Shown here: positions 1 to 64,000 of the stretch, in pieces
Numbering within the stretch: the first letter of the stretch is position 1
Layout: each line of letters begins with the position of its first letter
Assembly: GCA_026984915.1 (NCBI GenBank)
Contig: JALSRG010000079.1
Span: 1-64,000, forward strand
Origin: Marinosulfonomonas sp.
GTDB taxonomy: Bacteria > Pseudomonadota > Alphaproteobacteria > Rhodobacterales > Rhodobacteraceae
Direction of reading: 5' to 3'
Length of the DNA stretch: 64,000 bases
The notes under the pieces: generated by a model
Database searches by the model: none
What the model saw: the letters and a program-made list of their open reading frames with translations, nothing else
What the model was told of the DNA's origin: nothing
Translations under genes and position numbers: made by a program

Positions 1-123
1 TCAATTGGGCATCTCCGGCGGAAGGTCGGGTTCAAGTCGCCCGCTTTAGCCTGCCTTTGCCGCGCTGACCAGTGGCAACCGGGCAAGTCGCATATTTTTT
101 CGCAACAACCCTAGGGCGTAGAC

Positions 124-876
124 CTATGTCCTGAGGGCCGGCAACCCCACTCCGGTTGCCTGAAATCCGCCATCCACAGCGATGGTTTGCCCTGTGACAT
201 AGCTGGCCTTGTCTGAACACAGAAACACGATCATCTGGGCTATCTCTTCCTCGCTGCCGTAACGGTTCAGCGGGATTGCATCATGATAGGCTGCCCGGAT
301 TTCCGGAGTATGCACCGCCAGCGCCAGCTTGGTATCTACCGGTCCGGGGGCCACGCAGTTTGCACGCACCCCGTATTCGCCCAACTCTATCGCCAGTTGC
401 TGAGTCAACTGGATCACCCCGGCCTTTGATGTTCCATAGGCAACCCGCAATGTGCTGGCGCGCAAACCTGAAATCGAGGCGATGTTGACGATGGCGCCGG
501 CCGTTTCCTTCAATGCCTGGGTTACTGCCTGAGAACACAGGAAAACCCCGTCGAGGTTGGTTTCCATTACGGCCCGCCAGCGCTGAAAATCCGTTTGCTC
601 GATCGGCCCGAAATCAGCCACGCCTGCATTGTTGACCAACGCATCGATCCGGCCAAACCTGTCCGTGACCTCCGCCACCATTTCATCCACCTGGGCGGGG
701 TCTGACACATCGCATATCACCGGCAGAACCGAATCCAGACCAGCCGCAACCCTGATCAGTTCTTCCGCATCGCGGTCAATCATTGCCACGCAGCGCCCCT
801 CGGCCAGAAACAACCGGGTAGTAGCCAGACCGATCCCACGTGCGGCGCCGGTTACAATTGCCGTTTTTTGCGTCAT
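124..876 (-). CDS. SDR-family NAD(P)-dependent oxidoreductase
   Basis: A 250-residue classical short-chain dehydrogenase. The N-terminal TGAARGIG motif binds the nucleotide cofactor, NNAG follows in the middle, and the Ser/YGTSK pair forms the catalytic site. The C-terminus has the usual YVTGQTIAVDGG strand, so the enzyme looks intact and cytoplasmic. The ATG start overlaps the stop of the upstream ATPase gene by four bases (ATGA), which puts it last in the dipeptide ABC transporter operon and rules out the longer frame that begins inside that gene. The substrate cannot be told from sequence; FabG-like 3-oxoacyl reductases and sugar or hydroxy-acid dehydrogenases share all these motifs. Its place in a peptide uptake operon suggests it acts on something carried or released there, but that is inference. 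Confidence 0.85.
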   Translation of the reverse strand: MTQKTAIVTGAARGIGLATTRLFLAEGRCVAMIDRDAEELIRVAAGLDSVLPVICDVSDPAQVDEMVAEVTDRFGRIDALVNNAGVADFGPIEQTDFQRWRAVMETNLDGVFLCSQAVTQALKETAGAIVNIASISGLRASTLRVAYGTSKAGVIQLTQQLAIELGEYGVRANCVAPGPVDTKLALAVHTPEIRAAYHDAIPLNRYGSEEEIAQMIVFLCSDKASYVTGQTIAVDGGFQATGVGLPALRT

Positions 877-1643
877 GCCGATTGCTCCGCACTTGGATTG
901 TAGCCGCTCGCGCTCTCCAGCAGATGCTGGGTATAGGGATTTTTTGCCCGCATGGCGCGCATGTCTTCGACCGACAACATTTCGACGATCTCGCCATTCT
1001 GCATCACCGCCGTTGCCTCGCACATATGGGCCACAACCGCGAGATCATGGCTGACCATGAGATAGGTCAGCTTGTGCTCCTCGCGCAGATCGGCCAGCAG
1101 GTTCAGCACCTCGGCCTGCACCGAAACATCCAGCGCAGAAGTCGGCTCATCCAGCAACAGAACCGTCGGTTCCGGCGCCAGAGCCCGGGCGATCGCCACG
1201 CGCTGGCGTTGCCCGCCGGAAAGCTGATGCGGATAGCGAAAGCGAAAAGCCGGACCCAGACCCACATCTGCAAGCAGCTTTTCGATCCGTTTGTCAATCC
1301 CGCGGAACCCGTGCAGTTTCAGGGTTTCGCCCAAGACCTGATCCACGGAATGGCGCGGATGAAGCGAAGCGTATGGATCCTGAAACACCATTTGGACTTC
1401 TTTGAAAAATTCGCGGGTCCGTTTCGGCCCCAGTTGCTTTCCGCCCACACTCATTTTGCCAGACCAGGTTGGCACCAACCCGACCAAGGCACGCAAAATC
1501 GTCGATTTGCCGGACCCGCTTTCGCCAACCAGGCCAAAGCTGGCGCCGGACGGTACATCGAACGTGGCGTGTTTTACCGCGTCAACCCGGTCGGCCCCTT
1601 CGCCAAACCAGACATTCAAATCCTTGAAATGCAACTCGCTCAT
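873..1643 (-). CDS. Dipeptide/oligopeptide ABC transporter ATP-binding protein (DppF-like)
   Basis: A 256-residue ABC ATPase that would energise peptide import with the partner ATPase upstream. Walker A (GESGSGKS) is at about residues 40-47, the LSGGQ signature at 141-145 and Walker B (VLLLDEP) at 161-167, all intact. It lacks the C-terminal cluster of cysteines that some DppD/DppF proteins carry. The start MSELHF was chosen because its ATG overlaps the preceding gene's stop (ATGA). The gene order (binding protein, two permeases, two ATPases) is that of the Dpp/Opp family. The exact ligand cannot be assigned, although the dipeptidase at the head of the operon favours small peptides. Confidence 0.9.
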   Translation of the reverse strand: MSELHFKDLNVWFGEGADRVDAVKHATFDVPSGASFGLVGESGSGKSTILRALVGLVPTWSGKMSVGGKQLGPKRTREFFKEVQMVFQDPYASLHPRHSVDQVLGETLKLHGFRGIDKRIEKLLADVGLGPAFRFRYPHQLSGGQRQRVAIARALAPEPTVLLLDEPTSALDVSVQAEVLNLLADLREEHKLTYLMVSHDLAVVAHMCEATAVMQNGEIVEMLSVEDMRAMRAKNPYTQHLLESASGYNPSAEQSA

Positions 1644-2503
1644 TGACGTCCACTCACGCTCTCTGTTTCCCGCCAATCTGCGTCACGCTGCAGCACTGAC
1701 AGGCGCTTGCGCGGCTCATCCAGCCTGGGCAACGAGCCCAAAAGCCCCCGGGTGTAGGGGTGCGTCGCCTCGTTCAGTCTTGCGGCCTCGCAAACCTCGA
1801 CAATACGCCCGGCGTACATGATCAGGATCCGGTCGCAGAACGCGGATACGAGGTTGAGATCATGGCTGATAAAGATCAGGCCCATGCCGCGTTCGCGCAC
1901 CAGACGGTCGATGATCGACAACACCTGGGTTTGCACCGACACATCCAGCGCCGAGGTGGGCTCGTCCGCAATCAGTATTTCCGGTTCAGTGACCAGCATC
2001 ATGGCAATCATGATACGCTGGCCCATGCCCCCCGACATTTCATGCGGATAGGCGCGCATGACGCGCTCAGGATCGCGGATGGAAACAGCCTCCAGCATCT
2101 CGGTGGCTTTCTCGTAGGCCGCTTTTTTGCTGGCACCGGTGTGAAAGCGGTAAATCTCCATGATCTGATCGCCAATGTTCATCACCGGATTGAGCGAAAA
2201 CTTGGGATCCTGCATCACCATGGAAATCCGCTGGCCGCGTATCTTCTGCATCGCTTTCTCGTCAAGGCTCAGAAGATCTATACCTTCGAGTTCCAGACGG
2301 TCCGCTTCGACCCGCCCCGGCGGGCGTATCAGCCGCAATATGGCGCGACCGGTCATGGATTTTCCCGAGCCGCTTTCGCCAACGATGCCCAGCCGTTCGC
2401 GCCCCAAAGTAAAGGAAACACCCCGCACGGCTTCGAACTCTCCCTGCCGGGTCGGAAAGGTTACGCGCAGATTCTTGATATCGAGAAGCGGTTTCTCACT
2501 CAT
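1640..2503 (-). CDS. Dipeptide/oligopeptide ABC transporter ATP-binding protein (DppD-like)
   Basis: A 287-residue ABC ATPase, the first of the two nucleotide-binding subunits. Walker A (GESGSGKS) is at residues 42-49 and Walker B (EILIADEP) near 175-182. The signature reads MSGGM at 156-160 instead of LSGGQ, a variation found in DppD-type subunits. The C-terminal HPYTRGLL segment is typical of the oligopeptide_HPY extension of this family. Start and stop overlap the flanking genes by four bases each, so translation is probably coupled along the operon. It would pair with the DppF-like subunit on the cytoplasmic face of the two permeases. Confidence 0.9.
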   Translation of the reverse strand: MSEKPLLDIKNLRVTFPTRQGEFEAVRGVSFTLGRERLGIVGESGSGKSMTGRAILRLIRPPGRVEADRLELEGIDLLSLDEKAMQKIRGQRISMVMQDPKFSLNPVMNIGDQIMEIYRFHTGASKKAAYEKATEMLEAVSIRDPERVMRAYPHEMSGGMGQRIMIAMMLVTEPEILIADEPTSALDVSVQTQVLSIIDRLVRERGMGLIFISHDLNLVSAFCDRILIMYAGRIVEVCEAARLNEATHPYTRGLLGSLPRLDEPRKRLSVLQRDADWRETESVSGRQ

Positions 2504-3426
2504 GATCCGCCCTCCTTCGGGTCAAGCACATCGCGCAACCCGTCCCCCAGAAGGTTAAAGGCCAGAGAGACGGTGAAAATCGCCAGTCCCGGCATGGTGG
2601 CCACCCACCAGCTATCCAGAATGAACCGGCGCCCTTCGGCAATCATGGCGCCCCATTCCGGGCTGGGCGGTTGGGCGCCAAGGCCAAGAAAGCCAAGACC
2701 GGCCGCCGCCAGAATAACCCCGGCCATGTCCAGCGTAACCCGCACAATCAGCGAACTGATGCAAAGCGGCCATATATGTTTGGTAATGATCCTGAGCGGG
2801 CGCGCGCCCTGCAATTTGACTGCGCTGATATAATCCGAGTTGCGGATTGTCAGCGTTTCCGCCCGGGCAATCCGCGCGTAGGGCGGCCAGGCCGTTATCG
2901 AGATCGCCAGCACGGCGTTTTCAATCCCCGCCCCCAGTGCCGCAACAAAAGCCAGCGCCAGAACCAACCGGGGAAAGGCCAGAAAAATATCGGTGATGCG
3001 CATCAGAATGGCATCGGTCCAGCCGCCGATATAACCGGAAACCGTTCCCACCAGCAGCCCGACACCGGGGGCGATGATCGCCACCAGAGTGACAATATAG
3101 AGGGTAATCCGCGAGCCATATATCAGCCGGCTGAGAATATCTCGCCCCAGACTGTCCGTGCCCAGTATGTGCCCGTCCGTTCCGGGCGGGGCCAGCCGCC
3201 CGCCCAGATCCTGGGCAAGCGGATCCATCGGCGCGATCCACGGGGCAAAGGCCGCAATCAGCAGCAGAAACAGCAAGATGCCCAGCCCGATCATGGCCAT
3301 GGTGTTGGACCGCAGGGTCAGCCAGCCGTTATACAGCGCGGCCATTCTTGCGTGAAACCGCGAGGTTGGCGTATCGGTCAGCAGCCACTCGCGCAGTGTC
3401 GGTTTTCTGGTATCGGTCTGGCTCAT
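2500..3426 (-). CDS. Dipeptide/oligopeptide ABC transporter permease (DppC-like)
   Basis: A 308-residue inner-membrane permease. A cytoplasmic N-terminal tail is followed by a first membrane segment at about residues 40-65 and then the BPD_transp_1 core with the LGTDSLGRDILSR motif characteristic of DppC/OppC. The EAA-like coupling loop is seen around KLQGARPLRIITKHIWP. The protein ends with GDGLRDVLDPK, the standard ending of this family, so it is complete. It shares a four-base overlap with the following ATPase gene and with the permease gene before it, and would form the membrane channel as a heterodimer with the DppB-like protein. Confidence 0.9.
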   Translation of the reverse strand: MSQTDTRKPTLREWLLTDTPTSRFHARMAALYNGWLTLRSNTMAMIGLGILLFLLLIAAFAPWIAPMDPLAQDLGGRLAPPGTDGHILGTDSLGRDILSRLIYGSRITLYIVTLVAIIAPGVGLLVGTVSGYIGGWTDAILMRITDIFLAFPRLVLALAFVAALGAGIENAVLAISITAWPPYARIARAETLTIRNSDYISAVKLQGARPLRIITKHIWPLCISSLIVRVTLDMAGVILAAAGLGFLGLGAQPPSPEWGAMIAEGRRFILDSWWVATMPGLAIFTVSLAFNLLGDGLRDVLDPKEGGS

Positions 3427-4484
3427 TTCGCCCTCGGATCAAATACCTGATACAGCAGGTCCGAAAAGATGTTCAGCAGCACAAAGATCAGGCCGACAAC
3501 GACCGTGCCACCCAGTACGGCATTCATATCCGCCGACAAGAGCGCTGTGGTGATGTACTGCCCGATTCCGGGCCAGGAAAAGATCGTTTCGGTCAGAACC
3601 GCGCCCTCCAGCAGGTTGGCATAACTCAGGGCAATCACCGTGATCAGCTGCACCTTGATATTGCCAAAAGCATGGCGCCAGATCACGGTGCGTTCGGGCA
3701 AGCCCTTGACGCGCGCCGTGGTTATGTATTCGGCACTGAGCTGTTCGAGCATGAACGACCGCGTCATCCGGCTGATATAGGCCATCGCATAATAGCCCAG
3801 GATTGAAGCCGGCAGTATTATATGGCTGAGCGCGTTCTTGAAAACCGTCCAGTCACCGGCCAGCAGACTGTCAACCAGGACCATCCCGGTCCTGGTCGGG
3901 ATCAGATCTTCGTAAAAAATATCCAGCCGCCCCGGTCCGCCGACCCAGCCCAGTATTCCATAAAAAATAAGCAGGCCCATCAGTCCCAGCCAAAAGATCG
4001 GCATTGAATATCCGACCAAGGCCACGACCCGCGCAACCTGATCAATCCAACTGCCACGTTTGACAGCCGCGACCACGCCCAGCGGAACACCAATGAACAC
4101 ACCAAAGAATGTACCCAGCGTCGCCAGTTCCATCGTCGCCGGAAAAACACGTTTGATATCTTCAGCGACGGGGCGGGCATTCAGAAGGGAAATGCCAAAG
4201 TCGCCGTGCAGAACATCCCAAAGGTAATACCCGAACTGCACCAGAATGGGTTTGTCCAGCCCCATGGCCCGATAGGCGGCATCGTAAACGTCCTTGCCCG
4301 CGCGTTCGCCAACAACAGACAGGACCGGATCAACCGGCATCACCCGCCCGATCAGAAAGGTGACGAACATCAGCCCCAGCATTGTGATCAATACCGAGCC
4401 GAGCGTTTTCAGAATTTTGACAAGTACCTTGAGAAAACGGGGCGATGCACGCCGCCCCGTTCCGTTGTTTTCAGCGACCGCCAT
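3423..4484 (-). CDS. Dipeptide/oligopeptide ABC transporter permease (DppB-like)
   Basis: A 353-residue polytopic permease with the DppB/OppB pattern: an N-terminal membrane segment (about residues 30-50), the BPD_transp_1 domain, the coupling loop around TARVKGLPERTVIWRHAF, and the GAVLTETIFSWPGIG motif that marks this subunit. It ends with DLLYQVFDPRAK, as expected. The gene starts one base upstream of the end of the binding-protein gene, so the two are tightly linked. It is somewhat longer than many DppB proteins because of an extended loop at about residues 180-205. Intact and very likely functional. Confidence 0.9.
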   Translation of the reverse strand: MAVAENNGTGRRASPRFLKVLVKILKTLGSVLITMLGLMFVTFLIGRVMPVDPVLSVVGERAGKDVYDAAYRAMGLDKPILVQFGYYLWDVLHGDFGISLLNARPVAEDIKRVFPATMELATLGTFFGVFIGVPLGVVAAVKRGSWIDQVARVVALVGYSMPIFWLGLMGLLIFYGILGWVGGPGRLDIFYEDLIPTRTGMVLVDSLLAGDWTVFKNALSHIILPASILGYYAMAYISRMTRSFMLEQLSAEYITTARVKGLPERTVIWRHAFGNIKVQLITVIALSYANLLEGAVLTETIFSWPGIGQYITTALLSADMNAVLGGTVVVGLIFVLLNIFSDLLYQVFDPRAK

Positions 4485-6080
4485 TTACTTGGTAACCGGC
4501 CAGTAGGACACAGCGGTAATCGCACCACCCAGATTCAGGTTCTTCACGTTGTCGCGCCGCCCCGTCTGTTCGATCTTCTGATACATGATGGCAAATGGCG
4601 ACACTTCGCGGAATTTTGCCTGAATGTCCGCATACATCTTGGCACGCACATCACGATCGCCTTCAACCACGGCTGCGGCAACCTGCTCGGTCAGGCCGTC
4701 GGTGTCCCACGCATTCCGCCAGGCCAGAAGGCCGGTTGCCTGCGCTTCGTCCGAATTGTCGGGATTATAGGCAAAAGTACCGGCGTTTGTGTGCGGATCA
4801 GGGTAATCCGGGCCCCAGGCGCCCAGATACATGTCCAGTTCACGCGCCCGATAGCGCGACAGGATCTGTTTGGCTGTTCCGACGGTGATGTTGAGCTTGA
4901 TACCCGCTTGGGCAAAGGTGTTCTGCAACGATTGGGCAATTTCGATGCGCTCTTGTGCTTCGCGCACGCCCACTTCGATTTCCAGACCGCTGACACCGGC
5001 TTTGGCCAACAGTTCTTTCGCCTTTTCAATATTCAGGCTGAAGGGGTTCTCATCGACGGCACCCAGATAGGTTGCCGGCAAGAAGTTCTGGTGAATGACA
5101 TATTGACCTTTGAGGAAGCTGTTCTGCATTCCTTCATAGTCAATCAGATATTTCATTGCCTGACGCACTTCGGGTTTGCTCAGAACCGGGTGTTTCTGGT
5201 TGAAGGACGTGTACATCAGACGGCCGCGCAATTCGCTGTCGATGGCAATGCCTGCTGTGCCTTCCAAGCCGGCAACGTCTTCCGGGTTCAGGTTGCGGGC
5301 AACGTCAATATCACCACGCTCCAGCAGCAGACGCTGGGTCGAGCTTTCCTGCACATGGCGCACGACAACGCGTTTCATCGCCGGCTCACCCATATAGAAA
5401 TTCGGGTTGGCTTGCAGCGTAACCGATTCATTCGGCTTCCAGCTTACCAGCGTATAGGCCCCGGATCCGGCTGTATTGGTTTTCAGCCAGGTGTTGCCCA
5501 TGTCGTCGCCATCGACGTGCTTCATCACTTCTTCTTTGTCCAGAATGCCGCCGATCGTGGCTGTCAGGCAGTTCAGAACAAAAGATGTCGCATAACGCTT
5601 GTCGGTCGTGATCGAAACCGTGTTTCCGTCGGCCTTGATGGTGTCTTTGACATTTTCGGGCGTAAATCCGAACTGGGTCAGGATAAACGACGGTGTCTTG
5701 TTCAGGATGACGGCGCGTTGCAGGGACCACGCGGCATCTTCGGCACGTACCGGATTGCCGGATGCAAATTTCACACCCTCACGCATGGTAAAGGTGATGG
5801 TTCTGCCGTCTTCGGAAACTGTCCAGCTTGCCGCCAGATCGGGACCATAGCCCGCATCCAGATTCATCGGATCAAAGTTGACCAGCTTGCCGTAAACATT
5901 GCGACTGACATCCGAACCGGCAAATTCAAACGATTCTGCCGGATCAAGTGACGTGATGTCATCAATCCGGTTCGCGATAACCAGCATATTCGGCGGAGTT
6001 TCCGCCTGTAAGGGCGCTGCGGTCATGCCAACGGCAAGCCCCATCGCCACAGTCATTGCAAAATTCTTGAAGATTTTCAT
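4485..6080 (-). CDS. Periplasmic peptide-binding protein of the ABC transporter (SBP_bac_5)
   Basis: A 531-residue family-5 extracellular solute-binding protein, the ligand receptor of the transporter encoded just downstream. The chosen ATG follows a GGAG ribosome site by a normal spacing and gives a clear signal peptide (MKIFKNF, a hydrophobic stretch, then cleavage near LQAETPP). The longer frame would bury this signal. No lipobox cysteine is present, so it should be a free periplasmic protein. The family motif DPAESFEFAG and the AWGPDYPDPHTNAG segment fit the DppA/OppA group. It lies about 50 bases after the dipeptidase gene. Ligand specificity cannot be read from the sequence. Confidence 0.88.
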   Translation of the reverse strand: MKIFKNFAMTVAMGLAVGMTAAPLQAETPPNMLVIANRIDDITSLDPAESFEFAGSDVSRNVYGKLVNFDPMNLDAGYGPDLAASWTVSEDGRTITFTMREGVKFASGNPVRAEDAAWSLQRAVILNKTPSFILTQFGFTPENVKDTIKADGNTVSITTDKRYATSFVLNCLTATIGGILDKEEVMKHVDGDDMGNTWLKTNTAGSGAYTLVSWKPNESVTLQANPNFYMGEPAMKRVVVRHVQESSTQRLLLERGDIDVARNLNPEDVAGLEGTAGIAIDSELRGRLMYTSFNQKHPVLSKPEVRQAMKYLIDYEGMQNSFLKGQYVIHQNFLPATYLGAVDENPFSLNIEKAKELLAKAGVSGLEIEVGVREAQERIEIAQSLQNTFAQAGIKLNITVGTAKQILSRYRARELDMYLGAWGPDYPDPHTNAGTFAYNPDNSDEAQATGLLAWRNAWDTDGLTEQVAAAVVEGDRDVRAKMYADIQAKFREVSPFAIMYQKIEQTGRRDNVKNLNLGGAITAVSYWPVTK

Positions 6081-6129
6081 TCTTTCGTCCTCTCCTGTTG
6101 TTATTTGATCAGTTATACAAAATTTTCGG

Positions 6130-7191
6130 CTATGCGCCCCATGTTTTTTCAAGCACGCGCAGCCAGTTCCCATGACAAATCCTGGTTATCAGGTCTTCTC
6201 CATAGCCATGATCGCGCATTGCTTTGCGTAAAACGGGCAATCCGGCAACATCACGTATCGTCTCGGGGCACATTGCCCCGTCGAAATCAGAGCCGATTCC
6301 CAGCCGGTTCTCACCAACGATTTCCATGATGTGGTCCATGTGCCGCAGCAGTGTTGTCATCGGAACATCGGCACGCATTTGTCCGTCTTCGCGCAAAAAA
6401 GCGACGGCAAAATTGAGCCCGACCATTCCATCGCTTTCGGCAATGGCGGCCAGTTGCCGGTCTGTCAGATTGCGGGCATGCGGGCAGATGGCATGGGCAT
6501 TGGAATGGGTCGCAACCAGTGGTGCGTCGGACTGTCTGGCAACATCCCAGAACCCTGCCTCGTTCAAATGCGACAGGTCAATCATGACGCCCAGTTCATT
6601 GCAGCGTTTGACCAGTCGTTTCCCGGCCTCTGTCAGACCCGGGCCGATATTCCCATCTGAAGGAAACCGGAAAGGCACACCATGCCCGAAAACCGTCGGG
6701 CGGCTCCAAACCGGTCCGAGGGATCGCAGGCCAGCGGCATAAAAAACCTCAAGCGCCTCCAGATCAGGATCTATTGCCTCGCATCCTTCCATGTGCAACA
6801 CGGCTGCCATCACGTTTTGCTGCATCGCTGCCCGTATGTCTGCGGCTGTCCGACAAATCCTTACCGCACCCAATTCCTGCAAGCGCAAGAGAATTGCCGC
6901 TTCTTTCATGACATCCGGCAAGGCGGTTTCCTGTGAAACGGTTTCTGACAGCGGCAGATCATAGCTGGGTTTCGCCATCGCATCTTCTTTGTCGTAGATG
7001 CTGGTAGGAGAACGCACATACAGCGCAAAGAAGCCACCGGCAAAACCGCCCGCACGGGCACGCGGAATATCAATATCGCCTTTGCGACCCGTCAGGAAAC
7101 CGGGGGCTGCGGCAAGCCCGCCTGAAACAGCAAGCTTGAGTAGCGCATCATTATGCCCGTCAAAGATCAACGGCTGTGATTGTTCCGGCAA
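6130..7191 (-). CDS. Membrane dipeptidase-type zinc peptidase (M19)
   Basis: A 353-residue member of the renal dipeptidase family, which hydrolyses dipeptides (often including D-residues at the C-terminal position) with a two-zinc centre. The HND motif at the N-terminus (FDGHNDAL) supplies the first ligands, HMEGCEA the bridging glutamate, ATHSNAHA and HARNLTD later histidines, and GIGSDFDG the conserved aspartate. The start is a TTG preceded by GGAGA with a five-base gap; there is no in-frame ATG before the catalytic HND, so this unusual start is well supported. It heads the peptide transport operon, suggesting imported or periplasm-derived dipeptides are its substrate. No signal peptide is seen, so it probably acts in the cytoplasm. 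Confidence 0.88.
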   Translation of the reverse strand: MPEQSQPLIFDGHNDALLKLAVSGGLAAAPGFLTGRKGDIDIPRARAGGFAGGFFALYVRSPTSIYDKEDAMAKPSYDLPLSETVSQETALPDVMKEAAILLRLQELGAVRICRTAADIRAAMQQNVMAAVLHMEGCEAIDPDLEALEVFYAAGLRSLGPVWSRPTVFGHGVPFRFPSDGNIGPGLTEAGKRLVKRCNELGVMIDLSHLNEAGFWDVARQSDAPLVATHSNAHAICPHARNLTDRQLAAIAESDGMVGLNFAVAFLREDGQMRADVPMTTLLRHMDHIMEIVGENRLGIGSDFDGAMCPETIRDVAGLPVLRKAMRDHGYGEDLITRICHGNWLRVLEKTWGA

Positions 7192-7282
7192 ATGGGTCTC
7201 CCTGAAGTCATTTTCAGAGGGCCATAGATTTTGATCAATCCCTCCCCCAGCGCTAACAGCTTGCCTTTATAATCCCGAATAG

Positions 7283-7325
7283 GCTAGTGCCTAGCTAATG
7301 AGTTATACTCATATCTCAATGAGAT
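7283..7325. promoter_or_regulatory. Cluster of three perfect inverted repeats between dipeptidase and LysR genes
   Basis: Three perfect short palindromes follow one another in 43 bases: GCTAG-TGC-CTAGC (7283-7295), ATGAGT-TAT-ACTCAT (7298-7312) and ATCTCA-A-TGAGAT (7313-7325). The last two share a TGAG/CTCA core. They lie directly in front of the LysR gene and about 100 bases upstream of the divergent dipeptidase. LysR proteins usually bind such sites in the divergent region, so this is a candidate operator array; binding is inference. Confidence 0.5.
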
Positions 7326-7340
7326 TAAGGAACGGCCGAC

Positions 7341-8249
7341 GTGCCCAGGAAAAAATGGCATTCACTGTCTGAATACCAGACATTGCGCGCAATGATGGAA
7401 GGGAATACGACCGCGTCGGCTGCGCGGCGCCTGGGCCTGTCGCAATCGGCCGTCAGCCGTTCACTTTCCAGCCTTGAGGCCCGCATCGGGACAACGCTGT
7501 TTGAACGCGAGGCGGGGCGTCTCAGTCCAACCGCTGCCGCTCTGCAACTGAACGAACGCCTTGACGCATTGTTTCAGGCTCTTGATCAGATCGACGGGCC
7601 TGCCGAAATGGAACAGGAAATTCTGCGCCTGATTGCGCCGCCTTCTTTCGCCAACCCTTTCCTGATCGACCATATCGCAAGTTTCACCAAATCCAATCCC
7701 AAGACCTTTACAAGCCTGGAAATAGGGACATCGAAAGACGTTGTCGAAGGGATGCAGGAAGAGCGTTTTGATATGGGTGTTATTGGCGTTGAACTGTCAC
7801 GTGCGGGCATTCGGCTCATACCATTTCGAAAATCCGCGGCCGTTTGCGTCATGCCCGAAACACACCCGCTGGCAAAACGTGATATCATTCGGCCACCTGA
7901 TTTGCATGGTCAGCAATTGATTGTTCTAAGTTACCGTCATGCCCGACGGGCCCAACTGGATAAGATCCTGACGCAAGCCGGCGCTACGCCGAAACTGGTT
8001 GCCGAGGTTTCCAATTCGAATGCGGCCATAAGGATGGTTCAAAATGGTTGTGGTTTAACCGTCGTCAACCCTTTTCCATCTTCGCATCTGGATCCGCAGG
8101 GGCTGACATTTCGCCGATTTGCCTCGCCAATCAGCTATCAGATCTACTTTGCTGCACCTGACAGCCGGCCATTGCCGAGAGTGGCGCGCCAGTTCATGCG
8201 CCATGTAAGGCTGTTAACCCCGCAAGATCCGTTTTCCGTGCCCGTTTGA
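7341..8249 (+). CDS. LysR-family transcriptional regulator
   Basis: A 302-residue LysR-type regulator. The winged helix-turn-helix occupies about residues 5-65 (AARRLGLSQSAVSRSLSSLE is the DNA-reading segment) and is followed by the linker helix and a LysR substrate-binding domain from about residue 90. The start is GTG, 10 bases after an AAGGA ribosome site. It is transcribed away from the dipeptidase/ABC operon with about 150 bases between them, the usual layout for a LysR regulator and its target. The likely inducer is a peptide or an amino acid, but nothing in the sequence proves it. Confidence 0.88.
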   Translation: MPRKKWHSLSEYQTLRAMMEGNTTASAARRLGLSQSAVSRSLSSLEARIGTTLFEREAGRLSPTAAALQLNERLDALFQALDQIDGPAEMEQEILRLIAPPSFANPFLIDHIASFTKSNPKTFTSLEIGTSKDVVEGMQEERFDMGVIGVELSRAGIRLIPFRKSAAVCVMPETHPLAKRDIIRPPDLHGQQLIVLSYRHARRAQLDKILTQAGATPKLVAEVSNSNAAIRMVQNGCGLTVVNPFPSSHLDPQGLTFRRFASPISYQIYFAAPDSRPLPRVARQFMRHVRLLTPQDPFSVPV

Positions 8250-8313
8250 CAGTTTCGCTTTGTTTCCCAAATCTGCGGTGTTAGGTAAAACTGCTTTACC
8301 CAAAGGATTTATA

Positions 8314-8970
8314 ATGCATTTTCAGGGTGTTTTATTTGATATGGACGGCTTGCTGCTTGACACCGAACAACTGGTGGTCGGGAGCATCCTTGAGGTGGGC
8401 AGAAGCATGGGCTTCACTGATCTGGAGCCATCTGTTCACCGCATGATTGGCCTGCGGGTCGCGCAATCATCCGAAATATTGAGGCAAGGGCTGGCCGGGC
8501 GTGTGGATTTGGCAACCTTCCAGAAAGCATGTGACAGCCTGATTGCAGCGCGCGTTGAGCAGGGCATCCCGGTAAAGCCCGGGGCAATAGAGCTTCTTCA
8601 ACGGCTGGAGGCAAAAGAAATTCCCTGTGCCGTAGCAACATCCACCGCGACGGAAACGGCGGAAAAACATCTGGAGATGGCCGGTTTGCGCCACTATTTC
8701 AGGTCGGTTACCGGTGGAGACATGGTCAGGCACGCGAAACCAAGCCCGGAAATCTATCTTTTGGCGGCGGAAACAATTGGTGTTTCGGCAAACGAATCTG
8801 CAGCCTTCGAAGATTCAGAGCCGGGCGTGCGGGCCGCACATGCCGCCGGGGCCTGTGTTGTACAGATCCCCGATCTTGTTCCACCCAGCGAAAACCTGCG
8901 CGCGCTTGGCCACACAATCGCCCCGTCCCTGTTGCACGGAGCCGTTTCCATCGGCCTGATAGAAGGCTGA
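8314..8970 (+). CDS. HAD-family hydrolase (beta-phosphoglucomutase/phosphatase-like)
   Basis: A 218-residue haloacid dehalogenase-type protein of subfamily IA with an alpha-helical cap. Motif I is FDMDGLLLDTE (first Asp is the nucleophile), motif II is VATST, the KPSPEIY lysine is motif III, and FEDSEPGV gives motif IV. It probably dephosphorylates a small sugar phosphate or similar metabolite. The ATG at 8314 has AAAGGA seven bases upstream; a longer frame would add 18 unrelated residues. It follows the LysR gene in the same direction and converges on the prolyl isomerase gene with only five bases between their ends. Substrate unknown. Confidence 0.85.
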   Translation: MHFQGVLFDMDGLLLDTEQLVVGSILEVGRSMGFTDLEPSVHRMIGLRVAQSSEILRQGLAGRVDLATFQKACDSLIAARVEQGIPVKPGAIELLQRLEAKEIPCAVATSTATETAEKHLEMAGLRHYFRSVTGGDMVRHAKPSPEIYLLAAETIGVSANESAAFEDSEPGVRAAHAAGACVVQIPDLVPPSENLRALGHTIAPSLLHGAVSIGLIEG

Positions 8971-8975
8971 ACGGA

Positions 8976-9773
8976 TCAGGCGGCCCGCAAATCGACCCCG
9001 GTTATTTCAGCGGCATTCATCAGGCGTTCGACATATTTCTGTGCACCTTCTGCCCAGGCTTTTTTCTCCAGCATTTCCACCAGTTTTGGGCGGGTGATGT
9101 CATAGGGCAGCACATCGCCGATTGCCTTTGCATCCAACCGGATGATGTGAAACCCGTAACGGGTTTCAACCGGTGCGGCAGAAATGGTTCCAACTTCCAT
9201 TGCATCCAGCGCAGCCTCAAATTCCGGCACGGTGTCGCCGCTTGAAATCTGCCCCAGTTGCCCGCCGGAATTACGAGAGGAACACCCGCTTTCCGTCTTG
9301 GCGATCCGAGAGAACTCCTCCGGTTTCTGTTTCAGAATGTCCAGCGCCGCCTCGGCCATTTTTCGAGCCTCGGTGCGTGCCTCTGTATCTTCCGGGCGGG
9401 CCGGAAAAAGAATATGCGCCGGCTCATACAGCGTTGGTGCCCGAAAACGAGATTGATTGGCGTTGTAAATCGCACGCAATTCTTCTTCGCCGGGCTCTCG
9501 AACTTCAATGCCGATATCGAGCATCTCACGAATCAGGGCTTCTTCCTCGGTTTCGATCTGCCCCTTGATCAGTTCAATCGGAGAGGCCGTGAGACCCATC
9601 TTCGCGGCTTCCTGCAGCAGCAACTTGCGAATGACCAGAGCACGCGCGGCCTTGCGCCAGGCAATACCGGGCTTGCCCGAAGGCGCATCATGGTTTTGGG
9701 CCTCTGCCGCGATATCCGCGGCAGAGATCGCCTCGCCATTCACCGTTACATCGGGGAAAAGTGGCTTGTTCAT
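8976..9773 (-). CDS. Parvulin-type peptidyl-prolyl isomerase of the nar operon
   Basis: A 265-residue protein with a C-terminal parvulin (rotamase) domain at about residues 120-225, seen as EPAHILF, SGGQLGQI and GFHIIRLD, preceded by a helical N-terminal region as in SurA/NifM-type proteins. No signal peptide is evident, so it is predicted to be cytoplasmic, like NarGHJ. It is the last gene of the nitrate reductase cluster, eight bases after narI. Prolyl isomerases at this position are known from other alphaproteobacterial nar clusters and may help the reductase fold or mature; that role is inferred from position. Confidence 0.82.
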   Translation of the reverse strand: MNKPLFPDVTVNGEAISAADIAAEAQNHDAPSGKPGIAWRKAARALVIRKLLLQEAAKMGLTASPIELIKGQIETEEEALIREMLDIGIEVREPGEEELRAIYNANQSRFRAPTLYEPAHILFPARPEDTEARTEARKMAEAALDILKQKPEEFSRIAKTESGCSSRNSGGQLGQISSGDTVPEFEAALDAMEVGTISAAPVETRYGFHIIRLDAKAIGDVLPYDITRPKLVEMLEKKAWAEGAQKYVERLMNAAEITGVDLRAA

Positions 9774-9781
9774 GGTCTCAG

Positions 9782-10465
9782 TTACCTCTGAGTGCGACGT
9801 GAGCGCACGATTTGATATCCTGGCCGCCAGAAGTATCTCGCCGGGAAGGACAGCATATGAACCAAACGGGTGAACGGGAACAGCAGGAAGATCGTCAGAC
9901 CAAGGAACAGGTGCAGCTTGAAGATAATGCTGACGTCCTTGATGTAACTTGCCGCATTGCTGTCAAAGGTGAAAATGCCCTGCGCCCAAGCCATGAATTT
10001 CACCATTTCGCCACCATCCAGATGCTGGATCGAAACAAAGATCGTACTGACACCCAGCATCAATTGCAGCAAAAGCAAAACCAGAATGCCCGTATCCGCA
10101 AAGGTGGTGGTTGCCCGCACATGCGGCTCGGTCAAGCGCCGGTGCAGCAGAATACCGCCACCAACCAATGCCATGATGCCGGCAATGCCGCCTGCAACAA
10201 CGGCCAGGGTTTGTTTGGCGCCATGGGTAACGCCCAGCGTGTCCCAAACCTCAATCGGTGTGAGAAGACCGATAAAATGGCCGGCAAAGATTGTCAGAAC
10301 GCCGACATGGAACAGAACAGACCCGAGGATGAGCTGTTTGCGGCTGAGGAGCTGGCTTGAGGATGATTTCCAGGTGAACGGATCGCGTTCATAACGAATG
10401 ACGGATGCTACCAGCAGCACCGTCAGGGCGATATAAGGGTATATGCCGAACAGAAAGTTATGCAT
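9782..10465 (-). CDS. narI: Respiratory nitrate reductase gamma subunit, cytochrome b
   Basis: A 227-residue integral membrane protein that takes electrons from quinol and passes them through two b-type haems to NarH. Five membrane segments can be traced. Conserved histidines that would bind the haems occur in FHVGVLTIFAGHFIGLL and in FKLHLFLGLTI/RLVHML. The N-terminus MHNFLFGIYPYIALTV and length match the family (about 225). The ATG has GGAGGAACAAA just upstream. The gene is 12 bases after narJ and complete. Confidence 0.95.
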   Translation of the reverse strand: MHNFLFGIYPYIALTVLLVASVIRYERDPFTWKSSSSQLLSRKQLILGSVLFHVGVLTIFAGHFIGLLTPIEVWDTLGVTHGAKQTLAVVAGGIAGIMALVGGGILLHRRLTEPHVRATTTFADTGILVLLLLQLMLGVSTIFVSIQHLDGGEMVKFMAWAQGIFTFDSNAASYIKDVSIIFKLHLFLGLTIFLLFPFTRLVHMLSFPARYFWRPGYQIVRSRRTQR

Positions 10466-10477
10466 TTTGTTCCTCCA

Positions 10478-11188
10478 TTACTCGGCCGCTGCCGGAGTTT
10501 CCGGCGGCAGGTTGAGTGGGGTGTCCATTTTTGCGAGCATGTCACGAACCTGCGGGCAGCCTGCATTCGGATCAGGCGAGAAAGTGACTGCACTTTCCTC
10601 CCAGACCGCATCAAGCGCCTCCAGATCATTCGGGTCATCCGCTTCAATTTCTAGCAGTCTGGCAACGGCTTCACTATTGGGTTTGACGCCAGTGACCTGA
10701 AGCAACGCGCCAAATGCCGAGGTGTATTTGCTTTCGCGCCGTTTCAGCCGTTCTTTCAAGGCTTCCAGAATATGTGCCGTATCGGCCAGCATATCCTGGG
10801 CCTCTTCAAACGGTCGCGCCGACAAAAACTCCAACAGGACCGGCAGATGATCCGGCAACTCTGTCGAAATCGGCTCAAAGCCGGCCGCGCGATAGGTTTC
10901 CACCAGATCGACCATCGCACCACCCCGATCCCGGCTTTCGCCATGAACATGTTCAAACAGGTTCAGGGACAAGGTTCGCGAACGATCAAACAGACTTACA
11001 TAGGTTTCCTGCAAGTCATAGATGTCTGACGTCTCCAACTCATGCAGCAAAGGCTCCAGCGCCTTTTGTTGCCGGGCGGTCAACAGCCCCTCTTTCGCAA
11101 GAGCCTCTCTGATTTCCGCTATTGCCGCCTGCAATTCCGGTGTCGGATAGCTGAGCAGAGCCGATATGGCCTTGAGCGTAACAATCAT
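10478..11188 (-). CDS. narJ: Nitrate reductase assembly chaperone (delta subunit)
   Basis: A 236-residue cytoplasmic chaperone of the TorD/NarJ family that binds apo-NarG and is needed for molybdenum cofactor insertion and attachment to NarI. The family motif LYDLQETYVSLFDRSR appears here as IYDLQETYV.LFDRSRTLSLNLFEHVHGESRDRG, the strongest identifying stretch. It is a pure helical protein without membrane segments. The start overlaps the narH stop by four bases (ATGA). The C-terminal part is acidic and proline-rich, as is common. Confidence 0.95.
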   Translation of the reverse strand: MIVTLKAISALLSYPTPELQAAIAEIREALAKEGLLTARQQKALEPLLHELETSDIYDLQETYVSLFDRSRTLSLNLFEHVHGESRDRGGAMVDLVETYRAAGFEPISTELPDHLPVLLEFLSARPFEEAQDMLADTAHILEALKERLKRRESKYTSAFGALLQVTGVKPNSEAVARLLEIEADDPNDLEALDAVWEESAVTFSPDPNAGCPQVRDMLAKMDTPLNLPPETPAAAE

Positions 11189-12723
11189 GATGTCACCTCC
11201 GACGGCATAACCAGAGGCTTATGCTTGTTGGCCTTGTTGCCGCCAAAAAGTGTACCCTTGCTGATGCCGGTTGAGCAGCCGTTACCATCGGTAAAGCCGC
11301 AACCACCGCGCAGTTCATAAGCATCTTCCACATCTTCGCGATGCGTTGTCGGAATGACGAAACGATCCTCATAGTTGGCAATGGCCATGGTCTGATACAT
11401 GTCTTCAATCATTTCGCCGGTAAGGCCAACACGCTCAGCGATAGCATTGTTGATAACACCATCCACCTTTTGTGACCTCATGTAGCCACGCATCGCCAGC
11501 ATGCGTTCAAGTGCTGTGGCAATGGGCGCCTCGTCCCCCGCTGTCAGCATGTTGGCCAGGTAGCGCAGCGGGATGCGGAGCGATTTCACATCCGGCATTT
11601 CCCCGTCGTGCCCAATTAGCCCCGCTTCTGCAGCATTCTGAATCGGACTGAGGGGCGGGATGTACCAGACCATCGGTAACGTGCGATATTCCGGGTGCAG
11701 CGGGAAGGCAACTTTCCACTCCATTGCCATTTTCCAGATCGGGCTGTTGACCGCAGCATTTACCCAGTCTTCCGGCACGCCATCCGCCAGCGCCTGACGG
11801 CGGACTTCCGGATCATTCGGATCGAGAAAAACGCCAAGCTGGGCATCATAGAGTTCCTGCTCGCTGTCAACCGAAGCCGCCTGAGAAATCTTGTCTGCAT
11901 CATACAGCATGACACCCAGATAGCGGATGCGTCCAACACAGGTCTCGGAACAGACTGTCGGCATTCCGCTTTCAATCCGTGGATAGCAGAAAGTGCATTT
12001 TTCCGATTTTCCGGTGTTCCAGTTGTAATAGACCTTCTTGTAAGGGCACCCTGAAACACACATCCGCCAGCCACGGCATTTTTCCTGATCAATCAGGACA
12101 ACGCCGTCTTCCTCGCGCTTGTAGATTGCACCTGACGGGCAGGACGCAACACATGTGGGATTGAGGCAGTGTTCGCAAAGGCGCGGCAGATACATCATGA
12201 AGGTATTTTCATACTCACCATAAATCTCTTTCTGCACGCCTTCAAAGTTGTAGTCTTTCGACCGTTTGGAAAACTCCCCACCGAGGATTTCTTCCCAGTT
12301 GGGGCCCCACTCGATCTTTTCCATCCGTTCACCGGTGATGATCGAACGCGGGCGCGCTGTGGGGTAGGCTTCCATTTCCGGCGCGGATTTCAGGTGGTCA
12401 TAGTCAAAGTTGAACGGCTCATAATAATCACCGATTTCCGGCATTGACGGATTGCCGAACAGGTTTGCAACAATCCGCCATTTCGCCCCTTGTTTAGGCT
12501 GAAGTTTGCCGCGCCGGGTTCTTATCCAGCCGCCATTCCAGTGTTGCTGGCTTTCCCAGTTTTTCGGGTAACCGATGCCGGGCTTGGTTTCGACGTTGTT
12601 GAACCAGGCGTATTCCACACCGTCACGGCTGGTCCAGACGTTCTTGCAGGTTACTGAACAGGTGTGGCACCCGATGCATTTATCGAGGTTCAGCACCATT
12701 CCGATTTGCGCACGAATTTTCAT
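11185..12723 (-). CDS. narH: Respiratory nitrate reductase beta subunit, iron-sulfur
   Basis: A 512-residue iron-sulfur protein that relays electrons from NarI to NarG on the cytoplasmic side of the membrane. The first cluster motif is at residues 16-26 (CIGCHTCSVTC). Further cysteine groups follow around CEHCLNPTCVASCP, CRGWRMCVSGCP and CTFCYPR; the tryptophan in CRGWRMC is the position that makes one cluster a [3Fe-4S] in this family. The ATG overlaps the narG stop (ATGA), and the stop overlaps the narJ start. Length and motifs match complete NarH proteins. Confidence 0.96.
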   Translation of the reverse strand: MKIRAQIGMVLNLDKCIGCHTCSVTCKNVWTSRDGVEYAWFNNVETKPGIGYPKNWESQQHWNGGWIRTRRGKLQPKQGAKWRIVANLFGNPSMPEIGDYYEPFNFDYDHLKSAPEMEAYPTARPRSIITGERMEKIEWGPNWEEILGGEFSKRSKDYNFEGVQKEIYGEYENTFMMYLPRLCEHCLNPTCVASCPSGAIYKREEDGVVLIDQEKCRGWRMCVSGCPYKKVYYNWNTGKSEKCTFCYPRIESGMPTVCSETCVGRIRYLGVMLYDADKISQAASVDSEQELYDAQLGVFLDPNDPEVRRQALADGVPEDWVNAAVNSPIWKMAMEWKVAFPLHPEYRTLPMVWYIPPLSPIQNAAEAGLIGHDGEMPDVKSLRIPLRYLANMLTAGDEAPIATALERMLAMRGYMRSQKVDGVINNAIAERVGLTGEMIEDMYQTMAIANYEDRFVIPTTHREDVEDAYELRGGCGFTDGNGCSTGISKGTLFGGNKANKHKPLVMPSEVTS

Positions 12724-15700
12724 TCTGCTGCCTCCTGACCGGTTGCCGGACGATCTAGCCAGTCAACCTTGTTCATTTTTCTGATGATCACAAACTCGTC
12801 GCGATTTGATCCGACAGTTCCGTAATAGTTGAACCCGTAGGATTGTTGCGCATAGGCGCCGATCATATGGGTCGGTTTCACGGTTGTTCTGGTGACCGAG
12901 TTGTGGATGCCACCGCGAAGCCCGGTTTTCTGTGATCCCGGGACATTCACGATTTTTTCCTGCGCATGATACATGAAGGTCGTCCCTTCCTTGATCCGCT
13001 GGGAAACCACCGCACGGGCGACAAGGGCACCGTTGCTGTTATAGGCCTCGATCCAGTCGTTATCCTTGACCCCGGCCTTTTTGGCGTCGGTTTCGGATAT
13101 CCAGACCACGGGACCACCCCTGTTGAGGGTCAGCATCAGCAGGTTGTCTGAATAGGTGCTGTGAATTCCCCATTTCTGGTGGGGTGTAATGAAATTCAGC
13201 ACCACGTGTTTTTCATTGGGGTCATCCTGCACGGCCGCCGTTATGGTTTTCAGATCGACCGGTGGACGGTAGGTGCAGAAGCCTTCGCCAAATGCCCGCA
13301 TCCACAAGTGATCCTGGTAAAGTTGTTGCCGCCCAGAAAGGGTACGCCAGGGGATCAGTTCATGTACGTTCGTATATCCGGCATTGTAACAGACTTCTTC
13401 GCTTTCAATACCAGACCATGTGGGCGAACTGATGATCTTGCGTGGTTGCGCGGCGATATCCCGAAAGCGAATCTTCTCATCCTTCTTGCCCTGGGCCAGA
13501 TGCGCGTGTTCACGCCCGGTTGCCTTGGACAACTGGTTCCATGCCTTGACGGCGACTTCGCCGTTGGTCTCTGGCGCCAGCATCAGGATCATTTCCGCGG
13601 CATCAATGGCTGTGTCGATCCTGGCCAACCCCTGGGAAACGCCTTCTTCCTGAACCGTGCCATTCAACTCCTTCAGATGATGAACCTCGGCTTTGGTGTC
13701 CCAGGCGATACCTTTGCCACCATTGCCGATCTTCTCCATCAGCGGACCGATAGAAACAAACTTCTTGTAGAGGTTCGGATAGTCCCGTTCGATGGCAATA
13801 TAAGCCGGCGCAGTTTTGCCCGGTATCAGATCGCATTCACCTTTTTTCCAATCCAGGACATTGTCCTGCGCCACTTCGCCAGCGCTGTCGTGCTGCATCG
13901 GCAACTGTACAATGTCCGTTTCGACGCCCAGAACTTCTGGTGCTATTTCGGAAAACTTCTTGGCAATGGTTTTGAAGATTTCCCAGTCGGTGCGGCTTTC
14001 ATAAGCCGGATCAACTGCTGCCTGAAGCGGGTGGATAAAAGGGTGCATATCCGACGTGTTCAGATCGTCTTTCTCGTACCAGCTGGCCGTCGGCAGCACG
14101 ATATCGGAATATACCGCCGTTGTTGACATGCGGAAATCGATCGTTACCAGCAGGTCCAGCTTGCCTTCCGGCGCTTTGGAATGCCATTTGGCCTCTTTCG
14201 GCAGCGGACGACCTTCCTGTTCCAGATCTTTGCCCAACACGGCACTGTCAGTTCCCAGCAGATGCTTAAGGAAGTATTCATGCCCCTTGCCCGAGGAACC
14301 CAGCAGGTTCGAGCGCCAGACAAAGAGATTACGCATCCAGTTTTCAGGTGCATCCGGGTCTTCGCATGACATTTCCAGCTTGCCGGATTTCAACTGATCA
14401 GCCACGTATTGTGCAGCGTCTTTCCTGGATTTGCTGGCAGCAGCGCCAACCTCCAGCGGATTGGTTTTCAACTGTGGCGCAGACGGCAGCCATCCCATCC
14501 GCTCGGACCGGATATTATAGTCGATCAGGTTGATGTCCCAATCCCCTTCTGGTGCTGTCGGCGAAAGGATCTCGCTCGCGTCCAGTGTTTCATAACGCCA
14601 CTGGTCCGAATGCGCATACCATGCCGATGTGCCGTTCATATGGCGCGGCGGCCGCGCCCAGTCGAGCGCAAAGGTAAGCGGTGTCCAGCCGGTTTGCGGG
14701 CGCAGTTTCTCTTGCCCGACATAGTGGCTCCAACCGCCACCAGACTTGCCAATGCAACCGCACATCACCAGCATGTTGATAATGCCGCGATAGTTCATGT
14801 CCATATGGTACCAGTGGTTCAGACCGGCCCCGAGAATGACCATGGATTTGCCTTCTGTCTTTTCGGCATTCAGTGCAAATTCACGGGCAATGGTGACAAT
14901 CTTGTCGCGCGAAACGCCGGTAACCTTTTCGGCCCAGGCGGGTGTATAGGGCTTGTCTTCATCGTAATCCTTTGAAACCCAGTCACCGCCCAATCCGCGG
15001 TCCAGCCCGTAATTGGCGCAGAACAGATCAAACACCGTGGCCACATAGGCCTCGCCATCTGCCAACTGGACCTTTTTGACCGGAATGTTATGTGTCAGCA
15101 CATCCGGATGTTCGCATTTTACAAAGTGCTTGGTTGCTTTCCCGCCAAAGTAAGGGAAATCAACCCCCACAACTTCATCGTGGTCACCTTTTGCCGCCAA
15201 TGACAGCTTCAAGTGAACATCTTTTCCCCTGGCGCGTTCTTCAAGGTTCCATTCGCCGTCTTCACCCCAGCGAAACCCGACGGATCCGTTTGGCGGAACA
15301 AGATTACCGGACTTTTCGTCAATGGCAACGGTCTTCCATTCCGGATTGTTCTTCTGGCCCAGTTTACCTTTCAGATCCGCGGCACGCAGTTGGCGCCCAG
15401 GGATCCATTTGCCATCCTTTTCTTCCAAACGCACCAGCATCGGAAAATCAGAGTATTTGCGCGTATAGTCAGAAAAATACTCTGCCTGACGATCAAGATA
15501 GAATTCACGCAGAATGACATGCCCCATGGCCATCGCCAGGGCGCTGTCTGTGCCGGCCTTTGGTGCGATCCACAGATCAGCAAATTTCGCAGCTTCCGAA
15601 TAGTCGGGGCAGATCACGGCCGATTTGGTGCCACTGTAACGGGCCTCGGTATAGAAATGCGCGTCGGGCGTACGGGTCTGTGGTACGTTTGATCCCCAGA

Positions 15701-16454
15701 GCAGAAGGAAACCTGCATTGTACCAGTCGGCACTTTCAGGAACGTCTGTCTGTTCACCCCAGGTCATGGGGCTGGCTGGTGGCAGATCACAGTACCAGTC
15801 GTAGAAACTCATCACCGTGCCGCCGAGCAGGGAAAGATACCGGGCGCCGGCAGCATAGGAAACCATCGACATGGCCGGGATTGGCGAGAACCCGAACACC
15901 CTGTCCGGGCCGTATTTTCTGGTGGTATAGGCATTTGCCGCAGCGGTTATTTCCGTGGCTTCATCCCAGGACGCACGCACAAATCCGCCCCGGCCCCGGG
16001 CTTTGGTATAGGAGGCACGCAGGATCGGGTCGTCCTGAATGGCAGCCCATGCCTCTACCGGGCTTTTGGTTTCACGCATTTTGCGCCACATCTTCATCAA
16101 CCGGCCGCGGATCAGCGGGGTCTTCACCCGGTTGGCAGAATAGAGATACCAGCTGTAACTGGCCCCGCGCGGACATCCGCGAGGTTCGTGGTTCGGCAGG
16201 TCGGGACGGGTGCGCGGATAATCGGTTTGCTGGGTTTCCCAGGTGACAATGCCGCTTTTGACATAAATCTTCCAGCTACATGACCCGGTGCAGTTTACCC
16301 CATGGGTCGAGCGAACGATTTTGTCATGCCGCCAGCGGTTACGGTAGGTATCTTCCCAATCACGGCTTTCCCGCGTGACTTGTCCGTAACCGTTGGAAAA
16401 CTTCTCGATTTCCTTGCTCTGAAAGAAATTCAGCCTGTCGAGTAGATGGCTCAT
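12720..16454 (-). CDS. narG: Respiratory nitrate reductase alpha subunit, molybdopterin
   Basis: A 1244-residue catalytic subunit that reduces nitrate to nitrite with quinol electrons in anaerobic respiration. The His/Cys ligands of the FS0 cluster are at about H51, C55, C59 and C94. The conserved SFYDWYCDLPPASP segment near residues 216-229 carries the aspartate that binds molybdenum. There is no twin-arginine signal, as expected for the membrane-bound enzyme with its active site in the cytoplasm. It ends with the typical NKVDWLDRPATG. It follows narK2 by about 70 bases that hold a strong hairpin, and is coupled by overlap to narH. Confidence 0.97.
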   Translation of the reverse strand: MSHLLDRLNFFQSKEIEKFSNGYGQVTRESRDWEDTYRNRWRHDKIVRSTHGVNCTGSCSWKIYVKSGIVTWETQQTDYPRTRPDLPNHEPRGCPRGASYSWYLYSANRVKTPLIRGRLMKMWRKMRETKSPVEAWAAIQDDPILRASYTKARGRGGFVRASWDEATEITAAANAYTTRKYGPDRVFGFSPIPAMSMVSYAAGARYLSLLGGTVMSFYDWYCDLPPASPMTWGEQTDVPESADWYNAGFLLLWGSNVPQTRTPDAHFYTEARYSGTKSAVICPDYSEAAKFADLWIAPKAGTDSALAMAMGHVILREFYLDRQAEYFSDYTRKYSDFPMLVRLEEKDGKWIPGRQLRAADLKGKLGQKNNPEWKTVAIDEKSGNLVPPNGSVGFRWGEDGEWNLEERARGKDVHLKLSLAAKGDHDEVVGVDFPYFGGKATKHFVKCEHPDVLTHNIPVKKVQLADGEAYVATVFDLFCANYGLDRGLGGDWVSKDYDEDKPYTPAWAEKVTGVSRDKIVTIAREFALNAEKTEGKSMVILGAGLNHWYHMDMNYRGIINMLVMCGCIGKSGGGWSHYVGQEKLRPQTGWTPLTFALDWARPPRHMNGTSAWYAHSDQWRYETLDASEILSPTAPEGDWDINLIDYNIRSERMGWLPSAPQLKTNPLEVGAAASKSRKDAAQYVADQLKSGKLEMSCEDPDAPENWMRNLFVWRSNLLGSSGKGHEYFLKHLLGTDSAVLGKDLEQEGRPLPKEAKWHSKAPEGKLDLLVTIDFRMSTTAVYSDIVLPTASWYEKDDLNTSDMHPFIHPLQAAVDPAYESRTDWEIFKTIAKKFSEIAPEVLGVETDIVQLPMQHDSAGEVAQDNVLDWKKGECDLIPGKTAPAYIAIERDYPNLYKKFVSIGPLMEKIGNGGKGIAWDTKAEVHHLKELNGTVQEEGVSQGLARIDTAIDAAEMILMLAPETNGEVAVKAWNQLSKATGREHAHLAQGKKDEKIRFRDIAAQPRKIISSPTWSGIESEEVCYNAGYTNVHELIPWRTLSGRQQLYQDHLWMRAFGEGFCTYRPPVDLKTITAAVQDDPNEKHVVLNFITPHQKWGIHSTYSDNLLMLTLNRGGPVVWISETDAKKAGVKDNDWIEAYNSNGALVARAVVSQRIKEGTTFMYHAQEKIVNVPGSQKTGLRGGIHNSVTRTTVKPTHMIGAYAQQSYGFNYYGTVGSNRDEFVIIRKMNKVDWLDRPATGQEAAE

Positions 16455-16478
16455 TCTGGCTCTCCTTGAGTGAATAGG

Positions 16479-16506
16479 GGGTGCGCCACCATATTACGGC
16501 GCACCC
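16479..16506 (-). promoter_or_regulatory. Intercistronic hairpin between narK2 and narG
   Basis: A perfect 9-bp inverted repeat (GGGTGCGCC/GGCGCACCC) with a 10-base loop lies in the gap between the narK2 stop and the narG start. On the transcribed (minus) strand no uridine run follows it, so it does not look like a full terminator. A structure like this could mark an mRNA processing or stability point that lets transporter and enzyme be made in different amounts. Confidence 0.55.
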
Positions 16507-16523
16507 GTCAGGCTTGTGTCGGA

Positions 16524-18131
16524 TCAGGGGTTCTTTACATAGGCGCCGGGACGCAGGTAGAACCACCAGTTGATGACAATGCAGACCGCATAGAATACGG
16601 CAAAACCGTATAGCGCATTCTCAGGTGTGCCGGCTTTCATCTGTTCCCCAAAAACTTTAGGGATGAAGAAGGCCCCATAAGCGGCCACAGCTGATGTCCA
16701 GCCAAGCACCGGTCCGGCCTGTTCCTTGTCGAACACAGCTGCAATGGTGCGGAAGGTCGAACCGTTGCCAATACCGGTTGCGGTGAACAGGATCAGGAAC
16801 AAGATCATGAACGGCAGGAAGTAGTCCTGCGGCGTGGCGGATGCGTAGGCCTTTTGCAGGAAATACGCGACGCCGATCGTCGACGCGACCATGATCGCAG
16901 AAATGATATGCGTGACCTTTGCACCGCCCATCTTGTCAGCAATCATGCCTCCCACCGGGCGGATCAGCGCACCGATAAATGGTCCCATCCAGACATACAT
17001 GAGCGCCGAAGGACCATCCGGATTGACCGTGCTATGTGTTAGCACCCCATCAACAACCAGATGTTTGAAACCAAACACCACCTTGATAGTCAGGCCAAAC
17101 GCGGCCGAATAGCCGATAAAACTGCCAAAGGTCATGGTATAGATGATGGTCATGGCCCAAGTGTGCTTGTTCTCGAATATTCTGTACTGACGCGACAGGT
17201 TCCGCCCGACTGCACCGGGGATAAGGTACAAAAGCCCCACCGTAGTTGCGACGACCAGCGGGATCACGATCAGCTTGTCAACATTCAAGCCCGAGCCACC
17301 CACCTTGGCCGGCAGCATCAGCCAAAGGCCAACTGTCGCGACAACAAGCCCGATAAGCAACATGCCCGTGATGATTGCAAAAGCAACGATCGGATTGGGG
17401 ATACGTGGCGATACATGCTCATCACGAATGTTGTTCATTCCGAACCATGTCAGGAAGGCCAAGGGAATCAGCGGGATCAGCCAAACATAACCTGCATTAT
17501 GGATATAAGTCAGCGTTCCGGCGGGGATTTTGCCAATCAGCGTGCCCGAGGCATTGATCAAGGCGCGGCCTGGCCCACCAAACATGGCAACAGTCATCAC
17601 CGCCGGAATGACAACCTGCATGGTGGTGACGCCAAAGTTGCCAAGGCCCGCGTTCATACCCAATGCATAGCCCTGCACCTTTTTTGGGAAGAAAAAACTG
17701 ATGTTGGACATTGAACTGGCGAAATTGCCGCCACCGATCCCGGACAGCAATGCCAGAGCCTGGAACACCCAAAGCGGCGTATCCGCGTTTTGTAACGCCA
17801 GACCGGTTCCTGCTGCGGGCAAAATCAAAAGGGTAGTTGTCCAGAAGATCGTATTCCGCCCACCCGCAATCCGAATGAAAAAAGTAGAGGGAATGCGCAG
17901 TGTGGCGCCGGACAGACCGGCAATAGCCGAGAGAGTGAAAAGTTCTGATTTTTCGAATGGATACCCGAGGTTGATCATCTGAACGGTAATGATCCCCCAA
18001 TACAGCCAGACCGCAAAACCACAAAGCAGCGCCGGAATTGAAATCCAGAGATTACGGTTGGCAATCTTCTTGCCAGTGGAATTCCAGAACTGTTCGTCCT
18101 CAACATTCCAATTTCTAAGATCTTGTCCCAA
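16524..18131 (-). CDS. narK2: NarK-type nitrate/nitrite transporter, long form
   Basis: A 535-residue MFS transporter with about 12 membrane segments; family members import nitrate or exchange it for nitrite. The nitrate-signature-like glycine-rich segments are seen as GIGGGNFASSMSNISFFFPKK and GIGNGSTFRTIAAVF, typical of the NNP family. It is about 70 residues longer than the other NarK in this operon, mostly from extended loops. In Paracoccus and relatives NarK1 and NarK2 are often fused into one protein; here they are two genes separated by about 68 bases. By analogy NarK2-type proteins act as nitrate/nitrite antiporters; the assignment of type is inference from order and sequence style. 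Confidence 0.85.
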   Translation of the reverse strand: MGQDLRNWNVEDEQFWNSTGKKIANRNLWISIPALLCGFAVWLYWGIITVQMINLGYPFEKSELFTLSAIAGLSGATLRIPSTFFIRIAGGRNTIFWTTTLLILPAAGTGLALQNADTPLWVFQALALLSGIGGGNFASSMSNISFFFPKKVQGYALGMNAGLGNFGVTTMQVVIPAVMTVAMFGGPGRALINASGTLIGKIPAGTLTYIHNAGYVWLIPLIPLAFLTWFGMNNIRDEHVSPRIPNPIVAFAIITGMLLIGLVVATVGLWLMLPAKVGGSGLNVDKLIVIPLVVATTVGLLYLIPGAVGRNLSRQYRIFENKHTWAMTIIYTMTFGSFIGYSAAFGLTIKVVFGFKHLVVDGVLTHSTVNPDGPSALMYVWMGPFIGALIRPVGGMIADKMGGAKVTHIISAIMVASTIGVAYFLQKAYASATPQDYFLPFMILFLILFTATGIGNGSTFRTIAAVFDKEQAGPVLGWTSAVAAYGAFFIPKVFGEQMKAGTPENALYGFAVFYAVCIVINWWFYLRPGAYVKNP

Positions 18132-18157
18132 AGTCTTTCTCCTCTGGTGATGCGTGG

Positions 18158-18182
18158 GGACGGACTGCGATACAGCCCGTCC
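18158..18182 (-). promoter_or_regulatory. Intercistronic hairpin between narK1 and narK2
   Basis: An imperfect inverted repeat GGACGG..CTG/CAG..CCGTCC sits between the two transporter genes. The T-run next to it (GGTTTTT) is on the plus-strand side, so for the minus-strand nar transcript it is a plain stem-loop, not a classical terminator. It may affect how much narK2 and later genes are expressed relative to narK1. Confidence 0.4.
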
Positions 18183-18199
18183 GGTTTTTCGTGTTGCCG

Positions 18200-19516
18200 C
18201 TAGTGCGGTACGTCAGAAAGGTGCGTATCTCTGGTCAGTTCTGGATACTTCGCCCGATCCATCTTGCGGATCGCCAGATGCATCCAGATCAGGCTGACGA
18301 CAACCAGCAGGAACATCAACATGAACACGGTGGACCAGACATGGGTCAGATCCAGAATAATCCCGAATGCAATGGGCAGAAAGAAACCGCCAAGGCCACC
18401 GATCATACCCACCAAGCCGCCCACAGCGCCCACGTTATGCGGGAAATAGACCGGGATGTGTTTGTAGACGGCTGCCTTGCCCAAGCTCATCACAAAGCCC
18501 AGGATCACCGTCAGGAAAACGAACACATAAAGCGGAATGCCAAAGGTGAACTGGATCGTCACCGGCGTACCGTCGGGTGCTGGAATCGCCTGCACGATGT
18601 AGGTGGTTTGCGGGTAACTCATGATGAACAGCACTACTGCCGCAACCATGAATGTCAGATACATCACGAAACGCGCACCCCAGACGTCCGACATCCAGCC
18701 GCCCAGCGCCCGGAAAATCGAGCCGGGCAGCGAATACATGCCGGCAAAGACACCAGCACTTGCCAGTGTTACCCCATAGGCACCCACATAATAGCGCGGC
18801 AAATAGGACGCCAGCGCAACAAACCCACCAAAAACAAAGAAATAGTATGTGGCAAAACGCCAGACCTGGATGTCTCTCAACGGCTCAAGCTGTTGCGCGG
18901 CCGACATGGGCTTGGCCCCTGTTTTCCTTTGCAGTTTCCGCACGGGATCCTCTGGCGCGAAAATGTAGAAAAGGACGGCCATCGCAATCAGGACAACGGC
19001 ATAAATCCGTGCCGTGTCTTCCCATCCATAGGCAAGTACCAGAAAGGGTGCCGCAAAGTTCGTCACCGCCGCCCCAACGTTACCGGCACCAAAAATACCG
19101 AGTGCTGTACCTTGTTTTTCCGCCTCAAAGAAGCGCGACACATAGGCAATCCCGATGATGAAGGAACCACCGGCAAGACCCAGCCCAAGTGCAGCCATCA
19201 GGAAAACGGCATAGGTGTGAACCGAAGCCAGCAACCAGACCGAAATGGCCGTGATAAGCATTTGCAATGGCAACATGGTGCGGCCACCGAACTGATCTGT
19301 CCAAACCCCCAGAAAAATCCGGCTGAGTGAGCCGGTAAGAACAGGTGTCGCCACCAAGAGCCCGAACTGGGTCTCGGTCAGTCCCAGTTCCTGCTTGATC
19401 TTCACCCCGATAATCGAGAAAATCGTCCAGACGGCAAAACAAACCGTAAACGCCAGCGTACTCAGGCCCAAAGCCCGATATTGCTGGTTTCGGGTCACCC
19501 CATCAAGTTCGTGCAT
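18200..19516 (-). CDS. narK1: NarK-type nitrate transporter, short form
   Basis: A 438-residue MFS protein with about 12 membrane segments. Family marks are the GLAGGSFIIGIAYVSRFF stretch after the fourth segment and GAVGGLVGMIGGLGGFFLP in the second half, both glycine-rich nitrate-signature regions of the NNP family. The ATG at 19516 was taken over an adjacent in-frame GTG (19519) because the GGAGG site gives better spacing. It is the first gene of the operon, and the FNR-type box at 19597 lies about 80 bases before the start. NarK1-type proteins are thought to be proton-nitrate symporters; this is known for the family, not shown here. Confidence 0.85.
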   Translation of the reverse strand: MHELDGVTRNQQYRALGLSTLAFTVCFAVWTIFSIIGVKIKQELGLTETQFGLLVATPVLTGSLSRIFLGVWTDQFGGRTMLPLQMLITAISVWLLASVHTYAVFLMAALGLGLAGGSFIIGIAYVSRFFEAEKQGTALGIFGAGNVGAAVTNFAAPFLVLAYGWEDTARIYAVVLIAMAVLFYIFAPEDPVRKLQRKTGAKPMSAAQQLEPLRDIQVWRFATYYFFVFGGFVALASYLPRYYVGAYGVTLASAGVFAGMYSLPGSIFRALGGWMSDVWGARFVMYLTFMVAAVVLFIMSYPQTTYIVQAIPAPDGTPVTIQFTFGIPLYVFVFLTVILGFVMSLGKAAVYKHIPVYFPHNVGAVGGLVGMIGGLGGFFLPIAFGIILDLTHVWSTVFMLMFLLVVVSLIWMHLAIRKMDRAKYPELTRDTHLSDVPH

Positions 19517-19596
19517 CACGTGCCCTCCACATTATCATGCGCCTTACAAGCGCAATAGCTTTGGGGCGTAGTAGCAGCATGGCCGACGCCAGCGGA

Positions 19597-19610
19597 TTGA
19601 TCCACATCAA
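19597..19610. promoter_or_regulatory. FNR/NarR-type binding site for the nar operon
   Basis: TTGATCCACATCAA is an exact match to the FNR-family consensus TTGAT-N4-ATCAA. Its centre is about 87 bases upstream of the narK1 start, a distance that allows class II activation if the transcript begins about 45 bases before the gene. It lies in the divergent region between narK1 and the FNR-family gene. Confidence 0.8.
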
Positions 19611-19733
19611 GTAATTTCGAAAAAATCTTTTATAACAAACACTTATTGATATTTTTCTTTCCGGCGGGAAACAATAAATATCCGCGGCTTACAGATTTGC
19701 CAAACCGTGCATTGACATTTCTCTCTGAATCGA

Positions 19734-19747
19734 TTGACATTAATCAA
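19734..19747. promoter_or_regulatory. Second FNR-type box, upstream of the narR-like gene
   Basis: TTGACATTAATCAA differs from the FNR consensus by one base (C for T in the left half). It ends 24 bases before the start codon of the FNR-family gene, so a protein bound here would sit at or downstream of that gene's promoter. This placement suits autorepression better than activation. Confidence 0.6.
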
Positions 19748-19771
19748 GCTTCAGCCAAATGGATACGACTC

Positions 19772-20470
19772 ATGCGTTCATCTGACATTGCAGAGATTCG
19801 CAAGCTCCCGCTTTTCAAAGACGTGTCGGAAGATAACTTCGCGCGGCTGATGCGCGGAGCCTATATGCAGACCTTTCCGCCATTTGTCGATTTGATCACC
19901 GAAGGCGACAGCAGTGATTTTCTCCATATTGTTTTTGAAGGCAGTATCGAACTCTATGCACAATGGAATGGCCGGGAATCGACCTTGGGCACATTGCGGC
20001 CGATTTCCACATTCATCCTTGCGGCAACGATCAAGGACGCACCTTATCTGATGTCCGCCCGCACTCTGGAAAAATCCAGAGTAATTTTGCTACCCTCTGC
20101 CGATGTCCGTGAGACATTTCTGCGAGACCAGGATTTTTCTCGTGCGATTGTCGATGAATTGGCCACCTGCTACAGAACAACCGTCAAGTACAGCAAAAAT
20201 ATCAAGCTGCGGAATTCCGTAGAAAGACTGGCAAACTATCTTCTCAGAAAAAACAAGGCCTTTGGCAATGCGAATGTCTATGAACTGCCCATAGAAAAAC
20301 GCAGGCTTGCATCATTCCTGCGAATGACACCCGAAAACCTTTCCCGTTCGCTTAAAACACTTCGCGATCATGGTGCAGAAGTTGACGGAAACACTGTCAG
20401 GATTTCCAATCTTGAAAAGCTCTCGGAATTTTCAAAGCCAACCCCTCTGATTGACGATCCCGATTGCTGA
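19772..20470 (+). CDS. narR: FNR/CRP-family regulator lacking iron-sulfur cysteines, NarR-like
   Basis: A 232-residue regulator: cyclic-nucleotide-like sensor domain (about residues 15-120), dimerisation helix, and a C-terminal winged helix-turn-helix. The recognition helix has E-N-L-S-R, the E..SR pattern that reads TTGAT half sites. The N-terminal cysteines that hold the oxygen-sensing cluster of FNR are absent; the only cysteines are in ATCYR and the last residue. This, plus the divergent position beside narK, matches NarR of Paracoccus, which responds to nitrite/nitrate. The start MRSSDIAE was chosen because the sensor domain begins there and the longer frame would run through the FNR box. 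Dnr/NnrR-type regulators are the alternative. Confidence 0.72.
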   Translation: MRSSDIAEIRKLPLFKDVSEDNFARLMRGAYMQTFPPFVDLITEGDSSDFLHIVFEGSIELYAQWNGRESTLGTLRPISTFILAATIKDAPYLMSARTLEKSRVILLPSADVRETFLRDQDFSRAIVDELATCYRTTVKYSKNIKLRNSVERLANYLLRKNKAFGNANVYELPIEKRRLASFLRMTPENLSRSLKTLRDHGAEVDGNTVRISNLEKLSEFSKPTPLIDDPDC

Positions 20471-20473
20471 TAG

Positions 20474-21358
20474 CTAATCCCGCAGGCTGTATTCGACAAT
20501 CTCGGTCCTCTGGCCAAAGTTGAAATTGTCATCCGAGATCATTGTCAGGCGGATTGCACCGACATCGTCCCGCCAGACAGAGAGACCTTCCAGATTGTCA
20601 TGAACCCCGATCGCTGTCTGCAATACCGTCTCTTCATTGCTCAGTTGGTTTTCAGAAACTGCAAATCGCCTCACCCGGCTGGCAAAGGCTAAGAACCCTA
20701 TACTGAGGCGTTCCAGCACATACAGTTTGCCATCCGGTCCAAAATCTGCACCGACGGGGACAAACTCCCCCCTTCTGGGCAGACCAAAGGGAACCGTCCA
20801 TTTTCCTTTTGCGTAGCGAAAAACAGGAAAAGGTCTGGTAATCTTTCCGGATTCCTCCGGTATCACATACAATGCGTCTTCCGGTCCGATTGCCAATGCT
20901 TCAAGCGAGGCATTCGGCGGCAACCCCAGGAACCTGCGATAAGGCCGAACCCAGAAGGCCGGGCTGTATGGGTCATCATACGTCCAAACACGATGAAAAT
21001 GCTCGAATGAAACATAAATGCGCCCGCCCTTCCCAATCGCCAGCCCTTCCGCATCAATATCGCGCCACGCGCGCAGTGGTTTGCCTTTTGTATCGCGCAA
21101 TTGCGTAAGTGAGCGGGGTACAACGCGGATGATCACTCCGTTTTCGCGCTGGATAGAACCCGTCAGAATCGCACCGCGATCTGAAACACTCGTAAAATTT
21201 TGACCATGATCAGACAGTTCAAAACCTGAAAAACCGCCGAACTTCCGATCCGAGAGAGAAAACGTGAAGCTACTGACGAATTGCGTATTCTGGCCTTTGG
21301 CAGCATGCGTGTTTCCGGGCCAGAAAACCACAAAAAATGCCAAGAGAACAATCCGCAT
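20474..21358 (-). CDS. Secreted phytase-like (esterase-like) beta-propeller protein
   Basis: A 294-residue protein with an N-terminal signal peptide (MRIVLLAFFVVFWPGNTHAAK) followed by one domain of the 'esterase-like activity of phytase' family (PF13449 type), seen as GGFSGFELS, DIDAEGLAIG, LEALAIGPEDALYVIPEE and DNLEGLSVW. The repeated E-G/A-L pattern indicates blades of a propeller. The start overlaps the mepA stop by one base (TGATG), so it is the last gene of that operon. It ends three bases from the end of the convergent narR-like gene. Enzymatic activity has not been established for the family; a periplasmic location is likely. Confidence 0.75.
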   Translation of the reverse strand: MRIVLLAFFVVFWPGNTHAAKGQNTQFVSSFTFSLSDRKFGGFSGFELSDHGQNFTSVSDRGAILTGSIQRENGVIIRVVPRSLTQLRDTKGKPLRAWRDIDAEGLAIGKGGRIYVSFEHFHRVWTYDDPYSPAFWVRPYRRFLGLPPNASLEALAIGPEDALYVIPEESGKITRPFPVFRYAKGKWTVPFGLPRRGEFVPVGADFGPDGKLYVLERLSIGFLAFASRVRRFAVSENQLSNEETVLQTAIGVHDNLEGLSVWRDDVGAIRLTMISDDNFNFGQRTEIVEYSLRD

Positions 21359-22215
21359 CAGCGTGACTTCAACACGCGCACACATTGACGGGGAAGATCT
21401 CTCATCGTCAGTTCACGCCGCTTTTTCGGTGGCGGCGCGTTTGGATCAGGCGGAGGAGGGTTCAGAATATCATCCACCCACTTTTGTGCGGCTGCACACC
21501 CATCCCCCGGCGGAGGCGGCGCCTGATCAACGCAGTTTCTTGCGCCTTTCGGGCATTTCAGGCGAACATGAAAATGATAATGATGGCCCCACCACGGGCG
21601 AATTTTACGAAGCCATGCCCGATCACCTTTCTCATCTTTGCACATCTGCACCTTGGCCCCGGGGAAAACAAAGATCCGCGCAACGGCCTTGTCTTGCGCC
21701 GCCGCCTTCAGGATCTGGTGCTGGAAGCGGCTCCAGTTTGCGTTTACGAATGCGCCTTTTGCCCGTCGCATGGATGTCGCCGAAAGATCCTCGCGCGCCT
21801 GCCGCGACAAATTCAGATTCATCGCCGGAATCATCCAGATATCGACATCAAGCCCGATCTGGTGCGATCGGTGCCCGGTGAGCATTGGTCCGCCGCGCGG
21901 CTGTGACATATCGCCGATATACAAGCCGGCCGCACCCAGGCGTCTGGCCTTTCGGCTAAGCCTTTTTATGAATGCAATCAGCTCAGGGTGGCCCCAGTTG
22001 CGGTTTCTGCTCAGGCGCATTGCCTGCCAGGTCGGGCCTGATTGCGGCAGTTGAACAGCACCGGCAAGACAGCCCTTGGCATAGCTTCCAAAAGGCTGGG
22101 CGCGTTGAGATGAGGGAAAGCGCTGGGCGCCAAACAGCTTTTTGGCCTGCGGCGCAGCCTCAGCAGAAAAACTCAATACAAGCATCATCAGAAAACTGGT
22201 TACAAGGTGTTTCAT
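21358..22215 (-). CDS. mepA: Penicillin-insensitive murein endopeptidase
   Basis: A 285-residue periplasmic metallopeptidase of family M74 that cuts D-Ala-meso-DAP cross-links in peptidoglycan. A signal peptide (MKHLVTSFLMMLVLSFSAEAA) precedes the domain. Zinc-binding motifs are HRSHQIGLDVDIW and the late HHYHFHVRL. Paired cysteines (KGCLAG, MCKD, CPKG, NC, DGC, QC) suggest disulfides as in E. coli MepA. The ATG overlaps the stop of the upstream MFS gene (ATGA); the much longer open frame reads back through that gene and is not used. A proline-rich stretch near the C-terminus (PPPPDPNAPPPKK) is a low-complexity linker. Confidence 0.9.
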   Translation of the reverse strand: MKHLVTSFLMMLVLSFSAEAAPQAKKLFGAQRFPSSQRAQPFGSYAKGCLAGAVQLPQSGPTWQAMRLSRNRNWGHPELIAFIKRLSRKARRLGAAGLYIGDMSQPRGGPMLTGHRSHQIGLDVDIWMIPAMNLNLSRQAREDLSATSMRRAKGAFVNANWSRFQHQILKAAAQDKAVARIFVFPGAKVQMCKDEKGDRAWLRKIRPWWGHHYHFHVRLKCPKGARNCVDQAPPPPGDGCAAAQKWVDDILNPPPPDPNAPPPKKRRELTMRDLPRQCVRVLKSR

Positions 22216-23585
22216 GCGGCTTTCACATCTCCCCTGGGATTGACCCATATTAGCAAGATAAGGCTGAGAATAAACAGCAGGATCAATGGCGAAATCCCCA
22301 ATCGCTGGTTTCCCGACATCTGGGTGGCAAAGGAAATGGCCGCCGGAGCCAGAAATGCCGTCGACTTTCCGGAAAGAGCATAGAGTCCGAATGCTTCGGT
22401 CGGGCGGTCCGGATTTGCATGCAAAACCATCATGGTGCGCGAAGACGCCTGCAAAATGCCCCCCGCAGCACCAATAACCCCGCCACAAACGTAAAAAATG
22501 ATGTCGGGCAATGAGGAGCCGGCGGCGAGCGGAAAGCCAAACAGGCTTTCTCTGGTCATGCTGATGACAATGATACAAACAGTCGTCAGCGCCACGATAC
22601 TGCCCGTTATAACGGGTTTAGGCCCCATCCGGCTGTCCAAACGCCCGCCTATCCACGAGAAGATGGCAGATGTGATCGCCCCCACCACACCAAAAACGCC
22701 AATCTGGATGATCGACCAGTCCAGCACACCAACAGCATACAAGGCGCCGAATCCATACAGTCCGTTCAATGCATCACGATACAAAAGCGACGAACCAAGA
22801 AAACTTCCGAGACTCTTTCGCTGAAAGATCGACCTGATAGAGACCCATAGAGACCCCAGCGCATCCTTCATTCCGCCAAATGCCTTGTGTGCGGTGCTGT
22901 CCTCGCGCACATACATGAAAAACGGAATCATAAAGACGATATACCAGATTGCCGTGAAGGGCCCGACAAACCGTGTGCCTTCCCGTGCAGCCGGGTCCAG
23001 CCCGAACAGGGGAGAAATGTCAAGCAGTGTTTTACCCGTATCATCTTCGGCAAAAAACAGCAGCATGATCGCCAACGCCAGAACACCCCCCCAGTAACCC
23101 AGCGCAAACCCCGAGCCCGAAATCCGGCCTATTTCCTTTTCATTTCCCAATGAAGGAAGCATGCCGTTGGTGAAAATCGTGGTGAACTCCATTCCGACAA
23201 AACCGATGCCAAAGAATGCAAGGGCCCAGACCACGCTGAAATCATCTGGTGCCGTCCACCAAAGACCAAAGGCACCAACGATATAAAACACCGAAAACAC
23301 CTTGACCCAAGGCATGTGTTTGCCCGTGCTGTCGGCTATGGCCCCCAAAACCGGCGCCATAACTGCGATCGTCAACCCGGCCACTGTCAGCCCGTAACCC
23401 CACAGTGTCTGCGCACGGGCTTTTGCCGCTTGCTCTGCCAATCCGGCAGATATCAGATGAGAACTGACCATGTCCGCAAAATAGGGGCCGAAAATGAATG
23501 TCAAAAGCAATGTATTATAAGGCTGACTAGCCCAATCAAACATCATCCAACCCCAGATGCGCTTTTTCTTCGAAACCTCGGCCAT
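22212..23585 (-). CDS. MFS transporter of the UMF1 (Atg22-like) family
   Basis: A 457-residue polytopic membrane protein with about 11-12 segments. The opening WGWMMFDWASQPYNTLLLTFIFGPYF is the signature of the UMF1/Atg22-like branch of the major facilitator superfamily. Members in fungi export amino acids from the vacuole; the bacterial substrates are not known. It lies first or second in a minus-strand set with mepA and the phytase-like gene and overlaps mepA by four bases. The link to a murein hydrolase may mean it handles cell-wall-derived peptides or amino acids, but that is a guess from position. Confidence 0.8.
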   Translation of the reverse strand: MAEVSKKKRIWGWMMFDWASQPYNTLLLTFIFGPYFADMVSSHLISAGLAEQAAKARAQTLWGYGLTVAGLTIAVMAPVLGAIADSTGKHMPWVKVFSVFYIVGAFGLWWTAPDDFSVVWALAFFGIGFVGMEFTTIFTNGMLPSLGNEKEIGRISGSGFALGYWGGVLALAIMLLFFAEDDTGKTLLDISPLFGLDPAAREGTRFVGPFTAIWYIVFMIPFFMYVREDSTAHKAFGGMKDALGSLWVSIRSIFQRKSLGSFLGSSLLYRDALNGLYGFGALYAVGVLDWSIIQIGVFGVVGAITSAIFSWIGGRLDSRMGPKPVITGSIVALTTVCIIVISMTRESLFGFPLAAGSSLPDIIFYVCGGVIGAAGGILQASSRTMMVLHANPDRPTEAFGLYALSGKSTAFLAPAAISFATQMSGNQRLGISPLILLFILSLILLIWVNPRGDVKAA

Positions 23586-23653
23586 GCGTTACTCCATCCC
23601 TGTTCTGATGATATGACAGGCAAAGCCCCGCGTGTGCAAGCCGCAATCCTCGG

Positions 23654-24184
23654 TCAGGGTTTCGGGGGCCAAGGGCGGCTGGCCTCGGCCGCAATCCAGT
23701 GTTTCACCCAATCGGGCAAAGCCGGGCTTTCGGGGTCTTTGCCAATGGCAATGGCCATTTCTTTTGGAGGCACAATGCCGCCTGGGCTGGTTACCGCTGT
23801 CCTGTAAAGCGCCTGATTGGCACATTCGCCGTTGCGCCAGATGGATTGTTCAAGATAAAGAAACCGTTCATCCCACCCCAAAGCACGGCTATGAATTTCA
23901 AATTTCTGGAACACCCGGATTCTGGCCCGATACCGAACCGAAACCCCGGCAACGGTCAGCCCCCACTTGTTGTCTTTCAAGGCTTTGATCAGCCCCAACC
24001 GGCGGGCAAGTGGAATGCGCCCAAGGTCATACAGCGTAAGGGTGCGCCCGTTGTTCAGCTCAAACCAGAAATCCAGATCCCACGGCCAGCAGATATGATG
24101 AGACACATGCGCGTCGGTAAGATCCAGAGCAGGCGCCTTGCGATGAACAAACAGTTCCTTGGCCATACGAAAGAATGGGTACAT
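23654..24184 (-). CDS. Hot-dog-fold thioesterase family protein (Them6-like)
   Basis: A 176-residue protein with the features of the 4HBT-like/THEM6 thioesterase group: TDAHVSHHICWPWDLDFWFELNNGRTLTLYDLGR near the start, where the aspartate would be catalytic, and FLYLEQSIWRNGE in the central strands. No signal peptide or membrane segment. The family hydrolyses acyl-thioesters, but the substrate is unknown. It is 68 bases upstream of the UMF1 gene on the same strand and could be co-transcribed. Confidence 0.72.
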   Translation of the reverse strand: MYPFFRMAKELFVHRKAPALDLTDAHVSHHICWPWDLDFWFELNNGRTLTLYDLGRIPLARRLGLIKALKDNKWGLTVAGVSVRYRARIRVFQKFEIHSRALGWDERFLYLEQSIWRNGECANQALYRTAVTSPGGIVPPKEMAIAIGKDPESPALPDWVKHWIAAEASRPWPPKP

Positions 24185-24348
24185 TTCCAGTGCTCCTGTG
24201 CTGTTGCTGACAAAGAACCTGACGCCTCCCCGGTCAAGCGCGACGTAACGGAAGAACCTTGATTACAATTCAAATGCACGGCTTGAACAATCAGGGTGCC
24301 GGCATTAGGTCTGGTTCACACAAAACACCAGACCAAAGGCCAAAATCG

Positions 24349-24639
24349 ATGCAATCCCTTTTTCAGATCATCATGATGATCCTCAATATCGTATGGTTCA
24401 TAATGATTGCCCATATCATCATGAGTTGGCTGATCAGCTTCCAGGTTCTCAATCTGCATCAACCGCTCGTGGCGCAAATCTGGTATGCCCTTAACAAGAT
24501 ACTCGAGCCGATCTATGCCCCGATCCGCCGCATTCTGCCACCCACCGGCGGGTTGGATTTTGCCCCGTTGGTCGCGTTTATCGTCCTGATCGCCTTGCAA
24601 ACCATACTAATTAATAATCAGGCTTTTTTCTTCAGATAG
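24349..24639 (+). CDS. YggT-family membrane protein
   Basis: A 96-residue integral membrane protein with two hydrophobic helices (about residues 5-30 and 68-92) joined by the family motif YALNKILEPIYAPIRRILPPTGGLDFAPLVAF. YggT proteins are linked to osmotic shock tolerance and cell-surface organisation in other bacteria. The ATG at 24349 matches the usual family start (MQSLFQIIMM); the longer frame adds unrelated residues. It stands nine bases before recQ and is probably co-transcribed with it. Confidence 0.88.
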   Translation: MQSLFQIIMMILNIVWFIMIAHIIMSWLISFQVLNLHQPLVAQIWYALNKILEPIYAPIRRILPPTGGLDFAPLVAFIVLIALQTILINNQAFFFR

Positions 24640-24648
24640 GGCGGGGCG

Positions 24649-26691
24649 ATGCAGGATGCTGCCTCTCTTCTGTCATCCGTGTTTGGATTCAACAGATTCC
24701 GCCCCGGACAGGAAGAGATCATAAAGGCTATTGTTCGCGGACAAAATACGCTTGCAATCATGCCAACGGGTGGCGGTAAATCGCTCTGCTTCCAACTTCC
24801 CGCCTTGTGTCGCGAGGGGGTCACGCTGGTTGTCTCACCTCTGATCGCCCTGATGCGTGATCAGGTGCGCGCATTGCAGGAAGCCGGGGTCGAGGCCGGT
24901 GCCCTGACTTCTCACAATACAGATGAAGAAAACGATGCCGTTTTTAACGCCTTGGCGGAAAAACGTCTGAAGCTGTTGTATATGGCGCCCGAACGGCTGG
25001 CCGCAGGGGGAACCCTGCCATTGTTGCGGCGTGCAAACGTAACCTTGCTGGCGGTGGATGAAGCCCACTGTGTTTCGCAGTGGGGGCATGATTTCCGGCC
25101 GGACTATCTGCGTATCGGAGATCTTCGCCGTGTATTGAACGTGCCCCTCGCAGCCTTTACCGCGACGGCGGATTCCCAGACAAGGGCCGAGATCATCGCC
25201 CGACTTTTTGGGGAAAACCAGCCAGAGGTCTTTCTGCACGGCTTTGACCGCCCGAATATCCATCTGGCGTTCGAGGCAAAAGACGGACCACGCAAACAGA
25301 TTCTGAACTTTGCAGCTTCCCGCCGGGATCGGGCGGGAATCATTTATTGCGCAACGCGGGCAAAAACAGAGAGCCTGGCGCGGGCGCTCGTTGCTGACGG
25401 TCATTCCGCTTGTCATTATCATGGAGGCATGGATGCGGCAAACCGCCGTGCTGTGGAATCGCGTTTCCAGCGAGAAGACGGATTGATCGTTGTGGCCACT
25501 GTTGCCTTTGGAATGGGGGTGGACAAACCGGACATCCGCTGGGTCGCCCATGCCGACCTGCCAAAATCCATCGAGGCATATTATCAGGAAATCGGCCGCG
25601 CCGGGCGTGATGGCGCCCCGGCTGAAACACTTACTCTTTATGGGGCCGAGGATATCCGGCTTCGTCGCACACAAATAGATGAAGGCCTGGCCCCGCCTGA
25701 ACGCCGCAATGCCGACCACGGGCGATTGAACTCGCTTTTGGGGCTGGCCGAAGCCTTGAAATGCCGGCGGCAAACACTGCTGGCGTATTTTGGCGAATCC
25801 AGCGAACCCTGTGGCAACTGCGATCTGTGCGACAGCCCACCGGAATTGTTTGATGCAACAACAGCCGTGCAAATGGCACTCTCTGCCATTCTGCGCACCA
25901 AAGAGTTTTTCGGGGTCGGACATCTGATTGACATTCTCATCGGAAACCCAACTGACAAGATCAAAGCCCGTGGCCATGATGCCCTTCCCACTTTTGGGGT
26001 CGGACAAGAATATAACCGGCGTCAATGGCAGGGAATTTTCCGTCAGATGATGGGAGCGGATCTGGTGCGGCCGGACCCGGACCGTTATGGCGCGCTACGC
26101 ATGACCGATCGTGCACGTCCAATTCTGCGCGGGGAAAAGAACATAACACTGCGCCTGGATCTGGTCAGGAAGCCGACGCCACAGCGTCCTGCGGTCAAGG
26201 CTCTTGTGTCGGATGAAAACGCACCCCTCCTGAGCGCACTGAAAGCCAAGCGTCGCGCCCTGGCCGAGGCAGCCAGCCTGCCGGCCTATATGGTTTTCAA
26301 TGACCGCACCCTGATCGAAATGGCCGAGAAGCGCCCCCGAACACCTGACCAGATGATCGAGATCACCGGAGTTGGCGCCAGGAAACTGGAAAGCTACGGC
26401 GCCGCCTTTCTAAAGATCATAACCGGCCAAGAGACAGAAAACCCGCATCCATCCCGCCGAAAGCTGACGGGCAGCGATGCCGCGAACATATTTGACCGGC
26501 TGCAGGAGGTGCAGTCAGAGCTTGTTCGGGGCGCCGACGGGTTAGGTAAACCAATGAGCTGCTCCGCCTCCTTGCTGGCGCGGGTTGCAACAGCCCGGCC
26601 GGATATGCAAACGATCAGTGCACTATTGGGCCAACGCCGCGCAGAACGATTTGCGTCAGCTTTTCTGGATGTTCTGAGTCAGGATCGCTAA
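24649..26691 (+). CDS. recQ: ATP-dependent DNA helicase RecQ
   Basis: A 680-residue 3'-5' DNA helicase for recombination and fork repair. Walker A (TGGGKS) is at residues 40-45, DEAH at 137-140, and motif VI is YYQEIGRAGRDG. The RecQ C-terminal zinc site is seen as CRRQTLLAYF..CGNCDLC, followed by the winged-helix region and an HRDC domain near residues 520-600 (LPAYMVFNDRTLIEMAEKRP). All helicase motifs are intact and the length is normal. The ATG follows GGGGCG; the spacing is ordinary. Confidence 0.95.
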   Translation: MQDAASLLSSVFGFNRFRPGQEEIIKAIVRGQNTLAIMPTGGGKSLCFQLPALCREGVTLVVSPLIALMRDQVRALQEAGVEAGALTSHNTDEENDAVFNALAEKRLKLLYMAPERLAAGGTLPLLRRANVTLLAVDEAHCVSQWGHDFRPDYLRIGDLRRVLNVPLAAFTATADSQTRAEIIARLFGENQPEVFLHGFDRPNIHLAFEAKDGPRKQILNFAASRRDRAGIIYCATRAKTESLARALVADGHSACHYHGGMDAANRRAVESRFQREDGLIVVATVAFGMGVDKPDIRWVAHADLPKSIEAYYQEIGRAGRDGAPAETLTLYGAEDIRLRRTQIDEGLAPPERRNADHGRLNSLLGLAEALKCRRQTLLAYFGESSEPCGNCDLCDSPPELFDATTAVQMALSAILRTKEFFGVGHLIDILIGNPTDKIKARGHDALPTFGVGQEYNRRQWQGIFRQMMGADLVRPDPDRYGALRMTDRARPILRGEKNITLRLDLVRKPTPQRPAVKALVSDENAPLLSALKAKRRALAEAASLPAYMVFNDRTLIEMAEKRPRTPDQMIEITGVGARKLESYGAAFLKIITGQETENPHPSRRKLTGSDAANIFDRLQEVQSELVRGADGLGKPMSCSASLLARVATARPDMQTISALLGQRRAERFASAFLDVLSQDR

Positions 26692-26721
26692 GAACGGCGG
26701 CAAACCGATGGGGAGGAATGA

Positions 26722-27519
26722 ATGCTTGCAGTAATTTCACCGGCAAAACGTCTTGATATGAACCCGGTCAACGCCGATGGCTCGACACAACCTGCGTTCG
26801 GGGCTGACGCGCTGAAACTGGCTGGCTATGCAGGCAAACTATCCCCGGCGCAGTTGCAAAAGCTGATGCGGATCAGCGACAAACTGGCCAAACTGAATGC
26901 CGACCGGTTCGCGGAATTCTCTGGCAATCCTGCGCCTGACAGAACCAAGCCCGCCATTCTGGCCTTTGCGGGAGATACTTATTCCGGACTTGAAGCCTCG
27001 ACACTTGATCAACATGCAATGGACTGGGCGCAAACGCATCTGCGCATCCTGTCAGGGTTATATGGCGTGTTGCGACCTATGGATCTGATACAACCTTACC
27101 GGCTGGAGATGGGCGCGAGACTTGAAACCGATGTTGGCAACTCCTTGTACGAGTTCTGGGGATCACGTCTGGCATACGCCCTGAAGGCAGCGGCCGAAGA
27201 TTCCAAAACGGACATTCTGGTTAACTGTGCTTCGGTTGAATATTTCGGGGCCGTTGACACCAACGCTTTGAAATTAAGGATCATAACACCTGTTTTTCTT
27301 GAAAACAGGAACGGAACAGAAAAGATTGTAAGCTTTTTCGCCAAAAAAGCCCGCGGAGCCATGGCGCGTTACATGATGGAAAACCATCTGACTGATCCGG
27401 AAAGTCTGAAAGAATTTGACACAGGCGGCTATCGGTATATCCCGGAAAAAAGCCAGAATAACAAATGGGTGTTTCTGCGCGACTATCCGGCAGGTTCATC
27501 TAACAGGGAAGAGTCATAA
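26722..27519 (+). CDS. yaaA: Peroxide stress protein YaaA (DUF328)
   Basis: A 265-residue cytoplasmic protein of the YaaA/DUF328 family, which in E. coli lowers intracellular free iron during peroxide stress and has DNA-binding ability. The start MLAVISPAKRLDM and the internal ILSGLYGVLRPMDLIQPYRLEMG and KAARGAMARYMMENHL-like segments are diagnostic. GGGGAGG lies a few bases before the ATG. It follows recQ by 30 bases. Its last 37 bases overlap the end of the convergent VOC-family gene; the final residues (YPAGSSNREES) extend past the conserved domain. Confidence 0.92.
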   Translation: MLAVISPAKRLDMNPVNADGSTQPAFGADALKLAGYAGKLSPAQLQKLMRISDKLAKLNADRFAEFSGNPAPDRTKPAILAFAGDTYSGLEASTLDQHAMDWAQTHLRILSGLYGVLRPMDLIQPYRLEMGARLETDVGNSLYEFWGSRLAYALKAAAEDSKTDILVNCASVEYFGAVDTNALKLRIITPVFLENRNGTEKIVSFFAKKARGAMARYMMENHLTDPESLKEFDTGGYRYIPEKSQNNKWVFLRDYPAGSSNREES

Positions 27520-27920
27520 GACACGAGTTCAACTGTATTTCCTTCCGGATCTTTTGTGAAAACCCCCCGCCAGCCAACCCAGCCAAAATGCTCGACATGA
27601 TAAGGCTGGCCCAGTTTCTCATACCAGCTTATTACCGCTTCCTGCTCATCGAACGGAAGCGAAAGCGCAAAATGATGCAGAGAAGACGGGCCCTTTCCGG
27701 GGTGTCCCCTGAACAGGGCCAAGATGCTGGTATGACCCCCGAAACCTGCGCCGATCCTGAAAAAAATGATGTTCTGGCTACGCCTGTTACCCATGCGTTC
27801 CAAACCAATCACATCTTCATAGAAGCTTGCCATTTTTTGCGGATCCAGACAGCGAATGGCAATTTCGCCCAAGGCTCGGGGTCTGAAACCTTTCTCGATG
27901 TTTCCAGTTTTGCTGCCCAT
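27483..27920 (-). CDS. VOC/glyoxalase-family protein
   Basis: A 145-residue vicinal-oxygen-chelate fold protein. The two beta-alpha-beta-beta-beta modules are visible: EIAIRCLDPQKMASFYEDVIGL at the start, and HHFALSLPFDEQEAVISWYEKLG followed by KDPEGNTVELVSYD at the end. Histidine in HHFALSL and glutamate in NTVELV are likely metal ligands. Members include glyoxalases, dioxygenases and resistance proteins; the substrate here is unknown. The gene converges on yaaA with a 37-base overlap of coding ends. Confidence 0.8.
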   Translation of the reverse strand: MGSKTGNIEKGFRPRALGEIAIRCLDPQKMASFYEDVIGLERMGNRRSQNIIFFRIGAGFGGHTSILALFRGHPGKGPSSLHHFALSLPFDEQEAVISWYEKLGQPYHVEHFGWVGWRGVFTKDPEGNTVELVSYDSSLLDEPAG

Positions 27921-27976
27921 GGTGACAGGGATGGCATAAATCAGGAAGAAAGTACAGGCCCGATCTTTCCTTGTTT

Positions 27977-30229
27977 CTAGCCTGAAACACGCTTGGTTTC
28001 GTCCTCTTCATCTTTCGAAACCGGCAACACATCATCCGGTGCAAGCTCGATAATCTTTCCGGTTATCGCGGCTTTCCGCAAAGGTTTTGTCAGATAATGG
28101 TCCAGCCCGGCCGCCAGAATTTCATTGTCATCTCCGCTCATGGCATGTGCCGTCAGGGCAATGATCGGTACATGCGTTGCTGTTTTTTCTTCCAGTTTCC
28201 GGATCGTGCGGGTTGCTTCCTTGCCGTCCATTTCAGGCATGGAAATATCCATGAAAATAATATCCGGTTCAAAATCATTGAAGGCTTCAACAGCTTCCAA
28301 CCCGTTATTGGCAAACCGAAGATCAATGTTCAGATCTTTTACCATTTTGCTGAATACAAGTTGATTGGTACGGTTATCTTCGGCCGCAAGCACACGCAGC
28401 TTGCGTAAATCAGTCCCGATTTCACCATCCGAATTCAAGTCAAATTCGAATTCGTCAACTGCAGGCGCCGGTTCATTGCTTGGCGTACGGCCCTGGTTTT
28501 CCAACTCGTGCAGGCTTGTAAACAGTTCCCGCGGAAGTACAGGCTTTCGCAATATTGTTGAAATATGATCGTTCTCTGGTGAAGATCCCTGATTTGTTGC
28601 CAGCAAGACAATGGGGGTATCCGCAGCGGCCCGTTTAAGCGCATTTATCAAGTCCGAAACATCCATGTCGGGCGGTGCCTGATCAACAAAAATGGCGTCA
28701 TACTTGTCAAGTTCGGCGACCAGCGCTGCCTCTCCGGAAGACAAGCATTCGACATCCATCCCCAGCACAACGAGTTGCCGCGCCAAAATAGCCTGGCTGG
28801 TTTTCTGTGCATCCACAATCAGTGCGCTCTTGAAGCATTCAAGTCGGCGCGGCGTGGCGTTATCGGCATGTTCAATTGCCGGAAGGGTGATGCGAAATCC
28901 GAAACAGGATCCTTCGCCAACAACCGAATCCACCCAGATTTCACCACCCATCAGTTCGACCAACTGTTTTGTAATGGCCAACCCCAGCCCGGTTCCCTCA
29001 TACCGCCGGTTCCGTTCATCCTCCACCTGATTGAACTCACCGAAAATATGATCGATTTTATCTGGCGGAATTCCGATGCCGGTGTCTTCAATTGTAACAT
29101 GAATCCTTTGTGGGCCGTTTTCACCGTCTTCCATTCCGACGACCCGAACCAGAACATAGCCTTCGGATGTGAACTTCACGGCATTGCCGATAAGGTTGGT
29201 CATTATCTGGCGAATACGCCCGGGATCCCCCATATACCGGGTGGGCATGAACATGTCGAAGTCAATCAGAAGATCAATCGGTTTACCCTGAACTGATGGT
29301 TGCAGCAACATGACGATTTCATGGATGCAACGCTCCAGATCAAACGGCTCGGCATGCAAAACAAGCTTGTCCGCTTCGATCTTCGAGTAATCCAGCACAT
29401 CGTTGATAATTACCAACAGCGCTTCTCCGGAGCTCTTTATAGTGTCCACATACAAACGTTGTTCTTCATTCAGAGGGGTATCTCTCAGAATATCTGCCAT
29501 GCCGACAACACCATTCATCGGCGTGCGAATTTCGTGGCTCATGTTGGCGAGGAAGGCAGATTTTGCCCTGTTGGCAGCCTCGGCCTTTTTGCGGGCTTCC
29601 TTAAGCTCGGCCTCATAGCGGATGGTATCGGTTATGTTCAGCCCCATCGAAACCGTGTCGCCATCTTGAGACCGACGGTCGACAAGCTTCACATATTGTT
29701 CGTTCCACAGTTTTATGACCTTGGGCGCGGACAAATCTCCGCCCCACCGCTTCAGCATGTCATCACGCCACTGGGTCGCGGTTTTTTCGCCGATATCGAC
29801 TATTCCCTCTTCCACCATGAGTTCGATGACACGTGCATAAGGCACCCCCGGCCCGACCTCTTCCAAACCGTCAAAGATCGAGAGATAGGCTTTGTTCGCT
29901 GAAACCATTCGGTCATTACTGTCAAATACGGCAAAGCCGTCGCGAATGGTTTCAATGGAATCCCATAACCGCCGCTCAGCGATAATAACCTTGTGTTCGG
30001 CCTCTTTCAGTTCACTAAGGACCTGGGTCTTTTCCCCTTCCAGAGCCTGTGCAACGGAGCGGACTTCCTCCACTTCGTGACGCGTCTCGACAATCTCTTC
30101 CGACAGGGCCAGCGCATGTTTTCCCAGCTTTTTGTTGGCAGCAAACAATTCTTCCTGTTTCTGCTTCAACAATCGCTCTGCCGCCAAACGCGCGCGGCGT
30201 TCCTGCGCCAATCGGTCCATGGTTGTCAT
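27977..30229 (-). CDS. Hybrid sensor histidine kinase with two receiver domains
   Basis: A 750-residue cytoplasmic kinase with no membrane segments. Order: coiled coil (about 1-85), PAS domain (about 86-185), HisKA with the phosphorylated histidine at about 232 (MSHEIRTPMNG), HATPase_c (about 340-450, with DTGIGIP and GTGLGLAI), a divergent receiver (about 465-580, Asp near 516), and a full receiver (about 612-730, MDISMPEMDG, Asp near 661). The ATG at 30229 has GGAGG six bases upstream. No DNA-binding output or Hpt domain is attached, so it should pass phosphate to a separate protein. It is divergent from the alpha-2-macroglobulin gene. The signal is unknown; the soluble PAS suggests an internal cue. 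Confidence 0.9.
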   Translation of the reverse strand: MTTMDRLAQERRARLAAERLLKQKQEELFAANKKLGKHALALSEEIVETRHEVEEVRSVAQALEGEKTQVLSELKEAEHKVIIAERRLWDSIETIRDGFAVFDSNDRMVSANKAYLSIFDGLEEVGPGVPYARVIELMVEEGIVDIGEKTATQWRDDMLKRWGGDLSAPKVIKLWNEQYVKLVDRRSQDGDTVSMGLNITDTIRYEAELKEARKKAEAANRAKSAFLANMSHEIRTPMNGVVGMADILRDTPLNEEQRLYVDTIKSSGEALLVIINDVLDYSKIEADKLVLHAEPFDLERCIHEIVMLLQPSVQGKPIDLLIDFDMFMPTRYMGDPGRIRQIMTNLIGNAVKFTSEGYVLVRVVGMEDGENGPQRIHVTIEDTGIGIPPDKIDHIFGEFNQVEDERNRRYEGTGLGLAITKQLVELMGGEIWVDSVVGEGSCFGFRITLPAIEHADNATPRRLECFKSALIVDAQKTSQAILARQLVVLGMDVECLSSGEAALVAELDKYDAIFVDQAPPDMDVSDLINALKRAAADTPIVLLATNQGSSPENDHISTILRKPVLPRELFTSLHELENQGRTPSNEPAPAVDEFEFDLNSDGEIGTDLRKLRVLAAEDNRTNQLVFSKMVKDLNIDLRFANNGLEAVEAFNDFEPDIIFMDISMPEMDGKEATRTIRKLEEKTATHVPIIALTAHAMSGDDNEILAAGLDHYLTKPLRKAAITGKIIELAPDDVLPVSKDEEDETKRVSG

Positions 30230-30396
30230 TGCCGCCCTCCGAGTCGCCCCTTGAATTGTCAAGGAACATTCACAGAACAAGGTGAACAGTACCTTAACCG
30301 GAATAAAATTTCCCCCGCTGATCTGGCCTGGTTTCACATTGCAAAACCCGCGGCTGTTGTGCGACAACTGCCGCATAGTAGTTAGGAGAGTTTCCC

Positions 30397-33300
30397 ATGC
30401 GTCTGGTCATCAAAACCGCAGTGTTGTTTTTCATGCTGGTTGGAACACTCTGGGCAAATGAGCTGGTTCCGGAGCGGCGCACAACCCTGACCAAGGACCT
30501 GGATTTTTATGGCTCGGATCTGCGGGCGCTTTTTGACACGGATTTTGCCAGTTGCCAGCGTGCCTGCCTGCTCGACAAGCGCTGTTCAGCTTTTACTTTC
30601 AACAAGCGCTCCAACTCCTGTTTTCCCAAAAGCGCCGTGACGGAAACCAAACCCTATGAAGGTGCGCTCTCCGGGCGTGTTATTGAAACCCCACCGACAA
30701 TTCTAGCGCGTGCGGCAGAGCGTGCCGTGGATTTGGATTTTCTGGGCAAAGCCGATTTTGAGTCAGCGCGTGCGCTCGCAGAGATGCTGTCGACCTATCA
30801 TTATGCAGGCGAATGGGACGCACAAGCGCTTCTGGATGCTGCGCGGGATCGTCGCAACAAAGGCCAAAACGTCGTTGCCCTGAAATTTACTGGTGCCGCG
30901 CTGACATTGACTGACAAGGCTGATCAATGGGTGGAATATGCGCGCCTGGGTTTGTCATTGAAAGATTCCAATCAATCCGACGTCAGGAAATATGTCCGCC
31001 GGGCATTGCCGGCATCCATCAACGGATACCTGCGCAGTACCTCGCCTGCCCAGCAGGCCGCTGCCCTGACGGTTATGGCCGAGGCGCTGGAAGCAAATGG
31101 TCGTGGTCGTGATATGATACCGGCACTTTCCCTTGCTCAGAAGATTTCTCCGCGGGATGACACGGCCAAGGCCCTGGATCGCGCCATACTGAAATACGGC
31201 TTTCGTATTACCGAAGATACAGTGGATAGTGACACCGCCTTACCCCGAATGTGCGCTATTTTTTCTCGCAAACTGGTGCAGGCCGGGTTGGATTATTCGC
31301 AATACTTGAAGCTTCCAAAACAGGACATGCCGGTTGAGGTTTCCGATCGCCAGCTATGTATTGGCGGCCTGGATCACGGACAACGCTATAGTATTACCTT
31401 TCGGGCAGGTTTGCCCGCTGTCAACGGTGAAAAACTGCGCAAGTCCGTTACGATTACGCACTATGTGCGCGACCGCAGCCCGATGGCCCGGTTTTCCGGG
31501 CGCGGGTATGTGCTGCCAAAATCAGGCGAAGCAGCCTTGCCGATCGAAACAGTCAATCTGACAACCGTCGATCTTGTCCTGCGTCGGGTCAGCGACCGCA
31601 ATCTGTTAAGAGCCTTCCAGGACGGATATTTCGGACGCCCCATCTCCGCATGGCAGGAAGACACTTTTGCATCCAACGTCGCCGAAGAAATCTGGCGTGG
31701 TGTTGGTACTGTCGAAATGACCCTGAACAAAGAAGTGACGACCCGTCTGCCTATGGGCGACATCATCGCAGACCTTCCAGCCGGGGTATATGCCCTGCAG
31801 GCGAAGGTGCCCGGCGCCGACCCCTATGACAACCCGGCCACCACCCAGTGGTTTGTATTGTCCGATCTGGGCATCGCGACAATGAAGGGGGCCGATGGTG
31901 TGCATGTCTTTGTCCGGTCGCTGGCGGATGCTTCGTCAAAGCCGGGAATCAGGGTTTCGCTGTTGTCGCGTGCCAATGCGGTTCTGGCTGAAACCGAAAC
32001 GGATGCGAACGGGTATGCACATTTTGCCAGCGCCCTCACCAAAGGGACCGGGGGAAGCGCGCCAGCGCTGATCACAGCGAAAGATGGCGATAAGGATATG
32101 GCCTTTCTTTCGCTCACCGGCCCGGCTTTTGACCTGTCGGATCGCGGGGTTGAGGGGCGTGAACCGGCAAAAGCGATTGACGTTTTCCTGACCACGGACC
32201 GCGGTGCCTACCGGGCGGGCGACACCGTTTATGCAACTGCACTGGCCCGAGACAGTAAATCCCTGGCATTGGCAGGCCTGCCGCTTACGGCTGTTTTGCG
32301 CCGCCCGGACGGGCTGGAATACAGCCGGCAACTGTCTGCAAACGGAAAAGAGGGCGGACATGTGTTCAGATTGCCAATCGGGGCGACGGCACCGCGTGGC
32401 GGCTGGCGGCTCAGCGTTTATGCTGATCCGGATGCACCGGCATTGGCATCTTCCAGTTTTCTGGTCGAAGATTTCCTGCCTGAACGCATTGATTTCGACC
32501 TGAAGCTGCCCGAAGGTCCGGTCCGGATCAATGATGCCCCTGTGCTGACAGTGCAGGCCGACTACCTGTTTGGAGCACCAGCGGCAGATCTGGCTGTTGA
32601 AGGTGAAGTCAAAATCAAGGCCCGCGAAGGGCTTGAAGGCTATCCCGGCTATGTATTCGGACGTTATGACGAACCATTCAATCCGCGCAGTGAAAGCCTG
32701 CCCTCGGGCCTGCGCACGGATTCTGCAGGCCAAGCCAGGGTGCCGGTGAAATTTCCTGAAATCGAAGCTCTATCGCGCCCGCTGGAGGCACAATTGATCG
32801 TTCGGGTCTCGGAAGGATCAGGCCGCCCGGTTGAGCGACGCCTGACCAAGCCGCTAACCCCGTCCACCCCCATGATCGGCATCAAGCCCATGTTTGATGA
32901 CGTTGTGCCCGAGGGCGCAGAAGCGCGTTTCAATATTCTGGCAATCAACGAGGAAGAACAAACCATTCCGATGCGTGTGCGCTGGACGATGAATCGCGTG
33001 AACACACATTACCAGTGGTATCAGGAATCGGGTAACTGGAACTGGGAGCCGGTTATCACGCGCACCCTTGTTGACAGCCAGGAAGTCCAGTTGACGAATG
33101 CGCCGGTTGAGGTTTCCGCCCCTGTCGAGTGGGGCCAATACGAAATCAAGGTCGAGCGTCTGGACGGTGAGTATCTGGCGTCTTCTACCAGTTTCTATGC
33201 AGGTTGGTATGCCTCGGCCGATGCCTCGGCCACACCGGATGTTCTGAAAGTATCCTTGGACAAAACCGCATATCGCCCCGGCGAAACTGCAACCCTTCGG

Positions 33301-35853
33301 CTGGTTCCGCGTTACGCGGGCAAGGCACTGATTACGGTCATGTCCAACCACATGATCGACATGAAAACCATGGACGTTGTGAAAGGTGAAAACCAGATCA
33401 GCCTGCCGGTAACCGATGAATGGGGCGCAGGGGCCTATGTAACAGCAACGGTAATCCGTCCAATGCAGGTAGCCGCCGGCCATAATCCGGCGCGCGCACT
33501 GGGCCTGTCTTACGCGCCGGTTGATCCGGGCGATCACAGACTGAGTGTAGCATTTGACGTTCCGAAAGAGGCCTCACCGCGTAAGGAATTCAATGTCGCA
33601 TTAAAAGTTGCCAACATAAAACCGGGCGAAACAGCATATGCAACGATCGCTGCCGTTGATGTCGGAATTCTGAATCTGACCGGTTTCAAAAGCCCCGATG
33701 CCGCCGGCTACTTTTTTGGCCAAAGGCGGCTCGGTATGGAAATTCGCGATATTTATGGCCGCCTGATTAACGGTATGAATGGCGTTATGGGAACGGTGCG
33801 CTCTGGTGGTGATGCCGGGAGTGACGCCGGGCTGCAATCTCCTCCGCCGACCGAAGAACTGGTCACTTTCTTTAGCGGACCGGTTACCGTTGGCGCGGAC
33901 GGATTGGCGCATGCCAGTTTTGACCTTCCTGCGTTCAATGGCACCCTTCGCCTGATGGCTGTCGTCTGGTCGGCGACCGGAGTTGGCAATGCAGAGGCCG
34001 ATGTTCTGGTTCGCGATCCGGTGGTCATCACGGCCAGCCTGCCAAAATTCCTGGCGCCGGGTGATCAAAGCCGCATGCTGCTGGAAATCACCCATACTTC
34101 CGGGCCGGCGGGCCGGATGGGTCTGGATGTAACGGCAGAGGGTGTATCTTTGGCGTCAAATGCCATTCCTTCCGGGATCACCCTGGGCAAACTGGAAACG
34201 ACAAAACTGTCAGTGCCGCTGACTGCCGATGCGATCGGCAATCATGGTATTACGGTGGCACTGACAACACCGGATGGCAAGCTGTTGACCAAGAAACTGA
34301 CCTTGCCGGTGTTGGACAATGACCCGGAAACAACGCGCACAAGCCAGTTCTCGCTTGCTGCTGGCGATACATTTGTCTTTTCACGGGATGTCTTTGATGG
34401 CCTGAGAAGCGGAACGGGCTCAGCCACTCTGTCGGTCGGGCCATTGGCAAGACTGGATGCTCCTGGGTTGCTGAACGCACTGGACAGGTATCCATACGGT
34501 TGTACCGAGCAGATTACATCCAAAGCCTTGCCCTTGCTTTACCTGAATGATGTTGCGCAGGTGATGGGGCTGGATGCCCGCAAATCCATTCCCGTGCGTA
34601 TCGATGAGGCGATCGAGAAAGTCCTGAACAATCAGTCCTCCAACGGCGCATTTGGTTTATGGCGCCCGGACGAGGGCGATTTCTGGCTGGATGCCTATGT
34701 GGGAGACTTCCTGAGCCGGGCGCGTGCCAAAGGCTATAAGGTGCCTGATACTGCGTTCCGGATGGCAATGGACAACCTGCGCAACCAGGTGAATTATGCG
34801 GGAGATTTTGACAGGGGGGGCGAAGACCTTGCCTACGCTCTTATGGTCCTTGCCCGCGAAGGGGCTGCCGCCACAGGTGATCTGCGCTATTATGCCGATG
34901 TCAAGGCGGATGCGTTTTCGACCCCACTTGCAGCCGCGCAGCTTGGGGCGGCGTTGGCATACTATGGCGACCAGACACGCGCCGATGCCATGTTCGGCCG
35001 CGCAGCACGTTTGATCGCCAAAGATGCCCTGAAGAAAGAGGGCTATTATTGGCGCGCCGATTACGGCTCTGTCCGTCGTGATGCAGCAGGAGCGTTGGCT
35101 CTGGCAGCGGAATCCGGCAGCAATGTCATGGACAAGGAAACGCTGATCAAGTTTGTTACTTCCCGCGACAGCGGTGAATACCGCTCGACACAAGAGGCCG
35201 CCTGGACCTTGCTGGCGGCCAAGGCGCTTGTATCAGACCCATCGCTCAATGGTTTTACTATCAATGGCAAAGCCGTCAGCGGCCCATTGGTACGCGTGCT
35301 GGAAAATGATACCACCGCAGAGCCTCTGTCCATTCGCAATGGCAGTGGACGTGACCAAACCGTAACCCTGACCACTTTCGGCGTACCTGATCAGCCCTTG
35401 CCGGCCAGCGGCAATGGCTATGCCATAGAACGCAATTATTATTCCATGATTGGCGAAATGATTGACACCAGTGATCCTGCGGGCATCCCGGTTGGCACAC
35501 GCATGATTGCTGTGGTCACGGTGCATCCCTATTCCGATACCGAGGCCAGACTGATGGTAAACGCGCCGCTGCCGGCCGGGCTGGAAATAGACAATCCACA
35601 TCTGTTGGAAAGCGGGAACGTCATGGCATTTGAGTGGCTGAACCTTCCCAGTAGTGTCCGATATTCCGAAGCCCGGACAGATCGGTATCTGGCCGCTGTG
35701 GACTGGTCTTCGGATAAACCATTTCAACTGGCCTATATCGTGCGGGCTATTTCTCCCGGCACATATCATCAACCGGCAGCCAGCGTTGAAGATATGTACC
35801 GCCCGGAATTCCGGGCGCATTCGGATCCGGGCACAATCCGTGTAACAGAGTGA
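30397..35853 (+). CDS. Bacterial alpha-2-macroglobulin with N-terminal PAN/apple domain
   Basis: An 1818-residue periplasmic protease trap. A signal peptide (about 1-20, ending near LWANE) leads to a PAN/apple-like domain (about 25-95) with cysteines in FASCQRACLLDKRCSAFTF and NSCFPK, then a string of macroglobulin-like domains, the bait region and the thioester domain. The CTEQ thioester motif is intact with its cysteine at residue 1369 (YPYGCTEQ). No lipobox is present, so it would be anchored, if at all, in another way than YfhM-type lipoproteins. It is followed directly by pbpC with a one-base overlap, the usual partner, pointing to defence and repair of the cell wall when the envelope is breached. 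Confidence 0.92.
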   Translation: MRLVIKTAVLFFMLVGTLWANELVPERRTTLTKDLDFYGSDLRALFDTDFASCQRACLLDKRCSAFTFNKRSNSCFPKSAVTETKPYEGALSGRVIETPPTILARAAERAVDLDFLGKADFESARALAEMLSTYHYAGEWDAQALLDAARDRRNKGQNVVALKFTGAALTLTDKADQWVEYARLGLSLKDSNQSDVRKYVRRALPASINGYLRSTSPAQQAAALTVMAEALEANGRGRDMIPALSLAQKISPRDDTAKALDRAILKYGFRITEDTVDSDTALPRMCAIFSRKLVQAGLDYSQYLKLPKQDMPVEVSDRQLCIGGLDHGQRYSITFRAGLPAVNGEKLRKSVTITHYVRDRSPMARFSGRGYVLPKSGEAALPIETVNLTTVDLVLRRVSDRNLLRAFQDGYFGRPISAWQEDTFASNVAEEIWRGVGTVEMTLNKEVTTRLPMGDIIADLPAGVYALQAKVPGADPYDNPATTQWFVLSDLGIATMKGADGVHVFVRSLADASSKPGIRVSLLSRANAVLAETETDANGYAHFASALTKGTGGSAPALITAKDGDKDMAFLSLTGPAFDLSDRGVEGREPAKAIDVFLTTDRGAYRAGDTVYATALARDSKSLALAGLPLTAVLRRPDGLEYSRQLSANGKEGGHVFRLPIGATAPRGGWRLSVYADPDAPALASSSFLVEDFLPERIDFDLKLPEGPVRINDAPVLTVQADYLFGAPAADLAVEGEVKIKAREGLEGYPGYVFGRYDEPFNPRSESLPSGLRTDSAGQARVPVKFPEIEALSRPLEAQLIVRVSEGSGRPVERRLTKPLTPSTPMIGIKPMFDDVVPEGAEARFNILAINEEEQTIPMRVRWTMNRVNTHYQWYQESGNWNWEPVITRTLVDSQEVQLTNAPVEVSAPVEWGQYEIKVERLDGEYLASSTSFYAGWYASADASATPDVLKVSLDKTAYRPGETATLRLVPRYAGKALITVMSNHMIDMKTMDVVKGENQISLPVTDEWGAGAYVTATVIRPMQVAAGHNPARALGLSYAPVDPGDHRLSVAFDVPKEASPRKEFNVALKVANIKPGETAYATIAAVDVGILNLTGFKSPDAAGYFFGQRRLGMEIRDIYGRLINGMNGVMGTVRSGGDAGSDAGLQSPPPTEELVTFFSGPVTVGADGLAHASFDLPAFNGTLRLMAVVWSATGVGNAEADVLVRDPVVITASLPKFLAPGDQSRMLLEITHTSGPAGRMGLDVTAEGVSLASNAIPSGITLGKLETTKLSVPLTADAIGNHGITVALTTPDGKLLTKKLTLPVLDNDPETTRTSQFSLAAGDTFVFSRDVFDGLRSGTGSATLSVGPLARLDAPGLLNALDRYPYGCTEQITSKALPLLYLNDVAQVMGLDARKSIPVRIDEAIEKVLNNQSSNGAFGLWRPDEGDFWLDAYVGDFLSRARAKGYKVPDTAFRMAMDNLRNQVNYAGDFDRGGEDLAYALMVLAREGAAATGDLRYYADVKADAFSTPLAAAQLGAALAYYGDQTRADAMFGRAARLIAKDALKKEGYYWRADYGSVRRDAAGALALAAESGSNVMDKETLIKFVTSRDSGEYRSTQEAAWTLLAAKALVSDPSLNGFTINGKAVSGPLVRVLENDTTAEPLSIRNGSGRDQTVTLTTFGVPDQPLPASGNGYAIERNYYSMIGEMIDTSDPAGIPVGTRMIAVVTVHPYSDTEARLMVNAPLPAGLEIDNPHLLESGNVMAFEWLNLPSSVRYSEARTDRYLAAVDWSSDKPFQLAYIVRAISPGTYHQPAASVEDMYRPEFRAHSDPGTIRVTE

Positions 35854-37892
35854 TGAAACGCCATGCTCTTTTCATTGTGGCGGCAGTATTCATTGCCGTT
35901 GCAGCCATTCATGACGCTTTCGATCAATGGGTTGATTCCACCAAACTGCCAAAACTTACTGCCGAAACAGGTGTTGAGGTCTTTGACCGGAATGGCGCCT
36001 TGCTGCGGGCTTTCACAGTCGCGGATGGGCGATGGCGGCTTGCTACGTCTCTGGAAGCGGTAGACCCGGACTATCTGAAAATGCTGATCGCCTATGAGGA
36101 CAAGCGATTTTACCAGCATGACGGGGTTGATTGGAAAGCCATGTTGCGGGCGGCCGCGCAATTTGCGCAAAACGGCCGCGTGATCTCGGGCGGATCGACC
36201 CTGACCATGCAGGTTGCACGACTGCTGGAGGACAGCGGAACAGGACGTTGGCGTGGGAAATTGCGGCAGATCCGCGTTGCCCTTGCCCTGGAACGGAAAC
36301 TGAGCAAAGACGAAATACTGACGCTTTACCTGAACCGGGCCCCTTTCGGTGGCAACCTTGAAGGGGTGCGTGCCGCCACACGTGCCTGGTTTGGCAAGGC
36401 GCCCAGGCGCCTGACACCAGCACAGGCAGCCCTGCTGATTGCGCTGCCGCAATCCCCCGAATCGCGCCGGCCAGACCGAAACCATGTGGCGGCGCAACGC
36501 GCACGAGACCGGATACTGGAACGTTTGACCAAGGCCGGAAGAATAAGTCAGGCTACAGCCCGGGCCGCAAAGTCAGAACCTGTTCCCGACAGGCGGCAGC
36601 CCTTTCCCGCACTTGCGCCACATCTCACCGAACGGATCCTCGCCCAATCGCCGAACCGAAAGCGTTACCAGTTAACCATCAACGCAACTCTGCAAGGCCA
36701 GATCGAACAGCTTGCAAGAATGGCCCTGCAAGACAAGGATCGAAAGCTTTCGATCGCCATTATGGTGGCTGACCATACAACCGGCGAAATTTTGGCTTCG
36801 GTTGGCTCCGGTTCATACCAGGCCGATGGCCGGCTTGGATATGTTGATATGACACGCGCAATTCGTTCTCCCGGATCGACATTGAAACCGCTGGTCTATG
36901 GAATGGCCTTCGATCAGGGGCTGGCGCATCCGGAAACGTTGATCGAAGACCGCCCGACAGCCTTTGGCGCCTATGTGCCGCAAAACTTTGATGGTCAGTT
37001 CCGTGGCACCATCCGCTTGCGGGCAGCCCTGCAACAATCACTCAACATCCCTGCGGTAAAGCTCCTTCAGGCAATTGGCCCGGCGCGTTTTGTCGCCCGC
37101 CTGAAACGGGCCGGAGCCGGTCCGGTCATACCCGGAGGCAAACCGGGCCTTGCCGTCGTACTGGGTGGTGTCGGGCTGACACTCAGGGATTTGACACAGC
37201 TTTACGCGTCACTCGCCGAAGGTGGGCACGTCCGGTTTCTATACTTCGACCAGAACGCCATGCCTGTACAATCCGACAAAACCCTGATTTCCCCCGAGGC
37301 GGCCTGGCAGGTCGGGAACATCCTGTCAGGTCTGGCGCCACCACCGAACGCCCCGCGAAACAGGCTTGCTTACAAAACCGGGACCTCTTACGGAAACCGG
37401 GACACATGGGCGATCGGCTATGACGGGCAGCACGTCGCAGGCGTTTGGTTGGGGCGGGCTGACGGAACACCCGTTCCCGGTGCTTTTGGGGCTGCACTGG
37501 CCGCACCGGTTTTGTTTAACGTTTTTTCACGCCTCAAACCCGAATTGACCCCGCTTGGCCCTCCACCTCCGGCAACCCTGATTGCCAGCAATGCTGAATT
37601 GCCATTACCGTTGCAGCATTTCCGCACCCGGGATGCCTTGTTTGCCAAATCCGCCGAGGCACCACAGGTCAGCTTTCCGCCAGACGGGTCGGTTCTGGAA
37701 ACAGATGGCCCGCTTGTGGTAAAGGTTCGCGATGGGCTCGCGCCCTTTACCTGGTTGGTGAATGGAACACCCGCAATAGTGGCCAGCCATGACCGACAAA
37801 CGCAGATTGATCTTTCCGGTCCGGGCTTTGTCACACTTTCAGTGATTGACGCCAAAGGCAGATCGGCGCGATCCCGGATCACCCTGCGTTAG
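35853..37892 (+). CDS. pbpC: Penicillin-binding protein 1C
   Basis: A 679-residue bifunctional murein synthase with an N-terminal membrane anchor. The glycosyltransferase (GT51) domain has the catalytic EDKRFYQHDGVD motif at residue 82 onward and GGSTLTMQVAR. The transpeptidase domain has SxxK as S342-T-L-K345, an SLN motif in QQSLNIPAVKLL, and KTG at 508-510. A C-terminal BiPBP_C domain follows (about 595-679). The ATG at 35853 overlaps the macroglobulin stop (TGATG); a GTG one codon earlier is also possible. Its last four bases overlap the convergent thiolase gene. PBP1C and macroglobulin are commonly paired. Confidence 0.93.
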   Translation: MKRHALFIVAAVFIAVAAIHDAFDQWVDSTKLPKLTAETGVEVFDRNGALLRAFTVADGRWRLATSLEAVDPDYLKMLIAYEDKRFYQHDGVDWKAMLRAAAQFAQNGRVISGGSTLTMQVARLLEDSGTGRWRGKLRQIRVALALERKLSKDEILTLYLNRAPFGGNLEGVRAATRAWFGKAPRRLTPAQAALLIALPQSPESRRPDRNHVAAQRARDRILERLTKAGRISQATARAAKSEPVPDRRQPFPALAPHLTERILAQSPNRKRYQLTINATLQGQIEQLARMALQDKDRKLSIAIMVADHTTGEILASVGSGSYQADGRLGYVDMTRAIRSPGSTLKPLVYGMAFDQGLAHPETLIEDRPTAFGAYVPQNFDGQFRGTIRLRAALQQSLNIPAVKLLQAIGPARFVARLKRAGAGPVIPGGKPGLAVVLGGVGLTLRDLTQLYASLAEGGHVRFLYFDQNAMPVQSDKTLISPEAAWQVGNILSGLAPPPNAPRNRLAYKTGTSYGNRDTWAIGYDGQHVAGVWLGRADGTPVPGAFGAALAAPVLFNVFSRLKPELTPLGPPPPATLIASNAELPLPLQHFRTRDALFAKSAEAPQVSFPPDGSVLETDGPLVVKVRDGLAPFTWLVNGTPAIVASHDRQTQIDLSGPGFVTLSVIDAKGRSARSRITLR

Positions 37893-39064
37893 ATTTTTTC
37901 GATCGCCAGGGCTATACCCTGACCGCCGCCGATACACATGGTGATCAACGCTTTCTTGCCGCCAGTACGTTGTAGATAATAGAGCGCCTTTACCGTCAGC
38001 AATGCACCGGTGGCACCGACGGGATGACCTAGGGCGATTGCGCCACCCATCGGGTTGACCCGTGCAGGATCAAAGCCCAATTCTTTGCTTACGGCCAATG
38101 CTTGCGCCGCAAAGGCTTCGTTTGATTCAATCACATCAAAATCATCCGCCTTCAGGCCTGTTTTTTCAAACAGGCTGCGCACTGCTGGGATTGGGCCAAT
38201 TCCCATCACTTCGGGTCTCACACCAGCATGGGCATACCCCAGTATACGGGCTTTGGGCTTCAGTCCGGCGTTCTCAGCCGCATCGGCGCGTGCCAGCACC
38301 AACGCCGCTGCACCATCATTTATACCCGAAGCATTCCCTGCGGTCACAGTACCGTTTTTCTGAAAGACAGCGCGCAATCCGGCGAGCGCCTCGGCATTTG
38401 TTTCCTTGGGGTGTTCATCCGTATCGAAAAGAACCGTTTCGCGGCGCCTTTTCACTTCTACCGGAACGATTTCTTCCTTGAACCAGCCATTTGCAATTGC
38501 CTCAGCCGCCCGTGTCTGACTGAGTAGCGCAAACGCATCCTGTTCCTCGCGGGAAATACCGTACTCTGCGGCCACGTTTTCTGCGGTTATACCCATATGC
38601 CCGGTGCCAAATGGGCAATGCAGCGTGCCCAGCATCATGTCCTGCACCGTGACTTCGCCCATTTTCTGCCCCCACCGGGCCTGAGGGACGATGTGAGGAG
38701 ATCGGCTCATGCATTCTGCACCCCCGGCCAAAGCAAAATCGGCGTCACCCAGTATCAGGGATTGAGCACATGAGACAATTGCCTGGGCACCGGAGCCGCA
38801 CAAACGGTTCACATTCATTGCCGGTACAGTTTCCGGTACGCCTGCCTGCATTGCCGCAACCCGTGCCAAATACATATCGCGCGGTTCCGTATTTATAACA
38901 TTCCCAAAAACAACGTGGCCTATTTGGTCAGCCGCCACACCGGCGCGTTTCAGGGCAGCCCGCGAAGCGATTGCTGCCAACTCTGTCGGCGGCAAACCGG
39001 CCAGCGAACCGCCAAAGGTTCCGATTGCCGTGCGTGCGCCATCAAGAATAACAACTCCGGGCAT
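37889..39064 (-). CDS. Acetyl-CoA acetyltransferase / beta-ketothiolase
   Basis: A 391-residue thiolase that condenses or cleaves acyl-CoA thioesters. The nucleophile cysteine is in NRLCGSGAQAI (about residue 88), the GGAECMSRSPH segment follows, the catalytic histidine is in ALGHPVGATGA, and the second cysteine in CIGGGQG. NEAFAAQAL is the other conserved motif. All active-site residues are present, so it should be active; whether it is a biosynthetic PhaA/BktB type or a degradative thiolase cannot be decided. It sits near the homogentisate genes, whose end product acetoacetate would feed such an enzyme via acetoacetyl-CoA; the link is suggestive only. It is transcribed away from that cluster's hmgA. 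Confidence 0.9.
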   Translation of the reverse strand: MPGVVILDGARTAIGTFGGSLAGLPPTELAAIASRAALKRAGVAADQIGHVVFGNVINTEPRDMYLARVAAMQAGVPETVPAMNVNRLCGSGAQAIVSCAQSLILGDADFALAGGAECMSRSPHIVPQARWGQKMGEVTVQDMMLGTLHCPFGTGHMGITAENVAAEYGISREEQDAFALLSQTRAAEAIANGWFKEEIVPVEVKRRRETVLFDTDEHPKETNAEALAGLRAVFQKNGTVTAGNASGINDGAAALVLARADAAENAGLKPKARILGYAHAGVRPEVMGIGPIPAVRSLFEKTGLKADDFDVIESNEAFAAQALAVSKELGFDPARVNPMGGAIALGHPVGATGALLTVKALYYLQRTGGKKALITMCIGGGQGIALAIEKI

Positions 39065-39135
39065 CGAAAAATCTCCATTTCGCTGTTTTGGCCAGTCTAA
39101 CCCATAAGAATCCGAAAGTACGCTGTAACGGTGCG

Positions 39136-39570
39136 TCAGTCTTTCGCCAGAAGCCGGTTCACGGCAGCACGAAAACAGCTTGCATGTGGCCCGAGCGCTG
39201 CCAGCACTTCCTCCTCGTAGGCGCGTGCAATCGGTGCAAGTTCCGCCACCATTGAACGGCCTTTATCGGTCAGCGCAAGTTCAACAAGCCGCCTGTCCTT
39301 GCTGTTCGATTTCTTGGTAATATAACCGGCGTTTTCCAATCGGGTGGCTGCGCGGCTGACCTTGGATTTGTCCATGTCTACCTTCCTGAATATTTCACGA
39401 ACGCTGACGCTTCCCGCCTGAGACAAATGCGCGACAACCCGCCATTCCGGATTCGAAATTCCGAATTTTTCTTTGTACAGGGCCATAAACCCGTCACTGA
39501 CGCGGCTTGATAGTACAGCGAGCTGGTAGGGTAAAAATGCATCCAGATCGAAATCGTTCATCTTGTTCAC
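39136..39570 (-). CDS. MarR-family regulator of the homogentisate cluster
   Basis: A 144-residue MarR-type repressor with a central winged helix-turn-helix (about residues 45-110; [32 protein letters not shown] and the wing [13 protein letters not shown]). A GTG at 39570 with GAGG upstream was preferred; an ATG four codons further in is nearly as good. It is divergent from hmgA, and a perfect 9-bp inverted repeat lies between them. A role as local repressor of tyrosine/homogentisate breakdown is therefore likely. HmgR of Pseudomonas belongs to a different family, so this is a parallel solution. Confidence 0.85.
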
Positions 39571-39644
39571 CAAAACACCTCGTCATTACAGTTCCTTCAG
39601 ATGGCCATGTATTCCGACAGGATTCAAGGGTGGATAAACTTGAC

Positions 39645-39664
39645 ATCGTTGCAACTGCAACGAT
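39645..39664. promoter_or_regulatory. Palindromic operator candidate upstream of hmgA
   Basis: ATCGTTGCA and its reverse complement TGCAACGAT are separated by AC, a perfect 20-base palindrome 43 bases before the hmgA start and about 75 bases before the MarR gene. Its length and symmetry fit a MarR dimer site. No other copy was noticed in the window. Confidence 0.65.
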
Positions 39665-39707
39665 ACCCTGTGGCAGCGAACATATTTCTGAACTGAGAGG
39701 AAACGCC

Positions 39708-41069
39708 ATGAGTGCCCAGAATCCTCCGCGCGAGATTATCCGCGCGGAAACTCTTAGTGGAACCACCAAGGATTATATGCCGGGGTTCGGCAATGACTTT
39801 GAAACCGAAGCCTTGCCGGGCGCGCTTCCGCAGGGGCAGAACAGCCCGCAGCGTTGTAATTACGGCCTTTATGCAGAACAGCTTTCCGGAACCGCCTTTA
39901 CCGCACCACGCGGGCAAAATGAACGCACATGGTGCTACCGGATACGTCCGTCAGTAAAACACAGTGGACGCTATGAAAAAATGGACCTGCCCTATTGGAA
40001 GTCAGCGCCAGAGATAAAGCCGGACGTAATATCCTTGGGGCAATACCGCTGGGATCCGGTGCCACACACAGACAAATCCTACACTTTTCTGACCGGAATG
40101 CGTACCATGACCACGGCAGGTGATGTGAACACCCAGGTTGGTCTGGCCAATCATATCTACCTGATTACGGAATCGATGGAGGATGAATACTTCTATTCCG
40201 CCGATAGCGAGCTTCTGGTCATCCCACAAGAAGGGCGGCTACGGTTTTATACCGAGCTTGGCATCATGGATCTTGAACCCAAAGAGATCGCCATCTTACC
40301 GCGCGGCATGGTCTATCGGGTTGAGCTGGTCAACGGCCCCGCGCGCGGGTTTGTCTGCGAAAACTATGGCCAGAAATTCGATCTGCCCGGACGCGGCCCG
40401 ATCGGTGCCAACTGTCTGGCCAACCCCCGTGATTTCAAAACACCCGTAGCTGCCTTTGAAGACCGCGAAGTGCCAAGCCGCATTGTCGTAAAATGGTGCG
40501 GCCGGTTTCATGCCACAGACATCGACCACAGCCCTCTGGATGTCGTCGCCTGGCATGGTAATTATGCCCCGGTAAAATACGACCTGCGCACCTACTCTCC
40601 GGTTGGGGCCATATTGTTTGACCATCCGGATCCGTCGATCTTTACGGTTCTTACGGCGCCTTCGGGCACACCGGGAACGGCCAACATCGACTTTGCCCTT
40701 TTCCGCGAACGCTGGCTTGTGGCCGAGCACACCTTTCGCCCGCCCTGGTACCATAAGAATATCATGAGCGAACTGATGGGAAACATATACGGGATTTACG
40801 ATGCCAAACCGCAGGGATTTGTCCCTGGTGGCCTCAGCCTGCACAATATGATGCTGCCACATGGTCCAGACCGTGATGCATTTGAACACGCGACAACATC
40901 TGATCTGAAGCCCGAAAAGCTGGACAATACAATGTCGTTCATGATCGAGACGCGGTTTCCCCAGCACCTGACTGAATTCGCTGCCAAAGAAGCCCCACTG
41001 CAAGACGATTATATCGAATGCTGGAAAAGCCTGGAAAAGAAATTTGACGGCACGCCGGGGGAAAAATGA
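39708..41069 (+). CDS. hmgA: Homogentisate 1,2-dioxygenase
   Basis: A 453-residue iron-dependent ring-cleaving dioxygenase that turns homogentisate into maleylacetoacetate in tyrosine and phenylalanine breakdown. The N-terminal motif [20 protein letters not shown] is diagnostic, and the iron ligands lie in the cupin part around [14 protein letters not shown] and the late HGPD region ([11 protein letters not shown]). The ATG at 39708 follows GAGAGG by seven bases; a longer frame runs back over the promoter and MarR gene and is not used. The stop overlaps the maiA start (ATGA). Confidence 0.96.
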
Positions 41070-41710
41070 AACTTTACAGCTATTGGCGATCAACCGCTGC
41101 TTATCGGGTTCGGATTGCGCTGAACCTGAAAGGGGTGGATTATGGGATTGAACCCGTGCATCTGCTTGCTGATGGGGGGCAACAGCATGCACCCGACTAT
41201 GTTGCATTGAACCCGATACATCTGGTGCCGACTCTGGTTCTTTCCGACGGAACTGCGTTGACTCAGTCCCTGGCGATCATCGACTATCTGGATGAAACCC
41301 AGCCAGACCCGCCACTGCTTCCGGCGGAACCGGTTTTACGGGCACAGGTGCGGGCAGCGGCCCAGATTACAGCCGTAGACATTCATCCCGTTAACAATCT
41401 GCGGGTGGTTCAGCATCTGGAAAAACAGTTTTCAATCTCGCGAGAGGATGTTGCAGACTGGATGCGCCACTGGACCGGAATCGGATTTGATGCATTGCAG
41501 GCAGTCGTTCACAGCGACACACTGTTTTCCTTTGGCGATACCCCGACGCTTGCTGACATCTGTCTGGTGGCGCAGTACTATAATGCCCGGCGTTGGGGGC
41601 TGGACCTGACGCCTTACAGTCGACTTACTGAAATCGAGAAAAACTGTCTGGCGCTGGAGGCCTTTCGTGCCGCAATGCCAGAAAATCAGCCTGACGCGGC
41701 CCCTAACTGA
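41066..41710 (+). CDS. maiA: Maleylacetoacetate isomerase (zeta-class glutathione S-transferase)
   Basis: A 214-residue glutathione-dependent isomerase converting maleylacetoacetate to fumarylacetoacetate. The [19 protein letters not shown] start contains the SSC-like/SxS glutathione-binding region of zeta-class enzymes (here WRSTAAYR), and [13 protein letters not shown] is the conserved thioredoxin-fold end. The C-terminal helical domain has [21 protein letters not shown]. The SSC motif cysteine present in many zeta GSTs reads STA here, a change worth noting although the order between hmgA and fahA leaves no doubt about the pathway. Confidence 0.92.
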
Positions 41711-41721
41711 GAGACCTGAAT

Positions 41722-42984
41722 ATGCCCCTAATGAAATCCTGGGTGGAAAGCGCCAACACCGAAACCACCCCATTTCCGCTGAACAATCTGCCTTATGGTG
41801 TCTTTTCACGACAGGAAGAGGAAGAAGGCCGTTGCGGCGTGGCAATCGGAGATCAGATCCTGGATCTGACCGGACTGGAGGAAACCCATAACCTGGGTCT
41901 GTTCGATATACCCCTGTTTGATGTACCTTTCTGGAATGACTTCATGGAACTGGGACCGGAAGCCTGGACCATTCTGCGCAACTGGCTGATTGGTGCACTG
42001 GGCAAAAACTCTCCGCTTCAGGTGACGCTGAAACCTTATCTGGTGTCCCAGTCATCCGTTAGAATGCACATGCCGTTTGCGGTTTCCGAGTATACGGATT
42101 TCTATGCTGGCCGCCATCATGCAACCAATGTCGGCACCATGTTCCGCGGGGCCGATAACGCGCTACCGCCAAACTGGTTACACATTCCGATCGGATATAA
42201 TGGCCGCGCGTCATCTGTGGTTATCTCTGGCACGCCGGTACGGCGTCCGTGGGGGCAGCTAAAGCCCCCCAGCGCAGACCGGCCAATCTTTGCCCCATGC
42301 AAGCGTTTTGATCTGGAACTGGAAATCGGCGCGATCATCGGCCAGCCTTCGGATGGCCCGATAACTGTTGCAGAGGCCGATGAAATGATCTTTGGCTACG
42401 TGTTGCTGAATGACTGGTCTGCCCGCGACATCCAAGCCTGGGAGTATCAGCCGCTGGGGCCATTTCAGGCCAAGGCAACAGCCACGACAATTTCACCTTG
42501 GATCGTGACAAGGGCCGCACTGGAGCCATTTCGTGTTTCAACACCCCCGCGCGAGGTTCCGCTTCTGCCATACCTGCAAGAGCCGGGACCGATGCTATAC
42601 GACATAGATCTGGAGATAACACTTCAGCCCAAAGGCAAAGCCGCAACAACCATTTCGCGTACCAATATGAAGGAGCTGTATTACTCTTCCGCCCAACAAC
42701 TGGCGCATCACACGACATCGGGCTGCCCAATGAATGTGGGCGACCTGTTGGGAACAGGTACCATTTCAGGACCCACGAAAGAAAGCCGGGGCAGCCTGCT
42801 GGAACTGAGTTGGGGCGGAAAGGAACCGATTACCCTGGAAAGCGGAGAAAAGCGCGCATTTCTTGAGGACGGTGATACGCTAACGCTGCATGGCAATGCG
42901 CAAGGTCATGGCTATAGAATCGGATTTGGCGAATGCCGCGGGGAAATCCTGCCGGCGCTTGACGATCCATATGAGCGAAGCTGA
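41722..42984 (+). CDS. fahA: Fumarylacetoacetase
   Basis: A 420-residue hydrolase that splits fumarylacetoacetate to fumarate and acetoacetate, closing the homogentisate route. An SH3-like N-terminal domain is followed by the FAH catalytic domain with DFYAGRHHATNVGTMFRG (catalytic His and metal Asp) and NDWSARDIQAWEYQPLGPF, then SPWIVT. Length and motifs match complete bacterial Fah proteins. It follows maiA by 11 bases. An alternative ATG three codons later is possible. Confidence 0.95.
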   Translation: MPLMKSWVESANTETTPFPLNNLPYGVFSRQEEEEGRCGVAIGDQILDLTGLEETHNLGLFDIPLFDVPFWNDFMELGPEAWTILRNWLIGALGKNSPLQVTLKPYLVSQSSVRMHMPFAVSEYTDFYAGRHHATNVGTMFRGADNALPPNWLHIPIGYNGRASSVVISGTPVRRPWGQLKPPSADRPIFAPCKRFDLELEIGAIIGQPSDGPITVAEADEMIFGYVLLNDWSARDIQAWEYQPLGPFQAKATATTISPWIVTRAALEPFRVSTPPREVPLLPYLQEPGPMLYDIDLEITLQPKGKAATTISRTNMKELYYSSAQQLAHHTTSGCPMNVGDLLGTGTISGPTKESRGSLLELSWGGKEPITLESGEKRAFLEDGDTLTLHGNAQGHGYRIGFGECRGEILPALDDPYERS

Positions 42985-43010
42985 TGCACCTGGGCCCAGT
43001 ATATCCGGCG

Positions 43011-43577
43011 CTAAAGCGCGCCCTGCCATTCTCGGACAGTGTCCAGCGGGTACAGAAGCATCAGGATATTCAACGCAAGGCCGTCTCGGATCAGCGCGGT
43101 TGTCAGCACCTCGAACCCGATCACGATCGCCACACTGGCCCAGATCGGCAGGCGCCGCGCCAGCCAGAATCCGATCAGCATGGCAGTAATGTCGGACACC
43201 GAGTTGATGACGGAATCTCCATAATAATCCAGCGAAACCGTAACCGCACGGTAGCGCTCAATAACTGCATCTGTGTTTTCAATGATCTCCCAGGTGGCCT
43301 CGACCAGCGTGGCAATAACCAACCGCCAGCCAACACTTATCCGTCGGGCCACCAACCAGAGTATTGCATAGAAAAGAATACCGTGCAGCAAATGCGACGG
43401 TGTGTACCAATCAATGATATGCTGCGATCCCTCCGAGGTATTCAGTTTGAAATACCAGAGCTTGACCAAGCCACATTTACAGATTGGCACGCGCCCCATC
43501 GCAAGCAAAATAGCTGCGGTGGCAAGAACAATAGCAAAAACCAGCCAATAAGGAAAATTGCGTCTGTTAATACTCAT
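43011..43577 (-). CDS. DUF2585 (UPF0314) integral membrane protein
   Basis: A 188-residue membrane protein with about five hydrophobic segments and the family features ICKCGLVKLWYF, TPSHLLHGILFYA and EATWEIIENTDAVIERYR. DUF2585 proteins are found mostly in alphaproteobacteria and have no known function. The gene is convergent with fahA (26 bases between the ends) and divergent from the MBL-fold gene, from which its start is about 58 bases away. It interrupts the two halves of the aromatic cluster but lies on the other strand. Confidence 0.82.
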   Translation of the reverse strand: MSINRRNFPYWLVFAIVLATAAILLAMGRVPICKCGLVKLWYFKLNTSEGSQHIIDWYTPSHLLHGILFYAILWLVARRISVGWRLVIATLVEATWEIIENTDAVIERYRAVTVSLDYYGDSVINSVSDITAMLIGFWLARRLPIWASVAIVIGFEVLTTALIRDGLALNILMLLYPLDTVREWQGAL

Positions 43578-43635
43578 ACAGGCAAAGAATCACAGCAGAC
43601 TATCGCTGTCCATAATAAACTGTAAGGACAAGAAC

Positions 43636-44586
43636 ATGGCAAAAGCATTCGCTTCCCAAGGCGACATGACCGAAAAGAAGACAAGCTTCACCGAAGTTGG
43701 CGATGGGCTGTGGGCTTTCACCGCCGAGGGCGATCCGAATTCCGGCGTGATTATCGGCGACGAAACCGTCATGGTGATCGAGGCGCAGGCCACTCCGCGT
43801 CTGGCGGAAAAGGTAATTGGTGAAATCCGCAAGGTGACGGACAAGCCGATTTCCCATCTGGTGCTGACGCATTACCACGCTGTTCGGGTGCTGGGCGCTT
43901 CGGCTTATGGTGCGGAACAGATCATCATGTCCGACGCCGCCCGCGCGATGGTCGTTGAACGCGGGCAAGAGGACTGGGACAGCGAATTCCAGCGCTTCCC
44001 TCGTCTGTTCGAGGGTTACGAGAGCATCCCCGGCCTGACTTATCCAACCACCACCTTTTCCGATTCGATGACCGTTTATCTGGGCAATCGCCGCGTTGAC
44101 ATCATGCATCTTGGCCGCGCCCATACGGCTGGCGACGCCGTGGTCTGGGTGCCCGATGCCGAGGTGATGTTCACCGGCGATATCGTCGAATACCATTCCG
44201 CCTGTTATTGCGGCGACGGCCATTTCGCCGATTGGGGCGAGACATTGGAAAATATCGCCAGCTTTGACCCCATAAGCATTGCGCCGGGGCGCGGGGATGC
44301 CCTGATCGGAAGGGCCAAAGTGGCTGCCGCGCTGGAAAGCACGCTGGATTTCGTCGAAAGCACCTACCGCCCCGCCGCACGTATTGCTGCGCGTGGTGGC
44401 AGCCTGAAAGAGGCATGGGATGCCGTGCGGGCCGAATGCGACCCCAAATTCAGCGATTATGCCATTTATGAACATTGCCTTCCGTTCAATGTATCCCGTG
44501 CCTATGACGAGGCCCGTGGCATTGACACACCTCGTATCTGGACAGCCCAGCGTGATATAGAGATGTGGGAAGCGTTGCAGGGATAG
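43636..44586 (+). CDS. Metallo-beta-lactamase-fold protein with altered metal motif
   Basis: A 316-residue MBL-fold hydrolase-like protein. The usual HxHxDH zinc motif reads H79-Y-H81-A-V83-R84, so the two histidines of site 1 remain but the aspartate and histidine are replaced. GRAHTAGD and FTGD further on keep another histidine and the bridging aspartate. It may bind one metal or none. The ATG at 43636 follows AAGGAC; the longer frame overlaps the DUF2585 promoter. It starts a four-gene run with the small membrane protein, the flavoprotein monooxygenase and the DUF2783 gene, so a role in aromatic catabolism is inferred; no reaction can be named. Confidence 0.8.
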   Translation: MAKAFASQGDMTEKKTSFTEVGDGLWAFTAEGDPNSGVIIGDETVMVIEAQATPRLAEKVIGEIRKVTDKPISHLVLTHYHAVRVLGASAYGAEQIIMSDAARAMVVERGQEDWDSEFQRFPRLFEGYESIPGLTYPTTTFSDSMTVYLGNRRVDIMHLGRAHTAGDAVVWVPDAEVMFTGDIVEYHSACYCGDGHFADWGETLENIASFDPISIAPGRGDALIGRAKVAAALESTLDFVESTYRPAARIAARGGSLKEAWDAVRAECDPKFSDYAIYEHCLPFNVSRAYDEARGIDTPRIWTAQRDIEMWEALQG

Positions 44587-44591
44587 ATACA

Positions 44592-44891
44592 ATGCAGAGT
44601 TTTGAAATTGTTTTCTTAGCAGTTCTTCTCGCAATTTTTATCTATTGGGTTATGGCCATGATCCGGCTGCTGACCGCCATGAACAGATACAAGAAGAAGC
44701 GGTTAAAAGAGCTGGGGCCAAATTCCCGCGAAAGCTTTGGCCTGTTTCTGGAAACCGTGAAAGTTGGTTTGACCGATCCGGCATATGAAATGCTGCGGAT
44801 TCGCGCTTTTATTCCAATGGTTCTGATTTTCATAATCAACGGTATTGGCATGTATTATTTATTATTCGATGCCTGTAAAATAGAGGAGTGA
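44592..44891 (+). CDS. Small two-helix membrane protein of the aromatic cluster
   Basis: A 99-residue protein not recognised as a named family. A hydrophobic helix at about residues 4-28 (IVFLAVLLAIFIYWVMAMI) is followed by a basic stretch (NRYKKKRLKEL), an amphipathic middle part, and a second hydrophobic helix at about 75-92. It begins five bases after the MBL gene and ends four bases before the flavoprotein gene, so it is almost certainly part of that operon. The basic segment after helix one suggests a cytoplasmic loop. It could anchor the neighbouring enzymes or help in substrate entry; function unknown. Confidence 0.72.
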   Translation: MQSFEIVFLAVLLAIFIYWVMAMIRLLTAMNRYKKKRLKELGPNSRESFGLFLETVKVGLTDPAYEMLRIRAFIPMVLIFIINGIGMYYLLFDACKIEE

Positions 44892-44895
44892 TCCG

Positions 44896-46506
44896 GTGAC
44901 CAAAATTTTTGAGACTCCACTTTACCCTTACGAGCGAAACGCAGACCAAGATCAAACAAGCCCCGTCCGCCATCCCGTTGTGGTGATAGGCGCCGGCCCG
45001 GTCGGGCTGGCAGCGGCAATTGATCTGGCCCAACAGGACATGCCCGTTGTGGTGCTGGATGACAATGACAGAGTGTCATTCGGTTCCCGCGCGATCTGTT
45101 TTGCAAAACGACCACTGGAAATACTGGACCGCCTGGGATGTGGCGAACCGATGGTGGAAAAGGGCGTGGTCTGGGACACGGGAAAAGTCTTCTTTGGTGA
45201 TCGGCAAATTTACGAATTCAATCTTCTGCCGGAAGAAGGCCACAAGAATCCGGCCTTTATCAACCTCCAGCAGTACCACCTGGAAGCCTTTCTGGTGGAC
45301 CGTATCCGCCAGTTGCAAGCCGAGGGGAAACCACTGGATCTGCGCGGCAAGAACAAGGTTGATGCCATTGGCCAGCACGATGACCACGTGACGCTGGAAA
45401 TTGACACGCCCGACGGGCCATATAACCTTGAAGCAGAATGGCTGATTGCCTGCGATGGTGCAAATTCGCCAACGCGCCGGATGCTTGGGCTGGATTTTGT
45501 CGGCCAGGTGTTCGAAGACAACTTTCTGATTGCCGACACCGTTATGGCGGCCGATTTTCCAACCGAACGCTGGTTCTGGTTTGATCCGCCTTTCAATCGC
45601 GGTCAGTCGGCTCTGTTGCACAAACAGCCTGACAACGTCTGGCGTATCGATTTTCAGATCGGCTGGGACATTGATCGCGACAAGGAACTGGAAGAGGACA
45701 ATATCAAGCGGCGGCTGCATGCTATGCTTGGGGAGGATGCAAGATTTGAGTTGGAATGGACATCCATCTACACTTTTCAGTGCCGCCGAATGGAATCCTT
45801 TCGCCATGGTCGCGTGCTGTTTGCGGGCGATGCGGCACATCAGGTTTCCCCTTTTGGTGCACGTGGCGCCAATAGTGGGTTTCAGGATACAGATAATCTT
45901 GTGTGGAAACTGAAGCTGGTGCTGGAAGGCAAGGCACCGGACTCATTGCTGGATACCTATAATAGTGAACGCGTTGCCGGCGCCGAGGAAAACATCCTGA
46001 ACTCAACACGCTCTACCGAGTTCATCACCCCGAAATCCGAGACGAGCCGTATTTTCCGCGATGCGGTGCTGGATTTGGCCGAGCATTATGATTTTGCACG
46101 CCCCATGGTAAATTCCGGCAGGCTATCCGTACCATGCATATATTCGGATTCTACTCTGAACGGCCCTGACACAAGCGAATTGCCGGCAGATCTGTGCCCC
46201 GGCACGCCGGCTGTCGACGCGCCGATACGCGACGGTTGGTTGCTTGATCGCTTGGGCGACCGCTTCCAACTGTTGGCCATTGGTGTAAATGCCGACACGG
46301 ATTTGGAAAGCAACGGTATTTCGATAGAGACACTTCTGCTTTCGCCGGATGAAAGCCCTGAATTCTCGTCCCGTTATCTTGGAAAGGCTGATCAGGCCGT
46401 TTATCTGATACGACCCGATCAGCATATTTCTGCGCGCTGGACCGACTATGACAGGGCGGCTGTACTGAATGCCCTGCAAACCGCAACTGGCAATAAGGAG
46501 GTGTAG
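44896..46506 (+). CDS. FAD-dependent aromatic hydroxylase, MhpA/MhaA-like
   Basis: A 536-residue class A flavoprotein monooxygenase. The dinucleotide-binding motif GAGPVG is at residues 32-37, the DG-type segment is in LIACDGANSPTRR, and the second FAD motif GDAAHQVSPFGARG starts at 311. A C-terminal thioredoxin-like region follows, as in MhpA. The start is GTG four bases after the small membrane protein gene. In Pseudomonas putida the flavoprotein MhaA with a very small partner MhaB hydroxylates 3-hydroxyphenylacetate to homogentisate. The presence of a 64-residue partner next door and of hmgA nearby makes the same reaction the leading hypothesis here. A related phenol substrate remains possible. 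Confidence 0.8.
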   Translation: MTKIFETPLYPYERNADQDQTSPVRHPVVVIGAGPVGLAAAIDLAQQDMPVVVLDDNDRVSFGSRAICFAKRPLEILDRLGCGEPMVEKGVVWDTGKVFFGDRQIYEFNLLPEEGHKNPAFINLQQYHLEAFLVDRIRQLQAEGKPLDLRGKNKVDAIGQHDDHVTLEIDTPDGPYNLEAEWLIACDGANSPTRRMLGLDFVGQVFEDNFLIADTVMAADFPTERWFWFDPPFNRGQSALLHKQPDNVWRIDFQIGWDIDRDKELEEDNIKRRLHAMLGEDARFELEWTSIYTFQCRRMESFRHGRVLFAGDAAHQVSPFGARGANSGFQDTDNLVWKLKLVLEGKAPDSLLDTYNSERVAGAEENILNSTRSTEFITPKSETSRIFRDAVLDLAEHYDFARPMVNSGRLSVPCIYSDSTLNGPDTSELPADLCPGTPAVDAPIRDGWLLDRLGDRFQLLAIGVNADTDLESNGISIETLLLSPDESPEFSSRYLGKADQAVYLIRPDQHISARWTDYDRAAVLNALQTATGNKEV

Positions 46507-46507
46507 A

Positions 46508-46702
46508 ATGTCAAAGCTTGTCACAAAGCCAAACATCCCCGAAGCGGATGATTTTTATGCCGAATTGCTTGCCATGCATAATGGTCACAGCAAAGAAGAG
46601 TCTGATGCGATCAATGCGAGGCTCATTCTGCTTTTGTCAAATCATATCGGAGACAGAGAGATTCTGACAGAGGCAATGCAGGCCGCGAAAGGTAATAGCT
46701 GA
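46508..46702 (+). CDS. DUF2783 small protein, possible MhaB-like coupling protein
   Basis: A 64-residue soluble protein with the DUF2783 pattern: PDADDFYAELL-like (here PEADDFYAELLAMHNG), EESDAINARLILLLSNHIGDREILTEAM. It begins right after the flavoprotein stop (the ATG is one base beyond TAG), with AAGGAGG upstream inside the previous gene, so the two are made together. Its size and position match the small coupling subunit of the two-component 3-hydroxyphenylacetate hydroxylase; that identity is inferred from context, not from a clear motif. Confidence 0.75.
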   Translation: MSKLVTKPNIPEADDFYAELLAMHNGHSKEESDAINARLILLLSNHIGDREILTEAMQAAKGNS

Positions 46703-46742
46703 GAGCTTGCCCGCCAGCATTTGCCGTGCAAACCTGCGCTCT

Positions 46743-48308
46743 ATGTTGACACTGAAAGAACTCGCCCCCTTTAGCCCGGCAGAAGAGAAACTGCTGGCAG
46801 AATGTATCCGCCCAAACCGGCTTGTCGTAGGTGACGGGGAACTTCCGGCCGAAGAAACGCCTGATTGTTGCATTCGGGCCCAGTTGATCCGGTTGTTGCT
46901 GCTGGGGAATGAGGGGCAGCTCGATGCAAAGGGATTGCGTTTGCGCGGGGCCTGGATCAAGGGTGTTCTTGACTTGCAGGGTTGCGATTGCAACCGTGAT
47001 ATAACCCTATCGCACTGCCATGTTGTAGAGCCGCTGGTGCTGGTCAATACCCGCTTGCGCGGCCTGCATATATCAGGGTCCTTGATTCACGGCTTATCGG
47101 CTGACAACGCTGTTTTTTCCGGCTCCCTCTATGTGCGAAGCGGCACCTTGATTCAGGGAGAGGCAAGCCTTGCCGGTGCACGCATTTCCGGTGACGTTCA
47201 AATTTGTGATGTCGAAATTCATCCGCCCGGAAATGACGCCGTATTTGCGCCATCACTGCGCGTTGAGGGCTCAGTTTTCCTCGGCAACTATCCTTATGGA
47301 AACGGTGTCAGCACCCTGACAGCAAATGGAGCCCTGTTTTTTTCGTCTGCCCGTGTCGAACACGACTTTTTCGTCACTAACACGGCAGTATCACTACCTG
47401 ACAAAGCTATCGGCGATGCCGTTTTTGACGCAACAGAAGAACATGGAAGTGATATTGCCCTGTCGCTTGCACGCGCAAGAATTGGTGGAATCCTGTTCTT
47501 TCAGGATAACCAGATTTCTCGCGGAATTGTCAATCTGGCAGGCGCCCAGGTTGCCAGGCTCAAGGACGAACCGGTTGGACCTGGTGCAAGCTACCCGATC
47601 CGTCTGGACGGGTTTCGGTATCGTGATTTTTCTCGCCATGCAGTCACAAAGCTGAAGGCCCGGCTGGCGTGGCTTGAAAGACGCCCGGAGAATACCGCCT
47701 TTTCCGCGCAACCCTATGAACAATTGGCCAATGTGTTATCGCATATGGGGCTGCGGAATGATGCGCGAACAGTCCTGATGTTCAAGGAGCGGCTTCTGCG
47801 ACGGGCAAACCGCCTGCAGGCCCGACGGCGTGGGCATTTCCTGAAATGGGCACTTTCCGCAATAACAGACCCTGTTTTGCGCTTTACAATCGGATATGGT
47901 TACAGACCCGTGCGTGCAGTGGTTCTGGCCGTGTTGCTGATTGCAGGGTTGGGTTGGTTCTTTGATCAGGCGTGGCGTGCAGGGGATATGGCGCCAAATG
48001 CGGCACCCATTCTGGTTTCTCAGCCGTGGGTGAGCGCAACCATTACACACCCTGACAATCCGGCTGGTTTCTGGTCGCAACCGGGACAGGCCGGACAAGA
48101 CTGGGAAACCTTCAACGGCTGGGCCTACGCTGCCGATCTTGTCGTTCCCATTGTAAGCCTGGGACAAGAGAGCGCCTGGGCACCCTCTACTTCACGCAAC
48201 GCCTGGGGCAAAAGCGGATGGTGGATGCGCTGGATCGCCAAAACCCTTGGGTGGATTGTAACGGCCTTGGGCGCCGCCGCTATCACTGGTGTAATCCGCA
48301 ACGATTAG
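46743..48308 (+). CDS. Membrane-anchored protein with beta-helix-like repeats, function unknown
   Basis: A 521-residue protein with two parts. Residues about 60-320 consist of repeating strands such as LRLRGAWIKGVLDLQGCDC, LRGLHISGSLIHGLSADNAVFSGSLYV and ANGALFFSSARVEHDFFVTN, which suggests a right-handed beta-helix of the pentapeptide or bactofilin kind. A helical link (QPYEQLANVLSHMGLRNDA, FKERLLRRANRLQARRRG) leads to a C-terminal part with hydrophobic segments near 400-420 and 495-517. The start was placed at the ATG (46743) and not at the upstream TTG; no strong ribosome site is seen. It follows the DUF2783 gene by 40 bases. I do not recognise a function. Confidence 0.7.
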   Translation: MLTLKELAPFSPAEEKLLAECIRPNRLVVGDGELPAEETPDCCIRAQLIRLLLLGNEGQLDAKGLRLRGAWIKGVLDLQGCDCNRDITLSHCHVVEPLVLVNTRLRGLHISGSLIHGLSADNAVFSGSLYVRSGTLIQGEASLAGARISGDVQICDVEIHPPGNDAVFAPSLRVEGSVFLGNYPYGNGVSTLTANGALFFSSARVEHDFFVTNTAVSLPDKAIGDAVFDATEEHGSDIALSLARARIGGILFFQDNQISRGIVNLAGAQVARLKDEPVGPGASYPIRLDGFRYRDFSRHAVTKLKARLAWLERRPENTAFSAQPYEQLANVLSHMGLRNDARTVLMFKERLLRRANRLQARRRGHFLKWALSAITDPVLRFTIGYGYRPVRAVVLAVLLIAGLGWFFDQAWRAGDMAPNAAPILVSQPWVSATITHPDNPAGFWSQPGQAGQDWETFNGWAYAADLVVPIVSLGQESAWAPSTSRNAWGKSGWWMRWIAKTLGWIVTALGAAAITGVIRND

Positions 48309-48334
48309 GTCTACGCCCTAAAGCCAGCGTTTTG

Positions 48335-49078
48335 TTACAGATACCCAATGGGCAGCACCGGTTTTCGGCCTTCATCTGTCAGCAACCAGACATCACGCCC
48401 TTCAATGACAACAGCAGAAAGCGGGCCGCCATAGGCCGCACCTGAATCAATATTCAACCGATTGCCATGATGAGTGACCGCTTTTACCGGTGTATGCCCA
48501 TGTACGATCAAGGCCCCATGATCACGTGGATCATCCAGAAAGTCATTTCGGATCCAGACCAGATCATCCTCGTCCTGGTTTTCCAAAGGAATACCGGGGC
48601 GAATTCCTGCGTGGCAGAAGAAAACGTCACCTCTTCGAAAAGATGTTTTTCGTTCACTCAAGAAAGAAATGTGTGAATCCGGAACCGCTGATATTGCGTC
48701 CTGATGAATTTCGTCCGTCGGGCGGCTTTGGCTGGCGTCAACCCCGTAAGATTTCAACGTCTCGGCCCCCCCGATCACCGGGCTTAGCCAATGCAGATCA
48801 CTGCGCAACGGGTCACGTTGTTCCCTGGGTTGCAAAAACAGCGACATCATCCTGTCGTGATTTCCTTTCAGTGCAACCCAGGGTTCTTGCGCTGCAATCC
48901 CATCAATCAGGAAATCAAGAACGGCCCGCACATTCGGCCCCCGGTCGGGAAAGTCACCGATATGCACCACTGGCGCCTGCCAATCACCGACACGTTTTCT
49001 GTCGGCTTCGATACGTTCATGTGCCTGTTGCAGTTTTTCGATATGCCCGTGGACATCACCGATCGCATAGCTACGCAT
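48335..49078 (-). CDS. Metallophosphatase (serine/threonine phosphatase-like)
   Basis: A 247-residue calcineurin-like phosphoesterase. The metal motifs are in order: GDVHGH (residues 7-12), GDFPDRGPN, GNHD, and HGHTPV, with HAGIRPG between them. The arrangement is that of the bacterial PPP-type phosphatases and ApaH-like diadenosine tetraphosphatases, so it may remove phosphate from proteins or split dinucleotides. All metal ligands are present. Convergent with the repeat-protein gene (26 bases apart) and downstream of serA on the same strand, from which a hairpin separates it. Confidence 0.88.
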   Translation of the reverse strand: MRSYAIGDVHGHIEKLQQAHERIEADRKRVGDWQAPVVHIGDFPDRGPNVRAVLDFLIDGIAAQEPWVALKGNHDRMMSLFLQPREQRDPLRSDLHWLSPVIGGAETLKSYGVDASQSRPTDEIHQDAISAVPDSHISFLSERKTSFRRGDVFFCHAGIRPGIPLENQDEDDLVWIRNDFLDDPRDHGALIVHGHTPVKAVTHHGNRLNIDSGAAYGGPLSAVVIEGRDVWLLTDEGRKPVLPIGYL

Positions 49079-49101
49079 TTTCTCCCCACTTCACAATTCA
49101 T

Positions 49102-49131
49102 AAGGCCCGACACGGCTTTGCGTCGGGCCTT
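49102..49131 (-). terminator. Candidate terminator after serA
   Basis: A perfect 10-bp inverted repeat (AAGGCCCGAC/GTCGGGCCTT) with a 10-base loop lies about 25 bases past the serA stop and before the metallophosphatase start. The following T-content on the minus strand is low, so it may be a weak or stabilising structure. Confidence 0.6.
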
Positions 49132-49154
49132 GCCCGGGGGCAAGCCCCTGTTGA

Positions 49155-50750
49155 TCAGGAAATATCAAACTCCAGCGGGCTGACGGATTGAAACATTGAT
49201 GTCTCTTTCAATGCGTCCAGAACCTCTTCTGGTACTGGTGCATCCACATAAAGGAGAGCTATGGCATCGCCGCCAATCTTGGATCTTCCCAGCGTAAAAT
49301 TTGCTATATTCACGCCCTTCTCTCCAAGTGTCTGTCCCAATGTCCCAATGATTCCCGGGATATCCTGGTTGGTTGTATAGAGCATGTGTTCACCAACTTC
49401 AGCATCGATATTGATACCCTTGATCTGGATGAAGCGGGGCTTTCCGTCGCTAAACACTGTACCGGCGATCGTGCGCTCGCGTTTGTCCGTGACAACGGTC
49501 AGCTTGATATATGCGTCAAATACACCGGATTTTTCCTGTGTGGTTTTTGAAACCTTGATACCGCGCTCGCGGGCAATTACCGGTGCTGATACCATGTTCA
49601 CATCCGTATTCGTCGCCTTCATGATACCGGCAATCGCTGCACACTCCAATGCGTCCAGATTCATCCTGGAAACAGTACCATCATACAGGATATTGATTGC
49701 CTTGATCGGCTCGTCTGTCATTTGTCCGACAAACGCACCAAGGTTCTCCGAAAGCTTCAGCCATGGGCCCATTACCGCAGCCTCTTCGGCGGTGACGGCC
49801 GGCATGTTCAGCGAATTGGTAACAGCACCGGTCAACAGATAATCTGACATCTGCTCGGCGACCTGAACCGCAACATTTTCCTGGGCCTCGCGTGTAGCAG
49901 CGCCAAGATGCGGAGTGACAACCACATTCGGCAATCCAAATAGCGGGCTGTCTGTTGCGGGTTCCTTGGCGAATACATCAAAGGCTGCACCAGCAACATG
50001 TCCGGTTCTCAGGGCTTCTGCCAGCGCCGCCTCGTCCACCAGCCCGCCACGCGCACAGTTGATGATCCGCACACCTTTCCTGGTTTTCGCGATGTTGTCA
50101 GCAGAAAGAATATTCCGGGTCTTATCCGTCAGCGGAACATGTAGCGTAATGAAATCGGATCGCTCAAGCAGTTCCTCCAGTTCTACCTTACCCACACCCA
50201 ATTTTGCTGCCCGTTCTTCTGAAAGAAACGGGTCGTAAGCAATGACTTTCATCTTCAGGCCCAGCGCGCGTTCCGCAACGATAGAGCCTATATTGCCGCA
50301 ACCGATCAGCCCCAGTGTCTTGCCGGTGACCTCGACACCCATAAACCGGGATTTTTCCCATTTTCCGGCATGTGTCGACGCCGAGGCCTCGGGCAATTGC
50401 CGCGCAACTGCCATCATCATGGCAATGGCATGTTCCGCCGTCGTAATCGAATTTCCAAAAGGTGTGTTCATAACGATCACTCCTTTTTTCGAAGCCGCCG
50501 GAATATCTACATTATCCACTCCGATACCGGCGCGACCAATGACTTTCAGCTTGTCAGCCGCTTTCAGAATTTTTTCTGTCACCTTGGTGGCAGACCGGAT
50601 GGCAAGGCCATCATATTGGCCAATCACCTGGCGCAGGCGGTCCTTGTCCTTGCCAAGGTCAGGTTCGAAATCCACGTCGATTCCGCGATCCCGAAAGATT
50701 TGCACGGCAGTTTCAGACAGTTTGTCAGATACGAGAACTTTGGGTGCCAT
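49155..50750 (-). CDS. serA: D-3-phosphoglycerate dehydrogenase
   Basis: A 531-residue enzyme for the first step of serine synthesis, oxidising 3-phosphoglycerate to 3-phosphohydroxypyruvate with NAD. Substrate-binding and NAD-binding domains come first (GLIGCGNIGSIVAERALG), with INCARGGLVDEAAL and the catalytic histidine in TPHLGAATREAQ. An intervening domain (about 320-450) and a C-terminal ACT domain (about 455-531, QDIPGIIGTLGQTLGEKGVNIANFTLGR) mark the long form, which is often regulated by serine. It lies 52 bases downstream of serC in the same direction. Confidence 0.96.
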   Translation of the reverse strand: MAPKVLVSDKLSETAVQIFRDRGIDVDFEPDLGKDKDRLRQVIGQYDGLAIRSATKVTEKILKAADKLKVIGRAGIGVDNVDIPAASKKGVIVMNTPFGNSITTAEHAIAMMMAVARQLPEASASTHAGKWEKSRFMGVEVTGKTLGLIGCGNIGSIVAERALGLKMKVIAYDPFLSEERAAKLGVGKVELEELLERSDFITLHVPLTDKTRNILSADNIAKTRKGVRIINCARGGLVDEAALAEALRTGHVAGAAFDVFAKEPATDSPLFGLPNVVVTPHLGAATREAQENVAVQVAEQMSDYLLTGAVTNSLNMPAVTAEEAAVMGPWLKLSENLGAFVGQMTDEPIKAINILYDGTVSRMNLDALECAAIAGIMKATNTDVNMVSAPVIARERGIKVSKTTQEKSGVFDAYIKLTVVTDKRERTIAGTVFSDGKPRFIQIKGINIDAEVGEHMLYTTNQDIPGIIGTLGQTLGEKGVNIANFTLGRSKIGGDAIALLYVDAPVPEEVLDALKETSMFQSVSPLEFDIS

Positions 50751-50802
50751 GGTTCAGGCTCCTCTATGATATATGAGATTGTTGGCGCGAAGGCCGCAGG
50801 AT

Positions 50803-51945
50803 TCAGGTGTTGATTTCAGAGTTAAACGCCCAGTCCAACCAAGGCATAAGCGCAGCCACATCCGAGGTTTCCACAGTGCCGCCACACCAGATCCGCAAGC
50901 CCGCCGGCGCATCGCGATAAGCGCCAATATCATAAGCCACGCCCTGATTTTCCAACCGCTTGGCAACGGCCTTGGCAAAAACAGCCCCGTCCTTGATGCG
51001 AGTATCCGAGAACTTGAGGCATACGCTTGTATTGGACCGCGTCTCCGGAGCTTCTGCCAAAAAATCAATCCAGTCATGATCCCGGACAAACGTCTCTATT
51101 ACCGCCGTATTGGCATCTGCACGCGCGATCATTCCCTTCAGGCCACCAACGGATTTTACCCAATCCAGCGCCACCAGATAATCCTCGACGCACAGCATGG
51201 ACGGGGTGTTGATCGTCGCGCCCGAGAAAATTCCTTCGATCAGCTTACCGCCCTTGGTCAGACGGAAAATTTTAGGCAACGGCCAGGCAGGTATGTAGCT
51301 TTCCAACCGCTCTACAGCACGCGGGCTGAGAATCAGCATCCCGTGTGCCGCCTCGCCGCCAAGGACTTTTTGCCAACTGTAGGTGGTGACATCCAGCTTG
51401 TCCCAAGGCAGTTCCTGCGCAAATACCGCCGAAGTTGCATCGCACAATGTCAGCCCCTTCCGGTCAGACGCAATCCATCCGCCATCCGGAACACGTACAC
51501 CCGACGTCGTTCCATTCCATGTAAACACAACGTCATGATCAAAATTGACGACAGAAAGATCAGGCAGTTTTCCGTAATCCGCTTCGTGCACTTTCGCGTC
51601 CAGCCTTAGCTGTTTGATCACGTCAGTAACCCAGCCTTTGCCAAAGCTTTCCCATGCCAGCATTTCAACCGGACGTTCGCCCAGCATGGACCACAATGCC
51701 ATTTCAACAGCCCCTGTATCCGAGGCGGGAACGATGGCGATGCGATAGTCAGCCGGTATTTCCAGCAACTCACGCGTGGTATCAATGGCCTGTTTCAGCC
51801 TTTCCTTGCCAACGGCTGCGCGATGTGACCGCCCGAGTGGTGCGCCAGATAAAGCATTCAATGTCCAGGTGGGGTTTTTGGCGCAGGGGCCGGATGAAAA
51901 ACGCGGATTGGCCGGCCGCGTGGCCGGGATCGCAGGTTCAGTCAT
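50803..51945 (-). CDS. serC: Phosphoserine aminotransferase
   Basis: A 380-residue PLP enzyme of the serC type found in alphaproteobacteria; it transaminates 3-phosphohydroxypyruvate to phosphoserine. [11 protein letters not shown] at the start, GRSHRA, and the PLP lysine in [15 protein letters not shown] are visible. The start [11 protein letters not shown] has GGAAGGA seven bases upstream; the longer frame reads through the leader RNA and into serB antisense and is rejected. Second enzyme of the pathway, first gene of the serC-serA operon. Confidence 0.95.
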
Positions 51946-51963
51946 GGTATCCTTCCAGATAAA

Positions 51964-51998
51964 TGCCCCTCGTTGGGGAGGGGTGTCCCACCTCTGGC
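51964..51998 (-). ncRNA. Candidate serC leader RNA motif
   Basis: On the minus strand the serC leader can form two adjacent small hairpins: GGUG-GGA-CACC (opposite about 51983-51993) and CCUC-CCCAAC-GAGG with extra G:C pairs (opposite about 51967-51983). It ends about 20 bases before the serC start codon. A conserved 'serC RNA' structure is known upstream of serC in alphaproteobacteria, and position, size and sequence style fit it. I could not run a covariance model, so the match is by eye. Confidence 0.55.
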
Positions 51999-52099
51999 AA
52001 TACGGGGGTAGAAAAGCTGGTGCAAGCGAAAAAAATGCGCTAATGCGCCGCATGAATGGCAAAAAACGACAACGTTTTCGGCATTGGAAGAAAAACACC

Positions 52100-52990
52100 G
52101 TGTTTGTAACAACCCTTTTGACAGATCCTGCCCGCCCATCGCTTGATAGCGCATTGGTTGAATCCCTCAGGAATGCCTGGGGTGGGGGCAAGGCCTATTG
52201 GCTTTCACCAAACGAAGCCGCAGAATTTACAGTGGAGAACCTTCCAACGAACCGCTGGGATGTGTGGCAGGATCTACAGAAGATGCAGGTCGATTTGGTT
52301 GTTCAACCCGCTTCCAACCGACGGAAAAAACTGCTCTTGGCGGATATGGACAGCACGATGATCCGGCAGGAATGTATTGATGAACTTGCAAGCCAGGCTG
52401 GAATAGGATCGAAAGTTGCCAAGATTACCATGCGCGCGATGAACGGAGAGCTTGACTTTGAATCGGCGCTGCGTGAACGGGTTTCACTGTTACGCGGACT
52501 CAGCGCATCTGTCATTGAGCAAGTAGTGAAAGAACGCATCACGCTTATGCCCGGAGGCGCCTTCCTGCTGGCAACAATGAAGGCTAACGGGGCCTATACG
52601 GCCCTTGTTTCCGGCGGTTTTACGGCCTTCACGGAACATGTGGCAGCACGGCTTGGGTTTGACGAACATCGCGCAAATTCGCTGATCATTGAAAATGGCA
52701 AACTGACCGGAAATGTCGCAGAACCCATTTTGGGGCGCGCGGCAAAGGTTCAGGCATTGAATGATCTGGCGTCACAACTGGACATCGGGGCAAATGACGC
52801 ATTAGCCATTGGCGACGGGGCCAACGACTTGGGTATGTTAAATCTTGCCGGAACCGGCGTTGCGCTTCATGCCAAACCGTCAGTGGCGGCCAAATGTGAC
52901 GTCCGGATCAACCACGGTGATCTGACGGCAGCGCTTTTTCTGCAGGGGTATCATCGCAGCGAATTTATCGAACCCGATCCGCATCTATGA
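52100..52990 (+). CDS. serB: Phosphoserine phosphatase
   Basis: A 296-residue HAD-type phosphatase that makes L-serine from phosphoserine. The nucleophile motif is [13 protein letters not shown], motif II is [11 protein letters not shown], and [19 protein letters not shown] is motif III/IV. The N-terminal 85 residues are the short extra domain seen in bacterial SerB. The start is GTG (52100), where the family N-terminus [16 protein letters not shown] begins, with GGAAG upstream; the longer frame reads back across serC. It is divergent from serC with the leader RNA in between, so all three serine genes sit together. Its last six bases overlap the asparaginase gene. Confidence 0.94.
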
Positions 52991-53983
52991 CAGCGCCTTG
53001 GCGGGTCGGATAAAAGCCGCCTCAATACCATTACAGTTCCGTATTGGCGCATTGACGCGTTTCATGGCGGCCGGATGATCAGCCTCTAAAACGCCCAATT
53101 TTATAAGAATGGAGGAAATTGCACATTCGGACGCGCGCGTCGTCCCATCGCTGATCTTCAAAGCAATACCCAGTTTTTTCTCAGGCAGAATAGCGACAAA
53201 AACCGCTTCTGCCCCTGTTTTTACGGCAGCATTGCCATCCATTGCCTGCATCAGTTCCGTGCAGGCACGCCCCTCACCCGCCACGAGATCCGGATATGCA
53301 ATCATTGCTCTTACCAATCGCGCGGCGGCGCGCTCGCGCCGATCGCCAAATTCTTCTCTGGCGGCAGCAAAGAAGGCCATCGCCCGCGCCAGCCCATGCA
53401 CTGTTGTTGCAAAATTCGGGGCCGAGCAGCCATCAATTCCATATCCGGGGCTTTCCATACCGGTTACATTTTCAAATGCCTCACGCACTGCCAGTTGCAC
53501 GGGGTGGGTTGGGTCGATGTACTCTGTACCCCCACCCAGATGCCTGTTCAAAGTCAAAAACCCGGTGTGCTTTCCCGAACAATTGTTATGGGTCTGATCA
53601 GGCGCTTTATGATTACAGATCAGCTTTTCCAATGCATCACTGTCTCGCGGCATATGCGCACCACAACGCAGGTCCGTCTCACTTAGCCCCAGATCTGCCA
53701 ACCAACGGGCAATACGCCCTGTATGGTTCTCAGCCCCCTGATGGGATGCGCAGGAAAGTGCCAAGTGCTCATCCTGCAGTCCCGCGGTTTCGGCGGCGCC
53801 ACTTTCCAGCAAAGGCAGAGCCTGAATCATCTTGCAGGAGGAGCGGGGCAGGATAACCTGATCCGGGTCCCCCCATACCTGAACGATGCCGCCAGAAGCA
53901 TCGCAAACCACGGCATGGCCGGTGTGCGTAGACTCAAGAAATCCCCCGCGCCAAATCTCTACCATTGGAATTGGGGTGATCAT
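52985..53983 (-). CDS. L-asparaginase II family protein (Rhizobium type)
   Basis: A 332-residue protein of the thermolabile asparaginase II family (PF06089), unrelated in fold to E. coli asparaginases. Motifs include EIWRGGFLESTHTGHAVV, PRSSCKMIQALPLLESGAA, LALSCASHQG, HNNCSGKHTGFL and GYGIDGCSAPNF. Cys and Lys in CSGKH match the conserved site of the Rhizobium etli enzyme. The ATG has GGAG upstream; the longer frame extends into the ialB promoter region and is not used. It hydrolyses asparagine to aspartate and ammonia; cytoplasmic, as no signal is seen. Confidence 0.85.
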   Translation of the reverse strand: MITPIPMVEIWRGGFLESTHTGHAVVCDASGGIVQVWGDPDQVILPRSSCKMIQALPLLESGAAETAGLQDEHLALSCASHQGAENHTGRIARWLADLGLSETDLRCGAHMPRDSDALEKLICNHKAPDQTHNNCSGKHTGFLTLNRHLGGGTEYIDPTHPVQLAVREAFENVTGMESPGYGIDGCSAPNFATTVHGLARAMAFFAAAREEFGDRRERAAARLVRAMIAYPDLVAGEGRACTELMQAMDGNAAVKTGAEAVFVAILPEKKLGIALKISDGTTRASECAISSILIKLGVLEADHPAAMKRVNAPIRNCNGIEAAFIRPAKALS

Positions 53984-54158
53984 GGCCGGATTCTCCTTGC
54001 ATCTGCGCAGTTTTTCGCCAAGAGGGCTTTTAACTATCGGCATTAATACGTTAATGTGTCTGTATCGAGTTGAAAACGCGTGTACTTGGAAAAGATCCGG
54101 AAAAAGGACCGCTGAGACACGCATATGTTGAGGCGTGAACAGCTGGAGGCTGTGGAAA

Positions 54159-54689
54159 ATGAAATTACTTTTGGCACGAACCCTGGGTGGTGTGGTCTTT
54201 GCATTGGTCGCTACGGGCGTATCCGCACAGCAATCCACGAATCGCGTGGCGGCAAAAACCGACTGGAGCGTTTTCGTCGAAAGCAATCCAACCGAATGCT
54301 GGGCCGTATCCAGCCCCAAGAAAACTGTAAACACGAAAGACGGCCGCCCGGTTGCGGTTCGTCGCAGTGATATTTTGCTGTTTGTTTCCTACCGTCCCGG
54401 CTCAAACGTAAAGGGAGAGATTTCTTTTACTGGCGGCTATGGCTTCAAGGCTGGCTCAACAGTCAGTATGGAAATTGACGGCAAGAAATATGATCTGTTT
54501 ACAGATGGTGAATGGGCATGGCCCGCAACAGGCGGTGACGATTCCAAGATCATGACGGCAATGAAACGCGGGTCTTCCGCGGTGTTAAAAGGTGTTTCCG
54601 GACGATCCGGAACCGTAACAACAGATACTTTCTCTTTGCTCGGTTTTACAGCCGCTGTGGAAGAAGCCGAGAAACGCTGCGGAGGCTGA
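54159..54689 (+). CDS. Invasion-associated locus B (IalB) family protein
   Basis: A 176-residue secreted protein. The signal peptide is MKLLLARTLGGVVFALVATGVSAQ. The mature part has the IalB-type features WSVFVESNPTECWAVSSPK, RRSDILLFVSYRPG and KKYDLFTDGEWAWP. Two cysteines, in TECW and RCGG, may form a disulfide. GGAGG nine bases before the ATG at 54159 supports the start over an upstream GTG. IalB is named from Bartonella invasion, but in free-living alphaproteobacteria the role of this family is unknown. A clear terminator follows. Confidence 0.82.
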   Translation: MKLLLARTLGGVVFALVATGVSAQQSTNRVAAKTDWSVFVESNPTECWAVSSPKKTVNTKDGRPVAVRRSDILLFVSYRPGSNVKGEISFTGGYGFKAGSTVSMEIDGKKYDLFTDGEWAWPATGGDDSKIMTAMKRGSSAVLKGVSGRSGTVTTDTFSLLGFTAAVEEAEKRCGG

Positions 54690-54710
54690 ACGCACTTCCG
54701 ATAAAGTTCT

Positions 54711-54746
54711 GACGCCCCGGCACAGTTTTGTTGGGGCGTTTTCTTT
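54711..54746 (+). terminator. Rho-independent terminator after the IalB gene
   Basis: ACGCCCC (54712-54718) pairs with GGGGCGT (54733-54739), and the stem is followed by TTTTCTTT. It starts about 20 bases after the stop codon and precedes rlmN. Confidence 0.85.
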
Positions 54747-54802
54747 GTCAAACAAGCCGGAATCCTGTAAGAAGCACAGCCAACCCAATGAAAGGCAATG
54801 CC

Positions 54803-55984
54803 ATGACGGCCAAAACGCCCATAACACAGGACCTTGTGACCATTCCCCGCAAGGAAAAAAAGGGCGAAAAAACAAACCTCGTCGGCCTCACACGTGGTGC
54901 TTTGCAAGAGGCCCTGATCGCGGCGGGCATCCCCGAACGGCAGGGTAAAATGCGCGCAGGGCAGGTTTGGCAATGGATGTATCAGAAAGGCGTGCGCAGT
55001 TTTGATCAAATGACAAATCTGGGCAAGGAACTGCGGGTGCGGCTGGCAGAAACCTGTGAAATCCGCGTTCCCGAGGTTGTTACCCGTCAAATATCCGAAG
55101 ACGGCACACGAAAGTACCTCGTGCGAATTGCCGGTGGTCACGAGGTAGAGGTGGTTTACATCCCCGAGGAGAACCGCGGCACGCTTTGCATATCCTCTCA
55201 GGTCGGCTGTACATTAACCTGCTCATTCTGCCACACCGGCACACAGAAACTGGTTCGCAATCTGACCGCGGCTGAAATTATCGGCCAGGTGATGATCGCA
55301 AGGGATGATTTGGGCGAATGGCCGAAACCGGGTGTCCCAAACCCACCCGAAGCCCGGCTTCTTTCCAATATCGTGCTCATGGGCATGGGTGAGCCTTTGT
55401 ACAACTTCGAAAATGTGCGGGATGCCATGAAAATTGCCATGGACCCTGAAGGTATTTCCCTGTCCCGGCGCCGTATAACGCTGTCCACTTCAGGAGTCGT
55501 GCCAGAAATTGCCCGTACCGCGCAGGAGATAGGGTGCCTGCTGGCCGTTTCATTCCATGCAACTACAGACGAAATTCGCGACAAGCTTGTGCCCATCAAC
55601 AAGCGCTGGAACCTCGAAACACTTCTGGCAGCATTGCGCGCATATCCCAAGGCCAGCAACAGCGAACGCATTACTTTTGAATACGTTATGCTGAAGGGCG
55701 TGAACGACAGTGACGAGGATGCACACCGGTTGGTTCAACTGATAAAGGGGATACCGGCCAAGATTAACCTGATCCCATTCAACGAATGGCCTGGTTCACC
55801 TTACGAACGCTCCAGCAACAACCGCATTCGCGCCTTTGGCGATATCGTCAATGCGGCAGGCTATGCCAGCCCCGTACGCAAACCGCGCGGCGAGGACATA
55901 ATGGCGGCTTGCGGTCAGTTGAGATCAGAAACGGAAAGGGCGCGCAAGAGCCGCGCTCAGATAGCAAAAGAAGCAGGGATATGA
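54803..55984 (+). CDS. rlmN: 23S rRNA (adenine2503-C2)-methyltransferase / tRNA A37 methylase
   Basis: A 393-residue radical-SAM enzyme that methylates A2503 of 23S rRNA. The iron-sulfur motif is CTLTCSFC (CxxxCxxC) in [14 protein letters not shown]. The second conserved cysteine, which forms a covalent intermediate, is in MAACGQL near the C-terminus. [23 protein letters not shown] and STSGVVP are further family marks. ATG 54803 has AAAGG upstream; an ATG five codons earlier is an alternative. It overlaps the dehydratase start by four bases. Confidence 0.95.
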
Positions 55985-56913
55985 GCGTTACACGGTCCGA
56001 GATCAAATCTGCATCAGTCCGAATTCTGCCATTCATACAGCGCACCCCGATAATGACTTCTGACAATTTCGGACTGGGGTATCCCATTGACCTGAAGCTG
56101 GAGCATTTACAGCTTTCGGGAAGCTTCAAAGCACGTGGCGCTTTCAACAACCTTCTGGCGCGTGAAGTGCCTGCAACAGGTATTGTTGCAGCATCAGGCG
56201 GCAATCATGGTGCGGCTGTTGCAATGGCAGCCAAACGATTGGGTGTTCGTGCGCGGGTTTACGTTCCCGAACTGGCGGGTTCTGAAAAAATTTCCCTTAT
56301 CAAACGTTCCGGGGCTGATCTGGTAGTGGTTCCTGGCGACTATTCCCAAGCTTTCCTTGCGGCAGAGGCGTATGAAAATGAAACGGGGGCGATGCAGATT
56401 CACGCCTATGACAGGCCTGAAACCGTGGCCGGCCAGGGAACCCTTGCGCTTGAGTGGGAAGAGCAGGGCATGAAGGCCGATACCATTATGATTGCTGTCG
56501 GCGGCGGTGGCTTGATCAGCGGTGCTTTTGCCTGGTTTCAAGGAAACCGCAAGATTGTTGCTGTTGAGCCGGAAAGGGCGCCAACACTACACCGGGCACT
56601 AAAAAACGGCCCGGAAACCGAAGTGGAGGTTTCCGGTGTTGCCGCCAATGCCTTGGGAGCCAGGAAAATTGGCCGGATTTGCTATGACTTGGCTCAAGCT
56701 CAAAACGCAGAAAGCCTGTTGGTCAGCGACGCGGCCATAATGGACGCCCAGAAACTGTTGTGGCAAAGCCACCGCCTGCTGGTCGAGCCAGCCGGCGCCA
56801 CAGCTCTGGCGGCCTTGTCTTCCGGCGCCTACCGGCCGCAACCCAATGAACGCGTTGCGGTATTGCTTTGCGGAGGAAATGTTGCATCAGACCCGCTGAT
56901 CGCAGCGGGTTAG
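55981..56913 (+). CDS. PLP-dependent threonine/serine dehydratase
   Basis: A 310-residue fold-type II PLP enzyme. The cofactor lysine is in [14 protein letters not shown], the phosphate/substrate loop is SGGNHGAA, and GGGGLISG is the glycine loop binding the PLP phosphate. There is no C-terminal ACT regulatory domain, so it resembles the short, catabolic threonine/serine dehydratases. The ATG overlaps the rlmN stop (ATGA). It is the last intact gene before the degenerate region, and its stop is 20 bases from the remnant of a LOG-family gene. Confidence 0.88.
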
Positions 56914-56933
56914 ACGCAAGATCCTCTCTGCCT

Positions 56934-57056
56934 TCAATCTTCGATCAGATCAACGGCTTCCTGTGCTGTCTCGACAAAATGAAACAGCTGCAGATCTTCG
57001 GCCGAAATCGTGCCTGCTTCTGCCAGAGCGTCCAAATTGATGATCTTTCGCCAGAA
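56934..57056 (-). pseudogene. C-terminal remnant of a LOG-family (TIGR00730) gene
   Basis: On the minus strand, in a frame different from the transposase, 41 codons read FWRKIINLDALAEAG, then TISAEDLQLFHFVE and TAQEAVDLIED, and stop. This resembles the end of Rossmann-fold LOG proteins (cytokinin phosphoribohydrolase-like), which close with a -FxxLxxxGxIsxEDlxLfhxVexaeeAw- pattern. The rest of the gene is missing: upstream the sequence changes to IS6 transposase at about 57055. The most likely history is an IS insertion followed by deletion. Confidence 0.55.
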
Positions 57057-57378
57057 TATCAAGTGTGTTTCCGTGATGATCAACGGCCCGCCACAGCCAA
57101 TGCTTTTTACCGCGGATCGAAATCACCACCTCGTCCAGATGCCATTTATCGCCAACTGGTGGGCGGTTTTGCCGGATCGATTTAGCATATTGACGATCGA
57201 ATTTCACCACCCAAAATCGGATGGTTTCATGGCTGACAATGATCCCGCGTTCGGCCAACAAGTCCTCAACATCTCGCAAGCTCAAGCTGAAACGGAAGTA
57301 TAGCCAAACGGCGTGTTCGATGATTCCAGATGGGAAACGGTGACCTTTGAAGCCGGGGGAATTCTTGCAGTTTGTCAT
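57055..57378 (-). pseudogene. IS6-family transposase, truncated
   Basis: About 108 codons of transposase of the usual roughly 230. The N-terminal DNA-binding region and the first catalytic aspartate are intact; the conserved text stops after HHGNTLDIL. Reading on in the same frame gives about 36 foreign residues to a stop at about 56950. Because IS6 elements use a DDE triad, loss of two of the three residues means no activity. Confidence 0.8.
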
Positions 57379-57427
57379 GGTGAGCAACTAAGATCGAGAT
57401 GATAACCCGTCAAGTTGACAATACCCC
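57055..57427 (-). mobile_element. Truncated IS6-family insertion sequence
   Basis: The 5' part of an IS6-type element. The transposase begins at ATG 57378 (MTNCKNSPGFKGHRFP) and runs through the helix-turn-helix (SLRDVEDLLAERGIIVSHETIRFWV) to the first catalytic aspartate (DEVVISIRGKKHWLWRAVD), then ends at about 57055 where unrelated gene sequence begins. The second Asp and the Glu of the DDE triad are missing, so it cannot be active. The element's outer end is at about 57412-57427, where AAGTTGACAATACC is the inverted-repeat-like terminus. Confidence 0.75.
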
Positions 57428-57469
57428 GTGTGGTTTTGCTCGTGCCACCGTCAGTAAGTTGACAATACC
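57412..57469. repeat. Two direct copies of an IS-end motif
   Basis: AAGTTGACAATACC occurs at 57412-57425 and again at 57456-57469 in the same orientation, 44 bases apart. The first is the terminus of the truncated IS6 element. The second is next to a short open stretch (about 57459-57548) reading VDNTALAIAKGE, then MEPAAVFIPKTVDVAAGNQQ, then RAPK and a stop, which looks like the tail of another lost gene that I cannot name. Nested or repeated insertions of related elements would explain this. Confidence 0.5.
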
Positions 57470-57645
57470 GCCCTCGCGATTGCGAAGGGTGAAATGGAAC
57501 CCGCCGCAGTATTTATTCCGAAAACCGTTGATGTGGCCGCAGGCAACCAGCAGCGGGCCCCGAAGTAATCCGTATTCCTTTTGTGGTGAACGACAAACTT
57601 GCCTCGCTTCGGGGGCCGGTTTTTCTTGTTTTCCTCCCACATATA

Positions 57646-57676
57646 ACGTATATTACGTATAATACGTAATATACGT
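57646..57676. promoter_or_regulatory. 31-bp perfect palindrome in front of the antitoxin gene
   Basis: ACGTATATTACGTAT (57646-57660) and its exact reverse complement ATACGTAATATACGT (57662-57676) flank a single A. The AGGAGG ribosome site follows immediately and the start codon is 13 bases beyond. The AT-rich core includes likely promoter elements. Antitoxin-toxin complexes of the Phd/YefM type repress their own operon through palindromes like this, so it is the probable operator. Confidence 0.75.
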
Positions 57677-57689
57677 CAGGAGGTGTAAA

Positions 57690-57950
57690 ATGTCTGGAAA
57701 TATGATCATCGAAGAGTTTCCCAAAAGCCGCGTGAACCGCCGCGCCGGGGATGTTTGGGCTGCTGCTGCACGGGGGCCGGTAAGCCTTTCAGATCATGGC
57801 AGATCGAGGTTTGTTGTTATGACACGAGAAACATTCGATGCTTTATCAAGGCAGGCCGACCCCCGTATTGCGAGAGCAACCGCCGATATTTCCAATGAAG
57901 AAGCGGCGGCGCTGACTCGCGTATTGGAGGGTGTTATTGATGCCGATTGA
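57690..57950 (+). CDS. Phd/YefM-type antitoxin
   Basis: An 86-residue DNA-binding antitoxin. The N-terminal part (IIEEFPKSRVNRRAGDVWAAAARGPVSLSDHGRSRFVVMTRETFDAL) has the prevent-host-death fold pattern: strand, helix, then the PVxLxxHGRxxxVVM hairpin. The C-terminal 30 residues are the toxin-binding tail. AGGAGG lies seven bases before the ATG. Its end overlaps the toxin reading frame by 11 bases, the usual coupling of such pairs. The antitoxin appears intact although the toxin frame is broken. Confidence 0.78.
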   Translation: MSGNMIIEEFPKSRVNRRAGDVWAAAARGPVSLSDHGRSRFVVMTRETFDALSRQADPRIARATADISNEEAAALTRVLEGVIDAD

Positions 57951-58372
57951 CAAGCCTGCAATTGGCGATATTTGGCGCTACCCCTATCTTTGGGAGTGGC
58001 AAGACAGACTTGGAGAAGATGGAGGCCGCAAGCCACGCCCCACTCTGCTTTCCGCAGTGGTGCCCGTGGCCGACACAAAAACACATCTCGATCTATTGCC
58101 AATCACAGGCACGGAGCCGCTGGATGGGCGGGATGCTTTGGAAATTCCTGCAGGAAACCCGTCGTGCGGGCTTGAGCGAATACAAGCGCCTTTGGATCAT
58201 CTTTGATGAACACAACAGGGATATTCTTGAGGAGTCCTTTTATTTCGAACCAAACGGGAAGATCGGCGCGTTCTCGAAAGCCTTCACCAAACAGATAGCC
58301 AAGCGATTTATGGCCGCATACACAAGTGGTGCGGCACAGCGCGGCTGTCGATCGGTCAGAGTGAAACCATAA
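57940..58372 (+). pseudogene. PemK/MazF-like toxin gene with a frameshift
   Basis: Begins MPIDKPAIGDIWRYPYLWEWQ and continues in frame to GRDALEIP (about residue 70). The matching second half, RRAGLSEYKRLWIIFDE and SFYFEPNGKIGAFSKAF, lies in the next frame and runs to 58372. Dropping one base at about 58150 joins the two halves exactly (EIP-Q-ETRRAGLSEY). The first frame alone ends at 58206, leaving a protein of about 89 residues with a wrong tail. GGAGG nine bases before the ATG lies inside the antitoxin gene. I read it as an inactivated growth-inhibitor toxin; a sequencing error or ribosomal frameshifting would also fit, although no slippery heptamer is evident. Confidence 0.62.
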
Positions 58373-58589
58373 ACAAGCTGACCAAACAAATCCAGCGCAC
58401 ATGGGAATCGGCCCAGTTTTATATCGGGTTTCACGTTGACCTCAAGGGCAGGAAGCGCAAGGCAGCCAAAGGCTGGCCACCGAATTTGTCGAAGCCAGCA
58501 TGTCCGGCGATGGTGTCGAGCTGTCACGCCGCACGCCGGACAATATTTCCGCAATCCAGCGCGACGGGGTTTTGTCCAAGGGGCGGTAA
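58344..58589 (+). pseudogene. Unidentified gene fragment in two frames
   Basis: One frame reads RLSIGQSETINKLTKQIQRT and on to GFHVDLKGRKRKAAKGW (to about 58477); the next frame takes over with [20 protein letters not shown] and RDGVLSKGR to a stop at 58589. The two pieces have ordinary protein-like composition and meet without a gap, as if a frameshift had split one coding end. I do not recognise the family. It has no start codon or ribosome site of its own and begins where the toxin frame ends. Confidence 0.3.
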
Positions 58590-58907
58590 TGGTTTCCGCA
58601 TGAATGGCCCGTCGATTCCTTCAACAAAGATAAATCTGCCGTCGAGCGCTGTTTCCTTCCCGTTTTCGTAAGAAACAATTGGGTTGAACTCTGTTATTAT
58701 ATAAACGCCGCGCCAAAACGCTTTCCGCTTCCTGTTTCTTTGTTTCTGACCGCCTTTTCCCTCTGTATTTCCCCAATAGAAAATACCTATATTCCCGTCT
58801 GAATTGACAATAATAGGCGTCCCGTCTTTTTGTGCAATATTGTTAACGGCGGAATAAAAACCTGCCAAAACGTGGCAGACAGGGCTGCCTGATACTGCAG
58901 CCTTCAC
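58524..58907 (-). CDS. Hypothetical protein of doubtful status
   Basis: An open frame of 127 codons on the minus strand ([23 protein letters not shown], then [29 protein letters not shown]). No domain is recognised, no good ribosome site is seen, and its end overlaps the plus-strand fragment at 58344-58589. Base composition from 58650 to 58900 is more AT-rich than the neighbouring genes. It may be a gene remnant of foreign origin or not a gene at all. Confidence 0.22.
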
Positions 58908-58973
58908 AGCCCATCTGCACGATCTACGGCCATTATGATACCCCTAAATCATTCGGCCACATGTGTCACATGT

Positions 58974-58988
58974 CTGATATATTATCAG
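58974..58988. promoter_or_regulatory. Inverted repeat upstream of phnC
   Basis: CTGATA-TAT-TATCAG is a perfect 15-base palindrome 37 bases before the phnC start, preceded by two ACATGT palindromes (around 58959 and 58968). It could be an operator or Pho-type control region; no exact Pho box with 11-base spacing was found. Confidence 0.4.
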
Positions 58989-59024
58989 GCTACCATCCCC
59001 CTGAAAACGCAACAGGGGGCGATC

Positions 59025-59849
59025 ATGATTCTGAATATACAAGGTCTGACCAAAAAATTCGGTGTAAATACGGCTGTTGATAATGCTTCATTCGCATTGG
59101 AAAAGCCGCAAATGATAGGGATTATCGGGCGGTCGGGGGCCGGAAAATCCACGGTGTTGCGGATGGTCAACCGGATGACGGATGCCACCGATGGCATTAT
59201 TGAATTCGAGGGTCGCAACATCCTGACCCTGACGGGGCGGGCCAAGCGGGCCTGGCAGGCAGATTGTGCGATGATCTTTCAGCAGTTCAACCTGATCCCG
59301 CGCCTGGACGTGATGACCAATGTGTTGATGGGTCGGTTGATTGACCACAGTGCAATCGGCTCGATCTTGCGGCTTTTTACCCGCGATGAGCGCCTTCAGG
59401 CGCTGGCCGCGCTGGACCGGCTGGGCATTGCCGAACATGCGATAAAACGGGCCGAGGCCCTGTCCGGCGGGCAGCAACAGCGTGTCGCGATTGCCCGTGC
59501 TCTGGTTCAGGATCCGAAGATTATTCTGGCAGACGAGCCTATTGCTTCGCTTGATCCTATGAACGCACAAATCGTAATGGACGCCTTGCGCGACATTCAT
59601 GAACGTGACGGACGCACCATTATCGCCAACCTGCACACGCTGGATACCGCGCGCAACTATTGCGACCGCGTGATCGGGATGCGTGATGGCAGGATTGTGT
59701 TTGACGGTGCATCCCACGAACTAACAGAAACGGCCGCCCGTGAAATCTACGGCGCCGGTGCCGAGTTTGACGAGGCAGCGACCTCGACCTCGATCAGTGC
59801 CATTTCGAATACCGCCATTGCCGAGCCTGCGCTCGCGGTTGCGGGATAG
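59025..59849 (+). CDS. phnC: Phosphonate ABC transporter ATP-binding protein
   Basis: A 274-residue ABC ATPase that powers phosphonate import. Walker A is GRSGAGKS (about residues 36-43), the signature is [15 protein letters not shown], and Walker B is IILADEP. The segment [19 protein letters not shown] is the PhnC-type D-loop region. The ATG at 59025 ([13 protein letters not shown]) has GGGGGC upstream; the longer frame adds 30 residues from the promoter region. It opens the phnC-phnD-phnE-phnE operon, immediately downstream of the degenerate island. The C-terminal tail (about 250-274) is alanine-rich and not conserved. Confidence 0.93.
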
Positions 59850-59914
59850 CCGCCCTTTTGGGCAACCAACCGCCTCAGGTTCTGGGGATTGATATTGTAT
59901 CAAAGGAACGACTT

Positions 59915-60829
59915 ATGAAACTTTCTGCTCTTGTTAAAGCAACGGCTATTGCCGTTACTGTTGCCACACCGTTGATGGCTGGCGCCGACACGATCACAGA
60001 ATTCCGTATCGGCATTCTGGGCGGTGAAAACGAAGCCGACCGTCTTGCCAACAATGAATGCCTGGTCAAGCGTTACGAGACCCTGCTGGGTGTTCCGGTA
60101 AAACTGTTCCCTGCTGCGGATTATGCCGGTGTTATCGAAGGCCTGCTGGGCGGCACACTGGATTATGCCGAGCTGGGTGCCTCGGGGTATGCCGCTGTTT
60201 ATCTTGCGAATCCTGATGCGGTCGAGCCGATTGCGACCACTGTTCAAACCGATGGCTCCTCCGGCTATCACTCCGTCATGGTTACGCGTGCCGACAGTGG
60301 TATCGAAACCCTTGACGACATGAAAGGCAAGCGTCTTGGTTTTGCTGATCCCAACTCCACTTCGGGCTATCTGATCCCTTCGGTTACCTTGCCAAAGCAA
60401 GGCTATCCCATCGAGGATTTCTTTGGTGAAACATCTTTTTCCGGCGGCCACGAGCAAAACGTTCTGGCTGTGCTGAATGGCGATGTTGATGCTGGCGTAA
60501 CCTGGACATCCGGTGTTGGCGAATGGGAAGAGGGTTACACCTCGGGCAACCTGCGCAAGATGGTGGACAAGGGTCTGCTTGACATGAACGACCTGAAACT
60601 GCTGTGGACATCGCCATTGATCCCGAATGGCCCGCTGGTGCTGCGCTCAAGCCTGCCTCAGGACATCAAAGAAAAGATCATTGCCTCGATGATGTCCATG
60701 CCAAAGGACGATCCAGAGTGTTTCTTCAACGCTCAAGGTGGCGAGTATTCAGGTTTGATCCGTGTAACACCCGAGTTTTACGAAACAATCATCGCGGCGC
60801 GTAAAGCCAAGATCGAAAACAGCAACTAG
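59915..60829 (+). CDS. phnD: Phosphonate ABC transporter substrate-binding protein
   Basis: A 304-residue periplasmic binding protein. Signal peptide MKLSALVKATAIAVTVATPL, cleaved near AGADTITE. The family regions DYAGVIEGLLGGTLDYAELG, SSGYHSVMVTRADSGIETL, FADPNSTSGYLIPS and the tryptophan-containing GVTWTSGVGEWEEG line the phosphonate pocket. AAAGGA lies eight bases before the ATG at 59915. The best known ligands are 2-aminoethylphosphonate and alkylphosphonates; which is preferred here is not visible. A strong hairpin follows the stop. Confidence 0.93.
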   Translation: MKLSALVKATAIAVTVATPLMAGADTITEFRIGILGGENEADRLANNECLVKRYETLLGVPVKLFPAADYAGVIEGLLGGTLDYAELGASGYAAVYLANPDAVEPIATTVQTDGSSGYHSVMVTRADSGIETLDDMKGKRLGFADPNSTSGYLIPSVTLPKQGYPIEDFFGETSFSGGHEQNVLAVLNGDVDAGVTWTSGVGEWEEGYTSGNLRKMVDKGLLDMNDLKLLWTSPLIPNGPLVLRSSLPQDIKEKIIASMMSMPKDDPECFFNAQGGEYSGLIRVTPEFYETIIAARKAKIENSN

Positions 60830-60843
60830 ATCTCCCTTAACTT

Positions 60844-60880
60844 GCGCACCCGCGACGACAGCGGGTGCGCCTTTTATTAC
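60844..60880 (+). promoter_or_regulatory. Hairpin with T-run between phnD and phnE
   Basis: GCGCACCCGC pairs perfectly with GCGGGTGCGC (7-base loop GACGACA) and is followed by CTTTTATT. It has the form of a rho-independent terminator, but the next gene continues in the same operon 25 bases later. It probably ends part of the transcripts and protects the upstream mRNA, giving more binding protein than permease. Confidence 0.8.
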
Positions 60881-60894
60881 GGGTGGGGAAAACC

Positions 60895-61779
60895 ATGTCA
60901 GATTCGCTGGCGACGGCCGCTATTGCCGCGCAATACGAAATCGCCGAACGCCGCCGCCGTGTCTATTCCGGTCTGGTGCTGATCTTTATGGTGGTTCTGG
61001 TAATAGGTGGTGTGCGCATCGCCGAGGATGTCAATGCGGGGGGGCTATGGTCCGGCTTGCCGAATATCTTTGACTACCCTGCCGATATTCTTGGTCAAGC
61101 CTACACCAAAGGTTGGGAATTCTGGACCATTCCGTTTACCGTGCAACATGCGGATCACGGGATCAGTCATACCTACTTCTATTATCTGGTAGAAACCTTG
61201 AATATGGCGCTGGTTTCCACGCTGATAGGTTTCTTTCTGGGGGCAATCATAAGCATTCTGGCATCGCGAAATCTGGTAAAAAACCGCGTGATTGTCTGGG
61301 TCACCCGTCGCGTTACCGACATTTCCCGCGCTTTCCCCGAGATTGTGATTGCGCTGTTTTTGATCTTTATCTTTGGTAAAAATCCTATCGCTGCCGTGGC
61401 CGCTATCGCCTTTCACACAACCGGTGCATTGGCAAAACTGTTTTCCGAGGTCAATGAAAACACGGATATGAAACCCTGGGAAGGGCTCGAGGCGTCGGGC
61501 GCCAGTTGGCTGCAAAAAATCTGGTTCGGCATTATTCCCCAGGTCTGGCCCAACTGGATCAGCTATGCGCTGTTGCGTCTTGAAATCAACGTGCGCGCCT
61601 CGGCTATTCTGGGGTTTGTCGGCGCGGGCGGATTGGGCCAACAGTTCAAAACTTTTGTTGACTGGAAATTCGGCGCGGATATTGCCGCGATCATCTTGTT
61701 GCTGATCTCTGCCATCATTCTGATTGACCAGTTGTCCACTTGGGCGCGGCATTATTTCATCGGCAAAGAAGCACATTAA
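60895..61779 (+). CDS. phnE: Phosphonate ABC transporter permease (first PhnE)
   Basis: A 294-residue inner-membrane permease with about six hydrophobic segments. The BPD_transp_1 coupling loop is seen as EGLEASGASWLQKIWFGIIPQVWP, and SAILGFVGAGGLGQQF is the family ending motif. The N-terminal part before the first segment carries a basic stretch (ERRRRVYSG). It is one of two PhnE genes in the operon and could form a heterodimer with the second. The ATG at 60895 follows GGGTGGGG. Confidence 0.92.
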   Translation: MSDSLATAAIAAQYEIAERRRRVYSGLVLIFMVVLVIGGVRIAEDVNAGGLWSGLPNIFDYPADILGQAYTKGWEFWTIPFTVQHADHGISHTYFYYLVETLNMALVSTLIGFFLGAIISILASRNLVKNRVIVWVTRRVTDISRAFPEIVIALFLIFIFGKNPIAAVAAIAFHTTGALAKLFSEVNENTDMKPWEGLEASGASWLQKIWFGIIPQVWPNWISYALLRLEINVRASAILGFVGAGGLGQQFKTFVDWKFGADIAAIILLLISAIILIDQLSTWARHYFIGKEAH

Positions 61780-61789
61780 GGGGGGTGAT

Positions 61790-63100
61790 ATGAGCACACC
61801 TGATCTGGAAACACTGGCAGCGACCTATCCCCGGGCGGTCAATCGAAACTGGCGGGCACTGGTCGGCTGGCTGGGCGGGCTGGTCGTATTGGTTGGCTAT
61901 CTGGCCTATATCTGGCAGGCATTCGATGTGTCTTCCGCACTGGCGCGGGCAAATATGGACCGGGCGCGGATACTGGCCTTGGATTCCTATGCCTACAAAC
62001 ACCATGTGGAGCTGTCGTTGAAAACCGGCAAGCTGATGGTCAATCTTGAAGGGAACCGCCGCGCGGCCTTTAAAGAATTGCCCGAATGGGTGGAGCAAGA
62101 CGGTGAAATCACCCGCGTTGAAATGCCCGCAGGCGAAATTGCGTATATATCGCAACAGGGATTGCGACTGGAACACAACGGCGAGGTGATTGCCGATATT
62201 ACCGTTACTGCCGACGGGCCGGTTCTGAATACCCCCGCGCAAGACTGGATGCGCATTGCCCCGAATAAAATCGAGGGCCGCCCACACCGGTTGACCCGTT
62301 TCATAGTCACCAAAAACAAGATTACCCTGCATGTCTACTCCATTGGCTGGGAAAACTTCTGGTTCGACAATTCGTCACCCTTGCACGGGATGACCCTGTG
62401 GCAGGCATTAACGGCCAGAGATATTCCCTTGTCGCAAGTTGGTGCAGAAATCTGGAGCAACAACGAATGGCAGCACGGACAAATATTTCATGCCATGCTG
62501 ATCACAATTCTAATGGCGTTTTGCGGCACCATTCTGGCGGCAGTCTGCGCCCTGCCGCTCAGCTTTATGGCGGCCAAGAACATCAATCCATTATGGTTGC
62601 TGCGGGGCGTGGTAAAACGGGTGTTCGATTTCCTGCGCGGTGTTGATGCCCTGATCTGGTCGCTGATTTTCATCCGCGCCTTTGGCATGGGGCCCCTTTC
62701 CGGAATTCTGGCGATCTGGTTCACCGATACAGGCACCTTCGGAAAACTGTTTTCCGAAGCAATCGAGAATGCCGAGAAGAAACAGATGGAGGGTGTTGGT
62801 TCTGTTGGTGCCGGCAAGGTGCAGACGACATGGTTCGGCGTGATCCCGCAGGTATTGCCTGTGTTGATCTCGCAAACCCTGTATTTTCTTGAATCCAACA
62901 CCCGGTCGGCCACTGTGATCGGTATGCTGGGGGCCGGCGGTATCGGGCTGAAACTGGCCGATACCATGCGCACCGGACAGGATTGGGAAAACACCATGTA
63001 TATCATTACCCTGATCATAATTGTGGTGATCGCAATGGACAATGTTTCCGGCTGGTTGCGCATTCGCCTGATCAAAGGAGCAGAGAAAAACATCCTATGA
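61790..63100 (+). CDS. phnE: Phosphonate ABC transporter permease with large extracytoplasmic insert (second PhnE)
   Basis: A 436-residue permease, about 140 residues longer than the first. A membrane helix (about residues 22-46) is followed by a soluble section of roughly 170 residues (about 47-215) that should lie in the periplasm, then the membrane core with EGVGSVGAGKVQTTWFGVIPQVLP and TVIGMLGAGGIG. The insert (KHHVELSLKTGKLMVNLEG...) is not a domain I recognise. ATG 61790 has GGGGGGTG upstream. Together with the first PhnE it would build the channel; the stop overlaps the next gene (ATGA). Two-permease phosphonate systems are known in alphaproteobacteria. Confidence 0.9.
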   Translation: MSTPDLETLAATYPRAVNRNWRALVGWLGGLVVLVGYLAYIWQAFDVSSALARANMDRARILALDSYAYKHHVELSLKTGKLMVNLEGNRRAAFKELPEWVEQDGEITRVEMPAGEIAYISQQGLRLEHNGEVIADITVTADGPVLNTPAQDWMRIAPNKIEGRPHRLTRFIVTKNKITLHVYSIGWENFWFDNSSPLHGMTLWQALTARDIPLSQVGAEIWSNNEWQHGQIFHAMLITILMAFCGTILAAVCALPLSFMAAKNINPLWLLRGVVKRVFDFLRGVDALIWSLIFIRAFGMGPLSGILAIWFTDTGTFGKLFSEAIENAEKKQMEGVGSVGAGKVQTTWFGVIPQVLPVLISQTLYFLESNTRSATVIGMLGAGGIGLKLADTMRTGQDWENTMYIITLIIIVVIAMDNVSGWLRIRLIKGAEKNIL

Positions 63101-63714
63101 AGCCGAAGCTTTCAAAAACCCCGCTTTTGCACGAGGGGGCCAGCGTGGTGAAATCCACACTTGGGCATTATGTGGAAATCGGCGCACAGGCGCGCCTGAA
63201 CGAAGTAAAGTTTGGCGACTACAGCTATTGCGACCGTTTCGCGGATCTGTCTTTCTCTATCGTCGGGAAATTTGCAAATATAGCCGCCTTTGCCCGTGTA
63301 AATCCGGGCAATCACCCGACATGGCGGGCCAGCCTGCATCACTTCATGTATCGTTCCTCGGCCTATTTCGAGGGCGAGGATGACGAGGCCGAATTCTTTG
63401 AGTGGCGGCGGGAAAACCTGTGCTCGTTGGGGCATGACACATGGCTTGGCAACAGCGCACTGGTGTTGCCGGGCCGTGTGGTCGGCACGGGGGCCGTGGT
63501 GGGGGCAGGCGCAATCGTGACCAAGGATGTGCCGTGTTATGCCATTGTGGCTGGCAATCCGGCGCAGGTGATCAAAATGCGCTTTTCTGATCCTGTTATT
63601 AAACGTTTGCTGGCGCTTGAATGGTGGAATTGGGACCATGCCGCATTACACAGTGCGCTGCCTGATTTTCGCACTATGGACGTCGAAGCGTTTCTGGAAA
63701 AATACGGGGGTTAA
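63097..63714 (+). CDS. Hexapeptide-repeat transferase of phosphonate metabolism
   Basis: A 205-residue left-handed beta-helix protein of the phosphonate-associated transferase family (TIGR03308 type). Hexapeptide turns are seen in GHYVEIGAQARLNEVKFGDYSYC, IVGKFANIAAFARVNPG and the end RVVGTGAVVGAGAIVTKDVPCYAIVAGNPAQVI. Related proteins in C-P lyase clusters are presumed to acylate a small molecule, but the substrate is not known. The ATG overlaps the second phnE (ATGA), so it belongs to the operon; it converges on phnM with 12 bases between them. Confidence 0.85.
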   Translation: MKPKLSKTPLLHEGASVVKSTLGHYVEIGAQARLNEVKFGDYSYCDRFADLSFSIVGKFANIAAFARVNPGNHPTWRASLHHFMYRSSAYFEGEDDEAEFFEWRRENLCSLGHDTWLGNSALVLPGRVVGTGAVVGAGAIVTKDVPCYAIVAGNPAQVIKMRFSDPVIKRLLALEWWNWDHAALHSALPDFRTMDVEAFLEKYGG

Positions 63715-63726
63715 ACCCGGAATTCT

Positions 63727-64000
63727 CTATTCTGCCGCAATCCCGATTGCTCCGGCACTGCGGAAAAGGCGCGATCCGGCCTCGCCTGACAATGCGGCAA
63801 TCCGCCCGTTGGAAAGGGTTGCCTCGATACAGCGGGTTTCACTGTTCATGATGACAAAATCCGCCCGTGTGCCAACCTTCAGTTCTCCACGATCTGTCAG
63901 GCCAAGAATGGCGGCGGGGATCGTAGAAATCATACCCCATGCTTGCCCAAAAGACATCACACCGCGGTCAACCAGCGCCCAGACGGCGCCTTGCAGGGCA
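63727..64000 (-). CDS. phnM: Alpha-D-ribose 1-methylphosphonate 5-triphosphate diphosphatase, C-terminal part
   Basis: The last 90 codons of a gene that runs off the right edge. The visible part (SFGQAWGMISTIPAAILGLTDRGELKVGTRADFVIMN) is the ending of amidohydrolase-fold proteins of the PhnM type, in which the metal-dependent core lies upstream. PhnM removes diphosphate from the ribose methylphosphonate intermediate of the C-P lyase route. The neighbouring phosphonate transport genes support the identification. The rest and the C-P lyase core (phnGHIJKL) should lie beyond the window. Confidence 0.82.
   Translation of the reverse strand, partial: ALQGAVWALVDRGVMSFGQAWGMISTIPAAILGLTDRGELKVGTRADFVIMNSETRCIEATLSNGRIAALSGEAGSRLFRSAGAIGIAAE

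Follow-up and report, generated by a model that had tools for sequence, protein, structure and literature searches.

Described routes from hydroxyphenylacetates to homogentisate

MhaAB, the 3-hydroxyphenylacetate 6-hydroxylase of Pseudomonas putida U, pairs a flavoprotein with a 60-residue coupling protein encoded beside homogentisate genes, and has a homologue in Paraburkholderia xenovorans LB400; where PMC3053370 describes the enzyme it has two components, with no metallo-β-lactamase (MBL)-fold protein among them. The 4-hydroxyphenylacetate 1-hydroxylase of Delftia acidovorans (EC 1.14.13.18), encoded by hpaH/hpaC, depends on FAD and NAD(P)H and converts 4-hydroxyphenylacetate (4-HPA) to homogentisate. 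It too is presented as two parts in the relevant sections of PMC9338888 and PMC8058095, which name hpaH/C in Ruegeria and Halomonas as well. Halomonas titanicae, which is said there to have hpaH/C, forms homogentisate from 4-HPA but not from 2- or 3-hydroxyphenylacetate (3-HPA) (PMC8058095). The hpaH and hpaC genes of Ruegeria pomeroyi and Halomonas olivaria together gave no homogentisate in E. coli, according to an unpublished remark by the authors of PMC9338888. The same section of this review suggests that "another DNA sequence" may be needed, and names homogentisate from low-cost 4-HPA as a practical aim.

Literature searches pairing homogentisate with metallo-beta-lactamase, and Roseobacter with hydroxyphenylacetate, returned no titles on the MBL family or the gene block described below, respectively. 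A search for 3-HPA in Phaeobacter found none, and PMC8449657 makes no mention of mha, lactamase or DUF.

A gene block beside the homogentisate genes

The window analysed here is a 64,000-nucleotide stretch of contig JALSRG010000079.1 from Marinosulfonomonas sp. It contains the following features.

39136 to 39573, minus strand: MarR-family regulator, divergent from hmgA (PF01047, 49.3 bits)
39708 to 41069, plus strand: hmgA, homogentisate 1,2-dioxygenase (TIGR01015, 652.7 bits), its start placed at the first ATG preceding the profile match
41066 to 41710, plus strand: maiA, maleylacetoacetate isomerase (TIGR01262, 276.3 bits)
41722 to 42984, plus strand: fahA, fumarylacetoacetase (TIGR01266, 506.0 bits)
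43011 to 43577, minus strand: DUF2585 gene, antisense, between fahA and the MBL gene
43636 to 44586, plus strand: MBL-fold protein, 316 aa (PF00753, Lactamase_B, 39.2 bits)
44592 to 44891, plus strand: orphan 99-aa protein with two hydrophobic segments, no family match
44896 to 46506, plus strand: group A flavoprotein hydroxylase of the PRK08132 family, 536 aa, GTG start (PF01494, FAD_binding_3, 198.7 bits; NF006002, 798 bits)
46508 to 46702, plus strand: DUF2783 protein, 64 aa (PF10932, 95.1 bits)

The earlier note had described the last four genes (43636 to 46702) as sharing a strand with gaps of 5, 4 and 1 bases, and re-derived open reading frame coordinates confirm this. HmgA, MaiA and FahA all exceed their NCBIfam equivalog cut-offs, which identifies the homogentisate central pathway in the window. 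The MarR regulator occupies the same position in many related loci. The co-directional run from hmgA is broken before the MBL gene because the antisense DUF2585 gene intervenes. Between 42950 and 46800, predicted promoters (5 against a mean of 3.1, sd 2.0) and terminators (6 against a mean of 3.9, sd 2.2) showed no excess over shuffled sequence.

The block is a conserved three-part module, consisting of the MBL, hydroxylase and DUF2783 genes, with one inserted orphan gene. The latter, which the earlier note had considered as a possible companion of DUF2783, was found in only 1 of 196 genomes of the order and was rejected as a member of the module, in which it would have no conserved role. It is also missing from the closest syntenic locus (L137), and searches of Pfam and NCBIfam profiles with its product gave no match. 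The gene has a G+C content of 42%, and RNA folding at its start is unremarkable (z -0.6). Hydropathy in 19-residue windows exceeds 1.6 within residues 1-31 and 64-95, and these two segments probably span the membrane.

The flavoprotein hydroxylase and its DUF2783 partner

Group A flavoprotein monooxygenases are characterized by GxGxxG, DG and GD motifs. All three can be recognized by eye in the window hydroxylase, and loose versions of these patterns are present in 150, 152 and 142 of 155 hydroxylase relatives, respectively. The protein also scores above the curated cut-offs of PF01494 (22 bits) and NF006002/PRK08132 (416 bits). Its gene is followed directly, after a 1-base gap, by that of the 64-residue partner, which is the arrangement seen in MhaAB-type systems. 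This partner matches positions 1-58 of the 59 in the PF10932 profile, above a gathering cut-off of 25 bits.

Loci L032-L071 and L096-L135 were picked via DUF2783 or the MBL gene, and therefore the loci selected by the hydroxylase itself (L136-L215) provide the fair test of its link to DUF2783. In all 80 of these a DUF2783 gene follows the hydroxylase within 300 bases, and it does so in 153 of 155 loci overall, one fusion included. Natural fusions of the two proteins occur in two relatives (L110 and L125). An exception is a Rhodococcus locus (L230), which has the MBL gene and a distant flavoprotein with no DUF2783 match. In a profile-profile comparison DUF2783 aligned with the partners of another hydroxylase clade (hhalign 97.5%, E 6e-12), these partners being hand-picked proteins of 59-75 aa that serve as surrogates for MhaB. 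The DUF2783 model is predicted to form three helices and had no match in the PDB at E values up to 0.001. Together these observations strongly support a hydroxylase-DUF2783 partnership, and from them we infer that DUF2783 is very likely the coupling subunit of the hydroxylase, as had been proposed earlier.

Hydroxylase clades and the likely substrate

Of 48 hydroxylases with an MBL gene in the locus, 46 fall into one 68-row clade (support 88) in a tree of 85 hand-picked rows, six further rows having been left out by name. A 9-row clade has MhaB-sized partners, and no MBL gene is found in the five of its loci that are long enough to look. The window hydroxylase sits outside this clade, which stands in as a surrogate for MhaAB, and is 33-37% identical to its members. 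The MBL label changes 17 times on the tree versus 28 expected by shuffling; these 17 changes were counted against the proposed module.

The earlier note took 3-HPA to be the substrate, which would make the hydroxylase and DUF2783 an MhaAB-type 3-hydroxyphenylacetate 6-hydroxylase with the MBL protein as an accessory, for example in the removal of a side product. The architecture shared with LB400, where the report of BxeA2727/2726 places them beside hmg genes and gives 47%/35% identity to MhaA/MhaB (PMC3053370), is consistent with this, as is the homology of DUF2783 to partners of about 60 aa. However, hydroxylases with MhaB-sized partners form a clade of their own, and four genomes (G276, G635, G679 and G757, in a survey scoring 3 candidates per genome) encode one hydroxylase of each clade, which suggests that the two kinds have distinct jobs. 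The published two-component description of MhaAB, without an MBL protein, and the failure of H. titanicae to use 3-HPA in the part of PMC8058095 that reports it also argue against this reading, which we consider rather unlikely. 3-HPA as the substrate is thus unsupported, and the Halomonas physiology described there points to 4-HPA instead. Plasmids were also searched for MhaA of the P. putida type; 32 records matched, none of them from Pseudomonas.

The window-type block is found in both genera for which hpaH/C are named. All 12 loci titled Ruegeria pair the hydroxylase with DUF2783 and hold one or more of hmgA, fahA and maiA, and 9 of the 12 have the MBL gene in the locus. Halomonas sp. PA16-9 has the hydroxylase, DUF2783 and MBL genes with hmgA and maiA, the Halomonas loci examined not being known to represent H. 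titanicae. While hpaH/hpaC are described as two parts, and the rebuilt constructs are reported to have given no homogentisate, the window block has three; the shared genera suggest that it may correspond to hpaH/C.

The MBL gene accompanies the hydroxylase pair

The MBL gene is present in 59 of 59 genomes with DUF2783 in the phylum sample, where it occurs in 60 of 398 genomes in total, and in 126 of 130 DUF2783 genomes in the order sample, in which 2 of 128 MBL genomes (G052 and G165, E ~1e-21) were set aside as paralogues. Some genomes occur twice in the analysis as a whole, as a G handle and a named record (G011/L140, G006/L204, G160/L209). The association of MBL, hydroxylase and DUF2783 is far beyond chance, and the MBL gene does travel with DUF2783, a possibility raised before. 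The genes need not be adjacent: the MBL gene lies apart from the hydroxylase-DUF2783 pair in G214, G513, G539, G416 and G501, and in B. cenocepacia (L218) there is no such hydroxylase within 8 kb of it. One genome (G134) has the hydroxylase and DUF2783 with no MBL gene. Genomes of the clade with MhaB-sized partners encode the MBL protein somewhere (G214, G276, G635, G679, G757), and in four of these five an MBL-clade hydroxylase is encoded as well.

At least one of hmgA, fahA and maiA is present in 72 of the 80 hydroxylase-selected loci, and this gene context suggests that in the window genome the module delivers homogentisate to the hmgA-maiA-fahA route, in line with the earlier proposal. That proposal is supported in part, for the coupling subunit and the feed into the hmg genes, and is unsupported for 3-HPA; of the two extra genes that it raised, the MBL gene travels with DUF2783 and the membrane gene does not. 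Among 23 hand-picked genomes, 9 have no HmgA-family match; as MBL and DUF2783 occur together in 8 of these 9, HmgA cannot be the universal destination of homogentisate. The window genome also encodes HPD, which makes homogentisate available from tyrosine independently of the module. HPD scores above its cut-off in 111 of 126 MBL genomes and not in the other 15; in most cases, then, the module supplements the tyrosine route. A gene for a VOC protein is found in 55 of 155 loci. It does not appear to be a stand-in for HmgA, since 26 of these 55 loci also hold hmgA and its consensus shows, by eye, a glyoxalase-like H/E/H/E pattern.

Metal site and relatives of the MBL protein

The MBL protein model (pLDDT 84.2) confirmed the fold, matching PDB 8d2z with 52% identity and Z 40.2. 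All 50 matches listed have Z of at least 19.8, and most are MBL-fold proteins by title. Entry 8d2z, which was released in 2023 and is an MBL superfamily protein from Burkholderia cenocepacia, shares the HYHAVR and PGRG motifs of the window protein and carries no functional name in its title; a literature search on 8D2Z, judged by titles, returned nothing related. Next nearest among the matches listed is chlorothalonil hydrolytic dehalogenase (6uxu; Z 27.8, 24% identity), which keeps an Asp-His pair at the positions that are Val-Arg in the window family, as judged by eye from the alignment.

Canonical binuclear MBL metallo-hydrolases have an HxHxDH motif and a second-site histidine. The window protein departs from this pattern, with HYHAVR and GRG instead. 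We aligned 133 copies, from which six reads shorter than 300 aa had been excluded and which include three identical pairs. In every row the first metal site is retained (H79, H81, H163, D182) while the second is absent, with V83, R84 and R219 at its positions; HYHAVR, H163, D182 and GRG are invariant, as are many other polar residues, at pairwise identities as low as 40%. All 29 representatives sharing less than 80% identity likewise have the HxHAVR motif.

A non-catalytic fold, acting as a scaffold or regulator, would agree with the loss of half the metal site and with hydroxylase-DUF2783 pairs that can lie elsewhere in the genome, but the three histidines, the aspartate and the many polar residues kept throughout so diverse an alignment make this very improbable. 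It is somewhat unlikely that the MBL protein instead serves DUF2783 hydroxylases in general, no matter what they act on, by repairing or hydrolysing a common by-product (a quinone, a lactone or a thiol adduct) together with the glyoxalase-like VOC protein and glutathione-dependent MaiA encoded nearby. Such a role would fit MBL genes in three genomes (G513, G539, G214) whose only DUF2783 match adjoins a hydroxylase of another clade, those in genomes without HmgA, and the presence of VOC genes in the loci. Against it, none of the aligned copies has the second metal site on which typical MBL hydrolases rely, and unlinked MBL copies may serve other pathways (L270, L272).

A proposed 4-hydroxyphenylacetate 1-hydroxylase module

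We tentatively favour, at slightly less than an even chance, the explanation that the trio is a 4-hydroxyphenylacetate 1-hydroxylase module feeding homogentisate, that the reported hpaH/hpaC reconstitutions lacked the MBL protein or DUF2783, and that the MBL protein acts on the quinol. The flavoprotein, with its own FAD domain, would hydroxylate a hydroxyphenylacetate, and the three-helix DUF2783 protein would bind it and couple NAD(P)H oxidation to hydroxylation. With 4-HPA as the most likely substrate, attack at C1 would give a quinol, known in the literature as "metabolite Z", whose acetate side chain would then have to shift to C2. The MBL protein, which keeps a single metal site and has a pair of arginines where the other would be or close by, would most likely act on this unstable quinol, either catalysing the shift or opening a dead-end lactone, and the resulting homogentisate would enter hmgA-maiA-fahA in the window genome. 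A more specific version, which we think doubtful, casts the MBL protein as a mutase, or an enzyme that opens a lactone, which works with one metal and converts the quinol formed by the hydroxylase and DUF2783 to homogentisate. It would then be the component that 4-hydroxyphenylacetate 1-hydroxylase has been lacking, and the arginines replacing the second metal would hold the carboxylate. If true, this would to our knowledge be the first case of an NIH-shift reaction completed by an MBL-fold enzyme.

The new point here is the MBL protein as a nearly constant companion of the DUF2783 hydroxylase. DUF2783 gains a proposed role, and the failed reconstitution from hpaH and hpaC is recast as a three-gene question. 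Near-perfect co-occurrence links to aromatic catabolism an MBL family that had no assigned function, although one structure (8d2z) has been solved.

A conserved three-gene module beside the homogentisate genes

The homogentisate breakdown genes hmgA, maiA and fahA, each above its NCBIfam equivalog cut-off, lie upstream of the block:

43011-43577, - strand: DUF2585 gene, antisense between fahA and the block (PF10755, 257.7 bits)
43636-44586, + strand: MBL-fold protein (MBL) gene (Pfam Lactamase_B)
44592-44891, + strand: 99-aa membrane protein gene (no family match in Pfam or NCBIfam)
44896-46506, + strand: hydroxylase gene, GTG start (Pfam FAD_binding_3; NF006002/PRK08132, 798 bits, cut-off 416)
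46508-46702, + strand: DUF2783 gene (Pfam DUF2783)

The earlier note had described the last four as one block. The ORF coordinates bear out this physical arrangement, with its shared strand and gaps of 5, 4 and 1 bases, and the Lactamase_B, FAD_binding_3 and DUF2783 matches uphold the gene identities. As a conserved module, the block comprises three genes, MBL, hydroxylase and DUF2783, and not four. The 99-aa gene is a passenger outside it, matched (E up to 0.001) in only 1 of the 196 genomes of the order sample, its own, and thus does not travel with DUF2783. Its G+C is 42% versus 54.6% for the window, and it is missing at the nearest syntenic locus, L137, where the MBL and hydroxylase genes are 27 bases apart. 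Other inserts occupy this spot in relatives, among them a DinB-family gene in 14 of 155 hydroxylase loci (e.g., L217:8948-9463 and L108:7530-8108). Among 133 same-strand loci, the MBL-hydroxylase spacing is at most 300 bases in 100, 300-1200 bases in 24 and more in 2, with MBL downstream in 7.

The DUF2585 membrane protein gene also adjoins the block in relatives (L044, L065, L137, L181, L203, and L215). After DUF2783 the window encodes a 521-aa protein (46743-48308) with a weak pentapeptide-repeat match, and both L137 and L203 have a relative of it at the corresponding position.

MBL is a near-obligate partner of DUF2783

MBL travels with DUF2783 almost without exception in both samples. In the order sample DUF2783 occurs in 130 genomes. 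The MBL family had 128 matches, of which two were set aside as paralogues; each of the remaining 126 genomes has DUF2783. In two of the four DUF2783 genomes without MBL the gene looks like a remnant: G030 has an internal stop and G040 matches over 22 profile positions, and neither locus (L057 and L071, respectively) has a hydroxylase. In G187 the start of the block coincides with the end of a contig (L066), which leaves G134 as a true exception. In the phylum sample of 398 genomes, DUF2783 was found in 59 and MBL in 60 (E up to 1e-40); all 59 DUF2783 genomes have MBL, and 38 of these belong to families other than that of the window. The additional MBL genome is G329. These counts are of sampled genomes, in which relatives are not independent and the 21 genomes of the window's family are common to both samples. 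The MBL gene lies away from the hydroxylase-DUF2783 pair in G214, G513, G539, G416, and G501, and in several genomes of the window's family (L047, L133, L277, and L278) it remains with hmgA-fahA and the pair has relocated. Linkage is thus not the whole reason for the co-occurrence.

Of 85 hand-picked hydroxylases placed in a tree, 48 have MBL in their locus, and 46 of these fall in one 68-row clade (support 88, under the 95 mark). In 11 further rows of this clade the locus lacks MBL, and in another 11 it is too short for a verdict. For 8 of the 11 rows without it, MBL is found elsewhere in the genome (G020, G036, G107, G133, G151, G416, G501, and G510). A 9-row clade has partners the size of MhaB, the coupling protein of the 3-hydroxyphenylacetate 6-hydroxylase MhaAB of Pseudomonas putida U; MBL is absent from its five sufficiently long loci and present somewhere in genomes G214, G276, G635, G679, and G757.

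All 133 aligned MBL copies have the HYHAVR motif, H163, D182, and G-R219-G. Of these copies 130 are distinct, and 29 representatives sharing less than 80% identity go down to 40% in pairwise comparison. In the standard numbering, all three site-1 histidines are retained, as is an aspartate in the place of a third site-2 ligand; D120 is replaced by V83 and H263 by R219, and position 121 is R84. Arginine at position 121 also occurs in some true B1 enzymes. From these residues we predict that the site binds one metal and that its second half is basic. The half site is unusual, and the role of this partner is testable. The window protein was modelled at pLDDT 84.2, and the nearest solved structure is 8d2z from Burkholderia cenocepacia (52% identity, Z 40.2), whose entry title names no function. 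A second MBL protein occurs near the hydroxylase in 5 loci, including L107:12437-13318, where its motif is HLHYDH.

DUF2783 is a small partner of the hydroxylase

The earlier note's view of DUF2783 as the hydroxylase's small coupling subunit is well supported. It lies within 300 bases downstream in 80/80 loci fetched through the hydroxylase alone, and downstream or fused in 153 of 155 hydroxylase loci overall, the other two being L125, a fusion in which the domain is weak, and L129, whose partner is divergent. L110 is a single 720-aa chain of hydroxylase, proline-rich linker and DUF2783 domain (85.3 bits); the L125 chain has 610 aa (26.8 bits, cut-off 25). A DUF2783 match within a 604-aa open frame (G184:C101:12994-13167) is a possible third natural fusion. 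The 64-residue window protein is modelled as three helices (pLDDT 89.5). Because an FAD domain is already part of the hydroxylase, there is no need to assume a flavin-reductase function for DUF2783, and the natural reading, by analogy, is a putative coupling role like the one reported for MhaB.

As surrogates for MhaB we used small partners belonging to the second clade of hydroxylases, taken from Acinetobacter plasmids and other sources. The L228 flavoprotein and partner (569 and 61 aa) are close in size to MhaA and MhaB (566 and 60 aa in the available text of PMC3053370). Profile-profile comparison of 8 such partners with 12 DUF2783 proteins, both sets hand-picked, gave 97.5% probability (E 6e-12, 58 columns). 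By single-sequence search the link is weak: in a Pfam scan of four partners, those of L226, L227, and L228 had no DUF2783 match and the fourth had E 0.024. A further partner, from G276, gave a match of 1.3e-4 that did not reach the cut-off. DUF2783 and the MhaB-sized partners thus seem to make up a single superfamily, but the hydroxylases form separate clades (window hydroxylase 33-37% identical to the second); G276, G635, G679, and G757 each carry one of each clade.

Substrate and pathway context

The substrate first proposed, 3-hydroxyphenylacetate, is unsupported, if still conceivable. Halomonas titanicae, in the portion of PMC8058095 available, forms homogentisate from 4-hydroxyphenylacetate, does not metabolise the 2- or 3-isomer, and has hpaH/C genes (cited there as unpublished). 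The accessible text of PMC9338888 reports that Delftia hpaH yields an unidentified metabolite Z that hpaC converts to homogentisate, that a patent's constructs gave no detectable homogentisate, and, as the authors' unpublished remark, that neither did hpaH plus hpaC of Ruegeria pomeroyi or Halomonas olivaria in E. coli, for which a further DNA sequence may be required. We infer that hpaH is the block's flavoprotein. In Halomonas sp. PA16-9, as in the related genome G245, the genes run MBL-hydroxylase-DUF2783-hmgA-...-maiA; G245 has one superfamily hydroxylase at E 1e-60 (3 of 21 candidates scored). The pair occurs with hmgA, fahA or maiA in 12/12 loci titled Ruegeria (MBL in 9), and in Dinoroseobacter shibae the block lies between hmgA-fahA and phenylacetyl-CoA genes. 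Together with the Halomonas and Ruegeria reports, these loci make 4-hydroxyphenylacetate the first choice, with about an even chance of being right.

Among 23 hand-picked genomes, most chosen for a locus without hmgA, an HmgA-family match was full in 12, weak in 2 and lacking in 9, where the module's product therefore cannot go to HmgA; 8 of these 9 carry both MBL and DUF2783. In Bosea (L232), genes with the annotations maleylacetate reductase and intradiol dioxygenase are found close to the pair, suggesting a resorcinol-type pathway. Both contexts indicate more than one substrate for the hydroxylase family. For MBL this leaves two options: one type of chemistry applied to several products, or an additional role in other pathways.

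Of the 155 hydroxylase loci, 55 also encode a 181-aa VOC (glyoxalase-type) protein, often directly after DUF2783 (L160:11811-12365 and relatives); none was seen in the window block. Bradyrhizobium diazoefficiens bll2330-bll2329-bsl2328 encode VOC, flavoprotein and DUF2783 and, in the available text of PMC6710368, are lowered in an nnrR mutant, which places a hydroxylase that consumes oxygen under the control of a regulator of denitrification. L166, titled Nocardioides marinus, has the locus order of Leisingera records and is probably contamination.

In the window genome, the module likely feeds homogentisate into the hmg genes, as originally suggested. HPD, the tyrosine route to homogentisate, is present there and above cut-off in 111/126 MBL genomes, so the module usually adds to that route rather than replacing it.
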